Below are positions 1-64,000 of a stretch of DNA of 64,000 nt, in pieces. Positions within the stretch are counted from its first letter, which is position 1. Each line of letters starts with the position of its first letter. A program made the position numbers and the translations under genes. The stretch comes from Sipunculus nudus (lineage: Eukaryota; Annelida; Sipuncula; Golfingiida; Sipunculidae). The stretch lies in NCBI GenBank assembly GCA_026874595.1, contig CM049321.1:4209479-4273478 (forward strand), in the 5' to 3' direction. The notes below the pieces were generated by a model, which saw nothing but the letters and a program-made list of their open reading frames with translations, did not search any database and was not told the DNA's origin.

Positions 1-300
1 CTTTATCACATTCCCAAAATAAAGGTAATAAAGTCTCCGGGTCCTTATCACAAAATGTACATAGGTTGGAATCTTTAATTTTCCATTTCCATAACCAATA
101 ATTATTGACCAAACAATTGTTCAGAAATTTATATTGAAATACTTGTGATCTGATATCCATACAAATTTTTACAGGAAGTGAATATATTCTTTCTAAATTA
201 ATATCACAGTCTGGACAATATATACGCACTTTTGGAACATAGGGCCCTTTTTCTAACAACATGTTTTTAAAAGTAGAACATATTATCTTATTGGAGATCT
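1..300 (-). pseudogene. LINE ORF2 C-terminal domain with Cys motif, open at window edge
   Basis: The reverse complement of about 1-190 reads through DIRSQVFQYKFLNNCL and then LCTFCDKDPETLLPLFWEC. This is the C-terminal 'C-x2-C…E-T-x2-H-L-F-x2-C' segment of LINE ORF2, with Pro in place of the usual His. No stop appears before base 1, so the 3' end of the element lies outside the window. Confidence 0.75.
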
Positions 301-764
301 CTATTACCTGTACAAATTTATCTATGTAAATATAAAAGTCCAGAGGATTTCCTGAGTTAACCTGCCTGCATACACTTTCTTTTCTTATCATGGAAACAAG
401 GGCATACCACTTCAAGAAATCTATTCCTGGTATACCTCTATTTGTCCATTGTTTGAAAGGAACAATATAATTATTTAGAAATAAATCTGATCCTGTAATG
501 ATGCCTGCATCTATAAAACGTTCCAAATAGACAGGTTCTGCAGATAATGTTAACATTTTATCATTCCATATTATTTGTTGTCTTACAGGGACCACTTCAA
601 AGTAATTTGTGCGCAGGATAACATAACTTCTCAGTATTTCTTTATAAAAACTAGGAATTTTTAATTTGTTTATTTCATTTGGATTCATATTACTATTCAA
701 TAAAATTTTTATATTTGGACATACTGTTTCAAGATAATAATTAAAAAAATGCTTTCCAGATTTT

Positions 765-856
765 ATTGTCTGATTTATTGTATCTTTTAATCCATGATAT
801 TCTTGAAGTTATTGTCTGATTTATTGTATCTTTTAATCCATGATATTCTTGAAGTT
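765..856. repeat. Perfect 46-bp tandem duplication inside the LINE
   Basis: Bases 765-810 and 811-856 are identical over 46 bp (starting ATTGTCTGATTTATTG). Because 46 is not a multiple of three, it shifts the ORF2 frame. The lack of any difference between the copies suggests it is recent or an assembly artefact. Confidence 0.93.
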
Positions 857-906
857 AATATAATTGATTCAATATGTGGGGCATTAAGCCCTCCTTTCTC
901 TAAATC

Positions 907-1702
907 CTACATTAATCTTGATCTTTTAATTTTCTCTTTTCTTCCACTCCAAATGAAAGAAAATATTAACTTATTAAGTTTTTCACAAAAGTCAGGTGGA
1001 GCAGTCTCATTTGAAATAAAATACTGGAACTTTGAAATAATAAAAGTTTTAACAATCTGAATTTTTCCTTTCAAATTTCCTTTCCAAATATTGAGTGTAT
1101 GCTGTGCCTCCTTTAATTTAGAGTAACAGTTAAATTCATCTGCTGCCTTTTTATTATATGAAATATAAATTCCTAAAAATTTGACAGGGTTATTAGGCCA
1201 CAGAATTCCCAAGGGTTTTCTTTTGTTCTCTCTGTTACTTCCTACCCCAATCCCTTCACACTTATCTTTATTCATTTGTAGCCCACTATAAGTTCCAAAT
1301 TCTTGCACCATCTTCAAAAATTGTTTTGCTAAATTCACATCCTTAGTTATCCCAACTGTGTCATCTGCGTATTGTAGGAGTTTTATATTTTCCTTAGAAA
1401 TTTTAATTCCTTCTATCTTTTCATTAAGTCTAATTTTTTCTGCCATTATTTCCACAGCTAATATAAATAAATATGGTGAAAGTGAATCTCCCTGTCGCAC
1501 TACTCTTAGAACTTTAAAATAACCTGAAGTGTTGCCATTGTTTATTGTGCAGCTTTCAATATTTCTATATAAGATTTTTACCCATTTAATAAAAGAAGAA
1601 GGAAGATTAAATTTGTCAAGGACAGAAAACATAAAATACCACTCTAATGAATCAAAAGCTTTCTCAAAATCAATTCCTAATATTATACCTGGAACTTTGT
1701 TT
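907..1702 (-). pseudogene. LINE reverse transcriptase catalytic core (palm/thumb), fragment
   Basis: From the Met at 1632 the frame gives 241 residues. It contains RQGDSLSPYLF (46-56), the catalytic YADD (88-91), SGLQMNKDKC (116-125) and KFLGIYI (151-157). These are RT motifs B to E. The same frame extends upstream of that Met to about 1702 and contains motif A as GIDFEKAFDSLEW, which supplies the first catalytic Asp. The start at 1632 is therefore only an internal Met. The catalytic Asp residues survive, but the frame is cut off from the endonuclease and from the C-terminus (tandem duplication at 765-856). Confidence 0.85.
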
Positions 1703-1966
1703 TGTTTGGTATATATATCTATATATCTTCCCTGGATGTAACCCTGGTCTTCCCTGGTTACCTTTTATAATATTTGGCATAACTTTCTTCAATCTAAGTG
1801 AGAGGGTTTTTGATAATATTTTATAATCTACATTAAGCAATGACAGTGATCTCCAATTTTTTAATAGTGTTCTATCTTTCTTTTTATCAATTAAAGTTAT
1901 GATAGCCTGTTTTTGTGAACTAGTTAATTCCCCTTCTCTAAAAGACTTGTTAAATGAAGCTACCAT
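1670..1966 (-). pseudogene. LINE reverse transcriptase, fingers region (motifs 1-2), fragment
   Basis: This 98-residue frame contains LIDKKKD and NWRSLSLLNVDYKILSK, the conserved 'P-K-K-x-D…N-W-R-P-I-S-L-L-N' block ahead of the RT catalytic core. The invariant-like Pro is replaced by Ser in this copy. The frame overlaps the preceding fragment at one end and is shifted relative to the catalytic fragment at about 1700, where motif A begins in another frame. Confidence 0.75.
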
Positions 1967-2620
1967 TAATGCACCAAATTGTGGCCAAATTTTTTTGATA
2001 AAATTCAGCAGTTATTCCACCATTACCTGGAAGTATTTCTAATTCTTGTATGGTTGGTGTATTCAGTTTAATCTCTTTCAAATACTGTGTTATGTTTTCA
2101 TCTGATATATCAAAATGTGAACTGTATAATCTTTTATAATATTCCTTTTGCATGCTTAATAAACTTTAAGAATTTGTGACCATTCCTCCATCAGTTGACT
2201 GAAGTTCCCTAATGCATTTCTGTTGATTATTATATTTTTTCTAAATTTAAGAAATATTTCGAGCTCTTTTCACCTTTTTCAAACCATCGTATTTTTGAAC
2301 GCAAGATACATCCCTCTATTTTTGAATTATCAATTTCTTCCAACTGTAATTTAACTTGATCTATTTCTTGGTTCACCTTTTCTCTTATTTCAGCATCTGA
2401 GTTATCTTATATCTCATATAATTCTTTCAGTTTGGAGTTCAAGTATATATCTTTTAACTTTCTATCTCTTGCCCTTTTTTTACTATAAGATATAGAATAC
2501 TGCCTTATTTTATACTTCATTAATTCCCATTTTACTCTTTCATCTGACAATTCTTTAACTTCTTTATCCCACTCAATTTTTGACTAAATTAATCCTGAAA
2601 CATAGTCCGACTCGTCTAAA
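1950..2620 (-). pseudogene. LINE ORF2 linker and N-terminal RT segment, multiple frame breaks
   Basis: Between the endonuclease and the RT core, minus-strand frames show the linker typical of L1/Tx1 elements: a 'GEKSSKYFLNLEK'-like phrase near 2230-2290, then EYYKRLYSS and PGNGGITAEFYQ at 1950-2153. In active elements the last phrase is 'K-x-P-G-x-D-G', just before RT motif 1. In-frame stops near 2160 and changes of frame break the region. Confidence 0.65.
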
Positions 2621-2653
2621 AACTCTGAGTTAAGTTTCCAATACCTTTTTCCT

Positions 2654-2860
2654 TTAGATCCTGAAACATCTAACTTTTCTATATCTAAAATTATCGCACA
2701 GTGGTCTGATTTTATATATGGAAGAACACATATTCTTTACATTATCTTGTATAATATTAGAAACCCACCAATAGTCCAACCTGCTACAAATCTGGCCATT
2801 ATTCAATCTCCAAGTATAACATTTTTTTCTTGGGTGTTTTATTCTATATATATATATCAA
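2654..2860 (-). pseudogene. LINE endonuclease C-terminal segment, frameshifted
   Basis: This frame reads IYRIKHPRKKCYTWRL, then a segment with SRLDYWWVS. It matches the pattern '(D/W)xxRxxxPxxxxxTW…SRxDYxxVS' near the end of LINE APE endonucleases. The terminal SDH motif is degraded (PLCDN). It continues the domain at 2897-3379 after a frame break, so the element is a pseudogene at this point. Confidence 0.7.
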
Positions 2861-2896
2861 CCAAATTAAGATAATCTACAGTTTTAAAAAGAACTT

Positions 2897-3379
2897 CTAG
2901 CACTTGTTTTCGAATTGCCATAACTCCCCTTTTTTATCTAAATTTGCGTCTAAAATTATGTTAAAATCTCCTCCTAACAGAATTTCTTCGCTGCTATCAG
3001 TAAATTTTTTAACCAAATTAAATAGTCTTTCATAAAATATTTTTTGTTCTGAAAATATGTTTGGCGCATATATAATTATTAATTTATACTCAACTTGTTT
3101 AATTTTAGCTTTTAATATTAATATTCTTCGATCTATTGATGTATGGAGTACCTCTATATCTTCTATTTCTAAATTTCTTTTAAAAAGTATTGCACATCCT
3201 TTACTGGATGAATTCTCATGACTAAAATATGCTTTGCCATTCCATTCATGTTGCCACAGGCTCTCTGTTTGTTTGGTGCTATGCGTTTCTTGTAAAAATA
3301 GTACATCAGAGTTATTCACTTTAGCCCATCTCAATACTGATCTTCTTTTCTGTTGGTAACCAAGTCCTCTAAATTTCAA
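2897..3379 (-). pseudogene. LINE ORF2 endonuclease domain (APE type), fragment
   Basis: A 160-residue open frame holds the N-terminal endonuclease of the LINE. Visible motifs are LQETH (residues 29-33, with the metal-binding Glu), SKGCAILF (59-66), IIIYAPN (101-107) and GGDFN (136-140, with the catalytic Asp/Asn pair). These are the landmark motifs of the exonuclease-endonuclease-phosphatase fold. The usual start 'W-N-(V/I)-R-G-L' appears as LKFRGL, so the true start probably lies a few codons upstream of the Met used here. The frame stops just after the GELW segment; the rest of the domain, including the SDH region, is in another frame at 2654-2860. Confidence 0.85.
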
Positions 3380-3380
3380 G

Positions 3381-3960
3381 CTAATTACTCTGAAAGTCAG
3401 TCTCTGTACTTCCTATTAATCTTATCTGAGAGTCACAATTTCTTAAATATGAAATAGTAGTAACTTTACTTCTACTTATGATGTGGAACATTAAAACAAA
3501 CATATTAAATTGTAAATATACCCCTGTCAACATAAAATCTAAGAAAAAAAATGTATTCTCCCTGTTTTCCAGTTCTGTCAAAGAAATAAACAACAGGAAG
3601 ATTACTTGGATCATGAAGATCCTATCTATATCCAAGATGTAGCTGATGAAAACTTGACAATGGGATCTCGGTGGTTGAATCTAGGAAGACTTGATTGCGT
3701 GAATATAATTGCCTCCGTCAGGCAGTTATCTATCTGATATAGATTAGGTGCAATCCCAGTGTTTCCGGAACACTTTCCCTCTGAGAACTGAAAACGCTTC
3801 CTCTCTTTCCGCACCAACGTGACCGACCTGACCGATGTATCTGGCTCGGGAAAATATCTACAAATCTCATCCCCTATTGAATTTCTTTCCGCCCCCCGTG
3901 GTATCGTCTTGAGATCGAAGTCTCTTTGATCTGCCGAGAAAGTGCCTTGTTAATGTAAAT
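3381..3960 (-). other. Possible LINE 5' untranslated region
   Basis: This lies directly upstream (minus strand) of the endonuclease. It has small unrecognised frames of 84 and 63 codons and is more GC-rich toward 3780-3960. Its position fits a 5' UTR or ORF1 remnant, but no ORF1 motif was recognised. Confidence 0.3.
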
Positions 3961-4073
3961 AGGATGGTTAATCAAACGCAGTCACGAGGGGGTTATTTCT
4001 AATTAGTTATCGACAGTCTGTTTGCCACCCGGCGTGACTGTGAAATCGACAAAAGGGTAACAGGGGGCACTTT

Positions 4074-4122
4074 AGGGGCGTTGCCACGAATTTGAGGGAG
4101 GGGGCGCATTTCCGCTGAAAGA

Positions 4123-4190
<68 letters not shown>

Positions 4191-4230
4191 ATCAGTCTGG
4201 AACTTCAATATTCTTGATAAATGTTAAGAA
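4074..4230 (+). mobile_element. Partial MITE of the 'AGGGGCGT' family with internal (AT)n
   Basis: It begins AGGGGCGTTGCCACGAATTT, continues through a G-rich stretch and CCGCTG, then an (AT)n tract at 4125-4186, then GAGAATCAGTCTG. The same order occurs in the complete MITE at 47,393-47,692. The right terminal repeat is missing here, so the copy is truncated. Confidence 0.5.
4125..4186. repeat. (AT)n microsatellite
   Basis: About 31 AT dinucleotides without interruption. Confidence 0.95.
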
Positions 4231-4608
4231 TCGAATCAAGAGAAAAGGTTCACTAATTTTAGTCCCCGGGATACATCGATTTAATTGAAAAATTTTATCG
4301 TTACTATTAGGTTTCTTTTAATTGTAGTATACCTTGGGACATTAGAAAATGACAGTCGTAAGTTGCACAGACGGTAGTTCTGCCCTGCAGCTCAGAAAAG
4401 CCAACCCCTACCCCTATATCGGTGATTTGCCACAATCTGATCACAATATTTCTGGAATGCCTTGGCAGATCTGGATGATCTTGGTGTCTAGTTACAGGTT
4501 TTCAAGCGTGGCCGACATGATAAGCATCTGAGGTCAAAATCAAGGCCAAAGGTAAAGGTCACGGTCACTTTGAGGCCCTAAAAGCAGATGATAGCCTGTT
4601 TTTGCTCG

Positions 4609-4612
<4 letters not shown>

Positions 4613-4662
<50 letters not shown>
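4613..4662. repeat. (AT)n microsatellite
   Basis: About 25 AT dinucleotides. It is preceded at 4520-4560 by short 'CAAGGCCAAAGGTAAAGGTC' wording like that found in molluscan interspersed repeats. Confidence 0.95.
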
Positions 4663-4665
<3 letters not shown>

Positions 4666-5950
4666 TCAACCAACTGGTTTAAGAAAAAGGACCCATGGTT
4701 ATGAAAGGTTTTGATAAAATCCTGCTATTTAGGGAAGAGGACGGATGTCAATTTAAAAAAGTTATATTTTAAATAGAGGGCTATTGTCAAACAGGTTTTG
4801 TCTTGGCCTGATGCTAAAAGTATACACAATTTTGTCAGTTTTATCATGAAAATTTTATCTCATGAGTATTTAATCAGTTTCAGTCAAAAAGAAACTATTG
4901 AGAATCCAGGATATACAAATTTCACAAATTTAAATAAGGTTCATAAGTACCTGGGTTTACGGCTTTAATTTATGTTTAACATATGTTACTTATGTTCTAC
5001 ACACTAAACATAGCAAGAGTCTTTGAACAATTATTAAAACTGTAGACAACTTGTCTAAGCTCTGATTTGTTTAATATCGTTTGAATATTTTTTTTTTTAA
5101 TATGAGGAAATAACGGGATCTTTAATATAAATTTCGATTATAGCTACAGCCATGACTCTTAATATCATTAGTCAAACATATTGACATCTTTAATGAGTAC
5201 TTGTCTGAGTACTGGGTACACAGGGCTGTATTACTCAATGTACTGGGTTAGGTTGATGTAAACAACAGTTGACATGGTCTGTGAAAATTGAAAAAAAAGT
5301 CTACTTTCCTTAATCATTTTCTTTGAAATATTTAATAAATTCCTTTGAAATTTCATATATTTAAAGATTAAATATTTATGTTTTTATGCTGTGAAAATGA
5401 AATCAATAGTATTTACAGGGAAAATTGTGCCGTGGTCGAAGTTTGGTAAAATTTAAAATAATGATTTTAAATTTATTCTAATAACTTAAAAAATTACAAA
5501 CATTTTGATTAAATTTTAGTATACAATTCAAACTAATTTGAATATTGTTATGTGCTTTATATTTATAAGCTCATTAGCTTAAATAATTATCACGTTAAGT
5601 GAGTATATCTATTTCCGGATTTTTACAAAGTGCAATTTGTTTGGTCTCATTGCTTTAAGGAATTACGTAATAATGAGCTAATTCCTGGTATTCACAAAGG
5701 ACATATATACAGAAATGATTATTAAATATTAAAAGATGTCAAATTTTGGATTTGTAGATCTAACGGTTTCAAAACGTGCCCTGTTAACGGAAGTCCGGAC
5801 AGCCGGACAGATGGACAATCGGATGACGGACAACGGACAAAGGACCATGAATAGAGCTCAGATGACTTTAAGTCATTAGAGCTAAAAATGAATGAAATGA
5901 TAATCCTAAACCAAACAAATTAAAATGAATGTTTGCACAGTTAAGAATCA
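4663..5950. other. AT-rich intergenic DNA ending in a GGAC-rich interspersed-repeat tail
   Basis: No coding frame was seen. At 5790-5890 there is a run of GGACA/GACGG motifs, followed by a hairpin (ATGACTT, one-base loop, AAGTCAT at about 5863-5877) and AGAGCTAAAAA. This style of ending recalls common bivalve interspersed repeats, but the family was not identified. Confidence 0.4.
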
Positions 5951-5956
5951 ATATTA

Positions 5957-6190
5957 CTAAACATTGTCACTATCATCACCCTCAGTGTAAACGTCACTCT
6001 CATCACTGTTCCCATTGTCACTCTCACTGTCTTCTTCATAATTATCAATATCGCTCATGTCATCATCCTCCATCTCATTTTTCTCATTAAACAGGTATCC
6101 GGAACTCGCTCTCCATCAAACAATTTGGGGATGTAATTTCCTCTTTCACCCAACCATGTTTTAGGGGTCCCATCATTTATATGAGCATTG
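5957..6190 (-). pseudogene. Frameshifted protein fragment with acidic C-terminal tail
   Basis: Reading leftward on the minus strand, one frame (about 6190-6095) reads TPKTWLGERGNYIPKLFDGE, then VPD. A second frame, open from 6115 to a stop at 5957-5959, starts with GYLFNEKNEMEDDDMSDIDN and goes on with a tail rich in Asp, Glu and Ser. The two join naturally if one base was lost near 6097. The low-complexity acidic tail and the smooth hand-over look like a real C-terminus rather than chance. No family was recognised, and upstream frames (6173-6650) are not clearly related. It could be a decayed host gene or a transposon-encoded protein. Confidence 0.3.
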
Positions 6191-7200
6191 TGCGCATTTG
6201 CCGAGATTGACAAGGTTGACCCTGGAGATTTTCTGCTCAAGGACATAGAGGTAGAGGGGAAGGGTGGCGGGGTAAAAAAAACTGAGCTTAGACAGAGTTT
6301 GCTTCGCTTTTCTCTTAGGAATCTTCTTGAGAAGAAGTGTGTGCCAAACACGGTTCGTATCTTGGCACCTACTCCTCGTCCCAGAAAGGGAACAAATGTA
6401 CTTGTTCATTGACTTCATAATCGGTTACTGTTTGTGAAGCCCGAGAATAAGAAGAATTAATTTTTTTTGTTTTAAAACTGGTTTCGAACATGGCCCCCTG
6501 CAGCATCTCACTGGGAACGCCCCTGCATGTCACCCTTTTTTGGCATGGTTGAACAAGTCCTCTTTTCTTCTCAATATTTACGTTTATAAAACGACAGCAA
6601 CTTGGAGACAATTCTGTCATCCAGTATCTAATGTCATATGTTTCCTTCAATTGTCTATTTTGCGTTTCTTATTGAGAAATATTCGAATATGCTTTGCGTA
6701 AGTTCCCTCATGAGACCGTCATAAATCGGGTATGTTGTATATGGTTGAATGCTTGTACCTTTTAGATGATATGAATCAGATTTTAACTATAAACATGGAA
6801 ATCTAGCAACGATGACTTTTGGGACTTTTGTGATTTTTCGTTTTGGCATGATAAAAGGGTTTGGTGTCAAGAGGAAACTTTAATTTGGAGTTCTTATTGA
6901 GGAGTGGAGGGGGTGCCTAAGGGGCTAGGGGCTCTGTGTACTTCTGTGGATTGTCATTTTCTCAAGGAATAAAACCTATACATGACGGGTGTACCACGTG
7001 GCTAAGGAGTGTTGTCCTTTTGATCAAAACCTGCTGTGTGAAGCGCTCCTTGCTCTGATACATCATATCAGTTCTATTTTATTCATAGCCCCGTAAACAT
7101 GATACATCCCAAGCTTTCTGCTATAATTGATCATCGTTTACGCCCTTTAATGATAAGAGTCCATAAATTCTGATCTATATTAAACCTATCGTCAAGACAT
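6190..7200. other. Intergenic DNA, nothing recognised
   Basis: Only short overlapping chance frames are present on both strands. No motif, repeat or RNA was identified. Confidence 0.5.
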
Positions 7201-7205
7201 AACAT

Positions 7206-7210
<5 letters not shown>

Positions 7211-7244
<34 letters not shown>
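7211..7244. repeat. (GT)n-(AT)n compound microsatellite
   Basis: Thirteen GT units followed by four AT units. Confidence 0.93.
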
Positions 7245-7246
<2 letters not shown>

Positions 7247-7254
7247 CCCGGTAA

Positions 7255-7370
7255 TTTGTAAGCTCTGGGGGAATGCTATGTCAGAAGTAGCGTCATATCG
7301 ACCCTCTGCCATTACGACCAGATTACTGGCGCCAGAGTGTCTTTACATCTAAGTCTGAGGAACACATTAT
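7255..7370 (-). repeat. Dispersed repeat R1, partial copy
   Basis: The reverse complement contains TGTAAAGACACTCTGGCGCC and CTGGTCGTAA followed by GCAGAGGG. These match the right end of the longer copy at 17,050-17,475. Confidence 0.5.
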
Positions 7371-7874
7371 AAGGCATTATAAAGGATGACAATACTTTCG
7401 TTATATCGACAACGCTTCATGGCCTACAGGTACACTGCCAATCAATATAAACCAGACCAATCGTTAGCATTTCGTATGTACTTTCTAATAAAACCAAACA
7501 TGAGCGAGAAAAGTTCCATTTCAACCCAGCACATTGGTAAACCCCTCGTCATGTTTGTTGAATTTATGACCGCATGGACACAAGCATGGCTCGCACGGGT
7601 TACAGGGCGCAGGCAGCTTGCAGGCAATACAGGAAATGACCCGTGTCCATGGAGACAGTGTTTCAGTTTGGGTTGTGAGCTCACATGTGTACTATTGTGT
7701 AAATTCATCATTCTTATCATAATATTGAGATTATGGGCCGTTTACCACAATATGAACGCAACCTGATGCAAGACCACGGCGATACATTCCTCGATATTAC
7801 TTGTTTCACGACTCGAGTAGGCTTACCAGCCCAATTATCCGATTTCCTACTGAGTCGGGTTATTACGGCTACAT

Positions 7875-8094
7875 CAGAAGTGGATCCAGAAGGGGGGTCC
7901 ATGGGGTCCGGACAGCCCCCCCCCCCCCCCCTATTTTCCAGCCGCCACAACCTTTTTAAAGTTTTCAGACCTTTTTTGCGGTCTGGACCCCTCACTCCTT
8001 TGTTTGTGGACCTTTTTTTCAGGTTTTGTCATCAATCCTCGTGGGTTGGGGCAGGACTCTTCACTTTCCTAACTCCTGGATTGGACCTTGTACG
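7875..8094. mobile_element. MITE of the 'GGATCCAG' family, with poly-C
   Basis: The left end is CAGAAGTGGATCCAGAAGG, followed by a poly-C run (about 7917-7930). The right end is CTCCTGGATTGGAC, which is roughly inverted relative to the left. Its interior (TTTCAGACCTTTTTTGCGG…CCTCGTGGGTTGG) matches the copy at 42,722-42,973. The 156-codon open frame across it is accidental. Confidence 0.65.
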
Positions 8095-8099
8095 TCCTG

Positions 8100-9430
8100 T
8101 TTGCCATACAAAACGCAATGTGATGGTGATATACTTAGTTCGGTCTTGTAATGTACATTTATATGAAACATTCTCTTTATGGCGAATCAAGGTTGGGAAT
8201 TAAGAACTACAATTGTCAGATTGGAAAGTTTTATTTGACAGGAACATCTCTTTGAGCAGCAGAGCTTTGAAGAGTGAACGCTCTCAGCATCTAAGAGCTA
8301 GTTCCCCTGGGGGTCTTTTTCTCCAGCACGGCCGACTATGTATATGGTCAAAGATTTCAGACTTTGGCGCCGAGGTCCCGGTAGAGTTCGCTCTCCTTTC
8401 TTCGGTTATCTGCGCATTGAAGTGAAATGTCTTTGGGGAAATCGGTTATTCTCCTCTTTGAGATCAGATAACCATATTTCTTTAGCGAATCGTTGACATG
8501 CTTTCCAAAGAGCACATTCTGTTCAAGTCTCTAGGTAGCTTGTTTCAATTGTAGCTCACATCTTTGACGACACTGCGACGTTTTGAATGTGGTTAAGGCC
8601 TGAACTTTTATGGAGGTTTAACATGTATGTTTTGCGAATCCGATTCCTCCGTTGGTATTAGAGCTGACCTTTCCCGTGGTGTTTATGTATGTTTGGACAA
8701 TCCACTCCAGACACCGGTATAGTGAGTGTTCTTTGACATTATTGATTCGTTCAGTTGGTTCGTCCTGTATCCCCTGAGATAATCTGAAGGACTGCATGGA
8801 TTGTCCTGCCACATCAGGTCGTCAGAACCAGACATGGTTTAAGACTTAATAACGATGAAATGTCTCACATTGAGCCATCAGGCTTTGTATCCGTGTATCT
8901 GTGTGTCTCCTCTCTCTCTAAATAGACACGTAATTATTTAACATCATTATGCAGCTGCTAAACCTGGTTTCCCTTACTTTTAAGAAATGGCTCCTTTTAA
9001 GGAAAAAACGACTGACCGATTGACATTTTGATTTTTCTGAGAAGCATTTTGAAAATATCATTAAACATACGTATACAGTGAAACTCCTTCCTGCGAACAA
9101 CTCATTAAGACGGACAACCCACTGCATATACATATATGATGTTATATATGTGATATAAACATACATGAAAGAACAAGCTGGGGAAACCACAGGAATCACC
9201 TTGAGGAGGCTGTCAACACGTGTACGGATACATATTCACAACTTTTAGACGCTGTAGATCCCAAGGTTCAATAGTTTAAAGGAAAGTTCACCTGAGCTGA
9301 GACTCCCAGAATACAGAATGTTATAAAATATAAATATAAAACTGACGCACGGTGGCTGAGGAACCGACTGTTTTGTGGAACCAGACTACTCGCCATCATG
9401 TAGATATATGTAATATCATGTTTATATGTT
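8100..9430. other. Intergenic DNA, nothing recognised
   Basis: No frame, RNA or dispersed repeat was identified. It has ordinary base composition and no long tandem repeat. Confidence 0.45.
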
Positions 9431-9437
9431 ATATTTG

Positions 9438-9549
<112 letters not shown>

Positions 9550-9737
9550 TTCTTGAACCATACACACTGCAATATTACACAACTATTTTTTATAGCAGAG
9601 TATCTCTTTTTAAATATAAGAGTGAATTAGTGTTGCTGTATGTGAATTAATGCCCATTTCACGTCGGCCTACTTATGAATTTGTAGTTCCTGCAAATTCA
9701 TTTTTTCAGTTGAAGTACCATGTAGCTAAACCCTGCC

Positions 9738-9739
<2 letters not shown>

Positions 9740-9772
<33 letters not shown>
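9740..9772. repeat. (AT)n microsatellite
   Basis: About 16 AT units. Confidence 0.94.
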
Positions 9773-9777
<5 letters not shown>

Positions 9778-10099
9778 ATATATCCAAACTCCGCAACGAA
9801 CGATATTTGCTACTCTAATATTTATTTATTCAAAATATTTATACAAGGTAACCAATCCAGTGATAAAATCCTGTTCTTACACGGGGCCCTGTTATTAAAC
9901 AATAAAATATATTATTACATAGAATGATAAATATACAATATGCATACTTATGAAACAGTGAACGGATGATTTATACATAAATACAATTACAGGAGTCATT
10001 TGAACAGTAAAAAGATAATACTGTTAACAGCTGTTCTTTGGTTATAAAAATCTAAGATATTAGTAGACAAGCTTTTTCACCATTAATGTAAGACAGTAC

Positions 10100-10214
10100 T
10101 GAAATGCACTGTTTATATGAAACTGAAGCACAACAAAGCTTTTACCATTCGTTTAAAATTTGGTAGTGTTAGCGGTGTTGAAATGCACAGTTTATATGAA
10201 ACTGTAGCACAACA
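10100..10214 (+). repeat. Direct repeat, 36 bp, period 79
   Basis: TGAAATGCAC, then GTTTATATGAAACTG and AGCACAACA, occur at 10,100-10,135 and 10,179-10,214 with about two differences. Confidence 0.85.
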
Positions 10215-10745
10215 TTTATATTTTCTCAAAAATTAGTGGTCATTCATACCAACAAAAACATATTAACCGTCAATCTCTGAAATATAAATGCCTGGACTAC
10301 TTTGAATGCTCTTTTCTCCAACATCCTTGCCACAAACAAAAAGAAAACCACTATAAACAGCTTTCCCACTAAAAAACTGACTTTAAAATATAGTTCTATA
10401 CGACGGAGAAAGAAAATATTTTCCAAGCTTATTGATCAGAATTCTTTCGCTCGGCCAAATAGAAATCTGCACAGAAATCTACCTGGGAAAATAACAGCTG
10501 GGACCTCGCCCAATATCTCCCGTACGGACTGCCAATATCTGGGCGGGAGTACCGGAGCGTATGTTTACATAAAAAACGGGTATAATCACAACTCTTTTAT
10601 TCATGTTTTTCCAGAATAGGTAAATTCCCTTCTTGTTTTATGTTCCTGGCCTGGGGAGCAGTCAGAATTCACATAATGGGGGTGTTGGTGGTGCACAAAT
10701 GGTGCATATCTATCTGTCTGTCTGTCAGTCTGTCTGTCACTTCTG

Positions 10746-10746
<1 letters not shown>

Positions 10747-10830
<84 letters not shown>
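10747..10830. repeat. (CT)n-(AT)n compound microsatellite
   Basis: About 16 CT units (10,747-10,778) run directly into about 26 AT units (10,779-10,830). They are preceded by CTGT-rich sequence. The tract at 52,420-52,517 has the same order. Confidence 0.95.
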
Positions 10831-10833
<3 letters not shown>

Positions 10834-11940
10834 TGGATGTGTGTGCTCTGTGAGACTACCGAGATTGAAATCCAAGAATAATTTAGATTCTCCCGTCTAG
10901 AACATTAATATTTTTGTATCATTTTAAATGCCTAACACAGGCCATACAGTTAGCACAGCATAACTGAATATTGAGAATGGATAAAATTATTTATTAATCA
11001 CTTGTTTGGGACGGATAATCCATCATTTTCAGTTTCTTAGTTCCATTATCTTAGGTTTCTTAGTTATCTTAGGACAACGTCCCTGGAATCGATTATTTCT
11101 ATTTATAAACTGTTGCGGGTGAAAGTGCACAGTAATGAGACGTAAACAAGACAGACATTTGTTAAGATTACTGTAATACTATAATTATCCGAACAGATAT
11201 TTTTAGTTTTATATATAACGTTTATCCTCAATATTAAATGGATAGTATTTGGGGAAGGGGGAATTTCCCCCTGTGCCTCGTTCCTCCCGACTGTATACAT
11301 ATATTCCTGGCTCCTCCAGGGGCTGCTTATGTTGAACTTACTCGGTAATTATATATCTGACGTCTTTCGCCCGGCGTAGCATCGAACGACCATACAATAT
11401 ATGCATAATTCCAGAAAACGTGTCGGTTTGAATATCAAGTGATCGGTGAGAAGACTGATAGCATCTGACGTCGTGGATAAAGGGAGGGACCGGAGATCTT
11501 GATCAGTCCCAGGCTCTCTAAAGAAACCGGCTCTCTAAAGCGCACCGTCATAAAGCCAGCGATTACATGCGTGAAGGAATCTTAATAGTTGCTGCTGTTT
11601 TAACCTTTTACTCTGCCTGCCCCAGACGCAATGATAAAAATAAACAACCGCAGTGAAAAGAGGAAAACAAAAACATAGCATAAAAGAAAATGACATATAA
11701 ATTGTGATAAATATCCGTTTAAAAAATATCTTAGCCCTGTACGTGATTTTATAATGAATGTCACAATATGAAAACTGTAATTATAATGTTTAATTGCTAT
11801 AATGAAGGTAAATTGTTTAGATTATGTAACGGATCTTAGGCAGAAATGGAAGCAGAGTATATCATTCTGTTTATGAACAAGTTTTAATTCCAGTATATGA
11901 TTCTTATTTTGTGAATAACAGTGGGAGTGATTACATCATC
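10831..11940. other. Intergenic DNA, nothing recognised
   Basis: No convincing frame or repeat was seen, apart from a duplicated GGCTCTCTAAAG at about 11,514-11,540. Confidence 0.45.
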
Positions 11941-11959
11941 TTTGCTAAATATATATATT

Positions 11960-12020
11960 ACTAACTGACGAAGAAGGCTGTTCGCTTCGAAATCTCGTGT
12001 GTTAATATACAATTTAGTCT
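11960..12020 (+). ncRNA. Weak hammerhead-like core next to repeat R5
   Basis: CTGACGA (11,965-11,971) is followed by a GAAG/CTTC stem (973-976 with 985-988) and GAAA (11,989-11,992). ACTAA (11,960-11,964) can pair with TTAGT (12,014-12,018). This resembles the hammerhead core order, but stem III and the base before the cleavage site do not fit well. At best it is a decayed copy. Confidence 0.22.
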
Positions 12021-12039
12021 ATCTGAAAGGCTTCACTAT

Positions 12040-12083
12040 TTCTCTTTACCTAAACTTCGACTACAGACTAACACGGCTAGACC

Positions 12084-12140
<57 letters not shown>

Positions 12141-12390
12141 TATTGTCTGTGTGACGCATTTCAAATATATAAAAACTAAGGACAAGGCTTTAAAAATTAA
12201 GATATAGGCCTATTATGTTTCCAGTATAGGTGAATTCTAAACCAAGTTTAGATATATAATATTGTACAGTAAACTCAGAAAAGGAACAAATTTAATTATT
12301 CCAAATATTGATGTATTTAATTTCCAATATATAAATAATATTCTCTAAATAGCAGGGGGGATGGTTACATCGACCATCCCACCCAACACG
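12040..12390 (+). repeat. Dispersed repeat R5, plus-strand copy with (AT)n
   Basis: It contains ACGGCTAGACC, an (AT)n tract (12,092-12,135), GTCTGTGTGACGCATTTCAA, CAGTATAGGTGAATTCTAAA, and ends near AATAGCAGGGGGGATGG. An inverted copy with the same block order lies at 15,297-15,660. No terminal repeats were defined. Confidence 0.7.
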
Positions 12391-12589
12391 TATATACCCC
12401 GTAATACCTTGTATTGATGCCTTTGATGTAAACGTATACATTTCGTGTAGATGTATAAACACCTCACTAACACCATCTTGTTTTGTTGCAGTATCTTTGT
12501 GAGACCTCGGCAGTTCAGTGTATCATTCCATCAAATTGCCAGACCTAGCTGTAAAGTAAAGTAAGGTACGGAGCTTTGTTTTTATATAC

Positions 12590-12690
12590 TGTTGTTGGCT
12601 TCACATTCGCGGGTTTAATATTTGCGATTTACACGTTTTCCATGTTTCGCGAGGGTTTCATTTTCGCGAACTTACTAAACAGTGACCTAC
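12590..12690. other. CGCGAA-rich stretch
   Basis: Several TTCGCGG, TTTCGCGAG and TTCGCGAAC words lie within 100 bp, typical of short inverted-repeat elements. No ends were defined. Confidence 0.25.
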
Positions 12691-12965
12691 ACAAAGTATA
12701 TGTTATATCGTACAAATTATTTAAAAGGTGCAAAAGATAACAGATCCACGAAGACCCGAGTGTAACACCGAATAGTGGAAATTCTTGTCCATTACTGGCA
12801 AGTAATACAGGAATAGTTACAAAATACTGATATTATTCATAATATCAATATTTGATATGTGAATAAAATTAAAGATAATTTAAATTCATAATATCGATCT
12901 TTTTGTCGTTCGACTTAAGACAATATAGACAAGGATAACCAATGCCATTGAGGCAGCACTATGTT

Positions 12966-13225
12966 ACCGGCTTCTGTGGCTGAGGGGTAGAGCTCAGGAC
13001 TCAAAGCCGAGGCGGTGAGATTTCTCACGGTCGCCCCCCCCCCCCCCCCCCCCCACCATGGATGATTACATACTCCCAGGACCCTCAGGTGCGGTAGAAA
13101 CCGGGCCTGGGTGACACCAGGATAAAAAGTAATATGATAGGAAGCGAGTGCTACTCCCCAGTCACGTAGTCCCAAACCGAAATAGATCTCTGCAGATGTA
13201 TATACTTAGATTAAAAATTCGATAA
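12966..13225 (+). mobile_element. tRNA-derived SINE, copy A (box B region deleted)
   Basis: The head TGGCTGAGGGGTAGAGCTCA resembles a tRNA with an A box. The 20-odd bases carrying the B box in other copies are missing after CAAAGCCGA. A poly-C run (about 13,034-13,054) replaces part of the body. The tail GGTGACACCAGGAT, then GATAGGAAGCGAGTG and CCCAAACCGAAATAGA, matches copies B and D. Confidence 0.72.
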
Positions 13226-15296
13226 GAGAGCATAAAAATGGGTACAGTTACCTCCATAAAAAAACAATATAACTGTTTGTGGTACCAGGGCGGATTGGGC
13301 GTCATATTCACGATGGCTTAATTTTGCAATAACTCTAGAAAATTTGAAACCCTAGCGCAAAAAAGCAAAGTACAGTATTTACATCACAAGTTCCACTTGA
13401 AGCCCGCTATTCACCTAGATTTCCTATAGAAATAAAGTGATTCCTGTATGAGCTTGTCCATCTGTAAGCTCTTAGTAAACACAGCAATGATGACAGACAG
13501 AAAAACCATAAATGTAACCTCAGGTGGATGTTTGCATACGTGAGGAGATTAAAACTCTGGCTTGTCTGACTTGAAGCCAGATGTCCTTGTTGAATGTATT
13601 TGGATAATCTTCGCGCGCCCCTCCCCCCACATGTTATAAAACGTGGATATAAACAAAACCAACAGTGTGTGTGCGATGGGATCGGTCTCTTCTAGCCTAA
13701 TTTTTTCAAAGTTCAAAGGATTGTTTTTAGTTAACAGACCTCAGATACAGGAATATACCCCTTTAATTTTACACTTTGGACTCCTGTGCTTAAGGACTTG
13801 TTTCCTGGTTTGCTACTATAACTGGTATAGCTGGCTCTAGAAAATTATCCGTTCTACGTTTTTCATTTGCCAATGATTTGTCCTTATAATCCCTAAATAA
13901 TAGGTACGGCAAGTCATGACAGGGGATTATCATTAACATAGAACACAACTTAAGTCTTTATGGAAAACTTCTATACACGTTAATGTAGTTTCAAAGAACA
14001 GAATAAGCGAGTACATGGTCAATTTGACTCTTGAGTCATTCTATAATTTGGGCGTGGTTTGAAAAAAAAGTGATTCCCCTCTAAACTAGCCGATACACGA
14101 CACTTTGCCACCAAACTCTCGCTGTAGATAAATTATCGCCTGGATGCCGTCCTCGGAGTACATGTACATTCGTGTCGCATCGCGGCGCGCATATCAAACC
14201 ATTATAGGTTTTTTTTATTCCATTTTCTCGAAACCCCTCACTAAGGCTGCCATTTTGCGTACACATTGCGTCCTCGTCGATATTATTTCTGTACCGATGG
14301 TGTTTGTAAATACGGAAGCGACATAGTCAAAATTGTCTGTTTTTCACCTGTTTTACGTATTTCATTTCGAGTTCTATGTTGATAAATACAATTAATATGT
14401 GTTTGGTACAACAAGACCGCGTTACCGGCCGTACGATTTGGCGCATGCGTAACAAACTTCAATCAAGGAAGGATGATGAACTTGTGATGAATGACATAAT
14501 CATTAGCTTGTTTTACTGCTGGCCACCATCCTGATTGTGATTGTTTATGTTTTCCTTCGCGCCTCTGATTGCACCTGCTTCAAGTTTTTATCTGCTATGT
14601 AATCCGAAAGGTAATAGTTTCAGAACGAAATCATGGCAGATACTATTTCTTTTTTAGGAGAGAACATTGTATTTCAGATATATTTATCTACATTATCTCA
14701 TATATATTTATTGTACATATTTAGCTAATATGTCTAGTAACATATTTGGTACTTTAAAGAATCCTTGCACTATACAATGATATAGAAGAAGAATACCAAA
14801 CAAGACGGATGACGTTACGGCTCAGGTAGACTGTGAAACCCCGGATAAGATCCACTGGAACAGAATGAGACCAAGGGAGCCAGGCAGCTTCTACAGCCGA
14901 GAAAAATCAATACACGCATCATTTTCACTGATTTAATCTCGTGTTTATCACCCCGGGAGACGCTAAATGCATTAGCTCTTGTAGTAATATCGTCATTTGC
15001 CTCAATACGGGTGAATACATAAAACTCCGATAACCTTACTGTGTGCGTAAATATAGAGGCTTTACGAGAAATAAATACGTCCGCCGCGGTCGTGTGAATC
15101 GCTCGGCTGTGATCCGTTTTCTGATTGGGTTAAGAGTTTTACGAACCCGGGTAAAAGTTTCATGTACGTCACTGGTGTTTATATCAATGATTCTAGGTCA
15201 GTAAGGTACCGAGGCTTCACGCAACACTCTAAACTCCTGGTCGTTCAGGCTGACGGGGAGTTGTTGAATTTCACGCCTGTGATTGTGTTTGTACCA
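13226..15296. other. Intergenic DNA, nothing recognised
   Basis: There are scattered short chance frames only. No repeats longer than about 30 bp were recognised. Confidence 0.4.
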
Positions 15297-15569
15297 GAGG
15301 CGTCGATATAATGGGGATGGGGGTGTATATCCCTACTTTTTAGCAAGGGGTATAGTCAATGTAATCATCTCCCTGCTATTCAGATAATAATATTTATTTA
15401 TTGGAGGTAAATATGTCAATAATTTGAATTTAAGACTTTGGTTCCATCTATGAAATATATTAAATACCTAACCTTGGTTTATAATTCACCTATACTCGAA
15501 ACATAATACTTTATTTTCCAAAACAGTATACTTAATTGTAATATATTTGAAATATGTCATACAGACACT

Positions 15570-15633
<64 letters not shown>

Positions 15634-15660
15634 GACTAGACCGTCCTCCATTTCAACAGT
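15297..15660 (-). repeat. Dispersed repeat R5, minus-strand copy with (AT)n
   Basis: The reverse complement shares GTCTGTATGACATATTTCAA, GAGTATAGGTGAATTATAAA and AATAGCAGGGAGATGATTAC with the copy at 12,040-12,390. The (AT)n tract (15,577-15,627) is at the same relative position. The outer edge reads CAGAGGCGTCGATATAATGG on the plus strand, like the start of the MITE at 47,393. Confidence 0.7.
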
Positions 15661-15904
15661 CAGTAGTTATCATTTATCTGGTTGGTTGGCTCTCTTCGCC
15701 AGCTGAAGGGGATAATTGTAAAGTATCGATCTTTTCTAACAAGTCACTGAGAAAATGAAGTGATTGGTGATTTTCTTTTATTTCTTTTTTTTTTATTTAA
15801 ATTCACCCGGTCAAGAAACAAGCCTGGTAGGGAAAATTAATATATTCTCCTTAATCTTTGAAATGGTGCATGAAATCAACAAAAAATTAAACCTTTCTTC
15901 CATA

Positions 15905-16020
15905 ACTTAAAAAATTCTTGTTGGGAATTTAGGCAAGAACGCAAATTAGCATCATCGCCAGGGACCTAGGCTAGTCCTGACTGACAAGAAAAATACAATA
16001 TTACGAAAGACGAGAGCGGC
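15905..16020 (+). repeat. Dispersed repeat R3, copy 1
   Basis: GCAAATTAGCATCATCGCCA is followed about 50 bp later by GAGAGCGGCGAATCCG. The same pair of blocks recurs at 49,085-49,200 and 51,535-51,640. Confidence 0.55.
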
Positions 16021-16118
16021 GAATCCGTTTCACAGTTTTCTTAATTTGGCTTAAGAAACGCTTGTTGCATTTAAGGAAATATTTTTCCGTCTCCTTATAT
16101 ATTTTTATGCAACCCGGT

Positions 16119-16314
16119 GTGGGACGTCATCATAAAACAAAAAGAGTATTTATATTCACTGAACATGAATACAAATTACAGGTAGTATCTGATTGCAGGC
16201 AGCAAATCCACATGTTGGTATATCCGACCAGCTTTGTGACGTCACCATAGCACAAATAGAGGATGTATATTCACTTAATTTGAATACAAATTACAGGTAG
16301 CATCTTATTGCAGG
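16119..16314 (+). repeat. Diverged tandem duplication, about 80 bp, period 115
   Basis: Both halves contain GACGTCA, then TATATTCACT or close to it, and GAATACAAATTACAGGTAG followed by ATTGCAGG (16,119-16,200 and 16,234-16,314). Confidence 0.8.
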
Positions 16315-16319
16315 ATTAA

Positions 16320-17049
16320 AGGAAACCGAAAAAATGATTTTTTTTGGCAGAGAGCTGATGATGAAAACCGTCATCAAAGAAGGTGATGTTATTCTGATGA
16401 GAGTCATATTTCCACGGTGGGATCGTCTCGAGTTCTCTCACAAATGTATTTAAAGAAATAAAAAAAACTCTGAAAACAGACTGCAGCACATATCAAACAA
16501 TGTCATAGCCATTAGCTTGTTTGTTCTGAATATGCGCCAGAAGAATACGTTATACGTGATTCTGTTATACGTTATACGTTTATCAGCACATGGTCTGGTA
16601 ATAAATCATAATTACCCGGTACGGTCTCATGTATCAGCTTCAGAGTAAATTAGTTCTAAATTTGTCACCATCATAGTTACAGGGCCTATTTTACTGACAA
16701 CTGGCCCATATCAAGGAAGACTGAGGATATGATATTCGACATTTTTCTTTTATCAATAGTGTTTAACACATTTCTTTAAACTATCAGTATAAGTAACTGT
16801 TAGTTCCATGAGCTTACACAACTTTCAGTCATGCTGCAGTGATGTCTTTGTCCGTCGTCCTTCGAGTTCTGTCAGTAGGCCAAAAATCGTTCCCGTTACA
16901 CCTACAAAATTTTAGCTTATTATTGGGACAGGTCCTGATAAAATCTTTACATAAACTCGAAATTAGGTCATTGTGACCTATATTCTATCAATTTCACTGA
17001 ATTACATTGAAAACATACTTTTGAGCAGCATGTAAAGTATCCGTGAATA
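16320..17049. other. Intergenic DNA with a short GTCCGTCGTCC-type repeat fragment
   Basis: Near 16,850 the words TTTGTCCGTCGTCCTTCGAG appear, the complement of the GGAC-rich tail at 5790. Otherwise nothing was recognised. Confidence 0.35.
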
Positions 17050-17475
17050 CAATTTGGCTGAAACGCCTACCTTGAGTCGTGATACAGGCCATACGGGGTA
17101 GTGTACTGCAACGATCATGTATCCTGTTTCATTAATATAGTTGTAAATAGCCAGTCTTAACATCCGGCCACGCATTATGAATTAACACAAAACAATTCTC
17201 ACAAACTAAACTGAAAATCTGTAAAGTAAACAAACATGCCTTGTATTTACCAATATGCTGAGTTAAAACATGGTAGGAGTTGTTAGAAAATATACTAAAA
17301 AAAGCTAACGACAGCGTATTGTAGGCCATAAAGCGTTTTCAAACTGACGTAAATCTTTGTATCCTAATAGAGAGTTACAGTGCGATCCTCGTTGAAGGAG
17401 GTAAAGACACTCTGGTGCCAATATGCTGGTCGTAATTCTAATGTCAGAGGGCCAAAATGGCGTTACATGTAAAGC
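17050..17475 (+). repeat. Dispersed repeat R1, longest uninterrupted copy
   Basis: Shared blocks in order are TTGAGTCGTGATAC, ATGAATTAACACAAAA, TTTACCAATATGCTGAGTT, AAAAAGCTAACG, TGTAGGCCATAAAGCG, GTAAAGACACTCTGG and GCTGGTCGTAATTCTAATG. They align with 25,100-25,830 at perhaps three-quarters identity. It has no coding potential and no defined terminal repeats. Confidence 0.75.
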
Positions 17476-17479
17476 AACC

Positions 17480-18120
17480 TCTTCTGGTTGTTGAAGGCCG
17501 TTTAACACAGATTTATTACGAAATTACAAAGTGAAAGGAATGTACCAGATTTGCACATAAATCCCTGCCAGCAAATAAAAAATTTGAAACAAATTGGCGC
17601 AATCGACTTGTTCACAGATTTGATCATATTACTGTGATCGATCATTAGGAGTACAATTGAATTTAAAGCACCAGTTTCACAATTAATACTGCACGGATGC
17701 CTTTGAAGTTGTTTTGCTCATTTATCTTTGGTCGCTTTATCTGTTGTATGAGACCAGCGGCGCCTGCTATAATATTTAATCATTCTAACGTTGTTCAAAA
17801 TGACATTGAAGTCCACTTGTGGCAAGTTGGACTTTTCATTCATAAGTCTGACTTTGGATAATAAGTGCACATACAGAGAGTAACTCTGCCGGATCCATTT
17901 TCCGGTCCGCCATCACGAAACGTTTGGACAAAATCAGGTAAAGCATGAGTTATATGAGACTGGAGATCCAACTCTCGGAACCTCGCGTGTCAGCGGGGAG
18001 CAATTGCAATTAAGACGCGATAAGACCATTAACGCTATTGTACGCCTGTTGTACTCCGGTGTAAGGCACGGCCTTTGATGCGGCGGGGCTGTCGGATGTA
18101 TCTGACACAGTCTGTTGAAG
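17480..18120. other. Intergenic DNA, nothing recognised
   Basis: No frame above 65 codons and no repeat was identified. Confidence 0.45.
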
Positions 18121-18124
18121 CTCG

Positions 18125-18460
18125 ACAGCAAAAAAAGTTGGGTTCTCAGGCTTTTTTTAAAAAATCAGTGAGGGAGGGCGAAATTTTCTAATTTTTTTTA
18201 TAAATTTCAATATATATTTCATATGAACCGTACACGCATGCGTGCAAGGCCGTTTATGTTTTAGCGAATACAGCGGAAACATGCGTGTACACGTTCATGC
18301 ACGCATTTGAGAAAAAACGGACATTATCGCCAGCAAACAACAAGCATCCGAGAGGGATGAGCACATATTGGTAAATTTCTTTGGAAAATAGAAATAAAAA
18401 TTTTGATGCGACAAGATTTGACGCGGGTGTTGCCTGAGAACCCAACTTTTTTTTTACTGT
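18125..18460. mobile_element. MITE with terminal inverted repeats 'GTTGGGTTCTCAGGC'
   Basis: The left end reads ACAGC, an A-run and GTTGGGTTCTCAGGC (18,125-18,151). The right end is its inverse, GCCTGAGAACCCAAC, then a T-run and ACTGT (18,432-18,460). The 15-bp core is perfectly inverted and the A-run lengthens it to over 25 bp. The 336-bp body has no coding frame. A degraded relative lies at 48,220-48,515. Target duplication is unclear. Confidence 0.82.
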
Positions 18461-18965
18461 TTGTCTCATATAAACGCCTTTTATGTCCATTTTCGATAAA
18501 TTAAATAACAAGGCTCCATTTGCTGAATATCTAATGAATGAAATGCTTTGAAATTCGATAAGCATGTTGATCTTAGAAAACATAATCCATTTTTATGACA
18601 TCGATGGCATTTTCTTGTTATCTTTTTTTACCTTAATAGTAATTGTGGGACTGATAAACATGTCTCACTTTGAGCTCACTAAATACCTAAGAGCCTGACT
18701 AAAATTTTGAGTGATAGCCTACAATGTCACAGGTCAGGCCTGTCAGCTGAGCGTCATGACCCATGAGTTACTTGTTTAACAGAGTTTAAAAAATCGGCTG
18801 GTAGAGTATCATACATATAATTGTTATTCATTAATATACATAAATATATACAGTGGTAGGGATAACGAGCGAGAGTTTACACTAGGAGTACACGAGAATA
18901 AAGCCGGATGGCTAACGCAAAGTGCATCACAATGGCTCAGTGAAATATATCAGATTAGCATATTA

Positions 18966-20545
18966 GGGTATTTCTACAAAAAATGTCGCATTTCATGTCC
19001 CGAAACTATATTTGTTACTGAGAAATTAGCAAATGCTAAAAATGGCATGAATAAACATTCAGATTGTTGCTAAAGATATAACCATTATTATGAGATAAAA
19101 ATAATTTAAATCGGGGCAGAAATACATACAGAAAAAAAGCTGCAAATGTTACTATACCCTTAAATTTCCGTTGTCCCTTTCTCTCGGATCTTAAATTCAA
19201 AACAGCGTTTTTCTGTAACCACTGTTCCATTTATATAGATTTTGTTTCCACTTTGTCACAGCGGTGAAAGTTTATTAAGATGATATTTTTGCTTGATTTT
19301 TCCTGACCGTTTTGTTTTTAATACAAAAATTTGGATATAAAAAGTATGTCTCCCAAAATATACTCGGCACCGTTACCTGACCTTTTGACCTTGCAGCGCG
19401 TTAACAGAAACCACTTTGCTGATGCAGGGAGCAGCGTTTAATAGAGTTCAGGAAATTTTGTACACATAATCCACAATTAAATTTAGTAACTGTCATATCA
19501 GTGTTCTCTGTTAATCATTAAAGGGTTAAAACAATCACCGTATGTTTATTTGGACTCGACACCGTTACACCTGCGAAAAATTAACCGTCACATATAACAC
19601 TTCGAAAATGGCTTCCTCTTGTTGTTCATATAGTGATAACTCGTGCTGCCCTCTTAGGGACGGTATGGAAGTAATTTTTGTCCTGCATTTGACGTATAGA
19701 TGAAAAAAACTCAGCACCGTTACCACTCGAAACCGTTACCTGCATGAAAAATAACGGTGTCGAGAGCAAAGTAACGGTGTCGAGAACTTGGTATTAAATC
19801 CAAATTATTGAAATAGAATTTGAAACATATTTTGGGCTAAATATTTTAAACATTTGCGTTTCTTCTATTCAAACAGGCATTTGCTTGTTTTAATACATAA
19901 TACTGGTATTCAAGTAGTCACTACGGTTATTTTTACTTCAGAAGCTCGACTCCGTTACCTATGCTCAACACCGTTATCTATGCTCAACACCGTTATCTAT
20001 GCTCAACACCATGTTTAAATTTTATTTTCTGTGCATTCAAAAAAATTAACAAGGTATTTCGACTCAAATTCTGAAGGTAGATGTACCAAAGTACTTTGTC
20101 CGGTAAATCCCTGCAAATGCACCCCTCTGCAAGCAAAAATAGGAATAGAGACAATTTTTGTTTTCAAAAGTTAATTAAAAAGAAGAAAATATGTTCTTTT
20201 TTACACACTTTTTTTTGTTAAATTCATAACTGAAATTTATGTTTTGATTTTATCAAAGGCTATTAATTTTAATTTTATCGAAAATCACAAAAAATCTAGT
20301 CAAAACAATTTCTGAAATGTGCAAGTGAGATTTTACTGCGTGTAACGGTGTCGAGAAAAAGGTTCATATTTTCCCTTTACCTGGACTATTTATAAAAAAA
20401 GGAAACTGAAAAGTGCACTACCTGCATTATTTTACAATTCTAACGATATTTTTCTACAAATTAAGTTTTGTTATATCAAAATCAAGATTTAAAAAAAAAT
20501 CACCAAGAAAACCCTTGAAATGCGACGTTTTCTGTAGAAATACCC
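18966..20545. mobile_element. 1,580-bp non-autonomous TIR element with internal motif array
   Basis: The 30-bp ends (18,966-18,995 and 20,516-20,545) are inverted copies with two mismatches, starting GGGTATTTCTACA and containing GTCGCATTTCA. Both sides are flanked by ATTA (18,962-18,965 and 20,546-20,549), a likely 4-bp target duplication. No transposase frame exists inside; the longest frame is 64 codons. The interior carries about ten copies of CTCGACACCGTTAC-like motifs in both orientations. The superfamily is not assigned. Confidence 0.85.
19363..20355. repeat. Dispersed 14-mer motif array CTCGACACCGTTAC
   Basis: Plus-strand copies start at about 19,363, 19,555, 19,710, 19,726, 19,945, 19,964 and 19,983. 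Inverse copies (GTAACGGTGTCGAG) lie at about 19,751, 19,771 and 20,342. The copies at 19,945-20,000 form a 19-bp tandem (ATGCTCAACACCGTTATCT). A 14-mer at this density is far above chance. A role as protein-binding sites is an inference. Confidence 0.88.
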
Positions 20546-20549
20546 ATTA

Positions 20550-21165
20550 GTATAGGCCCAAGAAACACAACCGAATATATCAAGTTTCACATGCTCGGCT
20601 GTTAAACAAAACAAATACATCGTATTAACCGTTTAAATGACCTATCTCCATTGAATGTCATTTACCGTGACGTCTTACAAGATAATCCTCTTTCGTCACT
20701 GCCTCAAAATCACGCTATCAGTCCGGCCCCTGAGGGATCCGTCAGTAACTAAATTTGCGTAGAAGACTATATATGGATAAAAATGAAACCATAAATGGGG
20801 AGATATAGCAGAAAGCACCGTGATTAGCGTCGTATGCTTGACAAGCCCGAGGCAGGTCTGAGCGACACCTATCTTAAATAATATAATTCTGTACTGAAGG
20901 ATTCAGTCGCTGTCAGCCGACGGCGATACACATCGTTCTTCCGAAGTAAACACTCTCACGGTAATCTCGCCAGGATTAAAAAAGCTCCATGAAATCTGAA
21001 TCACGCCAGAGTTTTCATAAATTCCTACCGCAGGAAATGCCAAGCACCACAGTCGTCAGATCTAAAATAAGATTTTTATCACCGCAAGAGCAGCGTAGGA
21101 TAGTCAACCCAGTCGATGTAAGGAGACGTTTCAGTCATAACAATTTTTAACGTCGTAAGTTTTGT
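20550..21165. other. Intergenic DNA, nothing recognised
   Basis: No frame or repeat was identified. Confidence 0.45.
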
Positions 21166-21168
21166 GTT

Positions 21169-21557
21169 CAATAGGATAGGGTATCTTCATATTGCAAAAT
21201 ATTGCGATATGTGATAGCGTATTGCGATATGTATTATGATATTTTCATTGTATCAATTTAAGTGTTTTATATGTAAACATATCATGTTAAATATAATGAA
21301 ACCATAAACGTGCGCAGATCAGTTTAGTTTACACAGAATATGTGACAGAGCTGTCAACAACCTCAGACACGTCTATAGACACGGTTGCAGCTCTCCCTCT
21401 CAATCGTCCATTAATCCCAACACAATAAGATGCTAACATTCTCAAAAGGAACCTTAATTTTACTTTAACAAATCGGTTTCATTAACTTTTAATGAAAAGA
21501 TAACGCGAATCGCCATATTGCAATATACCGAAATATCGACAATATCACTCATCCCTG
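21169..21557. mobile_element. Possible hAT-like MITE with CGATA-rich ends
   Basis: The left end contains CATATTGC, ATATTGCGATATG and GTATTGCGATATG. The right end, read inverted, starts CAGGGATGAGTGATATTG and contains TCGATATTTCGG and TATATTGCAATATGG. CAG-type ends rich in ATATTGCGATAT are typical of some hAT families. No clear 8-bp target duplication was found, so the edges are approximate. Confidence 0.42.
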
Positions 21558-21836
21558 TTATCCATAAAGACAAGAACGGATACGAGAAGACACGCATATC
21601 GCATGCAGGTGTCTTTCCCGATGTGTCCCAACTTACATCGGCTTGTCATCGGGGTAACACCGGGACACATCGGAATGGCATCCTCATGAATCGAGAAGTC
21701 ATATCTTCTATTAATATGGCAAAAAAGACAATGGAAATGGGGCGAGATTTACATGTACTTGAGATTATAAAATTGCCAAGAAATGTCCGAAATAAAAAAT
21801 CGATCTGACAAGTATGGAATGTTAAATGACCATCGT

Positions 21837-21905
<69 letters not shown>

Positions 21906-21907
21906 AA
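21837..21907. repeat. (AT)n microsatellite
   Basis: About 28 AT units, then a TTATATATATA break. Confidence 0.95.
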
Positions 21908-21909
21908 TG

Positions 21910-22735
21910 ACATGTTCGTCTTTCCATGTCCCAGAATTAGGACCTCGAATTGCTTCAGTTATTCAATTTCTTTTTCTAGAAAGGGTGGGTCAACTGGTAA
22001 TTAAGTGGTTTCAGAATGACTTTATCTTCAGGTCGCCAGTAAAATAATTATCTGTCCGACAATAAGAAGCTGGTATTGTTTAGAACCAGACGGAGTACAG
22101 AGTACAGAATCTGCGGCGTCTGTATTCTTAGCCAACACTGATCCGTAGCCGGTGCGTAATGACCCCCTCATTAATTCTATAGAAACTTGATTACGTAGTC
22201 ATCCCCACCCTGCAGATGAAGACGAAGACTTGACCGTCCGCTGCCGGGGGTAATTGACAATTATAATTATGGTAATTTCATGATGGAAGCAATTATCCAG
22301 TTGTCAAGCGGTATATTCCAGACTCCTTACTCATAATGCTGCTAAGTAAGCTGTGATTGTTAATCTTAATTCTGGCTAATTATTCATCATAATGAATATT
22401 CCTAAGTACGCTAGTACCCCCTGGCTGATAAACAAATCTGCTAATTAATTTATAACACGTAAGCGTTTTAGTTTCTGAATGTACATTGTAATTAATAGAC
22501 GGCGGTCTGCTTGATGACAATTTCATACTGGAGTACTCGAATTGGTTTTGGTTGAGCCAATAAGAGGAATTTGTCCATCTATCTATCTATCTCTGATAGA
22601 CTTGCTAATAATTTAAGACGGGTCTTATTTCCTTTTTTGGGTGATGCTTATTTCAACTTCCCCCTTTTGTTTAAGCTGGTGCAGTCTGAGCATTCTGGAG
22701 AAAATTACTTGATTAATGTTACACCAATCATATGT
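21910..22735. other. Intergenic DNA
   Basis: Nothing recognised apart from a short CTAT repeat at about 22,577-22,592. Confidence 0.4.
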
Positions 22736-22739
22736 TTAT

Positions 22740-22825
22740 CAAGATTGACGGTGGTGGCACTTTACAGCTGTCACGCACCTTTTAAGCAACCTCGCCTGGA
22801 AAATGCCTTTTTTTTTAATTTGCTG
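22740..22825 (+). repeat. Dispersed repeat R2, copy 1
   Basis: ACGGTGGTGGCACT, then TGTCACGCACC and TGGAAAATGCC before a T-run, match the block at 50,795-50,865. The 158-codon frame across this segment is therefore not taken as a gene. Confidence 0.5.
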
Positions 22826-22829
22826 GGAA

Positions 22830-25095
22830 CGATGCCAAATGTGTCCCAAATTCACGGTCATTGTCCCATAATTCTTGAAAAATTTGACATTATTTCGCAA
22901 TGGGGAAATCGCAGGACCATCTGTGAGAAAATAAGTAAGTTTACTTACAAATCAACTCGAACCACAAATGAACTTGGCTTATGTCAACGTGTCCTGGGAA
23001 TACCCGACCGAAGTCCTGCAGACCTGCACCGACGCAGTAACGTTTAATATAAAAGTATTCTTAATATTTCATTAAATTATATTTCATTAAAAATTTTCAG
23101 CTCTGAAAATTCATAAAATTAAGCCTACGTTATTTTTCCTATAGTCGAGGAATAAAATACTTTTTAGCACAATCGACCTGCTGTATTCTTAGTCTAAATA
23201 TGTCTTTCTTTGTCATCTAGTTTTTGTCGGTCTTTTTGCCTCTCCGTTAGATCATGACGGGCATAACATCTGGACGCAGGGGAGCAGCTATTATGTTCAG
23301 GTCCCATGTAGATGTTACACTTTTCGGACCCAAGCACTCGTTACCATGGCGACAATCTTCAAGGAGAATTCTAAAATAAAAAGTCACAAACATGCAATAT
23401 AACGTCTTACTGTTATAGCCTACGTGCTGTTAGCATATAACAGATTATAAGTCAGATCACAGAGATCTTTATTCCTTTTCTTTTTATTCCTTGGTCTTTA
23501 CTTGTTCGATAATGTCACTTAGCTGTGCCGAAGTTGTAAAGTCAAATGTTTCCCAGTCAGAAACTGGCAATATATTTCAGCAACTGGCACTCTGATAGGT
23601 TTGACATACGCAAGATTTTAATGTTTTTTCCTGTGTACCCATAAAAAACCAATGTCCAATGATTAAATCTGATTTACTTTCCCTTTACTGAACGTGCCTG
23701 CACTTACTATTTGAAAATCCTCGCTTATTTTGCTATTTATAGACTTATACTTGTGTTTACGAATGCCATATATTCACTGATGTCCACTGCAAGGCGGCTC
23801 AGTAGTATGCCGTTAATCATGTAGATGAACCATGTGCTTTATATTGTAAAGCCTGGTAGATAAGCCTGTGCAGTGCACCCGTACTCACACCGTGTGAAGT
23901 AGTCAAAGTCAGCCTCGTAATGCATTCTCCTGAGCAAGGTTGCGTAAAGAGAACAAAAAAAATGATAAACTTTGACCGGTAGATATGATTTATGGCTCAC
24001 ATCTCGTGTTCCTATAATCCTCGGCAAATACATTCTGGCCCGTCCTGCCTGTCAAGATAAATGAGAGTAGTTTTCTGTCCACTTCTCGGAAATGTATGTA
24101 CGTAACGTCTCGTTCTTCACCCCGTCAACCTGGTAATATCCGGCCGAGTACGCCCTCCCTCCGTGTCACGGAGCCCTATTTCCGTTTGCCTCCAACTTCG
24201 GCTCGCAGATAAAGGAACAGACAAGGGTATTTTTATATTTTATTGATACGTTTGTATGTAATATATCTTCTTCACATCCATACGTTGCCCGACCTCATTT
24301 TTAGTTAAAGAGAGCACTAGATCTTATCTCATGAAACCTTGCACTCTGGCTAACAGAGACTTCTCACCCTAATTCAAGGTCGACATCTCAAATTCACATA
24401 GGGAGAAGTCAAGGCAACTCGGATATTAAACTTATCTGAATTCTTGCATCACGTGTTAACAGGCTCGATAGTTCATCAGTATTTAAGGTGATATTAAATA
24501 AAAAAATGTGCTAAATAAAATAAAGCTCAATGATACGAAATTAATTAATATTCATGAGCCCTCGCACAAACTTTCAGTCTATTATTGTCGATTACCCAGG
24601 AACATTTATTTAAATTATGGAATTTCAACGATCACCCATAACACAAATCATATAATTTGCTTTTGCATGAATTTTCACACATGTGTGATTATATATATTT
24701 TATCATATTTTCAGTCAAAATACATTCATAATATTCATATTATAGGGATAAACTGCATAAAAAAAAGTCAAGATCAACTGATATTAGTCCAACCTTCAAA
24801 TTAAAAGACCTCTTTCTCTGATATCCCTTGGGCTGTAAAAGTGTGTTACAGATGTCTAAAATAGGCTTCATCTTTTGTTGACGAAAAACGCTTGATTTCA
24901 AGTTTGTGCAGTTATAACATTTCCTTAAAGGGGAAAACTTAATACCTCTCGCCGTAGACGAGATCATTATTTGAATATTTATGATATTAAGATTTTACTA
25001 CCTGCAGAAGAGAGATGCAACAGGATCTTTATCTTTTCTGATCGCAAAATTGTTCAACTCTAGCCGTGAATACATGACTCAGTAGGCATTCATAT
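22830..25095. other. Intergenic DNA, nothing recognised
   Basis: Short chance frames only. No element ends or tandem repeats were identified in this 2.2 kb. Confidence 0.4.
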
Positions 25096-25099
25096 TGGA

Positions 25100-25830
25100 C
25101 TGGTAAGCCTAATTTGAGTCGTGATACCTGCAGGTCATAAGGAGGAATGAACTTCAGTCGTCTTCGTCCTTTTTACTGATATCGTGGTAAACAGTTTATA
25201 CGCTAAACGTTAGACTACGAATGATGAATTAACACAAAAGAACACATTTGAACTCATAATCCAAACTGAAAAGCCGTCTCTATGGTAACGAGTCTTTCCT
25301 TTTATCGGGTACAAGTTGGTTTTCGTCAAGTTACCTTGTGAGCCATGCGTGTAATCAGGCGGTCAGAAATTCAACACAGTGGCGGATCGAGGATTTAGGA
25401 AAAGACGGGGCATGGTCCAGCCCTGGAGGACTAATGGAAAACCTAAAAAAAGGTCCCCAGGTCCGGAAAGGGGGGGGGTCCAAGCCAAAAACTGTTGTAT
25501 GAAACCCCCCAAAACGGTTGCTTCGGTTGAAAAAAAAGGGGGGGGGGTCCATGGGTCCCTGGACCCGCTTCTGTAACAAACATAAAAAGGGATTTACCAA
25601 TATGCTCAGTTTAACGAAAATGGTAGGTTTTGTCAGAAAATATGATAAAAAGCTAACGATTGGTCTGGTTTATGTAAGTGACAGCGTCTTGTAGGCCATA
25701 AGGCGTTGTCGAAAATATTTGTTTCCTTATAGAACTTTACAGTGTGGTTCTCTATGAGGGATGTAAAGGCGCTAAGACGCTATGTACGCTGGTCGTCTGA
25801 CGTCAGAGGACCAAAATAGGGTTAATCCAA
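25100..25830 (+). repeat. Dispersed repeat R1, copy interrupted by a MITE
   Basis: The left part has TTGAGTCGTGATACCTG and ATGAATTAACACAAAAG. The right part has TTTACCAATATGCTCAGTTT, AAAAAGCTAACG, TGTAGGCCATAAGGCG and GCTGGTCGTCTGACGTCAGA. They align with 17,050-17,475 in the same order. A 197-bp MITE (25,377-25,573) separates them. Confidence 0.75.
25377..25573. mobile_element. MITE of the 'GGCGGATC' family nested in repeat R1
   Basis: The left end CAGTGGCGGATCGAGGAT and the inverse of the right end CAGAAGCGGGTCCAGGGA are imperfect inverted repeats. The body has G-runs and AAAAAAGGTCC words, as in the copy at 43,742-43,940. Small frames on both strands here are accidental. Confidence 0.72.
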
Positions 25831-26436
25831 CCCACCAGGTGCTAGAACTGAAGCACCAGGTGAATTTATAATAAGTATTATTATGCTCCTCATCTGCGTG
25901 TATGATTAAGTTCAGGTGGATGATTAGCCTGCTCTGGTCGCGTGCCTGCTGTGTTAGGATCCATCAGATGGGTAGGATGTTCCCCACAGATGATATAAAA
26001 CAACACAGGTATTTCAGTCAAATTCACCAAATGGTCGATAGGTCTGTCCGATTTTGGAATGGTTGTTATTACTTAGCCAGTGATATACTGCCAGTCTATT
26101 AGTTAAACGTGATTAGCAGATAAACAAGAACAATCGCGGCGGCTACTAAACTTCACCTTATCTCGATTAACGTTTAGCCCCTTAGCATGTCAAAATGACT
26201 TAACCAAGTGCCCACCAGACTGGGCCCACGTCATAATCATTCAAGCACAGTAAAGAAGTAGTTTTTTTTGGACGTTGCCCAGAACAGTCTACTAAAGGGT
26301 CATATACCACCTATCGTTAAGAGTGATGGTACGTAGCTCTGATATCTTACAGCTAAACCATGTTCAATGTCGGTGATTACACCCCTGTAGTAACACGTTT
26401 AGATAAGATCATTGGCGTCAAGTTATCTTAAAGGAC

Positions 26437-26453
26437 GGGGGGGGGGGGGGGAG
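26437..26453. repeat. Poly-G run
   Basis: About 15 consecutive G bases. Confidence 0.9.
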
Positions 26454-26551
26454 GCATAACTCGCAGGAGTTGATGATCATTCAAAGTTGGGACAAGCTTT
26501 TGTAATAAACATATTTATGTATACCAATTCAAACGATTTGCTAACAAAAAA

Positions 26552-27000
26552 TTGTCTGGGGAAACGCTGGCTGAAAGAAGGTCGAGGGCAATATGGATAT
26601 TTTTCTATAAATTTAAAAATAGACTGTGTCCAAAATATTTTTGTCTCGATCGGTTTGTTAATGTTTCAGAAAGATCTTTCGGTAGATTTAGAATTAGAAA
26701 CTATTCAGATTGTAAGACTTCTTTCTTCCCGTCTACCACCTAAGCATGGAATAAACTACCATATTAAGTTCCTTAGAATAATTTAATCATATATATTTAA
26801 ACACGGGATAAAGACACCGTTTTATCTAATACTGGGCAACGTCAAGTTAGCATATTACACTGCAGACTACGTTTAAGATCATTACCTTTATAGGGGACCT
26901 ATTCTCACGTGCATGGTTTACTAAACGACCCAAAATGTTCCTGTGGTCATGCATATGATAATGCATTTCATTTCTTTTTTATAATGTCCCCTTAACCATA
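26552..27000 (+). pseudogene. Decayed C-terminal end of a second LINE ORF2
   Basis: A single plus-strand frame, broken by several stops, reads LAERRSRAIWIFFYKFKNRL, CPKYF, SERSFGRFRIRNYSDC, SFFPSTT, AWNKLP, then ILHCRLRLRSLPL and DPKCSCGHAYDNAFHFFF. This is the order seen after the RT domain in CR1/Jockey-like and related LINEs: 'RR…YKxxNGLCP', 'SERSxxxLRN', 'SFFPSTIRLWNxLP', and a Cys-x-Cys-Gly…His Cys/His motif near the end. The last Cys seems lost (reads IMSP). This LINE is of a different type from the one at 1-3.4 kb. Sequence to about 27,500 may be its 3' UTR (AATAAA near 27,479). Confidence 0.72.
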
Positions 27001-27499
27001 ATCCAAGAAACAGTTTGTTTGAAAAATGATGAGGCTTTTAAATGTATATCCTGTCGACAGGAATAATACACTTAGTGTCAAAATACACAATGTGCTTTAA
27101 ATGTTATCTTAATGGGGGAATCAAATGTTATTATTGAGACTAACTTCATTATGTTTTTAGCTGTTCAAGAATTTATCCAATCATCTAAAGGTTTGAACAT
27201 TGCTTTATAGAAAATTTATATTAACATGATTAATTTGTTGATATACTCAACCCTTTCTTTATCTTCACATTTTTAAAAGAACAGCTTGCTAGCAGCTTTA
27301 TTTACTAAGGCATTCGGTGTGTATTATTATGTCCTGTACGTGATGTATATAAGTATGTGTCAAGTGTAAATTTCTTGTGTTTATTTTTTTTTTATTTGGA
27401 TTGACTGCATTATTTAATATTAAATATTGAAAAGTACATTCATTAACACTCTTGCGCTACTTGTACAATTCAATGGAAATAAATCTATTTAAACCAATA

Positions 27500-28380
27500 T
27501 ATATCAACGTAGATTAGGTATCTTTTAACAAAATATATATATTCTGGTTCTAGGGTGGCATTTTTATTTTATTTAATGACAATACAACACTTACAGAAAT
27601 AAATGTTTAATTGACGCAAAAAAAGATAAAATATAAATGAATAAATTTTAATCCAGGATAAGCGCCCCCTACAGGGGACTGACTGAACTGAATGCATGCA
27701 AATCTGTTCATGGCCGCAGCTGGTCTTGTAACTGAGACGTTGTATTCTGATCTTGTTCACTTATCACTGACAATTTTTTTTGACGTAATTTGCACCATTG
27801 AGAAGCAGTCAGCTGTAGAGGTCACACAGGTCAGTCTGACAAGCCATATTTTACATTTGTAATCAGTCTCAGCTAAATTAATTAGATTGCTTCTCCTGTG
27901 TGTTATTTTCAAGGATGAACCTGTTTTGTTTCCCGGGCCGGTTTGTCAAGGAATATCTGCTTCTTGTAGTTTGATTGAAATGGCACTTAGAGGATGATGC
28001 GACAGAAATGTGGGCGATCAGTTATGGGTCAAATAGCATTTTCGACTTGACTGCATTGAAACCAAGCCATGTCAATTTATCAAACCAAATTCTACGAATA
28101 AACTGTCATAAAACTGATTTTAATTAAGTAAACCTACGTTGGTAAAGCAACTTAGAAGGGTCCCATAAAACATAAGAAAATAATTAATTAATGCTTTTGT
28201 ATTTCATAACAGGAAGGACCCGCTTACCCGTGAGATTAATGTGCCATCATAACAAGATTAGACGGAGACAACGCTGTGGCGAATTTTAAAATTTTTATCA
28301 CCAAGCAAACACTGTGGGGCATTATTAAAGGAACATATCCACATACCAAATAAATTAAATATGCCTAAATACCGTGTGTT
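27500..28380. other. Intergenic DNA, nothing recognised
   Basis: No gene, RNA or repeat recognised. Confidence 0.45.
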
Positions 28381-28386
28381 TTCCCT

Positions 28387-28606
28387 TATATATATATATA
28401 TATATATACATTTATAACTTACTCCTATAAACAATTGGAAATAAATTCACACCGGACGCGACCAGTGGCACAAAACATCAATACAGCGCGTATGCCACCG
28501 GGTAGTCATACCGCACAACTTCACAATTAACAAACTTTCAAGCTTACTAGAACCCCCCCCCTCACACACTCACACACATTTTCCACACACACACACACAC
28601 ACACAT
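28387..28606. repeat. (AT)n at 28,387-28,408, poly-C, and (CA)n at 28,583-28,605
   Basis: Two short microsatellites with a nine-base C run between them (about 28,553). Confidence 0.9.
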
Positions 28607-28609
28607 TTT

Positions 28610-29409
28610 CTCACGTCGAATAAGCGATGACAATTCTCACTCTTACATGGTTTTGTATTTAGGATATAAACCTCGCGCTGTACGTGAATTTAAAATGCGT
28701 CATAGCCCACTTGATTACTTGCACGACTGCGGAGGCACAAAACTGTCAGCATGATGTTTTGAGTGAGTCGGCCATGCGCAGAAAACGCTTTCGCTGTCAG
28801 AAACAAAAATCTATGGCTCTCACCGGAACCGGAAATAGTGATTGGGTTGACTGTATTCATGAGCAATGACGTTTGACAGGCCAAGTCTCGCATGCGGCGT
28901 GACCCTGCGTGACTCCCGCTTGATTGTACTCCACCGTTTAATAAAAGCCCGGGTTTTAAAGATCGATGATTGCCCATGTTTTGTAAAGGGCAATATCTCC
29001 CTTTGTTCTCTCAGGCTCGACGTATTTTACTGCATTTCTTCCCTATAGCTGGGGGATTTGATATACGCAAATTGACACTTTTGTGAAAAAGCACTGACAC
29101 TAAATTTTGATGTATGGTAGAGATGTATAGATTTGGACAACAAATAACCTTCAATGGGTATAGCACTTTTCTAGTGTGTTGAAATTGGTAATCGATAGAT
29201 TGCATTTTCTGTCAAATAATTGTGAAGATATAGCGACATGATGAGAGTAATATCATTAAGCATTGAAGATTTTAGGTTTTAAATTTCTTGATTTAGCCTG
29301 TGATTTGACTGTAACCATGTTACATTTATAGTGAATATTTATAATGACTTTATCTAAATAACTGATGTTGCACGTATGAAAAACCCCTTGTTGATATAAA
29401 GGAGCTGGT
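28610..29409. other. Intergenic DNA, nothing recognised
   Basis: Overlapping small frames on both strands near 28,690-28,970 show no protein motif. Confidence 0.4.
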
Positions 29410-29417
29410 TTGGTTAA

Positions 29418-30355
29418 CAATGTTGTAGTCCTCACTATCCGAGTCCGGGTGAAAGACCGAGTCCAAACCACTCAAGGTCCAAGTCCGACACCTTGAGGTT
29501 CGATCGAGTCAAAGTCCTACTTTTTCCAGTCCGAGTCTTTTGGAACTCGATTCAAAGTCCAGATAGAGAGTCCAAAACAAGATTGGTAAGTTTAATATTG
29601 AATGGTATTTAATTTCCAGTGAAGAGATTGAGTTTGGTACATAGACTGAACCTAATTTATTTGTTTTAAATTAATTTTTTTTGTGGAGGTAACCGCTTCA
29701 ATTTTTTTAATGCTGACTTATCTGATTTTTAACCGAAGTATGTACATCGGGAGAGTTTCCATTTCGGTTTGGGACCACGTGACAGGGCGGTATCACTCGC
29801 TTCCTATCATTTTATTTTTGTATTCTGGTGTCACCCTGACCGGATTTCTACCGCTCCTACGGGTGATGGGTGTGTAATCAACCACATTGCCGGGTCATAA
29901 CACCGAGGAACCCCCCCCCCCCCAGACGAATTCGTATGTGAGTGATACACGACTGTTGGGCACAGCTTTCCCATTAAGCCCTACAGAGTGTTCACCCTGG
30001 GTAGTGACCATGAAAAATCTCATCGCCTGAGATTGGAACCCACGATCTATCGACTTTGAGTCCTGTGCTCTACCTCTAAGCCACTAAAGTCAGTCTGAAC
30101 ATTCTGTCAGTAGTTCATGTAACCATGTCATTAGGCCATGTAAGCTCTCAAGTTTACTCGAATTTTTAAATCTGAATGTCAGGCATTTTTAATCCTGGAC
30201 TCGACATGTACTCGTACTGATTTCTCGAGTCCGCCCTCCGAGTCCTATTAGAGGTCAGAGTCCAGGACCCTCGAGTACAAGTCCGAGTCCAGGACCCTCG
30301 AGTCAAAGTCTGAGTCTGAGGCTTCGACAAAGTGCACTCGAGTCCTCCGTCACTG
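29418..30355. mobile_element. hAT-like non-autonomous element with GAGTC-rich ends
   Basis: The left end starts CAATGTTGTAGTCCTC; the inverse of the right end starts CAGTGACGGAGGACTC. They match at 11 of 16 positions, including the CA-TG start. Flanks are TTGGTTAA (29,410-29,417) and TTGGTCAG (30,356-30,363), an 8-bp target duplication with two differences. Both ends are packed with GAGTCC/AGTCCGAGTC words, the subterminal repeats of some hAT families. A SINE is inserted in the middle. No transposase is present. Confidence 0.68.
29738..30092 (-). mobile_element. tRNA-derived SINE, copy B (most complete)
   Basis: Read on the minus strand, the head TGGCTTAGAGGTAGAGCACA holds an A box, and GGGTTCCAATCTC fits a B box, so the head is tRNA-like. 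The body contains AGGGCTTAATGGGAAAGC and a C/G run. The tail has GGTGACACCAGAAT, GATAGGAAGCGAGTGATACC, CCCAAACCGAAATGG and GATGTACATACTTCGG. It lies within the hAT-like element at 29,418-30,355 and so inserted later. Transcription would be by RNA polymerase III and movement would need a LINE's enzymes (known of the class). Confidence 0.82.
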
Positions 30356-30462
30356 TTGGTCAGAGCATGCAACAAAGTGGCGGAAGTAGTGAAAAATCAG
30401 TGAAGAAAAAGAAATTAAAGATTTAAAAAAAAATAATTTTAAGATGATGCTCGTTTGCCACC

Positions 30463-30490
30463 TCCCCCCCCCCCCTTCCCCCCCCCCCAC
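30463..30490. repeat. Two poly-C runs
   Basis: Runs of about ten C each are separated by TTC. The related purine frame on the minus strand is accidental. Confidence 0.88.
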
Positions 30491-31069
30491 CAACCCTCAT
30501 GCGGCAACCATCCCTGACTTTAACACGAGCAGTATCACAGCATGCACCGGAAATAGAAAGCATTCTCGACTTACATGACTCAGCAGATTTATCAGCTTGT
30601 TTAACACACGTGTGCTTAAAACCACAAGAGAAAAACATGAAGTCTTTTAGACCTTGCAAAAATCCCGCATGTTCTATACAGCTTGTTGAACAATACGGCT
30701 GGCTCAACACGAATCGATTCTGACCATGTACCGGGTTACCGCGATGCGTGATCAACAATAGTTTATTTTATTTTTTAACTTTTTTACCGGTTGAAGGTTG
30801 TCGTGAACGCTTATCGAACAAGGAGCCACGTGTCACACCTTGGAGCTCCTGGTAGTAACTTCGCTATATCATTAAACAAAATTTCCCCCCGCACAATCTC
30901 GATTCGACCCATGAACACATGCAGTTTGGAGTGATTGAATGGGGCAATCTGTATACATTGTATAAACCAGTTATACTTCTCAAACACTTTTTTAAAATAT
31001 TTTCTTGATGTAAACGCCTCCCTTTTTAATGCTAGCTTGGCTAAGTATGTGTGCATCATGAGTTAACCA

Positions 31070-31312
31070 GCCCCGGTGACTACTGCCATGGGTGTGTAAT
31101 CATCTCTTTTGCCGGGTCATATCACTAATGAACCCCCGAAAGGCGCACTCGTTTGTTAGAGAAACACGGTCATTGGGCGCCGCCTTCCCATTAAGCCTGC
31201 ACAGGGCTCACCCTGGGTGGGAGCCGACCGTGAAAAAAAAAATCTCCCTGCCCCGGTTGAGATTTGAACTTACGATCTCCCGGTTTCTATCCCTGAGCCA
31301 TAGAAGCAAGTC
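31070..31312 (-). mobile_element. tRNA-derived SINE, copy C (tail truncated)
   Basis: Read on the minus strand, the head has TGGCTCAGGGATAGAAACCG with a degraded A box, then AAGTTCAAATCTCAACC as a B box. The body includes AGGCTTAATGGGAAGGCGGC, GGGGGTTCATTAGTGATATG and ACCCGGCAAAAGAG. The 3' tail shared by copies A, B and D is missing. Confidence 0.75.
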
Positions 31313-31329
31313 AGTAAATCCGCCACCGA

Positions 31330-34300
31330 CAATTCGATCATGTGATCCGTATCGTTCGCTTTGTGATCAGTAATTTTTTTCGTTCATATCTCAAAAAGAC
31401 CATGTTCTCAATGGTTTGAAAGAATTATTTTAGAGACTGGAACCACGGCAAGGATTGCTTAACATTTTGCACTTCACTATATCGTCTACGTGGATCTGGC
31501 CGGATTTGCGCGATCTTGAATGGTTTTCTGATCCAGGCCTTGGTGGCGGTATAGGCTCTGCGTGTGCTCCCTCTTATTAATAGCGACAGTATAAATCCCG
31601 ACATTCAGACGCGCGTTACCTTCTGACGAAAGGCCAAGTCAAAGTTTGGCATGCGACAGGTCACAGGAAGGCACACTCCTCCCTCAAACACAGGTATACA
31701 GCACTACGAGCAGAAAACGGGGGAATTATGTTGGACATTTGTGCATGTATCATACTACCTTTGGGTGTTTTGCGAATGAACATTCTGTCGTGGACCTTTA
31801 ATGTAGAGTTTTGGACAAAATATGTTAAGTTTTTGGTTATTGGAAGCACACAGAATGGGGATTTCCAATTAATGATGGTGGCGGAATTCCCTACGTTACA
31901 CCCACGACACCTCTGCGAATGATCGTCCTTGCTGTGAATGTCGTGTGATAATTCTGCAATATAATCTTTCGACTGTCATAGGAACGTCGTACGATTTGAC
32001 TTCGTCAGACTTGACCGATTTTCCAAGGGCAGTCGTACAACGTATTTGGTGAATTAACGCGACTTCGAAACTTACACAGCCTCTCTTTGCCAAACCTTTA
32101 TCAATGGTTTCTGTCGTAGGCCTATTTAAATCGTACGGCAAAACAAAGCTTATACCGTATGTTAAAGGGGTATCACAGAAAAAAGTCGCAAAAAGTCACA
32201 GACTGTTTCGGGATTGTGGGTTGTACCAGGACTTTTTTGTATATTCTCTTGATATTATGATTGACCCCTTGTAATATGAATCCGTAACTTTTTGTGTGTC
32301 AAACAGTCAGACAGTCGCCACGACTGTCTGTTTTCTAGTGCCGGTCACAGTCGCCGATTTCCGTAGCTCAAGTGTGTTTGGACGTTAACATGATTGAAAG
32401 ATAAAAAAGTTAAGCTTTTTTACATAGTTTTTAACTGTGCCAAATTGAGATTATTTAGTCATGCTCGAGTTTTTCCATTTTTCCTTAAACAGATCGCGTT
32501 TTAACTACAGATCAGCTGATCAACGGCAGGACAGATTGAATAGGGGCGTACGTATATAGTGAAGAGGTTTTATTTCAGAACCATGCTTCTGTTATCAGGT
32601 TATATCTTAAACTTCATGGATGTCTGCTGGAAAGTCTTAAAGCAGGAAACGCCAAATGTCAAATGCGCCAGCAAAGCATTTTTAAGTTGTAATGAATGTG
32701 CCACTTGAATATGAAAACTGAGAATCCGATTTGCTTAAATGTCTTCTTAAATTAGATTTAATGAATGTATGAGTTTCTGAATGGACTTCGGCCTTTCAAA
32801 TAAATATCAAGAAAGAGAGTCGTAACTGCTATCATCAGTTACCTATGGCCAACCAAATCTGTAAAAATGCATGAACGATGTATTCACCAACGATTATCAG
32901 TGAAGGCGTTGTTCCGGTGATGGATCAGTTTAAGTTTTTTCTTATTGGTGTTAAAATATTTAGATAATCATAATTTTAAAAATGTCATAATATAAAAGAA
33001 GGATAATGATGACTTATCATGTTTAAGGTTAGAATTTCTCGGATTGTTTCTCTGTGGCATCAACCGTCTCAATTTTATTTAGGTCATCCGGTGTTACTGA
33101 AAGGTCCTTACCAAGGGTTTGTTTCCGAGGTAACGAATGCAGCATAATAACGTTCACATCCATTTAAACACCTGGAATGGTCATCTGGAACTCTTGCAGA
33201 TCACATCCGTTTACACTGGATATGTTTTCTATGAGAGTTAATCAGTGAGATTCCGAAATCCTAAATTGACGGCATCAACCGTTTTTTTTTCAACGGATAT
33301 TCCCTCAATACAAGGCCTATTCAGCTCTTGGTTTCTGGGTCAGTTTTGGGGTATTTGTTTTTTGGGGATGAGAAATTCAGATGTGATGTGAATTGTGTGA
33401 TTGGACCAGTTATGACCTAAAATACACGATGGTCGCCGATTATTACCAAAAATATGCTATTTGTATCAAATTTGCCGCACAATATTCATAATGAACTTGT
33501 TTGGTTCACCGTAGACTGTCTTCTTTTAAAGTTTATTTGGATTTAGCATCTGTAGATTTTATTGACATTTTGTTCATGGAATGCACACAGTTTACAAAAA
33601 GACTAAAAAAGGGTTGTTATTGTTGAAAACATGGCTGAAAACAATCTCAGGACAAGAGAATGACGGTCCAGGGTAGGCGGAGGCATGCGCTTCCTGGCTG
33701 CTGTCTAGTTGTGATATTATAACATAAGCATAACCCCAGCCCTAGGGAGGTCTTCAATGTTAGTGCGTCAGTGATACAACTTTTGGTAACAGGTAATGGA
33801 AAAGATAGAGGCGCCCGACTTGTAAGAGCCGCAAGGATTTCTATCATGCAAATAAATATGGTCGCTTGTATTCCCTCGTGGGCAGAGTCATTTGGTTTGG
33901 AGTACTGATGCGTGACAGTTCGTTTGAACCAAGGGCTGCTCAGTCAGTTCGGGGGAGCTATGAATAACATTAATCTTCAAGGGATTGCAGGGTCACGCGA
34001 GCTAGTCGGGACCACGGCACATCTATTATTTGAGAGTCTCTGCTCTCCTCAAAACGCTACTAAGTAGGTCACTTGAGCACGGCCAAGCACTCTTCTCCAA
34101 ATACAATTACAGTCCACCAACATGGAGCACTTGGAGGACGCCTGATGGTCCGCACGGTGAACGTGGAAACGTAACATTGTTAGGCAATGGTTAGAGACGC
34201 TTTACCAGTGGCAGTGCCCCAACAAAAACATCTCAAACCCGTCACTGTGTCAAATACAGAGCCTGTTTTCCACGGTATATACATTTTTCAGAAATACACA

Positions 34301-34800
34301 TTTGATTTCAAATCGCTTTCTTTTGTATCAACATTGGAGCTTTATTTATATTTGCTGTTTTTTTTTTAAGATTATGTTAGGTGTGGATTCTTCTCAAGTC
34401 AATATTATTGACAAAAATACAGTATGTGTACAGCATCCAATTGAAACAATGAATATCTTGAAATAATTTGAACAAGGATTTTTATACGTCATTAACATTT
34501 TGGACTTTGAGAGCATTTGATGTCCCCTTCACTCTTATCTCTGTCAATGTTTTTAAGCGCAGGAAATATAGATGGCAGTTAGAAACAACTGAAAAATTTC
34601 GGACAGGATACCATGACCCCGTGTAATTTGAAAAAAAAAATGTTAAGATTGGCAGGTCAATTCAATAATCTTTCTCTCAAAAGTGATAACGAGATAGTTC
34701 CTGGCCCTCAGACTCTTAATGCAGATAATTTCTTTTTATAAAAGAGAGCCATTGCCCTCGTGATTTCCGGGTATCCATGGAATGGATACCTACGCCGTAT
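31330..34800. other. Intergenic DNA with one perfect hairpin
   Basis: AGACAGTCG and CGACTGTCT (32,309-32,317 and 32,321-32,329) are perfect inverted repeats around a 3-base loop. Otherwise this 3.5 kb holds only short chance frames. Confidence 0.45.
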
Positions 34801-34811
34801 AATCATATGCA

Positions 34812-34814
<3 letters not shown>

Positions 34815-34885
<71 letters not shown>

Positions 34886-34886
34886 G
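34815..34886. repeat. (GA)n microsatellite
   Basis: About 35 GA units with one AAGA interruption. The ERERER reading frame through it is not a gene. Confidence 0.95.
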
Positions 34887-34889
34887 TTC

Positions 34890-35700
34890 CTATTTTTTGC
34901 CGTTTTACGGTATACTGTTACATTCACCTCACAAAATGTCTATCCATAAATGTTCAGGACACCTCCGCGCGGGAGGTTGGTGCTGTGAGTGTTAACGTTT
35001 ACGGCATCACGAACAGAGTAGATTGGTTCCCTGCCTGCATTTTGCCTGTTGTAAAGCAGGGTGTCAGTCTTTATTTCGTGATCAAACGTTTAGGCCCCTA
35101 CAAAGTCCTGATTCAAGCACATTATAAATCTAGGCTGAAACAGACTGGAGAGAGATGCATAGATGTTACTAAAACTAGCCATAAAAACATGACTCACGGA
35201 CATTTTAGATAACTGATGAGGACCTGGAACTCAAGGCATCAATCTTATTTGAATGTCCGACATTACCGGCACTTCAGGCACTTAGCGGTAATTTTCCATT
35301 AAATTATTATAAAGTCCGTATGTGTTCCGTGATAAAATATTAACATGCAAACAGAGTCAGACTGTTTTAAATACCTCCTCGAATCCACAATATATGTGCA
35401 AAATATTGATCCTTTTGACTTGTCATAATATCTGTGGCCGAGATAAAAAAAAATAAAAACGTGGGCGCTTCATTGGTGTTGTTTTCTGGACCACGTATTT
35501 CCCTTGTTTCTGTTGCCAAAAGGTGACTTGAGTCACCTAGTTAACTTTATCCCGGAGTCACCTGTGTGATTACCTACTATGGCAATAGTTATGACGTCAC
35601 AGTTGTTACATTGGTATTTTGGTAAGCCACTGGGATAAAGTGAGGTACGGTGTAATTGCAACGGGGTTTATGGTTTTATATAATCAGCGGCTCCTATTTC
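34890..35700. other. Intergenic DNA, nothing recognised
   Basis: No frame above 75 codons and no repeat identified. Confidence 0.4.
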
Positions 35701-35706
35701 GGACAC

Positions 35707-36380
35707 ATTTGTAGATATGCTCCCCCTCTCTCTTTCTATCTTGGCGGAGATATGCTCCCTCTTTCCCTTTCTTTATTGGTGGTGATATGCTCAGTCTCTC
35801 CTGTCTCTCTTGGCGGAGATATGCTTGCGCTCTATCTTTCTCATTGGTGAAGATTGCTCTCGCTCCCTCAATTGGCGGAGGAACGCTTCTTTTCCCCTCC
35901 CCCCTTCTCTCTTGGCGTAGATATACCCCCTCTCTCCCTTTATCTTTGGCGTAGTTATGCTCCCTCTTTCCCTTCTCTCTTGGCAAAGGTATGCTACCTT
36001 GCCTTTTTTCTCTCTTGGCGGTGGTGTCCCTCTCTCCATTTCTATCATGGCGGAGATATGCTACCGCTCTATCTTTCTCTCTTGGAAGAGATATGCTCCC
36101 TGTCTTTCTTTCTCTTTTGGCGGAGTATGCTCTCGCTCCGTCACTTGGCGGAGGAACCCTTTTCTCTCCCTCTCCCTTTCTCTCTTGGCGTAGGTATTCT
36201 CCCTCTCTCCCATTCTCTCTTGGCGAAGATATGCTCACTATTTTACCTTTTCTCTTAGCGGAGGTATGCTCCCAGCCTTTTTTTCTCTCTTGGCAGAGGT
36301 GTCCTCCCTCTCTTCCTTTCTCTCCTAGCGAAGATATGTTTCCTTATTTCCTTTCTCTCTTGGTAGAAATATGCTCTCTC
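35707..36380 (+). repeat. Pyrimidine-rich minisatellite, 34-35-bp unit with 273-bp higher-order period
   Basis: Nineteen or more units begin TTGGCGGAGATATGCTC and continue in C/T-rich sequence. The unit starts fall at about 35,741, 35,776, 35,810, 35,844, 35,872, 35,912, 35,946, 35,980, 36,015, 36,047, 36,082, 36,117, 36,145, 36,185 and onward. The unusual 28- then 40-bp spacings recur 273 bp apart (35,844-35,912 and 36,117-36,185), showing duplication of an eight-unit block. Open frames of 134-223 codons on both strands come from the base bias and are not genes. Confidence 0.85.
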
Positions 36381-36530
36381 TATGGGCGTACGTATACTCT
36401 CTTACTATCTGTCTCTATCTATTTTTCTGTCTCCTCCCTTCCCCTCTCTCTCTCATCTTCCTCCCTCCCTCTCTCTCTCTCCCTCCCTCCCTCCCCTCCT
36501 CTCTCTTTCTCTCTCTCTCTCTCTCTGATA
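36381..36530. repeat. CT-rich low-complexity tract
   Basis: Mixed CTCT, CCTCCC and TCTC runs continue the minisatellite's base bias without its unit. Confidence 0.88.
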
Positions 36531-36534
36531 GGGT

Positions 36535-37725
36535 ATATTCTTTCTTTCCCCCTCTTTTGTGGACGCCTGTATGGGTCAAAAAAAAAACAAATACAATTAA
36601 AGACTTTACCGCGCGTGTTAACGGGGACTACTCCTCTATATAAGGTCTTGCATAAATGTTGACATGTGGTCGGTCCCTGGGGCGGCCTCCCCTGTCTCAG
36701 ACCAAAGTAAATGCACAAAACCAGTCTCGGCAATTTTCATATCTAGCAGGAGTAGGCTGGAAGGTTGCCGAACTGACCGTCTTGGTTAGACTTCATCTTT
36801 TATTTATGGCCCTGGTGTGATCAGGTAATGATGGGCTGTCAAAGCTGCCGTCCTTTGTAAGCAAGTCATACAAAGTAACCCCAACAAGAGGCGGGCAGTG
36901 TGTGGCCATGAAGAGAGTTTCTGTATTCATCTAATGAACAGACGGCAAAATGTCGCTCATCTATTTATTCTGGAATTTTATATGACTGTCTGTGTCCAGA
37001 ATAAAGTCCGAAGGATCAGGCTTCAAAGGTTAATTATATACAGATACAACAATAATCAAAACAAATTCAGTGCACAACAAAGAACGTTTAAAGTTTACAA
37101 ACCTTTGCTGTTTTTAATAATTACTTTACATTTTTTTAATTTTATCAAAGAACTATATTTTTATATTACTAGCACAGCAGTTACTACAGCACATATAGTG
37201 GTCACTTAATGCCTGAGCCACAGGCTGTGTGCGCTACAGTGGTAACTGATACCCCCAGCTGCTGGCAGGGTGTAGTTACCTAGCAACCACGGAGCATTAA
37301 GGGTAGATGGATCATGGCATTTTGTTAAAAAATGCTTGAATTGACCAATACAAACTGCATTGGTCCCATTAACTCACTCTTTTCATCAACTTCATCAATA
37401 AACCTGTCAATACATGTTCTTGATTGTCCTGTAAGACAGAAACATATGCCACAGTAAAGGCATGAAGGCGGGGCTAACAACCCCAGGGTACCAGGTAAAT
37501 TTGACATTTTTAACTGGCTATAACTATTTTAATCCAATTTCTAACCACAAAATAATTACTTTCTGCATTAAAAGACATGTTTGGCTCTGTATCACAAGTA
37601 ATATTTAGTTGATTTCATTTTTTTTACACTCAGTGTATCACCCTAAATTCTTTGTGTCAGGCAATTTTAGGCCTACACTGGAGCACTACAGTGGTCAAAA
37701 TAGACCTACCTAGGTGGGTACACTG
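36535..37725. other. Intergenic DNA
   Basis: GCTACAGTGG…CTGATACC at about 37,233-37,256 recurs loosely at 41,193-41,245. Nothing else was recognised. Confidence 0.35.
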
Positions 37726-37730
37726 TGCTT

Positions 37731-37854
37731 GTTTGACCATTTTTTTATGTCATATTATATTTCTGACAATTAAAGCTATGCCAAATTACATCAAAATTGT
37801 TTGACCATTTTTTTATGTCATATTATATTTCTGACAATTAAAGCGATGCCAAAT
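37731..37854 (+). repeat. 56-bp direct duplication, period 68
   Basis: GTTTGACCATTTTTTTATG, then CATATTATATTTCTGACAAT and TAAAGC, occur at 37,731-37,786 and 37,799-37,854 with one difference. Confidence 0.92.
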
Positions 37855-37859
37855 AACAA

Positions 37860-39515
37860 TCTCCTTTAATTTATCAACAATATATAAGACCATCAGTAAA
37901 TTAATTTTATAAATATAATTTTATATGAATGATAAAGAATTTAAGTTATGAACACTAACTTGATGACTGGAAAATGTTATTAAATATTGATAGTGAACCG
38001 CACGGAAATCTGACGTGTTACTCTCATATAAACCAATAATATTCTGGTTTAGCATGCGTTTAATGTGTATTCATTTTCAATTAAGGTTATATAAGCTTAT
38101 TGGAGAGCCACAATACACAAGTGTAAAAAAATGTGTAAATATGTGATTTCTAATTATGGTAATACATATATTACTTATATAGAATATGATGTGTATTTAT
38201 TTTCATGTACTCTTTAAAAAGCTTATGGAGGAGTCAGATGGGCAGGTCCCTGACTTACGGAAAAAGATGTTGGACTATATTTATTGAAATAATAAGGTAA
38301 ATAATCATTGAAAACATGAACTGTTTCCTAGGGTAGTGTAGGGTTAGCGAAATAATTTTATGATATTTTTGTATGGACTTAAGTTAATATATTAACAAGA
38401 ACTTTCAACAGATAAGAGGTCAATATGTACAAGTTAATTTATTTCAAATATTTAAATAATTGAAATATTTATAAATTTAATGGGTTACGGAATGACAAAA
38501 TCGAGGTAACAGAATGAATGCTTTTGAAGGCATATTGAACATACATAAGGTGGCTTTTTTTTATAAAAGGCTGTAGGAATCTTTCAAAAATCCATACATA
38601 TCTGATTCATAAAGCAAAAGTTTAATTTGCTGTGCATCATCAGTGCTATCTAGCAATCACCCTTCAAGAAACACAAAAGAATGACGAGTCTGTGGTGAGA
38701 AATGTATAATTGTAAATACATGTGTTTCATATCTGATTTAAGCCTGGGTAATTATGCAAGGTCAAACTCAAAGCTGTATACTGGTATTTTTATAAGGTCA
38801 ATTTGAATACATTACTATAAAAATAAGCAATTTCTTTAAATGATCATGGATAAGTCTTGCTTTATTCAAATCAAATAAAAAAAAATACAAGCTCCATAAG
38901 CACAAGTAGGATACTGTGTTAATCAGTCCGTAACCTCAGCATACACTGCCATGAATTATCATTATTATTATTTATTAAATATAACAATTTCGAGTGATTA
39001 TATTTATTTGAAGCTTTTTAGGCATAAAAAGAAGATCTAAAATTGGAACCTTTGACCACTCCCTCTTGTGTTTTTATACTTTTTTATCTTCTTTTTGTTT
39101 ATGGAATGAGTGATAATAAGAGTATTATATTTAGTATCAAACACGACCTTATCTTTGCCCCAGGGTTTGTAAAATTTAAAAAGCAATAGGTTATGTTCCT
39201 GGGATTAAATATGACAGGCAACAAGTTTTATATTATTGATTTAATAGATAATGAAGATGAGGAAATTTTACCCATGCACACGTTTAATACAGTAATTTTT
39301 TTAAAGCATAAACTTTACAATGAAATATCTCTAGCACATTTTTTCGAAATATAACTGATTTTTTTAAACATATCCTGATAGGACGATATCGTTTTTAAGA
39401 ATATGTAGAAAACTTGCATTGGAAAGTAAAATGAAATTTTCATGTTAATGTCTTATTTTCATGGACCTGCCCAAAAACACTGAAAAAATGTGTAATTGTG
39501 TGATTCCTAAAGGTG
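37860..39515. other. AT-rich intergenic DNA, nothing recognised
   Basis: This is the most AT-rich part of the window outside the microsatellites. No frames, repeats or RNA signals were seen. Confidence 0.4.
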
Positions 39516-39523
39516 GTCATATA

Positions 39524-39745
39524 TAGTTTCTGGACTGGTCCACAATTTAAGGCTTGACACTAACAAAAATACTGGACCGCTTATTCCTGGACCGAATTTA
39601 TAAACATTTATGCGAATTTCATGGATTGATTTCATGGATTTATTTTCATCCTACAAATCTTGTAACTAACCCCTAAAAGAAAGTCTCTTAGCTATGTAAA
39701 TGTATCTAAAATAATGGCAGCTGGTATAGTTTAATAAAGGTGTAT

Positions 39746-39799
<54 letters not shown>

Positions 39800-40469
39800 T
39801 TCTCTGAGACAGTAAAGGGTAATTTTTGGTTATTAACCTATGATTAAAGAGACATGTTACCCATTAGAGTCAGTGCCCCCTGTTCTGTTGCACCTTGCTG
39901 ATGCTTTTTCTTATGTTTCACTTTGTATCAAAGTATAATAAGAACAATTCCTATACATTAACTACATTAAATGCAGCCCTATACTATATAAACTTTGTCA
40001 ATCTGCAGCCTTCCTTGCCCAGCAAAGTCTCTGATTCAACCCAGCACCCCCCCCCCCCTCCCCCAATCCTGCCCAATTCGGTTTATGCTCTAACCACCAT
40101 GCACCCCCCCCCCCTCCCCCTGCGTTTTTCACTTAAAATATTTTACGGTTGTCAAATTATTTACAAAAATTGTGATTTTATATTTGTAATTCAGAAATCA
40201 AACCAGGTCTTGCGATATATTATATTATTACATTTATTGCCAGGTTGACTGTGTATGTGACACAATTGGTTTTAGTTAAATATTTGACCAAATAAGCACA
40301 TTAACTACAATTTTAATTTATTTTAATTATATTTTATTGAATGGACCAAACCGCTTGGACTGGTCCACCTACTGGACCGGACTGCATACGGCTGGACCAT
40401 ACAAGGACCGTACCGCTTATGTGTTGGACCGGAATTCCAGGGGGTGGTTCTGTTCTGTCCGCACCTCTA
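39524..40469. mobile_element. 946-bp hAT-like non-autonomous element, perfect 8-bp target duplication
   Basis: GTCATATA lies directly outside both ends (39,516-39,523 and 40,470-40,477). The inverse of the right end starts TAGAGGTGCGGAC and fits the hAT end rule Y-A-R-N-G; the left end starts TAGTTTCTGGAC. Subterminal regions carry repeated GGACCG and ACCGCTTAT words (39,572-39,596 and 40,342-40,434), and GGACTGGTCCAC occurs near both ends. The interior holds an (AT)n tract and poly-C runs, but no transposase. The superfamily call rests on the 8-bp duplication and the right end. Confidence 0.72.
39750..39795. repeat. (AT)n microsatellite inside the hAT-like element
   Basis: About 22 AT units. 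Confidence 0.94.
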
Positions 40470-40479
40470 GTCATATAAT

Positions 40480-41390
40480 ATACTCATACAAGATATATTC
40501 AGACTATTAGCTTGCCTTGGATATCTATATTTGTTAAAGTCTGGTGTACACCACTATTTTAATATTTAATATAATATATTCAGATCTGTTTTGAATATGG
40601 GGGTTTCATTAGTTCTACATCTGATAAAATAATATAACTTCTTGATGAATACACTTCTATTTTGTTTTCCTTATTCTATCTTGTTTTATTTAAAATAATA
40701 AGTGATAATAAAGCATCATATACGTGAATTATGTGTTTCTTGGTAATAACCAGTACATACAGATCAAGGAATTTTATGAGAATAGACCTTGGGTAAAGGT
40801 TTAAACTAGCTGAAAGGACAAGGTTTGACTGACCATAGAGGAACAAGAAAAAATGAAATCAAACAGGTGTTGGAGGCCTCAGCTGTAGAAAGACATCAAG
40901 TATCATTCAGGAAAAAATAGTTGCTGTAAAAATTGGATTTAATGAGTTATACCAGGTTTTATTTCTGTAAAATACACGTTTTTCCAAATTCCTGGATATT
41001 CCAAATGTTTACCTAGTTTGCTATGAAATATGCGTCCTTGCTCAGCTAATTTTAAATATAATCTAACCATTTTTTAACATAATCAGCTCCACAAAATTAT
41101 CTTTCTAAACATACCAAAATGGAAATAATTGAATAAAAATCAACTGATTCAGAGTATAAAATATAGTACATGTCCCTGCTGATCCATACACCAGTAAGCT
41201 ACAGTGGCCCACTGTGTTACATTGAGTGATAAACCTGATACCTCTGCTGTAGTTATGACAGACCAGCACTACACACTGCCACACAAGCAGCTCACTCATG
41301 TCATTAAGTGGCCGTACTGGTAACTGCTGTATACTTTTTATCTACTCTCATGTAAAAATTCTATGTTCGTTTGTATATAAAATATTTTGG
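40480..41390. other. Intergenic DNA, nothing firm
   Basis: There is a block (41,193-41,250) weakly similar to 37,233-37,275. No coding frame was seen. Confidence 0.35.
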
Positions 41391-41394
41391 TTAA

Positions 41395-41395
<1 letters not shown>

Positions 41396-41443
<48 letters not shown>
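41396..41443. repeat. (AT)n microsatellite, left of hammerhead-like motif
   Basis: About 24 AT units. Confidence 0.95.
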
Positions 41444-41446
<3 letters not shown>

Positions 41447-41449
41447 TAC

Positions 41450-41497
41450 ATTCACCTGATGATCGGGTCGCACCCCGTGAAACAGACTGTTGTGAAT
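41450..41497 (+). ncRNA. Hammerhead ribozyme-like motif
   Basis: ATTCAC (450-455) pairs perfectly with GTGAAT (492-497) as stem I. The core CTGATGA (456-462) follows. CGGG (464-467) pairs with CCCG (474-477) as stem II around a 6-base loop. GAAA (479-482) completes the core, and a short stem III (ACA with TGT, 482-484 and 488-490) leads to T491, the predicted cleavage base. (Positions are 41,xxx.) The weak points are a U-U mismatch at the base of stem II and the very short stem III. Hammerheads of this type are known in Penelope-like elements and retrozymes of molluscs. Confidence 0.55.
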
Positions 41498-41524
41498 TTA
41501 CAGTGTTGTTTTTCTTCAGAGTTA

Positions 41525-41535
41525 TATATATAGAG

Positions 41536-41596
<61 letters not shown>

Positions 41597-41612
41597 AATA
41601 TATATATATATG
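41525..41612. repeat. (AT)n microsatellite with AAATAT breaks, right of hammerhead-like motif
   Basis: Three AT blocks separated by GAGT and AAAT. Confidence 0.95.
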
Positions 41613-41619
41613 CCTCATT

Positions 41620-42715
41620 CGACATTTTCATGGTTGTCATCATGTATTTCATCAATTGATGCAAAATATTTGTATTTTGACTGACGTGATATAATGAATG
41701 ATGTGACAGTTTCAGTAAAACGGGATTTCTTTCAAAGATCACTTCATCAAGTAATATGAGCGACTTTTTACGCGATAGTGATGGTTTTCGGATTTACAGT
41801 GTATAACTAATGATGTGACATCTTGAAAGACGGGAAGCCTGCACTGATATGAAAAAGAACATGTGACATAGATAGCCGCAGATGATTGGTGGACGAGCGG
41901 ACAGGCAGAATCAGGAACTGACATGAAGCTCCGATGCGTTATGATGCTCTACCTGGGAGGCAGCAAAGAGATTAATTTTGATTTGCATCATTCTTGACTG
42001 AAGCTGAGATTGAGTTCATGGACCACTTTAAGCTCATGAGGTGACCGAGTTGAACTGGGTAAGAGAACTGCGGAGAATTCGCTGAGTCGGCAGAATAAAG
42101 GTGGAAGCGCTATTCAAGGATGAGCCAAAAGTTCTACTTGATTGTCAGGACTGTCCTGACTTTTTTTATGTCAAGGAGACTTCTCAGCAGGGCTGGAGTT
42201 CGCTGCTTTAAGAAATCGGGCGGGTTGGAGGTTGGTTATCTCTGTGTCTTCCGTCCTATCAATTTCCTCAACGACCCAACCTGACAGAAGATCAATAAAC
42301 GCATCGTCTTGTAATATAATCATCGCCGTAGATGGCCGCGGCCGGTGCCGGCAGCTCACTCACAAAGTGGTCCGAATGCGACTCAGTTTTTCCTTGATCC
42401 TATTTCTGAATCAGGAATGCATTAAAACTGAACTCAGATGTGACCTGGTTGGAGATTCATCGGTTTTCCAACCCGCTGCCTCGATCACTTGGTCATTAAT
42501 ACTTTCATTTTTCCTGCATTATTGGTCCCCATCTCACTCAATTTTTCTTCTTGCTGGTTCCTCTTTAATACTGAGGAACATTACGTCAGGAGGACATCGA
42601 ACATAAAATTCAATGTATTTAAACGTAATGGAAACACTTCTTATCTCCTGAAACAAAAGGCATCTTTCTCTGTTAAATTCTAGAAAATCTGTTTTTATAC
42701 AAGCAATTTCAAAAC
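41620..42715. other. Intergenic DNA, nothing recognised
   Basis: Frames of 62 (minus) and 124 (plus) codons overlap at 42,171-42,606 and show no motif. Confidence 0.4.
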
Positions 42716-42721
42716 CTGGAA

Positions 42722-42973
42722 CAGAAACCGATCCAGGGGGAGGTCCTGGGGGTCCGGAACTCCCCCCCCCCCCCCCACCCTCCCTTATTTCAGCGTCCTA
42801 AATTTTTTAATAGGGTTTCAGAACTGTCCTGATTTTTTGCGACATTTTTTTGCGGCCTAAACCCCCTCCCTCACTTCCCGGACTCCGGACCTTTTTAAGG
42901 CTTTGACATTAGTCCTCTTGGGTTGGACCCCCCTCCCCCTCTTTTCTTTTCCTAAATCCTAGATTCACCCCTG
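42722..42973. mobile_element. MITE of the 'GATCCAGG' family with poly-C
   Basis: The left end is CAGAAACCGATCCAGGGGG; the inverse of the right end is CAGGGGTGAATCTAGGATT. The body has GGGGTCCGGA, a poly-C run, TTTCAGAACTG, TTTTTTTGCGGCC and CCTCTTGGGTTGGA, and matches 7875-8094 throughout. Confidence 0.72.
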
Positions 42974-43184
42974 CTGGAAGGTCACTTGCTTCATCCATGA
43001 TATCATAAATGGTGCTTTATTTATAATAGCTTCATCTTGTGTACAGCGGTTAACGGTAAAAAACGTCACAATTAAACTAATTTGTTGCTGAGCATGTTGC
43101 AGAACATGTCTTTTTCGTAGCATATCACCCTTCAGCCAAAGCTCGTTTCTGCTAAAAACAAACCTCATCAAGTTATATGCACCA

Positions 43185-43445
43185 TAGGAGGGCAGGGACT
43201 ACTTGTCTCAACTGTCAAAATTTAAAATAAAAAAAAATATTACATTTCATTTCACGTGCGTATGCGTACAACATATTACTTATTACGTGAAGTCCTGACC
43301 GACAGAACACCCATGTTTCTGTAATTTGCCTTTAATCAATACTTTTCCAACGTTTTCGAACGGACCACATTCTCCCTTCACTCCGTTTATACCTACGCCA
43401 TCGGTGGATTTAGAATCACCGGTGCATTGTGGGCCGTTAATTTGA
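43185..43445 (+). repeat. Dispersed repeat R4, copy 1
   Basis: GGGACTACTTGTCTCAACTG, GCGTATGCGTACAA, CGTGAAGTCCTGACC, CCCATGTTTCTGTAATTTGC and GGTGCATTGTG align with 44,770-45,030 in the same order. Confidence 0.72.
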
Positions 43446-43741
43446 ACCCCAACGAGTCCGAGTACTGAGTGTGACTGCATATGTGTTTTCTGGATTCGTT
43501 CTGGATTTAAATTATTGATAAACTGAGGGTTAAATGTTAAAAGGAATATCAGTATTGGACTGTTAATTATCGACATGGTAATTTGCAGAATATATATATC
43601 TGATGTTAAAAAATAAGTAATTTTGTAAATATCCCAATGCTTCCGATTTATTGAGATATATAGTAAATTCATAACATGACATACATTATGTTATAGGGAT
43701 AGCAGGGCGCAAGTAGGCCTACTAAACGGTAAAAACTAAAA

Positions 43742-43940
43742 TCAGGCGCGGATCCAGGATTTTTTGCAGGGATGGGTCAATGGCTGTCATGCATAAAATT
43801 GTCTAAAAAAGGTGGTTGGTTAAGGGCCGGGGGGGGGGGGTCTCGACCTGCAAAACCCCAAGTCATGCATAAGATTTTTCATTAAAAAAAAGGTTGTTTG
43901 TTGAGAGCAGGGGGGTTTCGACCCCCACATCCGCACCTGA
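43742..43940. mobile_element. MITE with TCAGG…CCTGA ends, 199 bp
   Basis: The left end TCAGGCGCGGATCCAGG and the inverse of the right end TCAGGTGCGGATGTGGGG are inverted repeats. The body holds two versions of GTCATGCATAA with A-runs, GGTTG and a G-run. Flanking A-runs prevent definition of the target duplication. Confidence 0.75.
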
Positions 43941-43944
43941 AAAT

Positions 43945-44765
43945 GTATGATGAAATACCACACAAGGACGATATGTTGTTAGCAAATTATATACTTGAGT
44001 TGCAAACAATCATTTGTAATCTAACATTTGTCATGTGCGTGTTCAGCAATTTTTATTGTAACATTAAACCGACCCGGCGAAATTCTCCTTGCATTCCCCA
44101 GACACACTGAATTCATGGGTAATGGAGATGCACTGTAAGCCCTGGATAACCTAGCGAGCAAGATATTCCTCAGCTTTAGAGAGACTGGCGTGAGGTCCAC
44201 AGGGGACGGATCAGTCTCCGTCACATTGTCAGCAAAGGTAATGGTCATACACATCTATAATTGTACCATGAATCCATAGCGGAGCGCAGTGTGCGAGTCT
44301 TGGAGCAGCTCAGTGAATATCCGTCAAGGTTTCCTAATCTTTCATCCAGTCAATTTAAAAGACCCGACACGCACAGGTTTAACGTGTGTATAGATCTATT
44401 CAGGATAATGAGCGACGTTAAGACACGCGATGCCAGAGCTGAATTGGGTCTGGTGATTGACTGTTTTCTGGGGACCATTTGTTAGGTGCAAAGCAATATC
44501 GGTGATAGCCCGAGAAAAATTGCAGTCTATGTATCCCGAGGCTTAACAGGCGTCAAGGCTGGTCATCAAACAAGAAAACAAGGTTCCTCAAGTGTCGGTG
44601 ATTTTTTATCCGTCCTGACACGTGATTCCTCGTCGCCAGTTGGTCTGACTTTAACCGAGAAAGAATTATACACAGATTTTTTAATCACTTAACAACCAGC
44701 TTAAATATATTGCACCCTTCAACCAGAGGTTGTTTGTACTCACAAGTAATATCTTCCTGTTAACA
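43945..44765. other. Intergenic DNA, nothing recognised
   Basis: Small frames on both strands show no motifs. Confidence 0.4.
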
Positions 44766-44769
44766 ACAC

Positions 44770-45030
44770 GGGACGGCCGGGACTATTTATCTCAATTGTC
44801 AAACTTTAAATTCTGAATCTGTGATATTTCAGGGGAAATACCTTCTGTTTAAATTTCACATGCGTATGTTTACAAAATAATACTTACTCCGCGAAGTCCT
44901 CACCACAAAAAACCCATATTTATGTAATTTGCCTTGAAATAAGATAGTTCTTATCCAATTAAACATACTAACCCTCTTTTCTACATTATGGTATTAGCAG
45001 CCGCGGTGCATTGTAGAGGTCCGGTTGTGA
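44770..45030 (+). repeat. Dispersed repeat R4, copy 2
   Basis: GGGACTATTTATCTCAATTG, GCGTATGTTTACAA, CGCGAAGTCCTCACC, CCCATATTTATGTAATTTGC and GGTGCATTGTAG. It is a direct repeat of 43,185-43,445 at about 1.58 kb. Confidence 0.72.
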
Positions 45031-45369
45031 CGCTCACAAACCCTACTCTTTTGAGCTTGCGCTATGTGAGCATATTGTATAGTTTCAGTTACACGTGATC
45101 ATCTTTCTGGCGTTTTAAGTGACATTTAGGATACCCGAGAGTGTTAACTCGCACCATGCGAGGAAAATGTATTTATTACATTTCCGGTGGGATGTTGTTA
45201 CGTTTTTTCTGACTGGTTTTTCTGTTACTAACATTAGGAAACTGTTATGAAGAAACTGTTATGAAGGCATTTGATGGAGTTTTGTATAATGCCCAAAGAA
45301 AAAAAATGTCAACTTATCAACTAATCACCATGATATATTTTTGATTCGAAAGATCATATACCATTGTGA

Positions 45370-45430
45370 CCGAGGGCGGTTCATTTGTCCCCGGGTAGAG
45401 GTCGTCCCATCCCGGGTGAACCTGTCTTAC
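45370..45430 (+). repeat. Short dispersed repeat with CATTTGTCCCCGGGTAGAG
   Basis: The word CATTTGTCCCCGGGTAGAG followed by CCCAT recurs in reverse orientation near 59,000-59,025 (CTCTACCCGGGGACAAAGGA). Confidence 0.5.
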
Positions 45431-45670
45431 TGAACTGTGACACTGTATGTAGTACAACACAGTAAAAAACATTGATCACGAGAACCTGCCAAGGATATCC
45501 AGGGAGTCGTATTACTACACACTGATCCGATAAATCTATATACTACTAAATCTTTCCTGTATTTTTTTTTTTGTTTTCTTTGTATGACAGTGGTCCAGTT
45601 TTGCTCTCAGCGTCAGTAGATGCACTAATGGATTGAGTGGCAAGTGGAAATAGAGTTAGGTGTGTTACAT

Positions 45671-46260
45671 ATTAGCATGGATGTCTGCCATGTAAATATG
45701 ATTGTAGATGGCACCACCTGTTATTTGAACGAAAAATTGTGTAGGATATATACACATGCAAAATTTCAGGTGGAAAAGTCAGACTACTGCCGAGATATGA
45801 GTGATTTTTTCCCACAGCAGACAAACAGATGGACGCTGTGCAGAAATAGTTACAGTTGTCGCTACCAGTTTTGTGTATGATAAAGAGCTATGAGAGATCC
45901 AAACACATGCAAAACTTCAGGAAGATACGTCAAACGAGTCCGGAGGTATTAGCATGATATCTGCAGCATGAACGTGAATGTAGGTGGCGCCACTTGTCAT
46001 AAAAAAATGCTACCAAGGATGTATACGCAATCCAAATTTCGGGTGAATAAGTTAAACCACTGCCGAGATATGAGTGATTTTAACCCAAATCTAGAAAACA
46101 GATGGACACTGTGCAAAAATGGTTGTGTATGTTATAAAGCTATCCAACGGCTACATTTGTGCAAAATAATTTTCCCGATCGGTCAAACGGTTATGTGGGG
46201 TTATGTGTGGAAACAGACGCACAAATGGACGCTGGGCAAAGAGGAAAGGTCAGAGGTCAA
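45671..46260 (+). repeat. Diverged tandem repeat, about 277-bp period, two and a half units
   Basis: Shared words at 45,671 and 45,948 onward include ATTAGCATG, TGTAGATGGC/TGTAGGTGGC, CTGCCGAGATATGAGTGATT and ACAGATGGACGCTGTGC/ACAGATGGACACTGTGC. A third part begins near 46,140 with GTCAAACGGTTATG and ATGGACGCTGGGC. Frames through units 1 and 2 both encode a CRDMSDF and NRWTLC series. The 'CCGAGATATGAG' wording is common in molluscan interspersed repeats, so a gene is not called. Confidence 0.7.
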
Positions 46261-46319
46261 CCAAAAACGAGGGCGTAGCAGTTCACATGTGTCCCGATCA
46301 TAATTCCGAATTGAAAAAA

Positions 46320-47390
46320 AAATCTGCTCATTGGTTACGGAGGAGTTTTCCGGAAACCTATGCGGCGGCGGGGTGCAACTAAAAAAAATTATCCGCAAAT
46401 CTCTGTTTTTGGCGGATACAGTTATTGAAAAATTTTATGTTAGTTGTTGGCAAGTGAAATGAATACAAACATCCCACTCTGAAGAATTAAAAATGATGAC
46501 TATGACGATCAAAATAACACTAGAAACTATAGAAAGATGATGAAAAATGAAGGTTCTAATTACCAGTTAAATATATAAAGCGTGCCTTATTATACGACAG
46601 AGGACTCTGAACGTTAAATCATAGGAATTTGAAAAAAGGCCCCTTGCAGATCGTCCATTGCCTTAGCTGCTTTCAGCAACATAACGTTTCATGTCCTTTT
46701 AAAGGTCGACTGTTTCGTGGTTTGTCCATATGTTAAAAAATGTATCACGCGATATGACCATTTACACCTTAAATAGAGCTTTGTTATAATTGCTCCGCAA
46801 TGTGTGATATTTAAACATTTGCGCCATGGTAAAAGTATCATATTCAGAACTCAGCTGTAACATATTGCTAAAAGGAAGTGCGTTTTTACCTCAGTGACTG
46901 TTTACTCGGTCCTGGAGGACAGGTATACCATACTGCTCAAGGCTTCAATTACAGTAACAGCAAGAACGTATTTATCTTTACTTGTGTACGAAACTTGTAC
47001 ATATTATTGTAGAGTTTGCACTTGCTCAAACGGAGAAATTTGCAAATTAGCTTACTGTAAATGAACTTAATTATAAAATGAATACCACAGATTATAATGT
47101 GGTTTCACCTTTTTACCGAAACAGATCGTACATGGAGCCTATAACCCTAGCCAGGCGCATATGTAGGAAAATGATTGAAATACCCTGTAAGATATAACTA
47201 ACATTTACTCACAAATCAGTGTCCAATATAAAACGGGTTAATGCATTTGTTATGGTTAACTTAAGAAACAAGCGTTTGAAAGTATTTTGAATTAAGCCTT
47301 ACAGCACCGTAATAGAACTCTTACTGATAATAACCTTTAGTGTGTACTTTGGATAACACATGTTATCCGTGGCAACACATCCGGCAAACA
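46320..47390. other. Intergenic DNA, nothing recognised
   Basis: No frames, repeats or RNA seen. Confidence 0.4.
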
Positions 47391-47392
47391 GT

Positions 47393-47448
47393 CAGGGGCG
47401 TAACCAGGATTTACCAGGGGGGTGTATAGCATACCCGCTGGCCAGTGA

Positions 47449-47509
<61 letters not shown>

Positions 47510-47692
47510 AGAATCAGCCTGCAGATAAAAGTGTACATTAATGAAAATTGATGCAAACATGACTGACGTTTTTAAAATTACATGCATTTAGTGTCTGAAA
47601 AGTTTTATTCCATCAGTACTACACGCAAAACCCTTTTTTCATGGCGGGGGGGGGGGCATGGCCGCCGGCGGTATCCCCTGGGTACGCCCCTG
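47393..47692. mobile_element. Complete MITE, 300 bp, 'CAGGGGCGTA' ends with internal (AT)n
   Basis: The left end CAGGGGCGTAACCAGGAT and the inverse of the right end CAGGGGCGTACCCAGGGG match at 15 of 18 positions. AACAG lies beside both ends as a possible target duplication. The interior has an (AT)n tract (47,449-47,505), AAGAATCAGCCTG and a G-run near 47,645. A truncated relative lies at 4074-4230. Confidence 0.82.
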
Positions 47693-47699
47693 AACAGCT

Positions 47700-48215
47700 G
47701 AGCGACGAAAGGAAATCTAATGGTAATATTAATCACATCCTCACCGCTGGCCGAAGCGTGCCCGTCCAAGGAACACATCAGTCAGTCAGACCAAATGGTT
47801 AAATGGCCATTCCTTCTTTTTCCAATGACGGGCTAAAAATCTAGGTTAAGTCCGTTGGGGGCGTCTGGACTGGGGACCCGCTGCTTTACGTCAGGTCAGA
47901 CATCTTTGGTTATGTGGTCTATGTGCCAGCGTATTATTGTTTTGTTTTTCTGACCCTGTCTTGTCCTCTTTCAAGGGTGTGTGATCCCGAATCATTAAGA
48001 AAATGCGATAATTTACTTATTTACTAAACCAACAATGCTGTCTTTATGTCAAGCAGCTATAACTCGTGTTTGTAATATTGGATGGTGTGCCAATTAATTT
48101 ATGATATCGATGATTGGTCGTTTTCCTTCATAATCGATTTAATCGAATACACTTTTGCTTAATCGATCATAAACGAATATGTATTTTCACAACCAAAGAA
48201 ATCATATTAGTCCAA
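47700..48215. other. Intergenic DNA, nothing recognised
   Basis: No feature found. Confidence 0.4.
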
Positions 48216-48219
48216 AAAA

Positions 48220-48515
48220 AAGGGTATGGTTCTCAGGCACTTTTTTCAGAAATCAATGCGGGCGGGCGATATTTTATTTTAATTTTTTTTACCTTTTTTT
48301 GTATGTTTCGATAAAAATGTCATATAATCAGGGAAACGCATGGAAATAACATATTTTTTTGGTAAACAGGTAAAATCAATTCATAACAAATAAAAATCTT
48401 ATCAAAATTGTGTTATGTTATAATCATTAAAAATGAAAATCATAATAAAAATGTTTGATGCGGGGAGATAAAATTGACGCGTGCGGTGCCGGAGAAACAG
48501 ACCTTTTTATTTTTT
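48220..48515. mobile_element. Degraded relative of the 'GGTTCTCAGGC' MITE
   Basis: GGTATGGTTCTCAGGCAC, GCGGGCGGGCGATATTT and, near the right end, TTTGATGCGGGGAGATAAAA and TTGACGCGTGCGGTGCC parallel the copy at 18,125-18,460. The right terminal repeat is eroded (GGAGAAACAGACC). Confidence 0.6.
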
Positions 48516-48519
48516 ATTT

Positions 48520-49080
48520 TTTTGCCTTATCCCGAAAAAAATATTCTTCCTTTGTCCGAGTTATAAGAAAGACGGGACACAAAACAACGGACAACATTAA
48601 AACAAACCCTTGTGCAATGAATATTCAAGTGTCAACGAACCTGGCCATTACCTTTAAATTATGCAGTGTGATGTACAAGTTAGGCTGAATTTACTCGGTC
48701 AGTAATTAAGTTATAATTCTATGCGGCATATTTCATGGTTATATAGATGGTACATAAAATAAAGGATTTAATAATCGATCATCGGTTGTTCTTTATCATT
48801 CGATCATCGAATGTGAGTTTACAACTGATTCCTTCCACTAATACGTATATAAGTAGCTATAGTTTTATTTACTGTAACAATAAGGCAACACCAATTAATT
48901 AACCGATCTACAGACTTTGTTAACAAAAAACATGGAACAAGTGAACTTTTTTGTATAATTAACCAGTTGTGACGAAATGAGTAGAAGATTGCCAAGAAAA
49001 TTACAGCGATTCGCTGCATCTTTTGCAAAGTTCCATATAATAAACACAAAATTTAGGCCATTTTCCTTACAATAAAAATT
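48520..49080. other. Intergenic DNA, nothing recognised
   Basis: Short ATCGATCATCG palindromic words near 48,772-48,810; nothing else. Confidence 0.35.
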
Positions 49081-49084
49081 ACTT

Positions 49085-49200
49085 TAAGGAATATATGCAG
49101 GATCCAAAATTAGCAGCATCGCCGAGGGTATGGTTCTCTTCTGCAACAAATGAAACAGGTCCATGGTAAACGGGAGAGGCGAATCCGCAGACTTATTAAC
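49085..49200 (+). repeat. Dispersed repeat R3, copy 2
   Basis: CAAAATTAGCAGCATCGCCG and GAGAGGCGAATCCGC match the block order at 15,905. Confidence 0.5.
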
Positions 49201-49204
49201 GTAT

Positions 49205-50785
49205 TTTTTTTTTGTCTGGCCTACAAATGTCAGACTAAAATGTAGCAATGTTATATGTGGCCCTATAACATACCACGTGCACGGTTTTTTTCTCAAGGCT
49301 ATTTCAGTGTCATATGTCTGGATATTAATCATATACTAAAAATAACAAAAGGGAACACGCAGCCGAGAGGTATACTTGTATATTCAACAAAATATTTCCT
49401 GGACGTCGACTTGTTATCCTGAAAGGAAATAAGAATCTGGAGAGACGTCAGTCCCCCTGTCAAACTTAATCTATGACAGGGCGTCTCGTTGGAGCACGGT
49501 GTTTTCCAAGGAAGTTTAAAAAAGGCAGTAGAACGCCATATGACGTCATCAGAGACAGAGGCTCTATAATTTTCAGGTTGAACTTGAACATTACCATTTG
49601 ATATTAGAAATTTATGCCAACTGCACGTTATTATATACCCAGTTTAGAACAGTTAGCGCTGAAGGGTCGTAAAAGGTACAGCTAAATTACATTTACAGGA
49701 TACGTGACTGTATTTATTTTCCCCATATAACATCTACAAAACCCTAAGGTCGGTGCTTCTAATATACAATTTAAAAATATATGATATTAAACCTTAAATC
49801 CCTGAAAATTTATTTCTACAGTCAAACAAGAACAAGAAATACAGGGCTTGTCGGTGTATCTCATTTTCTTAAGATCCTAGTCCGAATGCAGTGACGCCAA
49901 CATTACCCCTCCAAGCGCCCCAATCAAACATTTGGATTGCAATGTCTTTGATTGCACACATATTTTAAAATATTTGACTGATAACATCTATTTTACATTG
50001 CCTACAAGTCCCCAAATACGTTCCCATATCCCTGTTACTAAGGCTCTTGCAGCCACGCTTTTAGATACTTTGACTTATCAAACCACTCTGCCATCTATTT
50101 CATATAATGAACAAACCTTCAATTCTAAATCTTAACAACCAATCAAATATTTCGTACCAAACGTAAACCTTACACAATAGTCCAAAATGTTTACACACCG
50201 TGAGAACAACAAGATAACATTGGAAAATGAATATGTTTACAAGGCTTTTTTTATAAGTCAGATCAAACGGCCCTCTGACAACGGCAAACGTTTTATCTAA
50301 AAATAGCAATAGATGTGTTTCGGTTGCTTCGTGAAGTATACGAAGCATTTTTTTTTATTGGATCCGTTGCCTTGTTAATTATTCAGGAAATAGACGAGAG
50401 AGTGGCCTTATAAAACAAGGTCTCTGAAAGTGTAGCTGCATGCCAGAGCCTTGGTATTATGATCAGATAAGAGCCCGTACCGATTTTGTCCTGCATGACT
50501 TCCACTAATGTTTACACCTTGTTTATACTGTCTTGACTGACCAGTTTACCAACTTGAGGAAGTGTCATGGCGCCCGTGTGCTTGAAAACCAAACAGGAGG
50601 CTCATTTTGCGACAATTTGATGGAACTTAATATTTGTCGTACATGATCAAACTCACTTACGTCGTGACAGTCTAAAGCCCCATACAGTAATTAGGAGACA
50701 TTTATCGGATACTTGCATCGCATTTTAACGTAGATCTTATATTCGTTTTGCCTTTGCCCCCACCGTTTGCTGTACGTCCTATTGC
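49205..50785. other. Intergenic DNA, nothing recognised
   Basis: Frames of 67 and 82 codons at 49,932-50,348 show no motif. Confidence 0.4.
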
Positions 50786-50789
50786 TGGT

Positions 50790-50865
50790 CTCCAAATAAA
50801 CGGTGGTGCCGCTGATACGTTGTCACGCACCCCGTCTCCGGATACCCCGGAAATACCCTTTTTTA
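50790..50865 (+). repeat. Dispersed repeat R2, copy 2
   Basis: ACGGTGGTGCCGCT, TGTCACGCACC and CCGGAAATACCC before a T-run match 22,740-22,825. Confidence 0.5.
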
Positions 50866-50939
50866 TTTTGATACCATCTTATGTATTCAGCACTTCTAAT
50901 ATGCAGGGTTATGTTTAGCTATTAATACACTATGAGCAG

Positions 50940-51010
50940 GTTTTTATATGAGGCTGGAAGGCCAGTAAGCTGGTCGTAGACTCTAATGTCAGAGTGCCAA
51001 AATGGCGTTA
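50940..51010 (+). repeat. Dispersed repeat R1, right-end fragment
   Basis: AGCTGGTCGTAGACTCTAAT, then GTCAGAGTGCCAAAATGGCG, matches the right end of 17,050-17,475. Confidence 0.6.
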
Positions 51011-51534
51011 GAATATGTTGTCTCATAAAACACATAATCAGACGGCAGATGGAGATATATGGAGATGGTACTCTCATGTAATTATATATAAACAATTAGT
51101 TCTATGATATTGCTCCGAGCAGTCTTTGGCTTACTATATCATTTCATGTGCGAAATAATTCTGGTTGGATAAAAGTGTATCTATCACATTTCGTCAACCT
51201 TTAGGTATTGTCAGAGGTAATACTTATGCCATGAGTTGTAGCCAATTTGCAACGTAGACGCCTCCTTTAAGCACAGGTCACTGAATTCACGCTCCCAGTA
51301 ATAAGTGCAGTTCAGTCAACCTTCCCTAAGGCAACATCAAAAACAAATTTGTTCTACGGACTCTGGGAACATAGGCGTGGTGCAAATGGGCAGTTTTATT
51401 GTTTCATTTTGAGTTTTCCCTTCAAAGCAACAATACTTGGAATTTTAAATAAAAAATCAAACCTTTACTTCAAAACTAGTAATGCTGTAAAAAATCATAG
51501 CAACATTTAGTTTTTTTCCCATAAATTTAACAAT

Positions 51535-51640
51535 TCTTTTAGGTATTCCAGACAGGAGAGCAAATTGGCTACATTAGCGACGACCCGGCACTCATTAACA
51601 AATTCCATATAAAAACGCGAGCGGCGAACCGTAGAACAAT
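51535..51640 (+). repeat. Dispersed repeat R3, copy 3
   Basis: GCAAATTGGCTACATTAGCG and GCGAGCGGCGAACCG fit the R3 blocks. Confidence 0.45.
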
Positions 51641-52091
51641 TACTTTGTTTTGTGTTGCCTTTGCAGATAAAGACGAACGGAAACATCCATTGAACAAGGT
51701 GTAGCGTGTCCTAGGTCAATTATACGGGCACCTGTTGTGGATTTAGTCGCAAAATGTGCTCCCGATATCTCCCACAGTTAAGCGTATCCGTCTCCCAACT
51801 CCCAATTTCGCAGCCAGAATACAAGAGCCACATCAACGGCCAATGAAGCTTGTGTCATCTGCCCTCAGTGATCTTTCTGTACCGTTAATGTTCGGAACAG
51901 ATCACAAGTCCAATTTAGAATGATGAAGCATTCTTTTTTTGCCGAGTGCATAAAAACCAGGGCGCTCGGATATTTTTGTCTATAAATTAATGAAGTGTTA
52001 AATTGGAAAATACGGAAAACATCAAAGAGTTCTAAGTATTAAAAACAGACTAGGTAACAGCAAAACGGAACAGAACGACGGATGGACTGTG

Positions 52092-52250
52092 AGAGAGAGA
52101 GAGAAAGACAGAGAGAGGGAGATAGAGGGGGAGGGAAAACACTAAAGAGCAACTGCATACACTGATGAGAGAACAAAAGAGAGAGGGGGGGGGAAGACAG
52201 AGAAAGAGAGCAAGTACAAACACTGACATGGGAGAGAGAGATTACAATGG
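52092..52250. repeat. (GA)-rich tract
   Basis: GAGA runs are interspersed with GGGGG and GACAGAGA words. Confidence 0.9.
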
Positions 52251-52297
52251 AATCTACCACTTCATGGTGATCTCTGTTCCATCTCTGAATTTTCTCT

Positions 52298-52317
52298 CTT
52301 TTTTTTTTTTTTTTTGG
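52298..52317. repeat. Poly-T run
   Basis: About 17 T bases, directly before a CT-rich tract. Confidence 0.9.
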
Positions 52318-52413
52318 TCTCTCTCTTATTCTCTATCATTTTCTATTTGTCTTTCTATCTGTCAGTCCGTCAGTTTGTCTTTCTTTCTCTCCTTCCGTCA
52401 ACGTGTCTTACTG

Positions 52414-52419
<6 letters not shown>

Positions 52420-52461
<42 letters not shown>

Positions 52462-52467
52462 GCTCTC

Positions 52468-52517
<50 letters not shown>
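52420..52517. repeat. (CT)n-(AT)n compound microsatellite
   Basis: CT units at about 52,420-52,459 and AT units at 52,471-52,517. The order is the same as at 10,747-10,830. Confidence 0.95.
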
Positions 52518-52521
<4 letters not shown>

Positions 52522-52559
52522 CTATGAGAGACGGGGGGGGATAAAGAATAGAGAGTTAT

Positions 52560-53245
52560 TAAAACTGTGAGCCACAATCAATGCCGCTTCATGAAATATC
52601 GTGAACGACATAGCCTTATATAAAGCAACAATCGATGATTTGGGTGTTAATACCACCCCTTGTTGACACAGCGCGTGTTTGTCCAGGCGCTACCCGTCAA
52701 CACTTCAATTGAATTTACAGACACACGGGATATTACTGGATTCATAAATCACGCTCCGATATGAGGATTAGTCACGTGACCCCGGCGGCAATTCTGCATA
52801 TTGTATTATCTGTGATTTACACTCTAAATCGTTAAAGATAACATTTCGTCAGTGTCATACAATTCGGCCTCAAACAGCAATTATATTTCGGTCCCTTGCA
52901 GCGTCCATTTGTTTTGTTCTGGTGTCGTTGACGCATTTCTGTCCATCAATTAAGCTGTTTTGCTTAAGTCGTAAGATTATTTATTTTACTGAAATATTGA
53001 AAGCGTTTTTTGAGATCATGCCACTCTCCTACAGATTCACATAAACTAGTTCAGTTTAAATTGTAACTACAACCAATTTTTTAAAGTCAGTCTTTTCGCC
53101 GAGTTACACCAAGCTACGCCGAGCAACAGACAGATAGCCGAGCTAGAGACTTGACCGCCGAGCTACAAGAATTACGCCGGGCTTCATTTTGAGTGACAGC
53201 AAATATACTCATTTAATTCATGGGAAAACTTACATGCTGATACAG
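52560..53245. other. Intergenic DNA, nothing recognised
   Basis: A short GCCGAG-rich stretch at 53,095-53,185 (CGCCGAGTTACACCAAGCTA and similar) looks like a degenerate 12-20-bp repeat. Confidence 0.4.
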
Positions 53246-53248
53246 AAA

Positions 53249-53251
<3 letters not shown>

Positions 53252-53308
<57 letters not shown>
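53252..53308. repeat. (AT)n microsatellite
   Basis: About 28 AT units, 130 bp upstream of the 51-bp satellite. Confidence 0.95.
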
Positions 53309-53310
<2 letters not shown>

Positions 53311-54063
53311 GGTGATCAGGACGACCTCCTACATTTAATTGATCCTTCCCATGGTGTTACCCTGACCCTCAGCAAATCAACCTACTAAAGAAAACCAGAG
53401 GACTTATTTGAGGTTCACATTTTAAAGTTTCTCTTAGGTTCTCATTTTGAGGTTTAACTGAGGTTAGCATTTTAAGGTATTATCAAAGGTTCTCATTTTG
53501 AGGTTTATCAGAACTTAACATTTTAAGGTATTATCAAAGGTTCCCATTTTGAGGTTTATCAGAGGTTAACATTTTAAGGTATTATCAAAGGTTCTCATTT
53601 TGAGGTTTATCAGAGGTTAACATTTTAAGGTATTATCAAAGGTTCTCATTTTGAGGTTTATCATAGGTTAACATTTTAAGGTATTATCAAAGGTTCTCAT
53701 TTTGAGGTTTATCATAGGTTAACATTTTAAGGTATTATCAAAGGTTCTCATTTTGAGATTTATCAGAGGTTAACATTTTAAGGTATTATCAAAGGTTCTC
53801 ATTTTGAGGTTTATCAGAGGTTAACATTTTAAGGTATTATCAAAGGTTCTCATTTTGAGGTTTATCAGAGGTTAACATTTTAAGGTATTATCAAAGGTTC
53901 ACATTTTGAGGTTTATCAGAGATGAACATTTTAAGGTATTATCAAAGGTTCCCATTTTGAGGTTTATCAGAGGTTAACATTTTAAGGTATTATCAAAGGT
54001 TCTCATTTTGAGGTTTATCATAGGTTAACATTTTAAGGTATTATCAAAGGTTCTCATTTTGAG

Positions 54064-55826
54064 GTTTCCCAGTGGTGAACATTTTAAGGTATTATCAAAG
54101 GTTCTCATTTTGAGGTTTATCAGAGGTTAACATTTTAAGGTATTATCAAAGGTTCTCATTTTGAGGTTTATCAGAGATGAACATTTTAAGGCTATTATCA
54201 AAGGTTCTCATTTTGAGGTTTATCAGAGGTGAACATTATAAGGTATTATCAAAGGTTCTCATTTTGAGGTTTATCAGAGGTTAACATTTTAAGGTATTAT
54301 CAAAGGTTCTCATTTTGAGGTTTATCAGAGGTTAACATTTTAAGGTATTATCAAAGGTTCTCATTTTGAGGTTAATCATAGGTTAACATTTTAAGGTATT
54401 ATCAAAGCTTCTCATTTTGAGGTTAATCAGAGGTTAACATTTTAAGGTATTATCAAAGGTTCCCATTTTGAGGTTTATCAGAGGTTAACATTTTAAGGTA
54501 TTATTAAAGGTTCCATTTTGAGGTTTATCAGAGGTTAACATTTTAAGGTATTATCAAAGGTTCTCATTTTGAGGTTTATCAGAGGTGAACATTTTAAGGT
54601 ATTATCAAAGGTTCTCATTTTGAGGTTTATCAGAGGTTAACATTTTAAGGTATTATCAAAGGTTCTCATTTTGAGGTTTATCAGAGGTGAACATTTTAAG
54701 GTATTATCAAATGTTCTCATTTTGAGGTTTATCAGAGGTGAACATTTTAAGGTATTATCAAAGGTTCTCATTTTGAGGTTTATCAGAGGTTAACATTTTA
54801 AGGTATTATTAAAGGTTCCATTTTGAGGTTTATCAGAGGTTAACATTTTAAGGTATTATCAAAGGTTCTCATTTTGAGGTTTATCAGAGGTGAACATTTT
54901 AAGGTATTATCAAAGGTTCTCATTTTGAGGTTTATCAGAGGTTAACATTTTAAGGTATTATCAAAGGTTCTCATTTTGAGGTTTATCAGAGGTGAACATT
55001 TTAAGGTATTATCAAATGTTCTCATTTTGAGGTTTATCAGAGGTGAACATTTTAAGGTATTATCAAAGGTTCTCATTTTGAGGTTTATCAGAGGTTAACA
55101 TTTTAAGGTATTATCAAAGGTTCTCATTTTGAGGTTTATCAGAGGTGAACATTTTAAGGTATTATCAAAGGTTCTCATTTTGAGGTTAATCATAGGTTAA
55201 CATTTTAAGGTATTATCAAAGGTTCTCATTTTGAGGTTAATCAGAGGTTAACATTTTAAGGTATTATCAAAGGTTCCCATTTTGAGGTTTATCAGAGGTT
55301 AACATTTTAAGGTATTATCAAAGGTTCCCATTTTGAGGGTTTATCAGAGGTTAACATTTTAAGGTATTATCAAAGGTTCTCATTTTGAGGTTTCCCAGTG
55401 GTGAACATTTTAAGGTATTATCAAAGGTTCTCATTTTGAGGTTTATCAGAGGTTAACATTTTAAGGTATTATCAAAGGTTCTCATTTTGAGGTTTCTCAG
55501 AGGTTAACATTTTAAGGTATTATCAAAGGTTCTCATTTTGAGGTTTATCAGAGGTGAACATTTTAAGGTATTATCAAAGGTTCTCATTTTGAGGTTTATC
55601 AGAGGTTAACATTTTAAGGTATTATCAAATGTTCTCATTTTGAGGTTTATCAGAGGTTAACATTTTAAGGTATTATCAAAGGTTCTCATTTTGAGGTTAA
55701 TCATAGGTTAACATTTTAAGGTATTATCAAAGCTTCTCATTTTGAGGTTAATCAGAGGTTAACATTTTAAGGTATTATCAAAGGTTCCCATTTTGAGGTT
55801 TATCAGAGGTTAACATTTTAAGGTAT
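54064..55826 (+). repeat. 26-unit (about 1,326-bp) segmental duplication inside the satellite
   Basis: The rare variant GTTTCCCAGTGGTGAAC occurs at 54,064 and 55,390. The variant pair GTTAATCATAGG then CAAAGCTTCTC occurs at 54,371 and 55,696. The distances are 1,326 and 1,325 bp, or 26 units. Confidence 0.85.
54501..55110 (+). repeat. Six-unit (305-bp) higher-order duplication inside the satellite
   Basis: Markers TTATTAAAGGTTCCATTTTG (54,501 and 54,806) and CAAATGTTCTC (about 54,708 and 55,013) are each 305 bp apart. The intervening order of TTAAC and TGAAC unit variants is the same. Confidence 0.88.
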
Positions 55827-57219
55827 TATCAAAGGTTCCATTTTGAGGTTTATCAGAGGTTAACATTTTAAGGTATTATCAAAGGTTCTCATTTTGAGGT
55901 TTATCAGAGGTGAACATTTTAAGGTATTATCAAAGGTTCTCATTTTGAGGTTTATCAGAGGTTAACATTTTAAGGTATTATCAAAGGTTCTCATTTTGAG
56001 GTTGATCAGAGGTTAACATTTTAAGGTATTATCAAAGGTTCTCATTTTGAGGTTTATCAGAGGTGAACATTGTAAGGTATTATCAAAGGTTCTCATTTTG
56101 AGGTTTATCAGAGGTGAACATTTTAAGGTATTATCAAAGGTTCTCATTTTGAGGTTCATCAGAGGTTAACATTTTAAGGTATTATCAAAGGTTCTCATTT
56201 TGAGGTTTATCAGAGGTGAACATTTTAAGGTATTATCAAAGGTTCTCATTTTGAGGTTTATCAGAGGTTAACATTTTAAGGTATTATCAAAGGTTCTCAT
56301 TTTGAGGTTTATGAGGGGTTAACATTTTAAGGTATTATCAAAGGTTCTCATTTTGAGGTTTATCAGAGGTGAACATTTTAAGGTATTATCAAAGGTTCTC
56401 ATTTTGAGGTTCATCAGAGGTTAACATTTTAAGGTATTATCAAAGGTTCTCATTTTGAGGTTTATCAGAGGTTAACATTTTAAGGTATTATCAAAGGTTC
56501 TCATTTTGAGGTTTATCAGAGGTTAACATTTTAAGGTATTATCAAAGGTTCTCATTTTGAGGTTTATCAGAGGTTAACATTTTAAGGTATTATCAAAGGT
56601 TCTCATTTTGAGGTTTATCAGAGGTTAACATTTTAAGGTATTATCAAAGGTTCTCATTTTGAGGTTTATCAGAGTTTAACATTTTAAGGTATTATCAAAG
56701 GTTCTCATTTAGAGGTTTATGAGGGGTTAACATTTTTAGGTATTTTCAAAGGTTCTCATTTTGAGGTTTATCAGAGGTGAACATTTCAAGGTATTATCAA
56801 AGGTTCTCATTTTGAGGTTTATCAGAGATTAACATTTTAAGGTATTATCAAAGGTTCTCATTTTGAGGTTTATCAGAGGTTAACATTTTAAGGTATTATC
56901 AAAGGTTCTCATTTTGAGGTTTATCAGAGGTTAACATTTTAAGGTATTATCAAAGGTTCTCATTTTGAGGTGTATCAGAGGTTAACATTTTAAGGTATTA
57001 TCAAAGGTTCTCATTTTGAGGTTTATCAGAGGTTAACATTTTAAGGTATTATCAAAGGTTCTCATTTTGAGGTTTATCAGAGGTAAACATTTTAAGGTAT
57101 TATCAAAGGTTCTCATTTTGAGGTTTATCAGAGGTTAACATTTTAAGGTATTATCAAAGGTTCTCATTTTGAGGTTTATCTGAGGTTCTTTTGATCAGGT
57201 TCATTTGCTAAGGTTCTAA

Positions 57220-60200
57220 TCCTGAAGTCGGCATGCCGAGGTTTGGCTGGTGGCTCGGAGGAGCACAAAAACTCTTTAAGCCAAATGATTCCTGGCCAGG
57301 TTTGCCTGGCACCAGGCCAGCCAGATTTGACAGTTGGACAGCTTTATATAAAGGGTGAACGAGAGGTCACGTGACAGATGGACGACTCTTGGTATGAATT
57401 TTATAAAAAGGAGATCCATTGCTGCTTGGTCCCGGGCTTTATTTCCAGGTGTTGTAAAATGACAGGTTCTTTTCACTCTAGACGGGCACCTGTACTGCGA
57501 GGTGCGTTAATGAAACAAAAAAAAGGGCAATTGTGTCACACACACACACACACACATACACACATATTATTATATATTATACAGAGAGAGAGAGAGAGAG
57601 AGAATGAGAGAGAGCGAATTATAACCCTCACAAAACGAACGGCAGCTAATTGATTAAGCTACTGGAATCACAGTCAAGGATATCGGCCTTAAACCTATGA
57701 ATATTAATATCTTAATGAACTTTGACCCTAATCACGTGACGGTTACGCCTGCACCCGGGTGTCACGCTCAAGCTCAAATCTCGGTGAATCCCCTTGCAGC
57801 CTTAATGTGATCTTTAACTGTGACGGCCACGTGGACCAACTGTACGTCCAGGAATGTACAGTAGTACAAATAGGGTAGTACATATATAGTTCGCATCCTG
57901 TGACTTTTTCGAGAAAGAAAAAAAAGAATAATCATACAAGAAATATCAGATCTTTTTAATTATCTTGCAGTAATTAACAAGAATGGTCACTCGTCTGGTA
58001 TTTCTTGCGTTCTTCATTAATTTGTTTTAATTAGATATATTACATGATTAATATATAATCAAATAATTAATATATTATTAAATTGTTAAATATGTTATTA
58101 AATAATTCATGTACTTATGGAAATACTGTATATAAATTGGACCATCGTAAAATGAAGCATGAAACAAGTCGCGAAAATGTGACCGCGCGCATATAAAGTT
58201 AACCACTATATGTACTCAGCTAGATTAAAAAAAAAACTTCATCATGTTTTATACGGTTGTCTATTAAGGACTTGATCCACGTAAAAGAAATCCCCGGTGG
58301 TCGTACAAGTAAGCTAGTGATGAGGCGGGAATTTGCTGCATCATTCATGATGATTCGCGTGATTTAAATTGTTTAATATAGAACATATCCGTGTTTTGGC
58401 ACCCACCTAGCACTCTCAGCGTGTCAGGGGCATCTACGAATTTCGTGCGTGGCAAACTGTGATAAAATATCATCATGGGTAAGTGTTAGTACCCTCACCC
58501 CAATGATTTTCAGTGAGCATAATGTGTCTGACCCCAAAGGGTGTGTCCCAGAGTGAGCTCCCGTTTAACTGGCTAAATCAAGCGACAAAAATTAAATATT
58601 TCCAATATCACAAGGGTGATATTCAAGACGTTCACTGGATAACGGTACCTTTTGCCTTTGTGAATATTCTAAAACACATAAATATGGGGACGCCAACTTG
58701 TCTCTTTCTAACTCTCTAAACTAAAATCACGTGCGAGAAACAGTCGCAGACAAACCATTTAGACTAGCGCGATTCAAGTATGGGAATGCGTCATACACAT
58801 CAAAGACTATAATTACTATCCGGATTCAAAATATCACAAATAAAAAGAAAAAAAAAACAAGATGTGTGTAGTCATACGAATAACTGGATCCCCTAATCAA
58901 GCTGTAGTAAAATGCACTACACTGGTACGCTCCATAAATACCGGTTCACCTGGTTGACTGCTGAACAAATCCTGTCCCTAATACCTTTGAATGGGGTGGT
59001 CTCTACCCGGGGACAAAGGAATCCTACCTATCACAATCGTATATAAGGCTTTGGATTAAAAATAAATTTTGGTGATCCTTCGAAATTTAATGTTTTTTTA
59101 TAGTTGGTAGCACCCTTACCTTCAACAAAGTTTCATAAAAATCCGTTCATAATTTGTTGCGCACAGTTGTAAACCATCGAGCGAAGGGGGAATGGCGGAG
59201 GTATAACAATGATTTGCTGCACGCAGCGGTACTCCATTACTGTATTTATGATTTGTAACAATAACTTACTTTATTTACGTTGATAGGGCAAAACTGTATA
59301 TTAACAAAACAGGGATCACAATTAAGGGAGCTAATTTACTGTATCAACTGTGTACTTTTAGCAATAAAGGAATGTATTTTTACAGCGTCAGTCGATTAAA
59401 TAAATATTTAAACAGTGGAATGGAATGGTGAAAATTGAATGCCGTTCCTGAAGTTAAATATGTCTTTAATAATATATGATGGCAGAGCAGTCGCCGGGAA
59501 TTTATTGGAAGTCGCATGAAATAAGCACAGTCCTGTTAGGGTATTTATATAAATCTGAAACCATGTGAACACATAGTTTTTTTTTGTATATCAGATGCTT
59601 AGTGGCGTTCATTCTAGGCCATGTATTGACTCAGGATATTGTGTGCAGTAAAGGAGGTTTATTTCCAAGAGGGCAAAGGAGGACTTATTTATAAGTCAGT
59701 ATACGCCTGCATCCCGGAGTCGCCGATTGTCGTCATGGTGACAGTGGATGATCCTGCGCAAAACTTTCATCTTCATTTTCGATGTCAGCAAATCCCGTGT
59801 TGGAGGAGACTGCCTCTAGGGGGCGCACTAATTGCTGTCTGATCCTGAGACAAGTTGGGACCCGCCATCAATTATAAAGTCGTGCAGACTTGAGCTAAAT
59901 ATAACCAGCAAGCCACTGGAGGCACGACCCCTGGAAGGAACACTTGGGAACAATCTTCCCTTTTATATTTTATTTTCTTCCCTTTGCTTCCATAATATAT
60001 AAGCCTCCGGTTGATTTAGAGCTAGCCCTAGGAGCAAGAATTGTTTTTCAATCTCAAGTATTTTTAAAGCACAAAGCCGGGATGCAGACTAAAAGCATGA
60101 TGCTTACGGTATATGGTTACTTTTATTTTTAAGACAGACGTCAATTCAGAGTATGTCTAGCAGTTTTATGTACAAGGTGCCTCTGCCATATTGACTGTAA

Positions 60201-60260
60201 ACGGTCTTCTTCATCACAATATTTTGTATGACAAACCAGTGATAGCCAAACATCAAAGAG
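57220..60260. other. Intergenic DNA with short (CA)n and (GA)n tracts
   Basis: (CA)n at 57,538-57,556 and (GA)n at 57,583-57,602. An AT-rich stretch with repeated TTAATATAT/TTATTAAAT words lies at 58,040-58,110. CTCTACCCGGGGACAAAGGA near 59,003 is the reverse of the word at 45,385. No gene was recognised. Confidence 0.4.
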
Positions 60261-60264
60261 TAAC

Positions 60265-60590
60265 CTTGGCGCCGGGGTAGAGCATAGGACCCATAGTCGG
60301 GACACTGAGAGTTTGAATCTCAGCCTAGTCGGTGAGCGCTCTGCAGGCTTAACGGGAAGGCCGTGCCCAACTACCGTGTTTCACTCACGGGCGAGTGCAC
60401 CTTTCGGGGGTTTCTCGGTGATATGACCCAGTGAGGAAACGTTTACAGACCGAGGGCCCGCTGGTCCATTAGTCATCGGGCCAGGTTAACACCAGGATGT
60501 AACATGAGAGGAACCGTGTGATACCGCCCTGTCACGAATTCCGAAACCAGAATGGAATTCTGCAGATGTTCATATATCATTTACACCATA
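60265..60590 (+). mobile_element. tRNA-derived SINE, copy D
   Basis: The head TTGGCGCCGGGGTAGAGCAT (A box) is followed by AGAGTTTGAATCTCAGCC (B box). The body has AGGCTTAACGGGAAGGCCGT, TTTCGGGGGTTTCTCGGTGA and ATGACCC. The tail has GTTAACACCAGGATGTAACA, TGATACCGCCCTGTCACG and CCGAAACCAGAATGGAATTC. The order is as in copy B. Confidence 0.8.
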
Positions 60591-60599
60591 TACAGCGGG

Positions 60600-63325
60600 A
60601 AATCATGTACACTGATAGTCCACTGGTCTTTTCCCCTTATAATAAAGATAAAACACCCCCTGCGGCGAGGTCTCTTTGTATCTGTGGGTTAATTCCAGGC
60701 TTTTAAAACAGCTTTTTAACCTTTTCACCCGGGCCGGACCCGACTTTATTCATTACTATTGGCAGGTAACTAAACATGAAACGCAGGCAAAACACACGCC
60801 CGTTAGGACTGATGGATCATTTTGATGGTCTATTTAGTCTGAGCGTCGAACCCCTTTAACATTAGACAGCGCGTTACGTGATTAAATTTGTAGGATGGTT
60901 CACGGGCGATGAGGTCGCGCCGGGCCAATGTGGACCAGTAAGTACAAGCATTCGTGCCATCTGATATCAAAAATGTTCTAATATGTTCGCAGAAGATACT
61001 ATTCCACGGGGAACGGTGCCGGCACCAGCTCTCTGAGACGCCCTCCGACGGGTGGTCCACAGACATTTACATAATACACCGCCTCATCTGATTCAGTCAG
61101 CACGTCATAATTCTAATTCCATCTGCGTAGAAACCCCCAAGGGGTTGACGTGACTCCACCACTGACGATATTAAAATCACATTTCTCACCCATATCCATA
61201 TATGAGAACACTATATCCCAGACGCGGTCCCGGCTCTCTTTCTTCTTGTAGATTGGCAGGATCAGTTGCCGGCTTTTGTTGCCATTGGCCTCTCTTCTCA
61301 CCATAATGATTACTTCTATCAAATGTTAACCTACCTTTGGTGGACCATTCATACACAGATCTGTCCAATGATTATTATATGTATATACCATGCCCTGCCT
61401 TATGAGAAACTCCAAATCAATTATCATGGTAGGACGTTATTTTGCCAGCGAAGAGAATCGCTTGTATCAAAGAGTTTAGCAAAAGCTAAGGAAAATGGAA
61501 CCAAAGCACTTAGGATATATGTGACAATCGGTACAGCGAGAATAAGTGAAAAGAACCTTACCAGTGATCCTCGGAACCAAAATAACTAAATGTTTGCAAT
61601 CGCCATGCGATTCCTGAAAGCCTCCCCGCACGCCGCAACTAAGCGACGATCGGCTTTGAAGCGTACTATTATGTAAATTATGTCAAAGTCTAAAATTAGT
61701 ACCAGGTGCAAATATGTTGCTTAACACGTGCAGGAGTAAAAAAAAGTCAGTGAAATAATGTATTAACTGTGGATGGTTTTGCACTCTAGCGGAACTGAGG
61801 GAGTGCACCCAAAACAATATGAACCAAATATTGTTAGAATAATGAACTTATCAACCCCTTTATAATAAGCTTCCCCTCTGGACATACTGATTTTTCCACC
61901 AATTTGTCGGTCGAAAAATATCTGTGTGATCTGTAGAATATTAGGGTACTCACTGTCCGATTTTTAAAAAAAAATCCAACAGGACGAATCGGCTTCAAAA
62001 ATGGTTGACAACGTCTATTTTTGTCGGGCAAAAAATGAAAACGGAAGCTGTAGCTGTGATGACGGAACCGAAAAATTATTAGAGTAGCAAAACAATAGAT
62101 GAAGCCAGAAGTGACCAAAATGGTTGAAAAAAAATCTGATGGTGTGCACGCTACATGTGGAGTGTTGGCGAGAGTTCAACGTTATTTGCAGTTTGTATCG
62201 GCCGATAACATTTAATCGGTAGGGAAAAGAAATCGTTAGATGGGAGGCCAGTTGGAACAGACAAAGTGTGGTGTATATTGGTAGATGCCGTGAGCGGAAC
62301 CGCGCCGACGGCCATACTGCTGTTATATATCCGCAGTTGAAGATTTACCCTAAGACCCAGGGCGGGTCCGTTAAAAGTCGATTGACGCCGGGTCTAGTCG
62401 CTGGGCATTGATGGATGACGTTGTTACTATCTGTGTCCAGAGGAAAAACTTGATCGAAAGATTTTGTTATATTTGCTATTGGCGGGAGAAGGGAAAAACG
62501 TACGGTTTCAAAAGATTTTATCAGGAATTTTATGCTCAACCGACAGCAAAGCCAGGCTAATGCAAATTAAGGGTCAAGTAGCGAACTGTTTTCTCAAAGG
62601 CAGACATAACCGGGGGGGGGGGGGGGCACAGGACCTTAGAAAAGGGGTAGGTAGGGGGTGTGGGGAGGGGGGGGGGGGCTAACAAGACTTCAACAAGTTT
62701 GCCAGGATTGTCAGTAAACATATCCGTGCTCCTATCAAATCAGTTGTATCTTCTAGAATTTCCCTAGGTGATTATATTATTTAATTTTACCTGAAATTGT
62801 GATATAAGGCTCAATTTCAGGTGGGCATCCTGCTCTCATTATCATGCTCTCATTTATCACCACAAAACAACACTTTTATTCGGTCTGTTATTTATAGAAT
62901 ACCTCAACGTTTGAATCACTGATCCTCGCGTCATCCCAAGCTGCAGTAAACGGTGTTAGTTAATATGGTCCTCGTTATATTGATACACTGTACGAATACT
63001 ACACCCCTCGGAATTTTAATTCATGCATATGTAGAGAACATTGAACTGTTTTGTTTTCGTATCATACACTTAACGTCATCAATTTTTACTTAATATTGTT
63101 ATCTTCATTATCAGATAGTACAGAGTGTCCTCTGGCGGTCTTAACCCCGGAATGCCCTGCCATTTTCTCAATACCACATTTACCAGGTGATACAACCAGG
63201 TGCGGTCTAACGGGGGCGCAAGCACGGAAATAAAACTATACACGCTAAAACCAACAAGCAGCTCCGGGTTGTGCTTCTCGTACCATTTTCTTCCATGGGA
63301 CAAAATATTTGACAAAAGCAGTTGG
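60600..63325. other. Intergenic DNA with G-runs
   Basis: Small frames on both strands at 61,113-61,589 show no motif. G-runs at 62,611-62,626 and 62,668-62,678 with GGGGTAGGTAGGGGGTGTGG between them could form a G-quadruplex on the plus strand. Confidence 0.4.
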
Positions 63326-63333
63326 TGAATATA

Positions 63334-63490
63334 AAGTAAAACCTCGATTTAGCGGCCACCTCAAAATAACGACCACATGTTCATGGTCCCTATTCGTTTT
63401 TGTTCTTTGTATAGGACCTCGCTTAGACGAACACCTCGAAAACGCGACCACTTTATCGAAGTCGCGTCGGTGGTCGTGATTTCCAGGTGT
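63334..63490 (+). mobile_element. Possible pogo/Tigger-like element end
   Basis: After a TA, the sequence reads AAGTAAAACCTCGATTTAGC, GGCCACC, AACGACCAC, then TAGGACCTCGCTTAGACGAA and CGCGACCACTTT. Ends of the 'AGTAAAACCTCGATTTAACG' kind are typical of pogo/Tigger elements. No matching inverted right end was found before the (AT)n at 63,498, so it may be a fragment. Confidence 0.4.
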
Positions 63491-63492
63491 AC

Positions 63493-63497
<5 letters not shown>

Positions 63498-63535
<38 letters not shown>
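63498..63535. repeat. (AT)n microsatellite
   Basis: About 18 AT units. Confidence 0.95.
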
Positions 63536-63538
<3 letters not shown>

Positions 63539-63539
63539 C

Positions 63540-64000
63540 GCACGATGATTAAACACAACATGCTATTTATTTAACTCCAATAATAGATATCAGTTGTAGA
63601 AGATTAATAAATAAAAAATATCATATTTGCAGGGTTAAACCTAATGAAATGTAGAAATACGTCCCAGAATTGCGGACACCAGTGACAGATATAGCCTTCC
63701 TGGCTACGTTCCTGGCATTGGGACAGTTCCAAATAACTACTAGGAGGACAGTTTGAGATCCCATGTCCACCCCTGATAACCATGCAGTAATCCAGAACTC
63801 CGATGTATAGCTCAATTACAAGTTTCATATTATACTCCCAGTTTATTCTGGAGAGGACGTATGTTCAAACTGCTGCTGTGTGATTCATGACTCAATCGTG
63901 GATTCATCAGCGGACGTGACAGCTCCATGAAACATGGCTTCACTCATTTCTGCGAATATCCTCCCCAGGGTCCCATCAGGAGGACCCACTGGTAAAAACC
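63540..64000. other. Intergenic DNA to window end, nothing recognised
   Basis: Two overlapping minus-strand frames at 63,604-63,828 lack motifs. Confidence 0.4.

Follow-up and report, generated by a model that had tools for sequence, protein, structure and literature searches.

A retained interior array of 14-bp words in a non-autonomous DNA transposon of Sipunculus nudus, a candidate platform for a DNA-binding protein

The 1580-bp element at 18966..20545 (plus strand) is well supported as a non-autonomous TIR DNA transposon, and its interior carries an array of ten 14-bp words. Comparison with a diverged sister family shows that six of these words, as judged from aligned offsets and letters, retain their place and spelling while the DNA between them has changed. 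A protein on which the element depends probably docks at these words; their status as candidate binding sites is supported indirectly, by their near-privacy to the family and by the six words retained in the sister. Non-autonomous transposons are usually thought to require little beyond their ends. If an interior array has been held in place across anciently split families, interior cis-sites would be under selection too.

The element and its copies in the genome

The window, that is the whole stretch of 64,000 bp that was analysed, corresponds to C16:4209479-4273478 in an assembly totalling 1,426,538,692 bp. The element search of the genome delimits a complete copy in it, and re-reading returned the same figures that the original prediction had given for its size and borders. 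The left terminal inverted repeat (18966..18995, plus strand, beginning GGGTATTTCTACA...) and the right one (20516..20545, minus strand) were defined by end comparison and by end matches in the genome; they agree in 28 of 30 positions, and the element ends are GGG..CCC. Direct reading places the target site duplication ATTA at 18962..18965 and again at 20546..20549. The longest ORF wholly within the element has 64 aa, so that it holds no transposase frame, as had been predicted.

Other features were noted elsewhere in the window. An array at 53410-57187 repeats a 51-bp unit about 74 times (96% match, strong GC skew), and a degenerate CT-rich minisatellite with a unit of ~35 bp, accompanied by long ORFs on both strands, lies at 35713-36381. 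The minus strand at 907-3412 contains fragmented ORFs resembling, by reading only, a LINE reverse transcriptase and endonuclease. A dispersed repeat at 45628-46433 has similar sequences in five of 20 random 10-kb genome stretches (L002, L003, L004, L012 and L017), several of which carry repeated pieces. The tRNA and Rfam searches of the window gave no match.

Querying the genome with the element yielded 41 matches (40 of 356 candidates were scored). Of these, 37, counting the window copy, extend over 1578 or more of the 1580 bases at 93-100% identity. The end pattern with up to 3 mismatches, both ends counted together, matched at 353 places in the genome and its reversed control at 0. Fifteen copies were fetched with their flanks, together with two long end pairs and nine odd ends. 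An exact 4-bp duplication was found at 16 of the 21 copies in which both junctions were compared, the window copy included. The ends are thus shared, together with 4-bp duplications, by other copies, and the outcome that would have spoken against the original prediction did not occur. The duplications are AT-rich and varied (ATTA, ATAT, TAAA, ATTT, AATT, GTTT, AGGT, TTTA and others); the predicted 4-bp duplication is thus present, but ATTA is not a motif, since its letters vary between copies. A substitution or a shift by one base accounts for the misses at L033, L034 and L038; at L042 and L044, which are old copies, no exact duplication is present. The predicted class of non-autonomous transposon is well supported by the hundreds of matches to the ends, the full-length copies spread over many contigs, the 4-bp duplications and the lack of a coding frame.

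The closest other copy, on C7, differs from the window copy at 0.3% of positions. Fifteen aligned young copies each lie 0.5-2.7% from the majority letters and form a nearly star-shaped tree, and L042 lies 18% from the same majority letters. Used as a query, L042 found 42 further matches at 77-87% (40 of 329 candidates scored). The duplications, the 0.3% distance to the nearest copy and these older matches together show that this is one recently active family with both older and very recent copies. Blastn of the element against a 200-kb genome sample (20 random 10-kb stretches) gave no match. Its ends had no match in viral and prokaryotic contig collections, nor had a direct word pair in the viral collection; these collections contain few eukaryotes, and both results say little.

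The family is uniform in size. Among the first 100 of the 353 end places, those that were listed, 32 perfect-end pairs were identified by eye, 29 of them spaced 1550-1597 bp, three longer and none shorter. The autonomous copy with the same 30-bp ends, which was to be sought according to the original prediction, did not appear among the TIR pairs fetched from these 100 places; the nine odd ends and the fetched long pairs all belong to the same gene-less family. This search covered the nine odd ends, two of the three longer pairs and a fourth long pair identified separately (L037, L038 and L047); a further pair, on C5, spans 22.7 kb. The candidate L037 (8.5 kb) was rejected because it is a family copy into which an LTR-type retroelement with a 1902-aa ORF has inserted. 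Other DNA interrupts the family copies L038 and L047, and L039-L046 are older, truncated or interrupted family copies; these too were rejected.

Two of these loci deserve a description of their own. Close to its ends, the retroelement in L037 (C2:64048416-64057002) carries an exact direct repeat of 228 bp; it sits in the family copy with a 5-bp duplication and is BEL/Pao-like by reading only. The old copy L044 (C6:17192800-17196952) holds a 2113-bp insert with inverted ends, TACGGTGGCTCG...CGAGCCACCGTA, flanked by a 6-bp duplication, AATACC; its TA..TA ends and duplication length fit IS3EU as described in PMC10045372.

The ten words and their retention in a sister family

The original prediction of about ten motif copies in both orientations is borne out: when three mismatches are allowed, CTCGACACCGTTAC matches ten sites in the 64-kb window, all of them inside the element; 100 shuffles of the window gave 2.13 matches on average and six at most. 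On the plus strand lie word 1 (CTCGGCACCGTTAC, 19363..19376), word 2 (CTCGACACCGTTAC, 19555..19568), word 3 (CTCAGCACCGTTAC, 19710..19723), word 4 (CTCGAAACCGTTAC, 19726..19739), word 7 (CTCGACTCCGTTAC, 19945..19958) and words 8 and 9 (both CTCAACACCGTTAT, 19964..19977 and 19983..19996); on the minus strand lie word 5 (CTCGACACCGTTAT, 19751..19764), word 6 (CTCGACACCGTTAC, 19771..19784) and word 10 (CTCGACACCGTTAC, 20342..20355). Scored with a matrix built from them, and thus in a partly circular way, the ten words reach 23-27 bits, whereas no other site in the window exceeds 10.5.

All ten words consist of CTC, a loose middle and CCGTTA, the outer parts being invariant. Pairs of words outside the tandem run are 88% alike, and the adjoining 14-30 bp on each side only 25-30%, so the words are sharp units. 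The array is central, beginning 397 bp from the left end and stopping 190 bp from the right one, the outermost 189 bp at each end hold no word, and the word is by reading unlike the terminal repeat. Within the element the core TAACGG, the reverse complement of CCGTTA, is confined to the words; its density in the 200-kb genome sample is 0.20 per kb. Words 7, 8 and 9 form a tandem run with a 19-bp period at 19944-20010, which ends in a degenerate half-word, CTCAACACC (20002..20010, plus strand). This extra half unit is restricted to the window copy, L022 and L023, the youngest subfamily, where its gain replaced other sequence; it is absent from 12 other aligned young copies. The strings GGGTATTTCTAC, TAACGGTGTCGAG and CTCGACACCGTTA did not occur in a text search of the literature.

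The exact word is found 333 times in the genome and the reversed-word control 58 times; this control puts the chance level too high, since the word contains two CpGs and its reversal none. For 79 of the first 100 of the 333 exact words, a listed family copy or end lies no more than 1.7 kb away, as determined by position and not letter by letter. For the other 21, sixteen places were fetched in 15 stretches: blastn identifies 14 of them (13 stretches) as parts of family fragments, and two, L051 and L062, fall in the sister family; the five unfetched places stand at family spacing. No lone chance word was met among the 16 places in the 15 fetched stretches, and the 200-kb sample contains four words (up to three mismatches), no two of them within 1 kb. 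The word is almost exclusive to the family. The motif is thus not equally frequent inside and outside the copies, 79 of the first 100 exact words being near family copies or ends and 14 in family fragments.

L051 and L062 both carry word arrays, are 74% alike to each other and have no match to the main family at E 1e-5 in an ordinary blastn search. This sister family is represented by two copies, one of which was followed to one end: L062, extended by 700 bases on each side, gave the copy C5:46443880-46446080. Its end, GGGTCATTATTCGAAAATTGTCGCATTTATGTCCCC, is related to the left end of the main family (40 columns at 80%, E 2e-4); for its other end the local alignment score was 33.0 against a shuffle maximum of 37.5, with no matching duplication. 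Counted from the end, the sister words stand at +389, +581, +736, +753, -775 and -794, and words 1 to 6 of the window copy at +398, +590, +745, +761, -786 and -806, so that the orientations of all six are the same; 300 shuffles produced no colinear word.

When the best 14-bp match near the same offset was sought, the six words reached 11-13 of 14 letters and 744 non-word windows 7.97 on average; 17 non-word windows reached at least 11 of 14, of which 11 lie in the terminal repeat. Global alignment of the window and sister copies scored 58.6, shuffled sisters at most 19.0, and gave identities of 71/79 in the words, 32/39 in the end and 429/621 elsewhere. Much of this 69% elsewhere is gap-fitting, because shuffled sisters average 59% there (maximum 86%), against 24% in the words (maximum 79%). 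Between the families 12 of the 84 word positions differ, none at word positions 1-3 or 8-12. Since the sister locus was found through word 4, this word was also set aside, which leaves 11 differences in 70 positions, again with none at 1-3 or 8-12. The ++-- cluster of words 3 to 6 (19710-19784) is retained in both families, with spacers that differ in length and letters. A TAACGG-type core is present in 10/10 window words and 4/6 sister words, the exceptions being words 2 and 6 of the sister.

Within the main family the picture is different. Post-insertion drift amounts to 2.6% in words and 3.1% in the rest at non-CpG positions, and to 4.7% and 4.4% at CpG positions, so that no sparing of words was seen in dead main-family copies. 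L050 (55/76 in words, 77% elsewhere) and L057 (54/68 in words, 72% elsewhere) together display no sparing either, and one of the 21 subfamily-marking columns falls within words, about as by chance. Such drift of dead copies is expected where selection is confined to copies that still transpose and lends no support in itself; the pattern as a whole fits selection that would act on the words while master copies transpose.

Possible readers of the array

We favour, though with a little less than even confidence, a cut-and-paste element without its own enzyme, in which the words serve in cis as an array of sites for a DNA-binding protein needed for propagation, either a transposase domain or an accessory protein. 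The ends would be recognised by a transposase made elsewhere, which would duplicate a 4-bp AT-rich target. The ten words would attract the protein on which propagation depends, more plausibly an accessory protein, perhaps of the Myb/SANT type, from an autonomous partner that is lost or as yet unfound. Gathered on the words, this protein could help to assemble or regulate the transposition complex. A Myb-type reader is perhaps suggested by the invariant CCGTTA, and a precedent is provided by PIF/Harbinger elements, which encode a Myb-like protein; that of Harbinger3_DR is reported to recognise a 9-bp subterminal motif (PMC9710019).

Besides this precedent, the accessory-protein reading is favoured by the sharpness of the words, their near-privacy, the colinearity with the sister and the uniform size of 1550-1597 bp. 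It is weakened by the lack of an autonomous copy among those fetched and by the central position of the array, which in known cases is subterminal. The drift of words at the rate of the rest, including L050 and L057, and the 1/21 subfamily columns also weaken it, as do the two-copy sister family and the broken TAACGG in sister words 2 and 6.

Less probable, but still a serious tentative alternative, is that the words are sites for a host transcription factor of the MYB family, forming an enhancer-like array that would open chromatin or drive transcription in germ-line or dividing cells, and would thereby aid the spread of the element and scatter the sites. Eight of the ten words contain TAACGGTG, named as a high-affinity B-Myb site in PMC9478404. 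The invariance of CCGTTA in the ten words and the restriction of TAACGG to words within the element, against its frequency in the genome sample, are consistent with such a factor, the central position suits an enhancer, and plant MITEs spreading E2F sites have been described (PMC12595863). However, MYB does not need the CTC at positions 1-3, which is equally invariant, the core is lost from two sister words, and any 14-bp word resembles some factor's core. The CTC half and this loss favour a dedicated bipartite reader over plain MYB, and the central position favours plain MYB. At modest odds, we rank an element-serving accessory protein first and a host factor second.

A rather unlikely alternative is that the words are multiple secondary sites for the transposase itself, as in Galileo, with no Myb-type protein. 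The repeated long ends of Galileo hold several THAP-domain sites that give binding specificity (PMC3688188), and both the two orientations of the words and the ++-- cluster common to the two families would agree with this; the word-free terminal 189 bp on either side and the dissimilarity of word and terminal repeat do not. A role of the words at the RNA level (small-RNA targets, for instance) or in DNA structure (such as a hairpin formed by the ++-- cluster) is quite improbable: the inverted arrangement of the cluster is indeed retained in the sister, but the spacers have changed in length and letters and words 1, 2 and 7-10 lie far apart. Marginally less probable still is a neutral minisatellite spread inside one ancestor, which would account for the tandem 19-bp run and the half unit gained in the window's subfamily, but not for words that mostly have no common flank and stand in both orientations at irregular distances, or for six that hold place and spelling across families where other windows do not.

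A broader proposal, which we advance tentatively, is that the most conserved interior of this lineage is a regulatory array of at least six bipartite CTC-N4-CCGTTA words, kept at fixed offsets and orientations while other DNA was replaced. The lineage would then survive through a docking platform for MYB or a Myb-like protein rather than through its ends alone, and would have spread this platform to hundreds of places. If a host MYB reads the words, potential sites for it have been dispersed across the 1.43-Gb genome with the few hundred copies. The ten natural word variants of the window copy and the six of the sister make up a directly testable set of sites.

Relation to known transposon systems

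PiggyBac, Kolobok and Sola3 use TTAA targets; TTAA is found in 0/16 exact duplications, and these groups were rejected. IS481EU and Ginger were tested jointly for TG..CA or TNT..AYA ends and were likewise rejected, the element ending in GGG..CCC. The TNPA sites of CACTA (En/Spm) elements are multiple short words, some in each orientation, to which a protein of the element binds. The likeness to the present array lies in these multiple bidirectional words; the CACTA ends and 3-bp duplications are seen nowhere in the element.

Sola2 may be compared with the element for its target duplications, which are AT-rich and 4 bp long, and for the shortness of its inverted ends (PMC3627910). However, its AWWT pattern fits only seven of the 16 exact duplications. 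The PHIS groups make duplications of a fixed 2- or 3-bp motif or none, that of PIF/Harbinger being 3 bp (TWA), and as described in PMC4482050 they were all rejected for an element with varied 4-bp duplications. On its duplications and ends the element was assigned to no superfamily.

Harbinger3_DR, itself a member of PIF/Harbinger, is similar in having a short internal motif for a second DNA-binding protein (PMC9710019), to which the MYB-like core of our words may be compared; its motif is 9 bp and subterminal, whereas the words are 14 bp and central in an element in which no transposase is seen. Galileo, of the P superfamily, resembles our element in its multiple internal sites, read there by a DNA-binding domain that the transposon encodes; its sites are placed in long terminal repeats and not, as here, in the interior (PMC3688188). 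The MITEs with E2F sites belong to plants, concern another factor and are mostly hAT, PIF/Harbinger and MULE elements, but they too are gene-less TIR elements that spread the site of a factor, as PMC12595863 describes them.
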